From Anaerolineae bacterium (GTDB lineage: Bacteria > Chloroflexota > Anaerolineae > 4572-78 > J111): a stretch of DNA of 13,661 nt. Each line of letters starts with the position of its first letter. The stretch's first letter is position 1. Shown here piece by piece: positions 1 to 13,661 of this stretch. The notes under the pieces were generated by a model. That model was not told where the DNA came from, did not search any database, and was given only the letters and a program-made list of their open reading frames with translations. The position numbers and the translations under genes are program-made. The stretch is taken from contig JAGRBY010000137.1 of assembly GCA_020433835.1 (NCBI GenBank), forward strand, positions 1 to 13,661, given 5' to 3'.

Positions 1-218
1 AGAATGTCTTCGCGATCAAATAAAATTCTATAGTTACCCACACGCAGACGATAGGCTACATCAAAATCGACCAGTCGCTTCACATTAGGCGTAGCTATGG
101 GATCTGCTGCCAGCTTGTCGATACGTTCTAAAATTCGCCGTTGGTCAGCTTTGGGACAGCGGGCCAAATTTTTTAGAGCGGTTTCTGTAAATTCTACTCG
201 ATAGGGCGTCTTACTCAT
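1..218 (-). CDS. RelE/ParE-family toxin, partial (3' end beyond window)
   Basis: Translation of the minus strand from the ATG at 216-218 gives 72 residues that remain open to the window edge. It begins MSKTPYRVEFTETALKNLAR and contains YRLRVGNYRILFDRED near residues 56-71. This is the standard layout of RelE/ParE toxins: a first beta strand (YRVEFT), a helical pair with a QRRIL segment, then the YRLRVGxYRI strand pair that carries the basic active-site or binding residues. Members are usually 85-95 residues, so perhaps 15-20 are missing. Known members are ribosome-dependent mRNA interferases (RelE) or gyrase inhibitors (ParE); I cannot tell which from this part. The gene starts 44 nt after the debranching enzyme stop on the same strand, with only a weak AAGG as ribosome site. 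No antitoxin fits in that gap, so a partner would have to lie downstream, outside the window. Confidence 0.85.
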   Translation of the reverse strand, partial: MSKTPYRVEFTETALKNLARCPKADQRRILERIDKLAADPIATPNVKRLVDFDVAYRLRVGNYRILFDREDI

Positions 219-262
219 AATTTTGAATACCTTGAAGTAGCTACAACTGGTGTTCCTCTTCC

Positions 263-2260
263 TTATTCGCTGTTCGTTGCCTCTCGCCAGGCGCGGAGGA
301 GTTCGGCTACACTCCAGGCCTGGGCAAAACAGCCACGCGGCGAGTGGGGTGGATTGCCGTTAAAGATTTCGCTGATGGAGCCAAGACAGCCGTCGGAGAG
401 GTGGTTGGCTACGGCGGCTAAAAAGGCTTTGGCCTGGGCTGCATCGCCGTAAACGCGATAGTGAGCTGTGGCGAAGGGGCCAAGCAGCCAGACCCAGACC
501 GTGCCTTGATGATAAGCGCCATCGCGGGTCTCCGGCATACCGCCGTAGCGTCCAATATAGTCCGGCGCTGTTGATGATAGACTGCGCAGCCCGTACGAGG
601 TCCACAACTCACGGGCGCAGGTATCGACCACAGCTTTGGCCTGGGCGTCGGTTAAGAGTTTGAAGGGCAGCGAGACGGCAAATATCTGGTTGGGGCGCAG
701 GCTGGTGTCGCTGCGCCGGCCATCCGGGCTTAGCTCGCCTTCAGGGCCATCAACAACATCATAGAGATAGCCGCCGGCCTCGTACCAAAATCGTTGCCGG
801 AAGGTTTCGGCCACGCGTTCGGCTTCAGAAGTATAGTCTTCGAAGGTGGCTTCGGGTTGGCCTGTCGCTTGGGCCAGTTCGGCCATAATTCGCAGGGCGT
901 TGTGCCACAGGGCGTTAATCTCGACCGCCTTGCCGATGCGCGGCGTAACGACCCAGTTGCCGACTTTGGCATCCATCCAGGTGAGTTGAACCCCGCTGGT
1001 GCCGGCGAACAGTAAGCCATCATCAGCCACGTGAATATCATAGCGGGTGCCGCGTCGGTGCCAGTCGATGATATCGGCCAGGATGGGGTAGAGGTCTTGG
1101 ATCAGGCTCATGTCGTCCGTAGACTGCCAATATTGATAGACCGCGTGAAAGTACCAGAGCGTGGCATCGACGGTGTTGTACTCCGGAGTTTCACCGGCAT
1201 CGGGAAAGCGATTGGGCAGCATGCCCTGGTCAACGTAGCGGGCGAAGGTGCGCAAAATTATCGCCGCCAGGTCGGGTCGGCCAGTGGACAGGGTGAGGCC
1301 GGGGAGGGCAATCATCGTGTCGCGCCCCCAATCGCTAAACCAGGGATAGCCGGCAATGACCGTTGCGCCCGCTGTGCCGTCATCGAGCGAGCGCTCGACG
1401 ATAAACTGATCGGCGGCCAGGGCCAGGTGGCGTATCCAGGTCGGTTCATCGGGCGGTATGCTGTATAACAAATCGGCCTGCCGACGGCGCTCTTGCTCCA
1501 GGGCATCGAGACCGGCGTGGGGTGTAACCGGTTCAGTGGAGCAGATAATGGTCACTATTTCGCCGGGAGTCAGGGTGATGTGAAAGCGTCCGGGCCGCAG
1601 TAAATCTTCGCGGCTGTCGAGGCCACGCTCGCTTTCGCGCTCGTGGTTAAAGTTCCAGTACCAGGTGGTATCCGGGTGGAATTCACCCCGGTCGGCCACC
1701 ACGCTGTAGGGGTGGGCATCGTCAAAGGCGCGAATGCGAAAGCCGCCCGCTATCGGCTCGACATTGAGTGACCAGCCGCCGAGGCTGTGGCTGTGGTAAT
1801 CGCGGTAGGTACACAGCGGGTCGATCTCCAGGGTGACCGGGCCGGTACCCTGGCTGAGATGATAGGTTATGTAGGTGGTGTTCTGACCGTAGGCCATCCA
1901 GACCCGCTGTTCCAGCCGGGCATCGGCCATAATATAGTGCCAGACAGGGATAAGGCCATCGAGCCGGAACGACTCGAGAAATTGGTAGCCGTGGGGATCG
2001 ACTGTGCCGTCGGTGAAGCGATTGGCAAAAAGGGGATACTCTGCATCCTGATAGCGGGCTGTGACATCGAGTTTGCTGACCAACATCGTCCGGCCCAGCG
2101 GCGGGTTGAGAGCGGCCAGCAGCAGGCCGTGATAGCGGCGCGTGTGCGCTCCGGACAGCGTGCCGGCCGCAAAGCCGCCGATACCATTGGTGACCAGCCA
2201 TTCTTTACGGGCTGCGATATCATAGTGGCCGCAGTCGGCGCGGCCGAGTTGGATCGTCAT
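263..2260 (-). CDS. Glycogen debranching enzyme (amylo-alpha-1,6-glucosidase)
   Basis: A complete 665-residue protein of the bacterial/archaeal debranching enzyme type: an N-terminal GDE_N-like beta domain (about 15-250) followed by an (alpha/alpha)6 barrel (about 275-660). Recognisable blocks are NGIGGFAAGTLSGAHTRRYH (25-44), GYPWFSDWGRDTMIALPGL (304-322, the signature around the conserved WGRD), EYNTVDATLWYF (360-371), TWMDAK (427-432), GKAVEINALWHNAL (443-456), RPNQIFAVSLP (522-532), YHQGTVWVWLLGPF (583-596) and SEIFNG (630-635). Family members hydrolyse alpha-1,6-linked glucose stubs at glycogen branch points in the cytosol. The start is supported by AGGAG six bases before the ATG. It is transcribed alone or with the toxin gene 44 nt downstream. 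The promoter and hairpin leader are listed separately. No other glycogen gene is in the window. Confidence 0.93.
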   Translation of the reverse strand: MTIQLGRADCGHYDIAARKEWLVTNGIGGFAAGTLSGAHTRRYHGLLLAALNPPLGRTMLVSKLDVTARYQDAEYPLFANRFTDGTVDPHGYQFLESFRLDGLIPVWHYIMADARLEQRVWMAYGQNTTYITYHLSQGTGPVTLEIDPLCTYRDYHSHSLGGWSLNVEPIAGGFRIRAFDDAHPYSVVADRGEFHPDTTWYWNFNHERESERGLDSREDLLRPGRFHITLTPGEIVTIICSTEPVTPHAGLDALEQERRRQADLLYSIPPDEPTWIRHLALAADQFIVERSLDDGTAGATVIAGYPWFSDWGRDTMIALPGLTLSTGRPDLAAIILRTFARYVDQGMLPNRFPDAGETPEYNTVDATLWYFHAVYQYWQSTDDMSLIQDLYPILADIIDWHRRGTRYDIHVADDGLLFAGTSGVQLTWMDAKVGNWVVTPRIGKAVEINALWHNALRIMAELAQATGQPEATFEDYTSEAERVAETFRQRFWYEAGGYLYDVVDGPEGELSPDGRRSDTSLRPNQIFAVSLPFKLLTDAQAKAVVDTCARELWTSYGLRSLSSTAPDYIGRYGGMPETRDGAYHQGTVWVWLLGPFATAHYRVYGDAAQAKAFLAAVANHLSDGCLGSISEIFNGNPPHSPRGCFAQAWSVAELLRAWREATNSE

Positions 2261-2281
2261 TGTGTGCTCCTGTGGGGGTGA

Positions 2282-2359
2282 ATGGATAGTTGGTTAGTTT
2301 GATAGTTGAATGGTGGTAACCAACCATAAAACTAACTAACCAACTGCCCAACCATCCAT
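2282..2359. repeat. Long interrupted inverted repeat in the debranching-enzyme leader
   Basis: The arms AGTTGGTTAGTT (2288-2299) and AACTAACCAACT (2334-2345) are perfectly complementary. They are extended by ATGGAT (2282-2287) against ATCCAT (2354-2359) across an 8-base bulge. A second imperfect palindrome (ATGGTGGT/CCAACCAT, 2310-2327) is nested in the loop. The sequence is built from short GTTAGTTG-type units, which suggests a dispersed repeat family rather than a unique regulator. In the predicted mRNA of the debranching enzyme it lies between the transcription start and the Shine-Dalgarno, so it should form a hairpin ending about 21 nt before the start codon. Confidence 0.7.
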
Positions 2360-2369
2360 CGTTATTATG

Positions 2370-2397
2370 ATTCTAGCATAGAGGGGGGTTGTTGCAA
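2370..2397 (-). promoter_or_regulatory. Predicted sigma70-type promoter of the debranching enzyme gene
   Basis: On the minus strand TTGCAA (2397-2392) is followed after 16 bases by TAGAAT (2375-2370). The -10 is preceded by TGC, giving an extended -10 (TGCTAGAAT). The predicted start is near 2363, leaving a leader of about 100 nt that holds the inverted repeat. It is the best promoter match in the intergenic region, read by eye only. Confidence 0.5.
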
Positions 2398-2458
2398 GAT
2401 GATAACAAAATTGCTAACAGAGTCTTACAGTTTCGTGACGGATAGTAACTACAAGATG

Positions 2459-2490
2459 AGGCATGCCATCTGAGCACAGACAGCATGCCT
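2459..2490 (-). terminator. Hairpin downstream of the aldolase gene (terminator-like, no U-tract)
   Basis: AGGCATGC (2459-2466) and GCATGCCT (2483-2490) pair perfectly. In the minus-strand transcript the next two positions form G-U wobbles and four more pairs follow, giving a 14-bp stem with an AGCA-type tetraloop. It starts 28 nt past the aldolase stop codon and is preceded on that strand by a pyrimidine-rich run (2492-2519). No U-run follows, so it may be a weak or factor-assisted terminator or a 3'-end stabiliser. Because the wobbles form only in minus-strand RNA, it is assigned to the aldolase operon. Confidence 0.45.
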
Positions 2491-2517
2491 ATTGAGAAAG
2501 AAGGAAAGAAAAACAAA

Positions 2518-3528
2518 TTAAACGGCTGGCTTGCCGTAATCGACGTACCAGCCTTCGCTTAAGCGAGGAATATGCTTTGCCACCCGTGCCGACCAGGGTG
2601 TAGCGCGATAGTTGGCGGTGGCGGCCAAAACGCGCAGTCGACTAACGGCCGTGGTGTAGAGGAAACGGTCGCGGGCGTCGGCGTCGGCAATATCGAGAGC
2701 TTCACTCCAGATAGCCCGCCCGGCGACAAAACCGGCGGCCCCGGCTTCGCAAGCGATCTCGACCTGCCGCTGGAAGGTGGTGAAGTTGACCCCGGCACTA
2801 AGCAGCACCCACGGAATATCGCCGCAGGTGTTGGTCAGTTGGCGGCAGGTCGAGATCATCTTGGCCTCGTCGCTTTCGTGGTTGGCATCGGTCGGGAACT
2901 CGGCTTTGAGGATGTCGACCCCCAGCGGCAGCAGCCGGCGGGCCGACTCGAGTACCAACTCCGGGCGCTGCGCGGCGAAAGCGGCATCGGTTTTCTTCTG
3001 GCCCGGCTCAAGCGGATAGCAAATCGGCTCCAGCATGAAAGGGATTTCATAGGTGTCACACTCAGCCGCAACGTGGCGGACAACATCCTCCTGGGCGGCG
3101 GCATTCGGGGCATCAGGGTGATAATAGAGCAGCAGCTTAACTCCGGCTCCACCCATACGCCGGATAGCCTCAACACTCCAGCCATCGAGCAGAGTTGTGG
3201 TTTCCCGCATCGCCTCGCTGCCGTAGCTTGATTTTTCACGGGCCACGGCCAGACCGACGCCCTTAGGCAGCACGCCCGCGGCCAAGACCGGCCCGGCGCT
3301 GTAGAGCGGGTCGAGCAGCACGGCGCTGGCGTGCGGAGCCAGGGCCGTGGCAATGCGCGTTTTCTCCGCCGCCACCGTCTCCCACGATGCTTCAGGCACG
3401 CCCAGCGTTTGGCTTAGCGAAGCCACAAAGGCATCGCGATGGTCGAACGCGGCCATTGCAAAAACGTTGAATTCATTGGTAAGCTGCTGAAAGCAGAAGA
3501 GCTTGCCCAGAGACAGCGGCTTGGTCAT
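2518..3528 (-). CDS. Class I aldolase, tagatose-1,6-bisphosphate aldolase (LacD) family
   Basis: The 336-residue protein is a DhnA/LacD-type TIM-barrel aldolase. It opens with [13 protein letters not shown] and [11 protein letters not shown] (25-34), matching the LacD N terminus (LQQL...AFDQR). It continues with VLLDPLYS (70-77), [11 protein letters not shown] (129-139), [14 protein letters not shown] (161-174), [10 protein letters not shown] (205-214, with K208 as the likely Schiff-base lysine), and [14 protein letters not shown] and [12 protein letters not shown] (267-278). The known reaction is cleavage of tagatose 1,6-bisphosphate to glyceraldehyde-3-phosphate and dihydroxyacetone phosphate, but relatives act on sulfofructose-phosphate and inositol-derived keto-acids, so the substrate is open. 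I chose the ATG at 3528 over a start at 3621: it sits in an ATGA overlap with the upstream gene, it matches family length, and the extra 31 residues look non-homologous. Its coupling to the IolE-like gene suggests a cyclitol or sugar catabolic pair. Confidence 0.85.
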
Positions 3529-4433
3529 AGCCCGATACTCGCCAGATAAGTGCGGTTGCGTTGAGCACTTTCTTTGGGGCTGCCCATACCCGGTAGCACA
3601 TCCTGCTCGACGACAATCCAACCGCTGTAATTCAACTCGCGCAGTTTAGCCAGCACCGCCGGAAAGTCGATGTCGCCCTGACCCAACTCACAGAAAACAC
3701 CGTGGCCGACCGACTCAACGCCACCCCAGCCCTCTTGGCGCGATTGGGCGGCCACATTCGGCTCGTGGTCTTTGAAGTGAACGTGCCAGATGCGGTCGGC
3801 GTGTTCTTCTAAGCCTTCGATGGGATCGCCGCCACCAAAGCGGTAGTGGCCAGTGTCGAACACCAGACCCAGCACTTCGGGGTCGGTGCGATCCAACAGT
3901 TTGGCTGTTTCGGCCGGGGTTTCGATCCAGGTGCCGATGTGATGATGGAAGACGGTGCGCAAGCCGGTTTCCTGTTTGACGGCGCGGGCGATGCGGTTGG
4001 CCCCTTGGGTAAACACTTTCCATTGCGCCTCGCTCATTTCGTGTTCAGGCTTGATGCGCCCGGAGTTCAGCGTGCGGACGGGGTCACCATAGGGGTCGTT
4101 GCCCAACACAATGAAGTTATCCGGCCCGCCGACCTCGGCCAGGAGGCCCGCAGTGCGCACCGCTTCGGCTTCACTTTGGGCGTGGCGGTCGGCATCGTGC
4201 AGAAAGACGCTGACCCACGAGGCCAGCAGCTTCAAGTTGCGGCTGTCCAGTTCCTGACGCAGCTTGGCCGGGTCGGTCGGCATAAACCCCCAGTCACCCA
4301 ATTCGGTACCGGCATAGCCGGTAGCCTGCATTTCATCGAGCACCTGCACATAGCCCCCGCGCTCGCCTTCAACGTTCTCAATAACCCCCCACGAGCAAGG
4401 TGCGTTACCTACAAGTATTTGAGTGTTTGTCAT
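3525..4433 (-). CDS. IolE-like sugar phosphate isomerase/epimerase (possible inosose dehydratase)
   Basis: A 302-residue AP-endonuclease-2-like TIM barrel. The N terminus [15 protein letters not shown] (6-20) is typical of the IolE branch. Candidate metal and active-site positions are the conserved E44 in GTELGDWGF, the HHH cluster in [13 protein letters not shown] (160-172), D193 and H196 in VFDTGHY, WHVHFKD (216-222) and E276 in VVEQD. IolE removes water from 2-keto-myo-inositol in inositol catabolism; other family members are epimerases or isomerases of keto-sugars, so the exact substrate is not proven. The ATG at 4433 is preferred over a TTG at 4466: GGGAG lies nine bases before the ATG, while the TTG lies inside a 26-bp palindrome. 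The gene overlaps the aldolase by ATGA, so the two are translated together. A possible promoter and the palindrome lie upstream. Confidence 0.75.
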
Positions 4434-4457
4434 CGTTACGTTCTCCCGTAAAAATAA

Positions 4458-4483
4458 GTAGGACAAACTTAAGTTTGTCCTAC
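4458..4483. repeat. 26-bp perfect palindrome upstream of the IolE-like gene
   Basis: The half-site GTAGGACAAACTT (4458-4470) is followed immediately by its exact reverse complement (4471-4483). It lies 25-50 bases before the IolE-like start codon, downstream of the predicted promoter. It could be an operator (core GACAAA-N6-TTTGTC), an mRNA hairpin close to the ribosome site, or one copy of a dispersed palindromic repeat. The same core recurs at 13632-13651. Confidence 0.8.
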
Positions 4484-4529
4484 GGTAATTTTCATTGTCG
4501 TTGTCGTCTCAATCGAGACTATCTGACTC

Positions 4530-4562
4530 TTCAGTGATTTCATCCATTTCAGTGCTTCAGTG
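4530..4562. repeat. Three TTCAGTG direct repeats in the divergent intergenic region
   Basis: TTCAGTG occurs at 4530-4536, 4548-4554 and 4556-4562. In the predicted mRNA of the IolE-like gene these would be CACTGAA copies in the leader. A small inverted repeat, GTCTC-AATC-GAGAC, lies next to them at 4506-4519. Such repeats can be activator or repressor half-sites, but with only seven bases each chance is possible. Confidence 0.4.
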
Positions 4563-4604
4563 TTTAACCAGACGAACGGATCGCTCAAATTCGGCATAAG
4601 GTTT

Positions 4605-4632
4605 AGTATAGGAGTGGGGCTGATGTCGACAA
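4605..4632 (-). promoter_or_regulatory. Possible sigma70-type promoter of the IolE-like/aldolase operon
   Basis: On the minus strand TTGTCG (4632-4627) is followed after 16 bases by TATACT (4610-4605). The start would be near 4598, leaving a leader of about 165 nt that includes the TTCAGTG repeats and the 26-bp palindrome. The match is moderate (four and five of six consensus bases). Confidence 0.35.
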
Positions 4633-4715
4633 GAAAAGGGCTGATAGGTTTTGCAAATTATGCCTTATAATGTTACTCTTGATGGCTAATCCATCCTCCT
4701 ACAGAGCCAAAAAGA

Positions 4716-5345
4716 ATGAGCAACATCAAAATCGATACCCTGCGACCGCAATACTTTCACGCTCTCGCTCAGCTTCAGTATGATTGTTTTCCAACAGTCG
4801 ATGAGAGCGAATATTTTCGAACCGAACATTTTCGCAGCCATTATGCTATCTTTCCTGAAGGCAGCTTTGTGGCGCTCAATGGGGAGCGCGTGATTGGCTT
4901 CGGCTCTGGCATCTTCGCCGATTTTGATTTCGCTCACCCCTCGCACAAATCCCACGAGATATCCGGTGACGGCTATTATACCACCCACAACCCCCATGGC
5001 GCGTACTATTATGCCATCGACATCGGGGTTCATCCTGATTATCGAGGTCGAGGCATCGGTTCGCAACTGTATGAAGCTCGAAAAGCGTTGGTCAAGAAGC
5101 ACAATAAAAAAGGTATTGTAGCCGGCGGTATTATTCCTGATTATACCACGCACAAAAATTATCTAACCGTCCGGCAGTATGCCGATAAAGTAGTGGCTGG
5201 TGAACTGTACGACAGTACGCTTAGTTTTCAACTAAAAAATGGTTTTGTGGTGCGGGGTCTACTTGAAGATTATGTAGAAGACTCTGTCTCGGATAATTGG
5301 GCTACCCTTATTTTTTGGAAAAATCCCGATTATCATATAACATAA
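4716..5345 (+). CDS. GNAT family N-acetyltransferase
   Basis: A 209-residue protein with a clear GNAT acetyl-CoA pyrophosphate loop at 103-115 (IGVHPDYRGRGIG), preceded by the central strands FVALNGERVIGFGSG (51-65) and YYYAIDIGV. The stretch HNPHGAYYYAID and the C-terminal part AGELYDSTLSFQLKNGF (161-177) resemble the GNAT half of the bifunctional GNAT/carbon-nitrogen hydrolase proteins (YhcX type). No nitrilase domain follows, so this is a stand-alone version. It would transfer acetyl from acetyl-CoA to an amine; the acceptor cannot be read from the sequence. It stands alone, divergent from the IolE-like gene, with 219 bases before the next gene. There is no good Shine-Dalgarno (only AAAAAGA before the ATG). 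Confidence 0.85.
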   Translation: MSNIKIDTLRPQYFHALAQLQYDCFPTVDESEYFRTEHFRSHYAIFPEGSFVALNGERVIGFGSGIFADFDFAHPSHKSHEISGDGYYTTHNPHGAYYYAIDIGVHPDYRGRGIGSQLYEARKALVKKHNKKGIVAGGIIPDYTTHKNYLTVRQYADKVVAGELYDSTLSFQLKNGFVVRGLLEDYVEDSVSDNWATLIFWKNPDYHIT

Positions 5346-5483
5346 AATTGTATCTCTGGTACGGTTGACGAAACCAGGTTAAACTGTTACCATTTTATCG
5401 ACGTATTTGTCAACCATGCATCAGTCTTTGGTCATTCTTTTTTATAAGGCTTTCTTCTCCATCCTTTACAAATAGTGAGCTAT

Positions 5484-5510
5484 TTGACAAACCGTTATAA
5501 ACCATATTCT
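5484..5510 (+). promoter_or_regulatory. Possible promoter of the five-gene methyltransferase/sensor operon
   Basis: A perfect TTGACA (5484-5489) is followed after 15 bases by TATTCT (5505-5510, four of six consensus bases). The spacing is short, so confidence is limited. The implied start near 5517 gives a leader of about 48 nt. No other convincing promoter is seen between 5346 and 5564. That gap also holds an inverted pair GGTTGAC (5363-5369)/GTCAACC (5409-5415), but no clear terminator for the acetyltransferase gene. Confidence 0.35.
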
Positions 5511-5564
5511 TGCGTATAGGGTAGTGGGTCTTACTCCTAAATAATCACAGGTATCGAATATGTA

Positions 5565-6347
5565 ATGGCTCAACATAACAAGATATATCTACAAGCATTT
5601 TATTACGATATTGCTTTGGGTCGCGATGTAGGGCCGGAGGTAGACTTTTTTCTTGATGCCTACCAACACTATACCGGGTCTGAACTAAAATCTGCGCTTG
5701 AAATTGCCTGCGGTCCCGGCTACCATGCACGGGCGCTGGCACAACGGGGTATCGATACGGTTGGTTTAGATTTGCATCCGGAAATGATTGATTTTGCGAA
5801 AAATCAACAGGGAGGCAACGCAGATAACCTAAGCTGGATTACCGGGGATATGCGGCATTTTCAACTTGAGCAGCCGGTTGATATGGCGGTTTGCGTGTTT
5901 GATGGATTTGATCCGTTACTTACCAATGATGATATCATCCGCCATTTTCATTCCGTCGCCGAAAATCTCAACCCGCACGGTCTCTATTTGATTCAATACA
6001 CTCATCCCAGGTATTGTTCTCTTCAAGATTATGGATCTTTCTATTATGAGGGAGAACGGGATAATATTAAGGTCATTATCCATTGGGCTATTAACAACCC
6101 TGTATTTGATTTAATTACTGCCACCGCCGAAGTGGAAACAAAAATGTACGTTTGTCATAATGGACAGGAATCCACTACCGTCTACACGGCGATAGAGAGA
6201 TTGTTCACACCTCAAGAGTTTCCGCTGTTGGCTCAGCTATCGAATAGACTGCGCGTTATTGGCTGGCACGGTGACTTTGATCTTCGGCAGCCGTTTGATA
6301 ACTCTGCGGCGTCCCAATATATGATTTGTTTATTGCAAAAAATATAG
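5565..6347 (+). CDS. Class I SAM-dependent methyltransferase
   Basis: A 260-residue Rossmann-type methyltransferase. Motif I is LEIACGPGYHA (45-55), the acidic residue ending strand 2 is in GLDLHPEMI (67-75), motif II is GDMRHF (94-99), and VDMAVCVFDGFDPLLT (105-120) marks strand 4. The C-terminal strands IERLFTPQEF and LRVIGWHGDFDLRQPF are typical of small-molecule or generic methyltransferases of this length. The acceptor is unknown. It is the first gene of the plus-strand operon, ending 15 bases before the SET-domain gene; its TAG stop sits in the AGGAG ribosome site of that next gene. The start at 5565 lacks a strong Shine-Dalgarno. Two methyltransferases of unrelated folds side by side is unusual and suggests a shared or sequential target. 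Confidence 0.85.
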   Translation: MAQHNKIYLQAFYYDIALGRDVGPEVDFFLDAYQHYTGSELKSALEIACGPGYHARALAQRGIDTVGLDLHPEMIDFAKNQQGGNADNLSWITGDMRHFQLEQPVDMAVCVFDGFDPLLTNDDIIRHFHSVAENLNPHGLYLIQYTHPRYCSLQDYGSFYYEGERDNIKVIIHWAINNPVFDLITATAEVETKMYVCHNGQESTTVYTAIERLFTPQEFPLLAQLSNRLRVIGWHGDFDLRQPFDNSAASQYMICLLQKI

Positions 6348-6362
6348 GAGACTCATTGGCAT

Positions 6363-6905
6363 ATGCTTCAACAGCCAACGTCTTATCTATCGCCAAAATT
6401 AATAAGCAAAGTTGATCCTGACAAAGGCGGACACGGCGTTATTGCCCGAACATCAATACAGGCTGGAGAACTGCTTGTGGTGTGGGGCGGTGAAGTTGTC
6501 AGTGAAACGCAGCTTATTCATTTTACACAAGCTCAACAGCGACGCGGCATTCAAATAGAGGAAGATTTGTATTTAATTCCTCGCCGGATTGGGCCAGCCG
6601 ATTACGTTAATCACTCTTGCGAACCCAATGCGGGTTTAAGTGGGCAAATCAGCCTCGTAGCTATACGAAATATAGAGCCTGGAGAAGAGGTGTGTTTTGA
6701 TTACGCCACGAGCGATGGCAGCCCTTACGACGAATTTGAATGTAGTTGTAACGCGCCCACCTGTCGAGGCTATATTACAGGGAATGACTGGCGCAATCCC
6801 ATTTTGTGGCACAAATATGAAGGCTATTTTTCGCCCTATCTTCAGCGTCGTATTAATCAGTTAAAGCAACAGATAAATACTATATCGCCGGCTATCATTA
6901 TTTGA
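6363..6905 (+). CDS. SET domain protein-lysine methyltransferase-like protein
   Basis: A 180-residue protein that is almost entirely a SET domain. GGHGVIARTSIQAGELLVVWGGEVV (22-46) gives the first SAM-contact strands. YVNHSCEPNAGL (81-92) holds the diagnostic NHSCxPN, and EPGEEVCFDYA (105-115) holds the catalytic-region E-x-x-x-DY motif. It is followed by ECSCNAPTCRG with C127, C129 and C134, a C-x-C-x4-C post-SET motif that with the NHSC cysteine could bind one zinc ion. The residual C terminus (140-180) is helical, with a QRRINQLKQQ segment. SET enzymes methylate lysine side chains of proteins; bacterial ones are rare, often poorly studied and sometimes acquired. The start follows AGGAG at 12 bases. 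The next gene begins 10 bases downstream. Confidence 0.9.
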   Translation: MLQQPTSYLSPKLISKVDPDKGGHGVIARTSIQAGELLVVWGGEVVSETQLIHFTQAQQRRGIQIEEDLYLIPRRIGPADYVNHSCEPNAGLSGQISLVAIRNIEPGEEVCFDYATSDGSPYDEFECSCNAPTCRGYITGNDWRNPILWHKYEGYFSPYLQRRINQLKQQINTISPAIII

Positions 6906-6915
6906 AAGAATAGGC

Positions 6916-8271
6916 ATGGCATTTCTAGATCGTCTCTTTAGGCTTTACCCAACCGAACGAGGACTCGTTCTCACGTTAGGGTTTCTTCTTTTAAGTAACT
7001 CCCTCGCGCTTAATTTATCGGATGTCGTGGCGATCAGCGGCTTTTTAAGCGATGTTGGCCCCAACGGATTCCTGGTGGTATGGAGCATCAACATGCTGCT
7101 TATCGTGTTGACAACCGGCGTCCAGTCGCTTGTGGTCGACCGATTCAATCGCATCAGAGTCATGCAGATGATGTGCCTATTTTTGATGCTGGCTTATATT
7201 ACGTTACCATTTATGTTCGCGGGTAATCTACTGCCGGATTGGTTTAACTATTCCACCCTTTACCTGCTGGCCGAACAGCAAGGCTTGTTCTTTCCCATTG
7301 TTTTTTGGGTACTGGCCAATGATATGTTCAACGCGGCTCAAGCCCGCCGATTGTTCCCCATAATATCAAGTTGGGCCTTTGCCGGACAGATTTTAGGCTT
7401 AAGTTTAGCCGGTTCCTTTCCATTTTTGCCCAACTACATCAACGTTACTTCCCGAGAACTGCTCTTTTTCAATGCTGTTCTCTTTTTATTAGCTTATATT
7501 CTGCTCACCCGCAGACTATATAAGGTGAAAATTCGGGAAACCCAATACAAGCGAGAAACGATACGCGAAACGTTAACTGAAGGCTGGGGATTTGTTCGCG
7601 AAGTACCTTCTTTTCGCTATTTAATGTTTTCAATGCTGGCTATCTATTTAGCGCTTACCATATTAGATTATCATTTTCTTGTCGAGTCTGATCGCACTCC
7701 GTTGTTAAATGAGGCCGGCAATTTTCAAACGTTTTATGCCAGCTTTCATTTGGTTTTAACGCTGGCTGCCGTTGCTATCCAGGGTTTGCTTACCAGCCGA
7801 ATTATCACAAAAATGGCATTAAAGAATACATTTTTTATTTTGCCGTCTATGTTATTAGCCAGTGCTGTCGCTGTGTTGGCTATTCCGGGGCTAATTAGCG
7901 CCGCGCTGGGGTTAGGTGTTCCTTATCTAACCAAAGACTCCATTGACGAATCGGCTCAAAAATCGCTCCAGGCGCTGGTGCCGGAAGAGCGTCGGGGGCG
8001 GGTTAGCCTCTTTATGGACAGCTATTTGTATGCTTTCGGCACTATTTTAGGCTGTTTGGTAACGGGTGTCGCGCTTATTATCGGTTATCAATGGCCCTAC
8101 ATCAACAATTCTTACTTTTATTTACCGCTTGCTGTGCTATCGGCGATCTGTGCGATAGTTGCTGTTTTCAAAATGCGAGCCGCCTATGAAACCAGTCTTT
8201 TGAACTGGCGACTAAAACGACGTAGTCGGCGGGCCAGTGCCACAAGCGTCTTCGAGCTGTTAGATTTATAG
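6916..8271 (+). CDS. MFS/NTT-like (ATP-ADP translocase-related) membrane transporter
   Basis: A 451-residue polytopic protein with about 11-12 hydrophobic segments, at about 16-36, 45-70, 83-104, 115-135, 145-165, 180-197, 235-255, 271-293, 305-340 (possibly two), 370-390 and 398-420. A cytosolic central loop KVKIRETQYKRETIRETLTEG lies between the halves. The conserved segment near residues 344-366, including LVPEERRGRVSLFMDSY, resembles the C-terminal RGRV...D signature of the Npt1/Npt2-like MFS proteins that surround the nucleotide transporter family. I expect a 12-helix carrier in the cytoplasmic membrane. The substrate is unknown, and in free-living bacteria these relatives are not shown to move ATP. 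The C terminus is strongly basic (RLKRRSRRAS). The gene lies 10 bases after the SET gene and 39 bases before the sensor gene. Confidence 0.7.
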   Translation: MAFLDRLFRLYPTERGLVLTLGFLLLSNSLALNLSDVVAISGFLSDVGPNGFLVVWSINMLLIVLTTGVQSLVVDRFNRIRVMQMMCLFLMLAYITLPFMFAGNLLPDWFNYSTLYLLAEQQGLFFPIVFWVLANDMFNAAQARRLFPIISSWAFAGQILGLSLAGSFPFLPNYINVTSRELLFFNAVLFLLAYILLTRRLYKVKIRETQYKRETIRETLTEGWGFVREVPSFRYLMFSMLAIYLALTILDYHFLVESDRTPLLNEAGNFQTFYASFHLVLTLAAVAIQGLLTSRIITKMALKNTFFILPSMLLASAVAVLAIPGLISAALGLGVPYLTKDSIDESAQKSLQALVPEERRGRVSLFMDSYLYAFGTILGCLVTGVALIIGYQWPYINNSYFYLPLAVLSAICAIVAVFKMRAAYETSLLNWRLKRRSRRASATSVFELLDL

Positions 8272-8310
8272 CGTTCGCCGCGTTATATAACGAATAAAAA
8301 GGATAGCATT

Positions 8311-9543
8311 ATGACTTTGCGGAAAAAAACGCTCATATTTATCGGATTAACCCTAACAGCGCTTATTATTGTTCTCTATTTTGCTTTGCGATATGTTTTA
8401 GTTGATGGTTTTGCGCAGGTAGAAGATCAGGTTGCTCAACGAAATGTCCAGCGGGTTTATGAGGCTTTCACCACAGAAGTTGATGCTATGGCCAGAAACA
8501 CCGGGGATTATGCCCCCTGGAACGATACGTATAACTTCATTGAAGATAAGAACCAACAATACATTGATGATAATATGGTGGATAGCACCTTTGCTAATCT
8601 TCAACTTAATGCTGTGCTTTTTTTCAATACCGCTCATGAAATCGTTTACAATAAAGAGTTTGATTTGCAAAACGGGATCGAAGTCCCGGTAGACGAAACT
8701 ATTCCGGCCCACTTTGCTGAGAATGATCAGCTCCTTCAACATAGCGAGACAACAAGTGTAAAATCTGGTTTTATTTTGTTCCCCAAAAACCCGATGCTGG
8801 TCGGCTCACGGCCTATCGTTACCAATGATTTTGAGGGGCCTATTCGCGGCACATTGGTCATGGGCCGCTTTCTCAATGATGAACTTATCTCGCAGTTAGA
8901 GAACCGTACGCAGTTTGTGCTCAACTTTCACCGGTTAGATGAACCACAAACAACGGCGACATTCGAGTCGATCATCGCCTCTATCACCGAGGAGACGCCG
9001 ATACTTATCGAACCTCTTAGCTCAGAACGATTAGCGGGCTATATGGTGCTACCGGATGTTTATGGGCAACCCGGATTACTTTTACAAGTAGAAATGCCCA
9101 GGACAGTCTATACGCAAAGCCAAACGAGTTTAAAGTTGCTCATTGCAGCACTCCTTATTGTTGGAGTGGTTTTCATTATTTTGACCTTATTGATGTTAGA
9201 AAAGCTAGTTTTATCACGGCTGGCTTCACTGCATGCCGGGGTTGAAGAAATTGGTTCAAGCGGCGATTTTTCCAAACGCCTTTCATTCGAGGGATCGGAT
9301 GAGATAGCTGACCTGGCAGACGGCATCAACACGATGCTACAGGATTTGCAAAATTCCTTACAGCGCGAGAAAGAACTTAAGCGCGAAGTTCAACAACTGC
9401 GGATTGAGATTGACCAAACCAAGAAAAAGAAACAGGTCAACGAGATTGTCGAAACCGACTTTTTCCAAGATCTACAGGCCAAGGCCAGAGCCATGCGTAA
9501 TCAGGCTAAAGAAAAAACCAAAAAAACCGATCCCGATCCGTAA
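8311..9543 (+). CDS. CHASE4-HAMP membrane sensor without an enzymatic output domain
   Basis: A 410-residue protein. TM1 is at about 8-28. An extracytoplasmic CHASE4 domain (about 40-265) carries the hallmark DYAPWNDTYNFIED and YIDDNM (66-89). TM2 is at about 274-297 (LLIAALLIVGVVFIILTLLM). HAMP follows at about 298-348 (SSGDFSKRL, SDEIADLADGINTML), then a coiled coil (about 345-376), then a short conserved-looking tail, VNEIVETDFFQDLQAKARAM (376-395), and a lysine-rich end. CHASE4-HAMP proteins normally continue into a histidine kinase, GGDEF, cyclase or methyl-accepting domain. Here the reading frame stops cleanly, with no such domain and no frameshift visible. The start is supported by AAAAAGGA seven bases before the ATG. 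The receiver gene begins 17 bases downstream, so the signal may pass by protein contact through the tail. A perfect 12-bp palindrome (8281-8292) precedes the ribosome site. Confidence 0.88.
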   Translation: MTLRKKTLIFIGLTLTALIIVLYFALRYVLVDGFAQVEDQVAQRNVQRVYEAFTTEVDAMARNTGDYAPWNDTYNFIEDKNQQYIDDNMVDSTFANLQLNAVLFFNTAHEIVYNKEFDLQNGIEVPVDETIPAHFAENDQLLQHSETTSVKSGFILFPKNPMLVGSRPIVTNDFEGPIRGTLVMGRFLNDELISQLENRTQFVLNFHRLDEPQTTATFESIIASITEETPILIEPLSSERLAGYMVLPDVYGQPGLLLQVEMPRTVYTQSQTSLKLLIAALLIVGVVFIILTLLMLEKLVLSRLASLHAGVEEIGSSGDFSKRLSFEGSDEIADLADGINTMLQDLQNSLQREKELKREVQQLRIEIDQTKKKKQVNEIVETDFFQDLQAKARAMRNQAKEKTKKTDPDP

Positions 9544-9560
9544 ACATTACCGAAACTGTT

Positions 9561-9983
9561 ATGACTTTACTTGATGCCAGTGATCCGAAAAACGTTCACA
9601 TCCTGCTTATAGAAGACAATATACAAAATAGCGTTCTCATTGGCCGGTTACTAGAGTCGATTGGAGTTCAAAATTATAGCTGTATCTTCTCCGGTCGTGA
9701 TCTATTAGAGGCCACACGCACAATGCCACGTCTTGACCTTATTTTGCTTGATCTACATCTTCCGTTTGAAGATGGCTTTGAAGTTCTCTCCAAAATCCGC
9801 TCAACACCCCGTATTGCTAACAGTCTCGTTGTTGCCGTTACGGCTGACGCTCATCTGGGGACGATGAAAAGAGCTCGAAAGGCCGGTTTTGACGGTTTTT
9901 TAGGCAAACCGATTGATCCTGATCTATTTCCAAAACACATTATTACAATTTTACATGGTCAAATGGTGTGGCATCTGGGTTAG
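9561..9983 (+). CDS. Stand-alone response regulator receiver protein
   Basis: A 140-residue CheY-like single receiver. The acidic pair is E18-D19 (LLIEDN), the phosphoacceptor is D64 in LILLDLHLP, the switch threonine is T94 in VVAVTADA, and the lysine is K116 in GFLGKPIDP. All key residues are intact, so phosphorylation is expected. There is no DNA-binding or enzymatic output. It is the last gene of the operon, 17 bases after the CHASE4 sensor, and an intrinsic terminator follows 33 bases after its stop. No histidine kinase is encoded in the window, so the phosphate donor must come from elsewhere or the protein acts as a docking partner. The sequence style resembles receivers of the DivK/CheY type. 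There is no good Shine-Dalgarno before the ATG. Confidence 0.92.
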   Translation: MTLLDASDPKNVHILLIEDNIQNSVLIGRLLESIGVQNYSCIFSGRDLLEATRTMPRLDLILLDLHLPFEDGFEVLSKIRSTPRIANSLVVAVTADAHLGTMKRARKAGFDGFLGKPIDPDLFPKHIITILHGQMVWHLG

Positions 9984-10015
9984 GTGTTCATTAGAGGGAA
10001 AAGAGCAGTAAAGGG

Positions 10016-10044
10016 AAAAAGCCGGGTAGATGGCCCGGCTTTTT
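10016..10044 (+). terminator. Intrinsic terminator of the five-gene operon
   Basis: GCCGGG (10021-10026) and CCCGGC (10034-10039) form a GC stem with a 7-base loop. It is flanked by AAAAA (10016-10020) and TTTTT (10040-10044), so the stem can extend to 11 bp and ends in a U-run. It lies 33 bases after the receiver stop. The symmetry means it could also stop transcription from the opposite strand. Confidence 0.9.
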
Positions 10045-10055
10045 AAGGAGGACTT

Positions 10056-10106
10056 ATGACTGAAAGAGAAAGGAGAGGCTCAACACTTTACTGTTTATTA
10101 GTATAG
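10056..10106 (+). CDS. Possible 16-residue mini-ORF with a perfect Shine-Dalgarno
   Basis: AAGGAGG (10045-10051), the best ribosome site in the window, lies four bases before an ATG that opens a 16-codon frame (MTERERRGSTLYCLLV) ending in TAG. It begins directly after the terminator U-run, so it would be translated only from read-through or from a separate promoter that I cannot see. No homology is recognised. It could be a leader peptide, a leftover of a longer gene, or chance. Confidence 0.2.
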   Translation: MTERERRGSTLYCLLV

Positions 10107-10213
10107 GGGCTTCCCATATAAAAATCATAAAGACTTAATAAAAAAAAAGTAAGAATCTTTTCAATAAAAAACTTTCGAATTCTTTCGTTGTAATGTAAAT
10201 CGTAATGTTCGTG
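10107..10213. other. AT-rich spacer between the terminator and the candidate small RNA
   Basis: Strongly AT-rich sequence with a run of A residues near 10138-10148 and scattered A/T tracts. This is part of the 350-base stretch (9984-10333) without a conventional gene. I see no open frame, stable hairpin or RNA gene in this part. It may act as a curved upstream region for the promoter at 10214. Confidence 0.5.
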
Positions 10214-10222
10214 TGTTATACT
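10214..10222 (+). promoter_or_regulatory. Extended -10 promoter of the candidate small RNA
   Basis: TGTTATACT is an extended -10 (TGn plus TATACT, five of six consensus bases). No good -35 lies at the usual distance; the nearest is TGTAAA at 10194-10199. Extended -10 promoters can work without one. The predicted start is A10228 or G10229, one to three bases before the first hairpin of the RNA. Confidence 0.4.
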
Positions 10223-10227
10223 GCAGT

Positions 10228-10309
10228 AGCGTCCAGGATGATAGGTACTGGACCTCCTCTCTCTCTATGTTGCTGCTTCGATGTTCCCATCGGGGCAGCA
10301 TTTCTTTTT
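10228..10309 (+). ncRNA. Candidate trans-acting small RNA with anti-Shine-Dalgarno linker
   Basis: The predicted transcript of about 81 nt has three parts. Hairpin 1 is GUCCAG (10231-10236) paired with CUGGAC (10248-10253) around an 11-nt loop. A 17-nt pyrimidine-rich linker, CUCCUCUCUCUCUAUGU (10254-10270), follows. Hairpin 2 is UGCUGCUUCGAUG (10271-10283) paired with CAUCGGGGCAGCA (10288-10300), closed by UUCC and trailed by UUUCUUUUU (10301-10309), an intrinsic terminator. The two wobble pairs of hairpin 2 form only in plus-strand RNA, so the element is directional. CCUCCU in and next to the linker is complementary to the AGGAGG ribosome site. Two hairpins around an exposed CU-rich core is the layout of cyanobacterial Yfr1, though I do not claim homology. 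It converges on the TolB-like gene without overlapping it. The spanning open frame is not credible as protein. Confidence 0.45.
10271..10309 (+). terminator. Intrinsic terminator ending the candidate small RNA
   Basis: A 13-bp stem (10271-10283 with 10288-10300) containing two G-U wobbles, a UUCC loop and a UUUCUUUUU tail. It also shields the convergent minus-strand operon, whose last stop codon is at 10334-10336, from plus-strand read-through. On the minus strand the wobbles become mismatches and no U-tail follows. Confidence 0.7.
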
Positions 10310-10333
10310 AAAGCTTCCCGCAAAACAACACCA

Positions 10334-11725
10334 TCAAGGCACCCACATTGGTCGATTACCGGGCGCAGCCAATTGGTGCGTCGTTTCTGTTTCTAAATCT
10401 ATCAACCAAATCTCAGGTGTGGCATCAATTTCTCGCAGTGGAAACCGTTGAAAAGCAATGTAGCGGCCATCCGGCGACCAGGTAGGCAAGCCGTGATGAA
10501 TATTCGTTTCATCCGTTAAACCACGGGGTTCGCTGCCGTCAGGACGCATTAACCAGATCTGTTTGCCCATCGACGTCCCGGCTGCTTTGCGGGTAATCGC
10601 TATCCACTGGCCGTCCGGGGACCAGGTGGGGGAACTATCCTCGACCATTTGACCTTCGCCAGAAATATCAACCAGTTCTCCGGTATCGGGTGATGCTTTT
10701 AGGAGATGAACCGAAAACCCCTCGTCACTGGGCTGAATGTCCGCTACCAGCAGCGAGTCGCCCTGTGGCCCCCACGTGGCTAAGCCACCTATGCGGCTGG
10801 GAATGAGCACGTTACGCCCATCATCAACATTATAAACCTGAACACCCTGGCTGCTGGGCGCAACATAACTCATCCATTTACCATCCGAAGCCCAAGTGGC
10901 TCCGTAACCAAGCATTTGATTATCATCAAAAACGGCCACCGTTTCGCTGGTCGATAAATTAAGCCACCACAACCGGGGCGGCCCTGGCGCAGATCCGGGA
11001 ATAACGATCACCCGTCGCTCGTAGATGAGCCGCTCGCTGTTGGGCTGCCAGGAGACGCCGTTGCAGACGGCTTCAGGGCAAAGCAGCAAGGGATAACGCT
11101 CTTGGCCATCTAACGAAATAGCCCACAAATCGCTGCCGCTATCCTCGCGCAGCGCAGAATAGGCTATCGTGGAGCCATCGGGGGAGAGTGCGTAATCGAA
11201 CACCCCATACGGTTCTTCTGTAATCTGTATAGGTGAGCCGTCTTTCGGATCGATGATAAAAACTTGATCACTACCGGCTTTATCTTTAGAAATGTAGAGC
11301 AGGCGAGGCCGGCCGGTTTGAAACTGCCACTGGACGGGTTCCTTGAGAGGGCGTCCGCGCCGGCTGACAATATCTTCGGTGAGCGTTGCTGTATATACGG
11401 TATTTGAGCGAAGCGGGATATCGGGCGAAAATATCAACGACGAGCCATCCCAACGCACGGTTCCGCTGACCGGAGGCGTAAAGGTGAGGGGAGCTTGCGT
11501 ATCGTCAGAGGCTATAATCGGTTGGTCGAAAGTTATTTTGATGTCGGCTTTGGTCGATATTCCGGTAGCGGATTGACCGGGGTTTGTACTCACAATCTGC
11601 ACTCCAACCTGATCGCCGCGCCACACCAGCAAGGCCGTAATCAAGGCCAATCCCAGCAGCACCGAGACCACAATGCCATCAAAGCGGTTAATATGCAATC
11701 GAAAAAAGGATAAAGATTGCGCCAT
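10334..11725 (-). CDS. Membrane-anchored Ig-like/WD40-like (TolB-type PD40) beta-propeller protein
   Basis: A 463-residue protein. A single N-terminal membrane segment (about 17-36, GIVVSVLLGLALITALLVW) is preceded by a short basic cytosolic end, so the bulk is extracytoplasmic. Residues about 42-137 form a bacterial Ig-like domain (Ig_5/SbsA type: IVSTNPGQSATGISTKADIKITFDQPI-like opening and VYTATLTEDIVSRRGRPL). From about 138 a propeller follows with repeated PD40 blades: ALSPDGSTIAYSA, SWQPNSERLIYER, TWASDGKWMSYVA, TWGPQGDSLLVA, TWSPDGQWIAITR and TWSPDGRYIAFQR. Such propellers bind proteins or peptidoglycan-associated partners; no enzymatic residues are evident. It is the third gene of the permease operon, 31 bases after the TIGR03943 gene. 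There is no Shine-Dalgarno, but TCTAAT lies eight bases before the ATG and could be a -10 of an internal leaderless promoter (weak -35). Confidence 0.85.
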   Translation of the reverse strand: MAQSLSFFRLHINRFDGIVVSVLLGLALITALLVWRGDQVGVQIVSTNPGQSATGISTKADIKITFDQPIIASDDTQAPLTFTPPVSGTVRWDGSSLIFSPDIPLRSNTVYTATLTEDIVSRRGRPLKEPVQWQFQTGRPRLLYISKDKAGSDQVFIIDPKDGSPIQITEEPYGVFDYALSPDGSTIAYSALREDSGSDLWAISLDGQERYPLLLCPEAVCNGVSWQPNSERLIYERRVIVIPGSAPGPPRLWWLNLSTSETVAVFDDNQMLGYGATWASDGKWMSYVAPSSQGVQVYNVDDGRNVLIPSRIGGLATWGPQGDSLLVADIQPSDEGFSVHLLKASPDTGELVDISGEGQMVEDSSPTWSPDGQWIAITRKAAGTSMGKQIWLMRPDGSEPRGLTDETNIHHGLPTWSPDGRYIAFQRFPLREIDATPEIWLIDLETETTHQLAAPGNRPMWVP

Positions 11726-11756
11726 AGCGTACGATTAGAGGGTTAAACTGAAATTA

Positions 11757-12503
11757 TTAGAATGGATAGAGGTATGGTTGATCGGGAACATCTGTTAAGG
11801 TTACCGAAGCGGCCTCGACAATCGGCATCGTTTCGCCTTCAAATTCACCCGGCTGTAAAACACCCGCAACTTCAACCCATTGATCGTCTTCCAACGTCAG
11901 GCTATCGGGCCAATTGACAACAAGCCCCAATGGGGCGGCATCGGCCGCGCAGCAGCTTACAACAAAGCGGCTAACCATAAAGGTTTCATCGGCAAAACGC
12001 TCGTCGCGATAGACAAAGCCCACCAGTTTAACCTCTTGTCCGGCCAGCGCCGCCGGATCGGATGCTTGCCGAAATTCAACAATCCAATCGAGGATATTTT
12101 TTTCTCCGTGGGGTTTGGATAAGATAGTATTGCTCTCCGGCGCGGCCGCCGATGTTAGCGACTCGATACTGATATCACGGTTGGTCATCGCTGCCGCACC
12201 CAATGGTTTGGGAGGAACAACCAGACCCAAAACAATCGGCGACGCGATTAGCATAAGCCCTATCCAACTAAGCTGATCATGGTGATGATATTCATGATCG
12301 TGATCGTGGTGATCATGCTGATGGGCGTTATCCACAAAGCGGTAGCGATAACTGATTCCAACCAGGAGAAGACCGAGCGCCGCAAAAATCGTCAACCAAA
12401 AGAAGCGTTCATTGATGTAAAAAAACAGCTTCCCGCTAAGAATACGGCTGAATAAAAACAGCCCCATGGCGATGAGGAGAATCGCTTTCCAACTCGATTT
12501 CAT
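11757..12503 (-). CDS. TIGR03943/DUF1980 family permease partner with His-rich loop
   Basis: A 248-residue protein matching the YcgQ-type family. Two N-terminal hydrophobic segments lie at about 5-22 and 33-50, followed by a metal-binding-like loop HQHDHHDHDHEYHHHD (61-76; nine His, four Asp). A third segment is at about 79-97. The extracytoplasmic C-terminal part carries LAGQEVKLVGFVYRD (153-167), FMVSRFVVSCCAADAAPLG (175-193, with the C184-C185 pair) and DDQWVEVAGVL. This family is nearly always encoded beside a COG0701 permease, as here, where it follows two bases after the permease stop. The pair is thought to move a metal or metal-linked substrate, but the function is not settled. I use the ATG at 12503; a TTG at 12512 would overlap the upstream gene and adds only three residues. 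The ribosome site is weak, so translation is probably coupled. Confidence 0.85.
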   Translation of the reverse strand: MKSSWKAILLIAMGLFLFSRILSGKLFFYINERFFWLTIFAALGLLLVGISYRYRFVDNAHQHDHHDHDHEYHHHDQLSWIGLMLIASPIVLGLVVPPKPLGAAAMTNRDISIESLTSAAAPESNTILSKPHGEKNILDWIVEFRQASDPAALAGQEVKLVGFVYRDERFADETFMVSRFVVSCCAADAAPLGLVVNWPDSLTLEDDQWVEVAGVLQPGEFEGETMPIVEAASVTLTDVPDQPYLYPF

Positions 12504-12505
12504 GG

Positions 12506-13561
12506 TTACCAACTCACATTGAGATTCAAATAGACCGTTATCATTAGCGTCGCCATCAGCGGCAGCAGAATAAGATAAAGCACGATACGTCGCTTAAAAA
12601 CACCTAAGAACATCAGAGAACTTTTGATATCAACCATCGGGCCAAAAATAAGAAAGGCCAGGATAGCCGCCGGCGGAAATGAATTAGCAAAAGCCAGCGC
12701 CAGAAACGAGTCAACTGTGGAGCAAACCGAAAGCACAAACGCCAGTATTATCATCGCGATGATAGAAGTAACGGAGCCTTCGCCAAGGGCCAGCAGATAA
12801 GGCTGCGGGACCAATGTTTGCATGGCCGCAGCCAACATTGAGCCGGCAACCAGATAGCGCCCCATATCAAAAAAATCGTCGCCACCGATGCTCAGCGCAT
12901 TCCAAAAGCGATGCCCCTTACTCTCAGCCTGGGAATGATGATGATGCTCATGTTTGATGGAGGCAAGCTGATCCGAGCGTAGAATATCTTTTGGTTCGGC
13001 AAAGTGGAAAATAAACCCGATAACAGACGCAATCAAAAAACTCAAAGCAAAACGGGCAAAAAGAATTGTACCCCAGCCAAATGCAGCATACGTACTGGCG
13101 AAAACAATAGGATTGATGACCGGAGCGGCCAACATAAAAGCGATACCCATCGAAATAGGCAGCCCTTTTTGGTACAGCCGCCGGGTGACAGGCACCACAC
13201 CACACTCGCAGACCGGGAAAACCAGCCCCAAGCCGCCACCGACCAACGCTGCCGAAATGGGATTACGGGGAACAAAGCGATAAAGCAACTCATTATTAAC
13301 ATAAACTTCCAGCAAGCCGGACACGATAGAACCGGCCAATAAAAAAGGTACGGCCTCGATAAAAATGCTGAGAAAAATGGTCACAAACGTTTGGGCTTGG
13401 CCGCCCAGGGAGTCGGTTAGGGCATTATCGCGAATGATAACGAATGCTGCCAGCACCAAAATAAGCAGCACGAGGCGCAGCGCAGCCTTAGAGCGAAATA
13501 AACCTGTCACCGGTTTTGGACCTATTTCAGATGGCGGTGAATGCGTTTCGGTATATTTCAT
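12506..13561 (-). CDS. COG0701/DUF318 permease (ArsP/YcgR-like)
   Basis: A 351-residue permease with about eight or more membrane segments in two repeated halves. Conserved blocks are [17 protein letters not shown] (71-87), [18 protein letters not shown] (112-129, the family CxC motif C118/C120), [17 protein letters not shown] (141-157), [16 protein letters not shown] (277-292) and [15 protein letters not shown] (306-320). The cytosolic loop between the halves has a histidine cluster HEHHHH (204-209). Relatives include ArsP, which exports organoarsenicals, and YcgR, paired with a TIGR03943 protein; the pairing here favours the YcgR type. I chose the ATG at 13561. The upstream ATG at 13570 lies inside the -10 box of a consensus promoter and so would not be on the transcript. 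The mRNA is then leaderless or nearly so. This is the first gene of a three-gene operon. Confidence 0.88.
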
Positions 13562-13568
13562 CGAAGAC

Positions 13569-13596
13569 ATTATAATTTAGCCGGGAAACGTGTCAA
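13569..13596 (-). promoter_or_regulatory. Consensus sigma70 promoter of the permease operon (leaderless)
   Basis: On the minus strand a perfect TTGACA (13596-13591) and a perfect TATAAT (13574-13569) are separated by 16 bases. Seven bases separate the -10 from the ATG at 13561, so the predicted +1 is at or within a base or two of that start codon. This decides against the ATG at 13570, which overlaps the -10. Confidence 0.7.
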
Positions 13597-13631
13597 ACCT
13601 ACAACTGCAAATATTCGCGCCAGCAAGTTTT

Positions 13632-13651
13632 TGACAAACAGCAATTTGTCA
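13632..13651. promoter_or_regulatory. Inverted repeat upstream of the permease promoter, candidate operator
   Basis: TGACAAA (13632-13638) and TTTGTCA (13645-13651) are perfect 7-bp arms separated by six bases. The site lies about 36 bases upstream of the -35 box of the permease operon. The same GACAAA-N6-TTTGTC core forms the centre of the palindrome at 4458-4483. The TTGACAAA on the plus strand could instead be a -35 for a gene beyond the right edge. Confidence 0.4.
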
Positions 13652-13661
13652 TCATAATTGA

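Follow-up and report, generated by a model that had tools for sequence, protein, structure and literature searches.

The window analysed here, i.e. the whole stretch of 13,661 nt, carries five plus-strand genes that raise the question of what a CHASE4-HAMP sensor, encoded between an NTT-like carrier and a lone receiver, signals to. Recomputation of the ORFs and of the hairpin reproduced the intergenic gaps of 15, 10, 39 and 17 bases and the strong terminator given in a preliminary description of this locus, and Pfam matches were obtained for all five families recognised there (Table 1). The terminator hairpin possesses a 12-bp stem (-19.4 kcal/mol, z -3.2), with 2 of 200 shuffles being equally good. 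It was absent from the plus-strand output of a simple pattern scan, probably because its T-run is absorbed into the stem.

Table 1. Features of the five-gene cluster (positions in the window; residues are those of the sensor)
Feature	Position	Strand	Pfam match
Class I SAM-dependent methyltransferase	5565..6347	+	Methyltransf_25, 5.8e-15
SET-domain methyltransferase	6363..6905	+	SET, 6.6e-14
NTT-like (ATP/ADP-carrier fold) membrane carrier, core gene	6916..8271	+	MFS_1, 4.6e-9
CHASE4-HAMP sensor, core gene, conserved tail at end	8311..9543	+	CHASE4, 3.4e-41; HAMP, 2e-9
CHASE4 (double-CACHE-like) sensing domain, residues 52-206	8464..8928	+	
HAMP domain, residues 298-347	9202..9351	+	
Tail core, residues 363-399	9397..9507	+	
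Lone receiver (REC) domain protein	9561..9983	+	Response_reg, 1.3e-16
Intrinsic terminator hairpin, predicted	10016..10044	+	

The C-terminal tail of the sensor

The sensor was shown to share its sensing and HAMP domains with CHASE4-HAMP histidine kinases and adenylate cyclases, at up to 46% identity; unlike these proteins, it has no kinase or cyclase domain detectable by Pfam, and its output would be a conserved two-helix module at the C terminus, designated here as the tail. This module had been overlooked in the preliminary description. The consensus of 114 tail sequences reads L-x-IEID-xx-K-xxx-QV-x-EI-xxx-D[F/Y]F-xx-LQ-x-KA-xxx-R, and the predicted structure of the sensor shows a long helix up to residue 380, a break at 381-382 and a second helix at 383-405, at moderate confidence only (pLDDT about 58-74).

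The tail motif was present in the 11 best CHASE4 matches (P0121-P0131, 402-428 aa) but absent from all 109 other CHASE4 matches listed, which include the short tail-less proteins P0134, P0143, P0171, P0190, P0231 and P0232 (284-393 aa, some labelled partial). Among 31 ORFs of the sensor cluster, derived from 35 NTT loci and the window, 30 carried the tail, the remaining one being truncated by a contig end. Furthermore, the same tail was observed to end REC, cNMP-binding, GAF and CHASE2 proteins, with a median of nine residues following it across 114 ORFs and more than 100 in seven of these.

Comparison with known elements did not assign the tail to any of them. Searches with 28 members against Pfam returned a best E value of 0.0038, no family being matched by more than six of the 28, while the best PDB match reached only E 0.084. 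The signaling helix (S-helix) resembles the tail in being a helical segment of some 40 residues that adjoins signal domains, and is reported, in the part of the source available to us, to bear a conserved ERT signature (PMC1592074); the 114-tail consensus contains no ERT and instead ends with D[FY]F and a second helix.

Conservation of the carrier-sensor locus

In Pfam, the window carrier matched MFS_1 only, with no match to TLC (PF03219), a domain carried by many of its relatives at about 49-56% identity. The top three PDB matches to its predicted fold were AtNTT1 and Chlamydia pneumoniae NTT1, the closest being plant AtNTT1 (9j3m; TM 0.72 by query length, 13% identity), which bears out its earlier designation as NTT-like. 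No match was found in the viral contigs searched with the carrier. The same fold characterises the NTT transporters of free-living bacteria and the NTT-HEAT and NTT-HEAT-cNBD fusions described previously (PMC5381601), and one NTT-HEAT protein fused to a cNMP-binding domain was also observed here (locus L075). The main text of that article lacks the word HAMP, and its accessible portion makes no mention of a sensor, tail or MinD link.

Tail genes usually accompany this carrier. In 347 genomes (201 Chloroflexota and 146 Cyanobacteria), all 18 NTT-positive genomes encode tails, and in 17 of them a tail gene lies on the same strand within 2.3 kb downstream of the NTT gene. At the level of loci, 44 of the 52 at which this NTT clade was annotated include a tail-bearing gene among the neighbours counted on the same strand (three genes upstream and four downstream, gaps of up to 260 bases). 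As regards the remaining eight, L005 and L015 have a tail gene on the same strand beyond the counted run, a contig end lies near the NTT gene in L013, L016, L022 and L031, and no tail gene was found within the available sequence of L026 and L033. L006 and L054, which duplicate each other on a single contig and have the carrier close to its end, stand outside the 52, their carrier ORF not having been called. Since the count retained the longest ORFs, some true genes were missed; at L130, for example, these were a 341-aa tail sensor, a 116-aa winged-helix protein and a SET gene. The frequencies of this pairing argue against the alternative that the cluster is a loose collection of genes. The carrier-sensor pair recurs in Chloroflexota, Cyanobacteria and Deinococcota and, judged by sequence comparison, the NTT-like carrier and CHASE4-HAMP sensor genes are the conserved core of the cluster.

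The genes around this core were shown to be more variable in distribution. SET genes occur at four of the 52 NTT loci, namely the window, L001 (Chloroflexota), L032 (Cyanobacteria) and L130 (Deinococcota). SET, NTT and sensor genes are thus found together in three phyla, but their order varies. Alignment of the window SET protein revealed the letters NHSCxPN, GEEVxFDY and CxC...C, which we take to be SET-domain motifs; together with the Pfam match, these identify the predicted product as a member of the SET family. The class I methyltransferase is an accessory; among the loci compared, its family occurs only in the window and in the nearest relative, L001 (87-88% identity in NTT and sensor). 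The slots flanking the core are occupied by SET, GNAT-like, C39-peptidase-like and ATP-grasp genes, whose products probably serve as accessories that modify proteins or peptides.

It had been proposed that coiled-coil contact carries the signal from the sensor to the lone receiver and that this relay is coupled to methylation of a protein and to transport. The receiver gene does lie 17 bases downstream of the sensor, and SET genes are found at this locus in three phyla. However, no receiver follows the sensor in L001, and the counted run includes one at a single locus of the 52, i.e. the window itself, receiver genes being present at a greater distance in L012, L057 and L059. Moreover, no histidine kinase domain (HisKA or HATPase in Pfam) was found in any of the five window proteins, leaving the receiver without a kinase partner within the cluster. 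The receiver was rejected as the output of the sensor because it is not conserved, and this relay is considered very improbable; the statistical association of the sensor C terminus is with a MinD-like ATPase, as set out below.

Association of tail genes with a MinD-like ATPase clade

Across 455 genomes, the tail and one clade of MinD-like ATPases were both present in 56 and both lacking in 391, with two genomes encoding the tail alone and six the ATPase alone. Chloroflexota (201 genomes) comprised 26 tail-positive and 26 MinD-positive genomes, of which 25 were positive for both, and Cyanobacteria (146 genomes) 20 and 24, respectively, with 20 for both. The 108 further genomes (30 plus 78 new ones) followed the same pattern (both 11, tail alone 1, MinD alone 1, neither 95; Fisher 4e-13, phylogeny ignored). 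When matches in these further genomes were compared by contig position with the sources of the profiles, none of the 14 remaining tail sources coincided, and the two MinD sources lying near such matches, at 921 and 630 bases, represent other genes. In one of the six MinD-positive genomes that are tail-less by profile (G343), inspection revealed a cNMP-tail gene adjoining MinD, while no tail gene was seen in the inspected MinD regions of G197 and G321.

This association extends to gene location. A clade MinD gene lies within 8 kb of 45 of 87 tail genes (0.6 expected), the other 42 having none within that distance, and within 8 kb of seven of 17 tail genes in the further genomes (0.09 expected). 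For example, a Deinococcus plasmid bears genes for MinD, a winged-helix protein, a tail sensor, MinD', NTT, SET and a tail sensor close together. The window yielded no MinD gene, and no MinD-tail fusion was seen among the ORFs examined. The clade is homologous to MinD structures (1hyq, 8e-22) and abundant, with at least 7,964 sequences at E <= 1e-60, scoring having covered up to 8,000 candidates.

A small winged-helix protein represents a further element. Seven of its 35 ORFs are fused to MinD and one to a tail protein; of the 28 not fused to MinD (tail fusion included), 20 have a MinD gene within 1.2 kb. Conversely, 52 of 80 MinD ORFs are neither fused to a winged-helix gene nor located within 1.2 kb of one. 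In G001, the closest relative of the window, genes for winged-helix, MinD and MinD' proteins follow one another on a different contig.

The tail could alternatively act on class III adenylate cyclases, which are encoded, with or without AAA_16, in the vicinity of some tail genes (L009, L010, L012, L042, L043, L060, L072, L083, L085-L088 and L090). The sensor would then control cAMP levels, proteins bearing cNMP-binding domains and tails would read these back, and the MinD link would be secondary. Consistent with this, cNMP-binding domains are fused to tails in ten ORFs as well as to the above-mentioned NTT-HEAT protein, and two of the sensor stubs are named 'adenylate cyclase' by a database source. 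Against it, the CHASE4-HAMP cyclases among the matches listed lack the tail motif, and the 52 NTT neighbourhoods contain a cyclase once as opposed to MinD 22 times, so that we regard this explanation as unlikely.

Comparison with ParA/MinD systems and proposed role of the tail

The partners of ParA/MinD (A/D) ATPases, such as ParB, MinE and McdB, are described in the accessible part of a recent source as very diverse, with many ATPases being orphans (PMC10241942). Those systems resemble the present one in that a MinD-like ATPase is linked in the genome to a partner bearing a short shared element. Adjacency of ATPase and partner genes was observed for clade-tail pairs but not in the window itself. 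The partners described in that part of the source possess a positively charged, disordered N terminus, whereas the candidate element here is a C-terminal helical tail that follows signal-input domains. Furthermore, the deviant Walker A motif of ParA/MinD proteins, xKGGxxK[T/S], is replaced in the clade by RGGTGKSN, with the signature Lys exchanged for Arg; R, G, G, T, G and K were invariant in 20 of 20 chosen canonical copies, some degenerate copies deviating further. No described role for this RGGTGKSN clade was found in the literature searched, nor was any paper joining HAMP-tail sensors with MinD among the matches listed, where subscription journals were mostly outside coverage.

As ParA/MinD ATPases place cargos via short peptides of diverse partners, according to the part of PMC10241942 available to us, the MinD-like ATPase might position a carrier-sensor complex, with the tail as a mere address label and signalling not involved; the many kinds of protein that tails terminate would agree with this. 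However, the inputs joined to tails (REC, cNMP, GAF, CHASE2 and HAMP sensors) are signal domains, several of them on seemingly soluble proteins, for which reason regulation fits better than placement, and mere positioning appears improbable.

Taken from sequence, these associations suggest that the sensor passes its signal through the tail to a MinD-like ATPase whose gene lies elsewhere in the genome, and not to the receiver. An extracytoplasmic signal would pass through the HAMP domain and a coiled coil to the tail, which may dock on the ATPase dimer and alter its nucleotide cycle. The ATPase and the winged-helix protein would then affect either the placement or gating of the carrier or transcription. 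In the lineage of the window, the ATPase gene would lie outside this locus, as in G001. This explanation, under which the putative window operon is one lineage's version of a conserved signalling locus, is favoured with reasonable though not high confidence.

More tentatively, and with somewhat less than even confidence, a widespread system may be envisaged in which many inputs (membrane CACHE/CHASE sensors, receivers, cyclic-nucleotide, GAF and CHASE2 domains) share one small tail and converge on a MinD-like ATPase dedicated to them, together with its winged-helix partner. A MinD-type switch would then serve as a second stage common to these signalling pathways, and not as a device for cargo placement. 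The tail is thus proposed as the output of a sensor class that looks output-less, and tail proteins as the partner of an abundant MinD-like ATPase clade. If true, bacterial signal transduction would gain a route additional to those of kinases, cyclases and chemoreceptors.

Genes associated with the carrier

The preliminary description of five plus-strand genes in the window (class I methyltransferase, SET, NTT-like carrier, CHASE4-HAMP sensor and lone receiver) with gaps of 15, 10, 39 and 17 nt and a terminator, was borne out by ORF, Pfam and hairpin checks. Using an alignment of 20 carrier homologues as query, 35 carrier loci were identified in Chloroflexota and Cyanobacteria. When the window was included, a homologue of the C-terminal part of the sensor was present in 29 of 36 sequences, as a rule just 3' of the carrier on the same strand. 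The nearest relative found, L001 (an Anaerolineae MAG), encodes a carrier and a sensor 87-88% identical to those of the window and has downstream genes in common with it, so that an Anaerolineae origin of the window is very probable. The window carrier is probably a member of the unfused NTT clade mentioned in PMC5381601.

Coordinates of features in the window
Feature	Position	Strand	Remarks
Palindrome	4458-4483		11-bp stem; terminator-like on both strands in pattern listing; overlaps assigned 5' end of iolE-like gene (-), upstream of GNAT gene (+)
NTT-like carrier	6916-8271	+	
CHASE4-HAMP sensor	8311-9543	+	
DUF1980 protein and ArsP_1-type permease	11757-13570	-	Same pair in L001, followed by a gene Fur-like by eye

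Gene runs were counted at 52 annotated carrier loci, window included, some of which are closely related, so that neighbour counts are not independent. A gene encoding the conserved C-terminal module of the sensor (the tail) was found in 44 runs, a MinD-like gene in 22 and a GNAT-like gene in 21, while ATP-grasp genes of two types (six and two runs), a radical-SAM gene, aminomutase-like by eye (four), and a C39-peptidase-like gene (three) were less frequent. The receiver gene was confined to the window itself and, like the class I methyltransferase, looks like a local addition. The SET gene was scored in three runs, or four with a Deinococcus gene missed by the script, whose annotated ORF covers just the latter half of the Pfam profile; SET is a member of the accessory set of the carrier locus in three phyla. 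The window SET exhibits 35% identity to that of Deinococcus (over 130 residues) and 29% to that of locus L032 (over 152 residues), compared with 55% between the latter two, and could therefore have entered the locus separately. As GNAT-like and C39-like genes share a slot with SET, protein modification is a fair guess.

A conserved tail on variable sensors

The sensing part is variable: except for L001, BLAST of the window sensor against those of other loci aligned mainly C-terminal parts, and the L002 sensor has a Pfam match to HAMP and none to CHASE4. The conserved end was present in 30 of 31 sensor-cluster ORFs, and 114 tail ORFs yielded the consensus L-x-IeID-xx-kr-xx-qV-x-eI-xxx-dfF-xx-Lq-x-ka-xxx-R. 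Among these 114, profile searches identified GAF (13), cNMP (10), CHASE2 (7), REC (4) and GAF plus REC (3) domains and none of these in 77, with HAMP found in those of the 77 that were scanned with Pfam. The tail is followed by a median of nine residues (>100 in seven ORFs). AlphaFold2 modelled the window sensor at a mean pLDDT of 77 (<50 at 313-340, about 58-74 in the tail), predicting a long helix (330-380), a break (381-382) and a second helix (383-405). The best structure matches of the model were CACHE-type sensing domains, and the tail itself gave no good match to Pfam families or PDB chains.

At L098 and L100, the last gene of the run encodes a small HAMP-tail protein of 161-163 aa. The run at L098 also includes CheB-REC, DUF6272 and SiaC/STAS-like genes; genes at L100 are of similar size, and the first has a receiver.

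The carrier was present in 16 of 201 Chloroflexota and two of 146 Cyanobacteria genomes. All 18 carrier-positive genomes encode tail genes, which in 17 lie ≤2.3 kb downstream of the carrier on the same strand; in the 18th, the carrier sits near a contig end.

A MinD-like ATPase as candidate partner

A MinD-like ATPase was repeatedly found beside tail genes. Its copies group together and share the signature HSFRGGTGKSN, DTDIQSPGIHVLFG, DTHPGLNEETLLSI and YPDHP, the clade being defined by score gap and signature, not by a tree; the nearest solved relatives are MinD structures. Tail and clade ATPase were found in 26 of 201 Chloroflexota genomes each, with 25 encoding both (Fisher, 1e-29), and in 20 and 24 of 146 Cyanobacteria genomes, respectively, with 20 encoding both (5e-21); these P values presuppose independent genomes, a condition that does not hold. 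Since some clade profile sequences came from these samples, 108 further genomes were counted apart: 11 encoded both, one the tail only (a borderline match containing a stop), one the ATPase only and 95 neither (4e-13, the genomes again not being truly independent), and none of their hits coincided in position with profile sources. Across all genomes, 56 encoded both, two the tail only, six the ATPase only and 391 neither.

Adjacency is evidence separate from this co-occurrence: 45 of 87 tail genes lie ≤8 kb from a clade ATPase gene (expected 0.6), as do seven of 17 in the further genomes (expected 0.09). The other 42 may function in trans or have a different partner. The main alternative is a cyclase as target of the tail, cyclase genes also being frequent near tail genes outside carrier loci; at the carrier loci, a cyclase gene was present in one of the 52 runs.

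A winged-helix protein (90-158 aa when free-standing) is encoded next to the ATPase at many loci; seven cyanobacterial ORFs are fusions of the two, and at L040 the winged helix is fused to a GAF-GAF-tail protein; 52 of 80 MinD ORFs have no winged helix fused or ≤1.2 kb away. At L064 (genome G046), a single run comprises MinD, MinD' (a second, lower-scoring or degenerate copy), NTT, GNAT-like, tail sensor and winged-helix genes. A third phylum is represented by Deinococcus plasmid NZ_CP092194.1 (L130), with the order SpoIIE phosphatase, MinD, winged helix, tail sensor, MinD', NTT, a 192-aa unknown ORF, SET and tail sensor. In the genome of L001, the winged-helix, MinD and MinD' genes are located on another contig, and a like arrangement is expected in the organism of the window.

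Canonical MinD and MinD' are paired in L063-L067, L075, L110 and L130, which suggests a heterodimer. An 864-892 aa protein lies between the tail and MinD genes in L102, L104, L107 and L132, with no Pfam match in the three copies scanned (L102, L104 and L132).

On plasmids of Deinococcus (L130), Nostoc NIES-3756 (L133) and Streptomyces (L135; a more distant version, 38% identity), the MinD-like gene follows AGE epimerase, STAS-type and GlgX genes, a recurring sugar and partner-switch run that also includes a SpoIIE phosphatase gene in two of the three. On plasmids of Nostoc C057 (L132) and Pseudanabaena (L134), the neighbourhood of the MinD-like gene includes a cNMP-binding gene together with genes for a RiPP precursor, maturase or NHLP export; the 400-aa neighbour in L132 is DUF7005.

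Cargo placement represents a second alternative role. It is well established that ParA/MinD ATPases have diverse partners, and many of these ATPases are orphans (PMC10241942). Among the literature matches listed, none described the tail, its clade partner or the carrier locus, the search covering few subscription journals. The associations of tail, ATPase and carrier computed here most likely reflect a relay in which a signal would pass through HAMP and the coiled coil to the tail, and the tail would act on the MinD-like ATPase with its winged helix, which may in turn control the carrier or gene expression.
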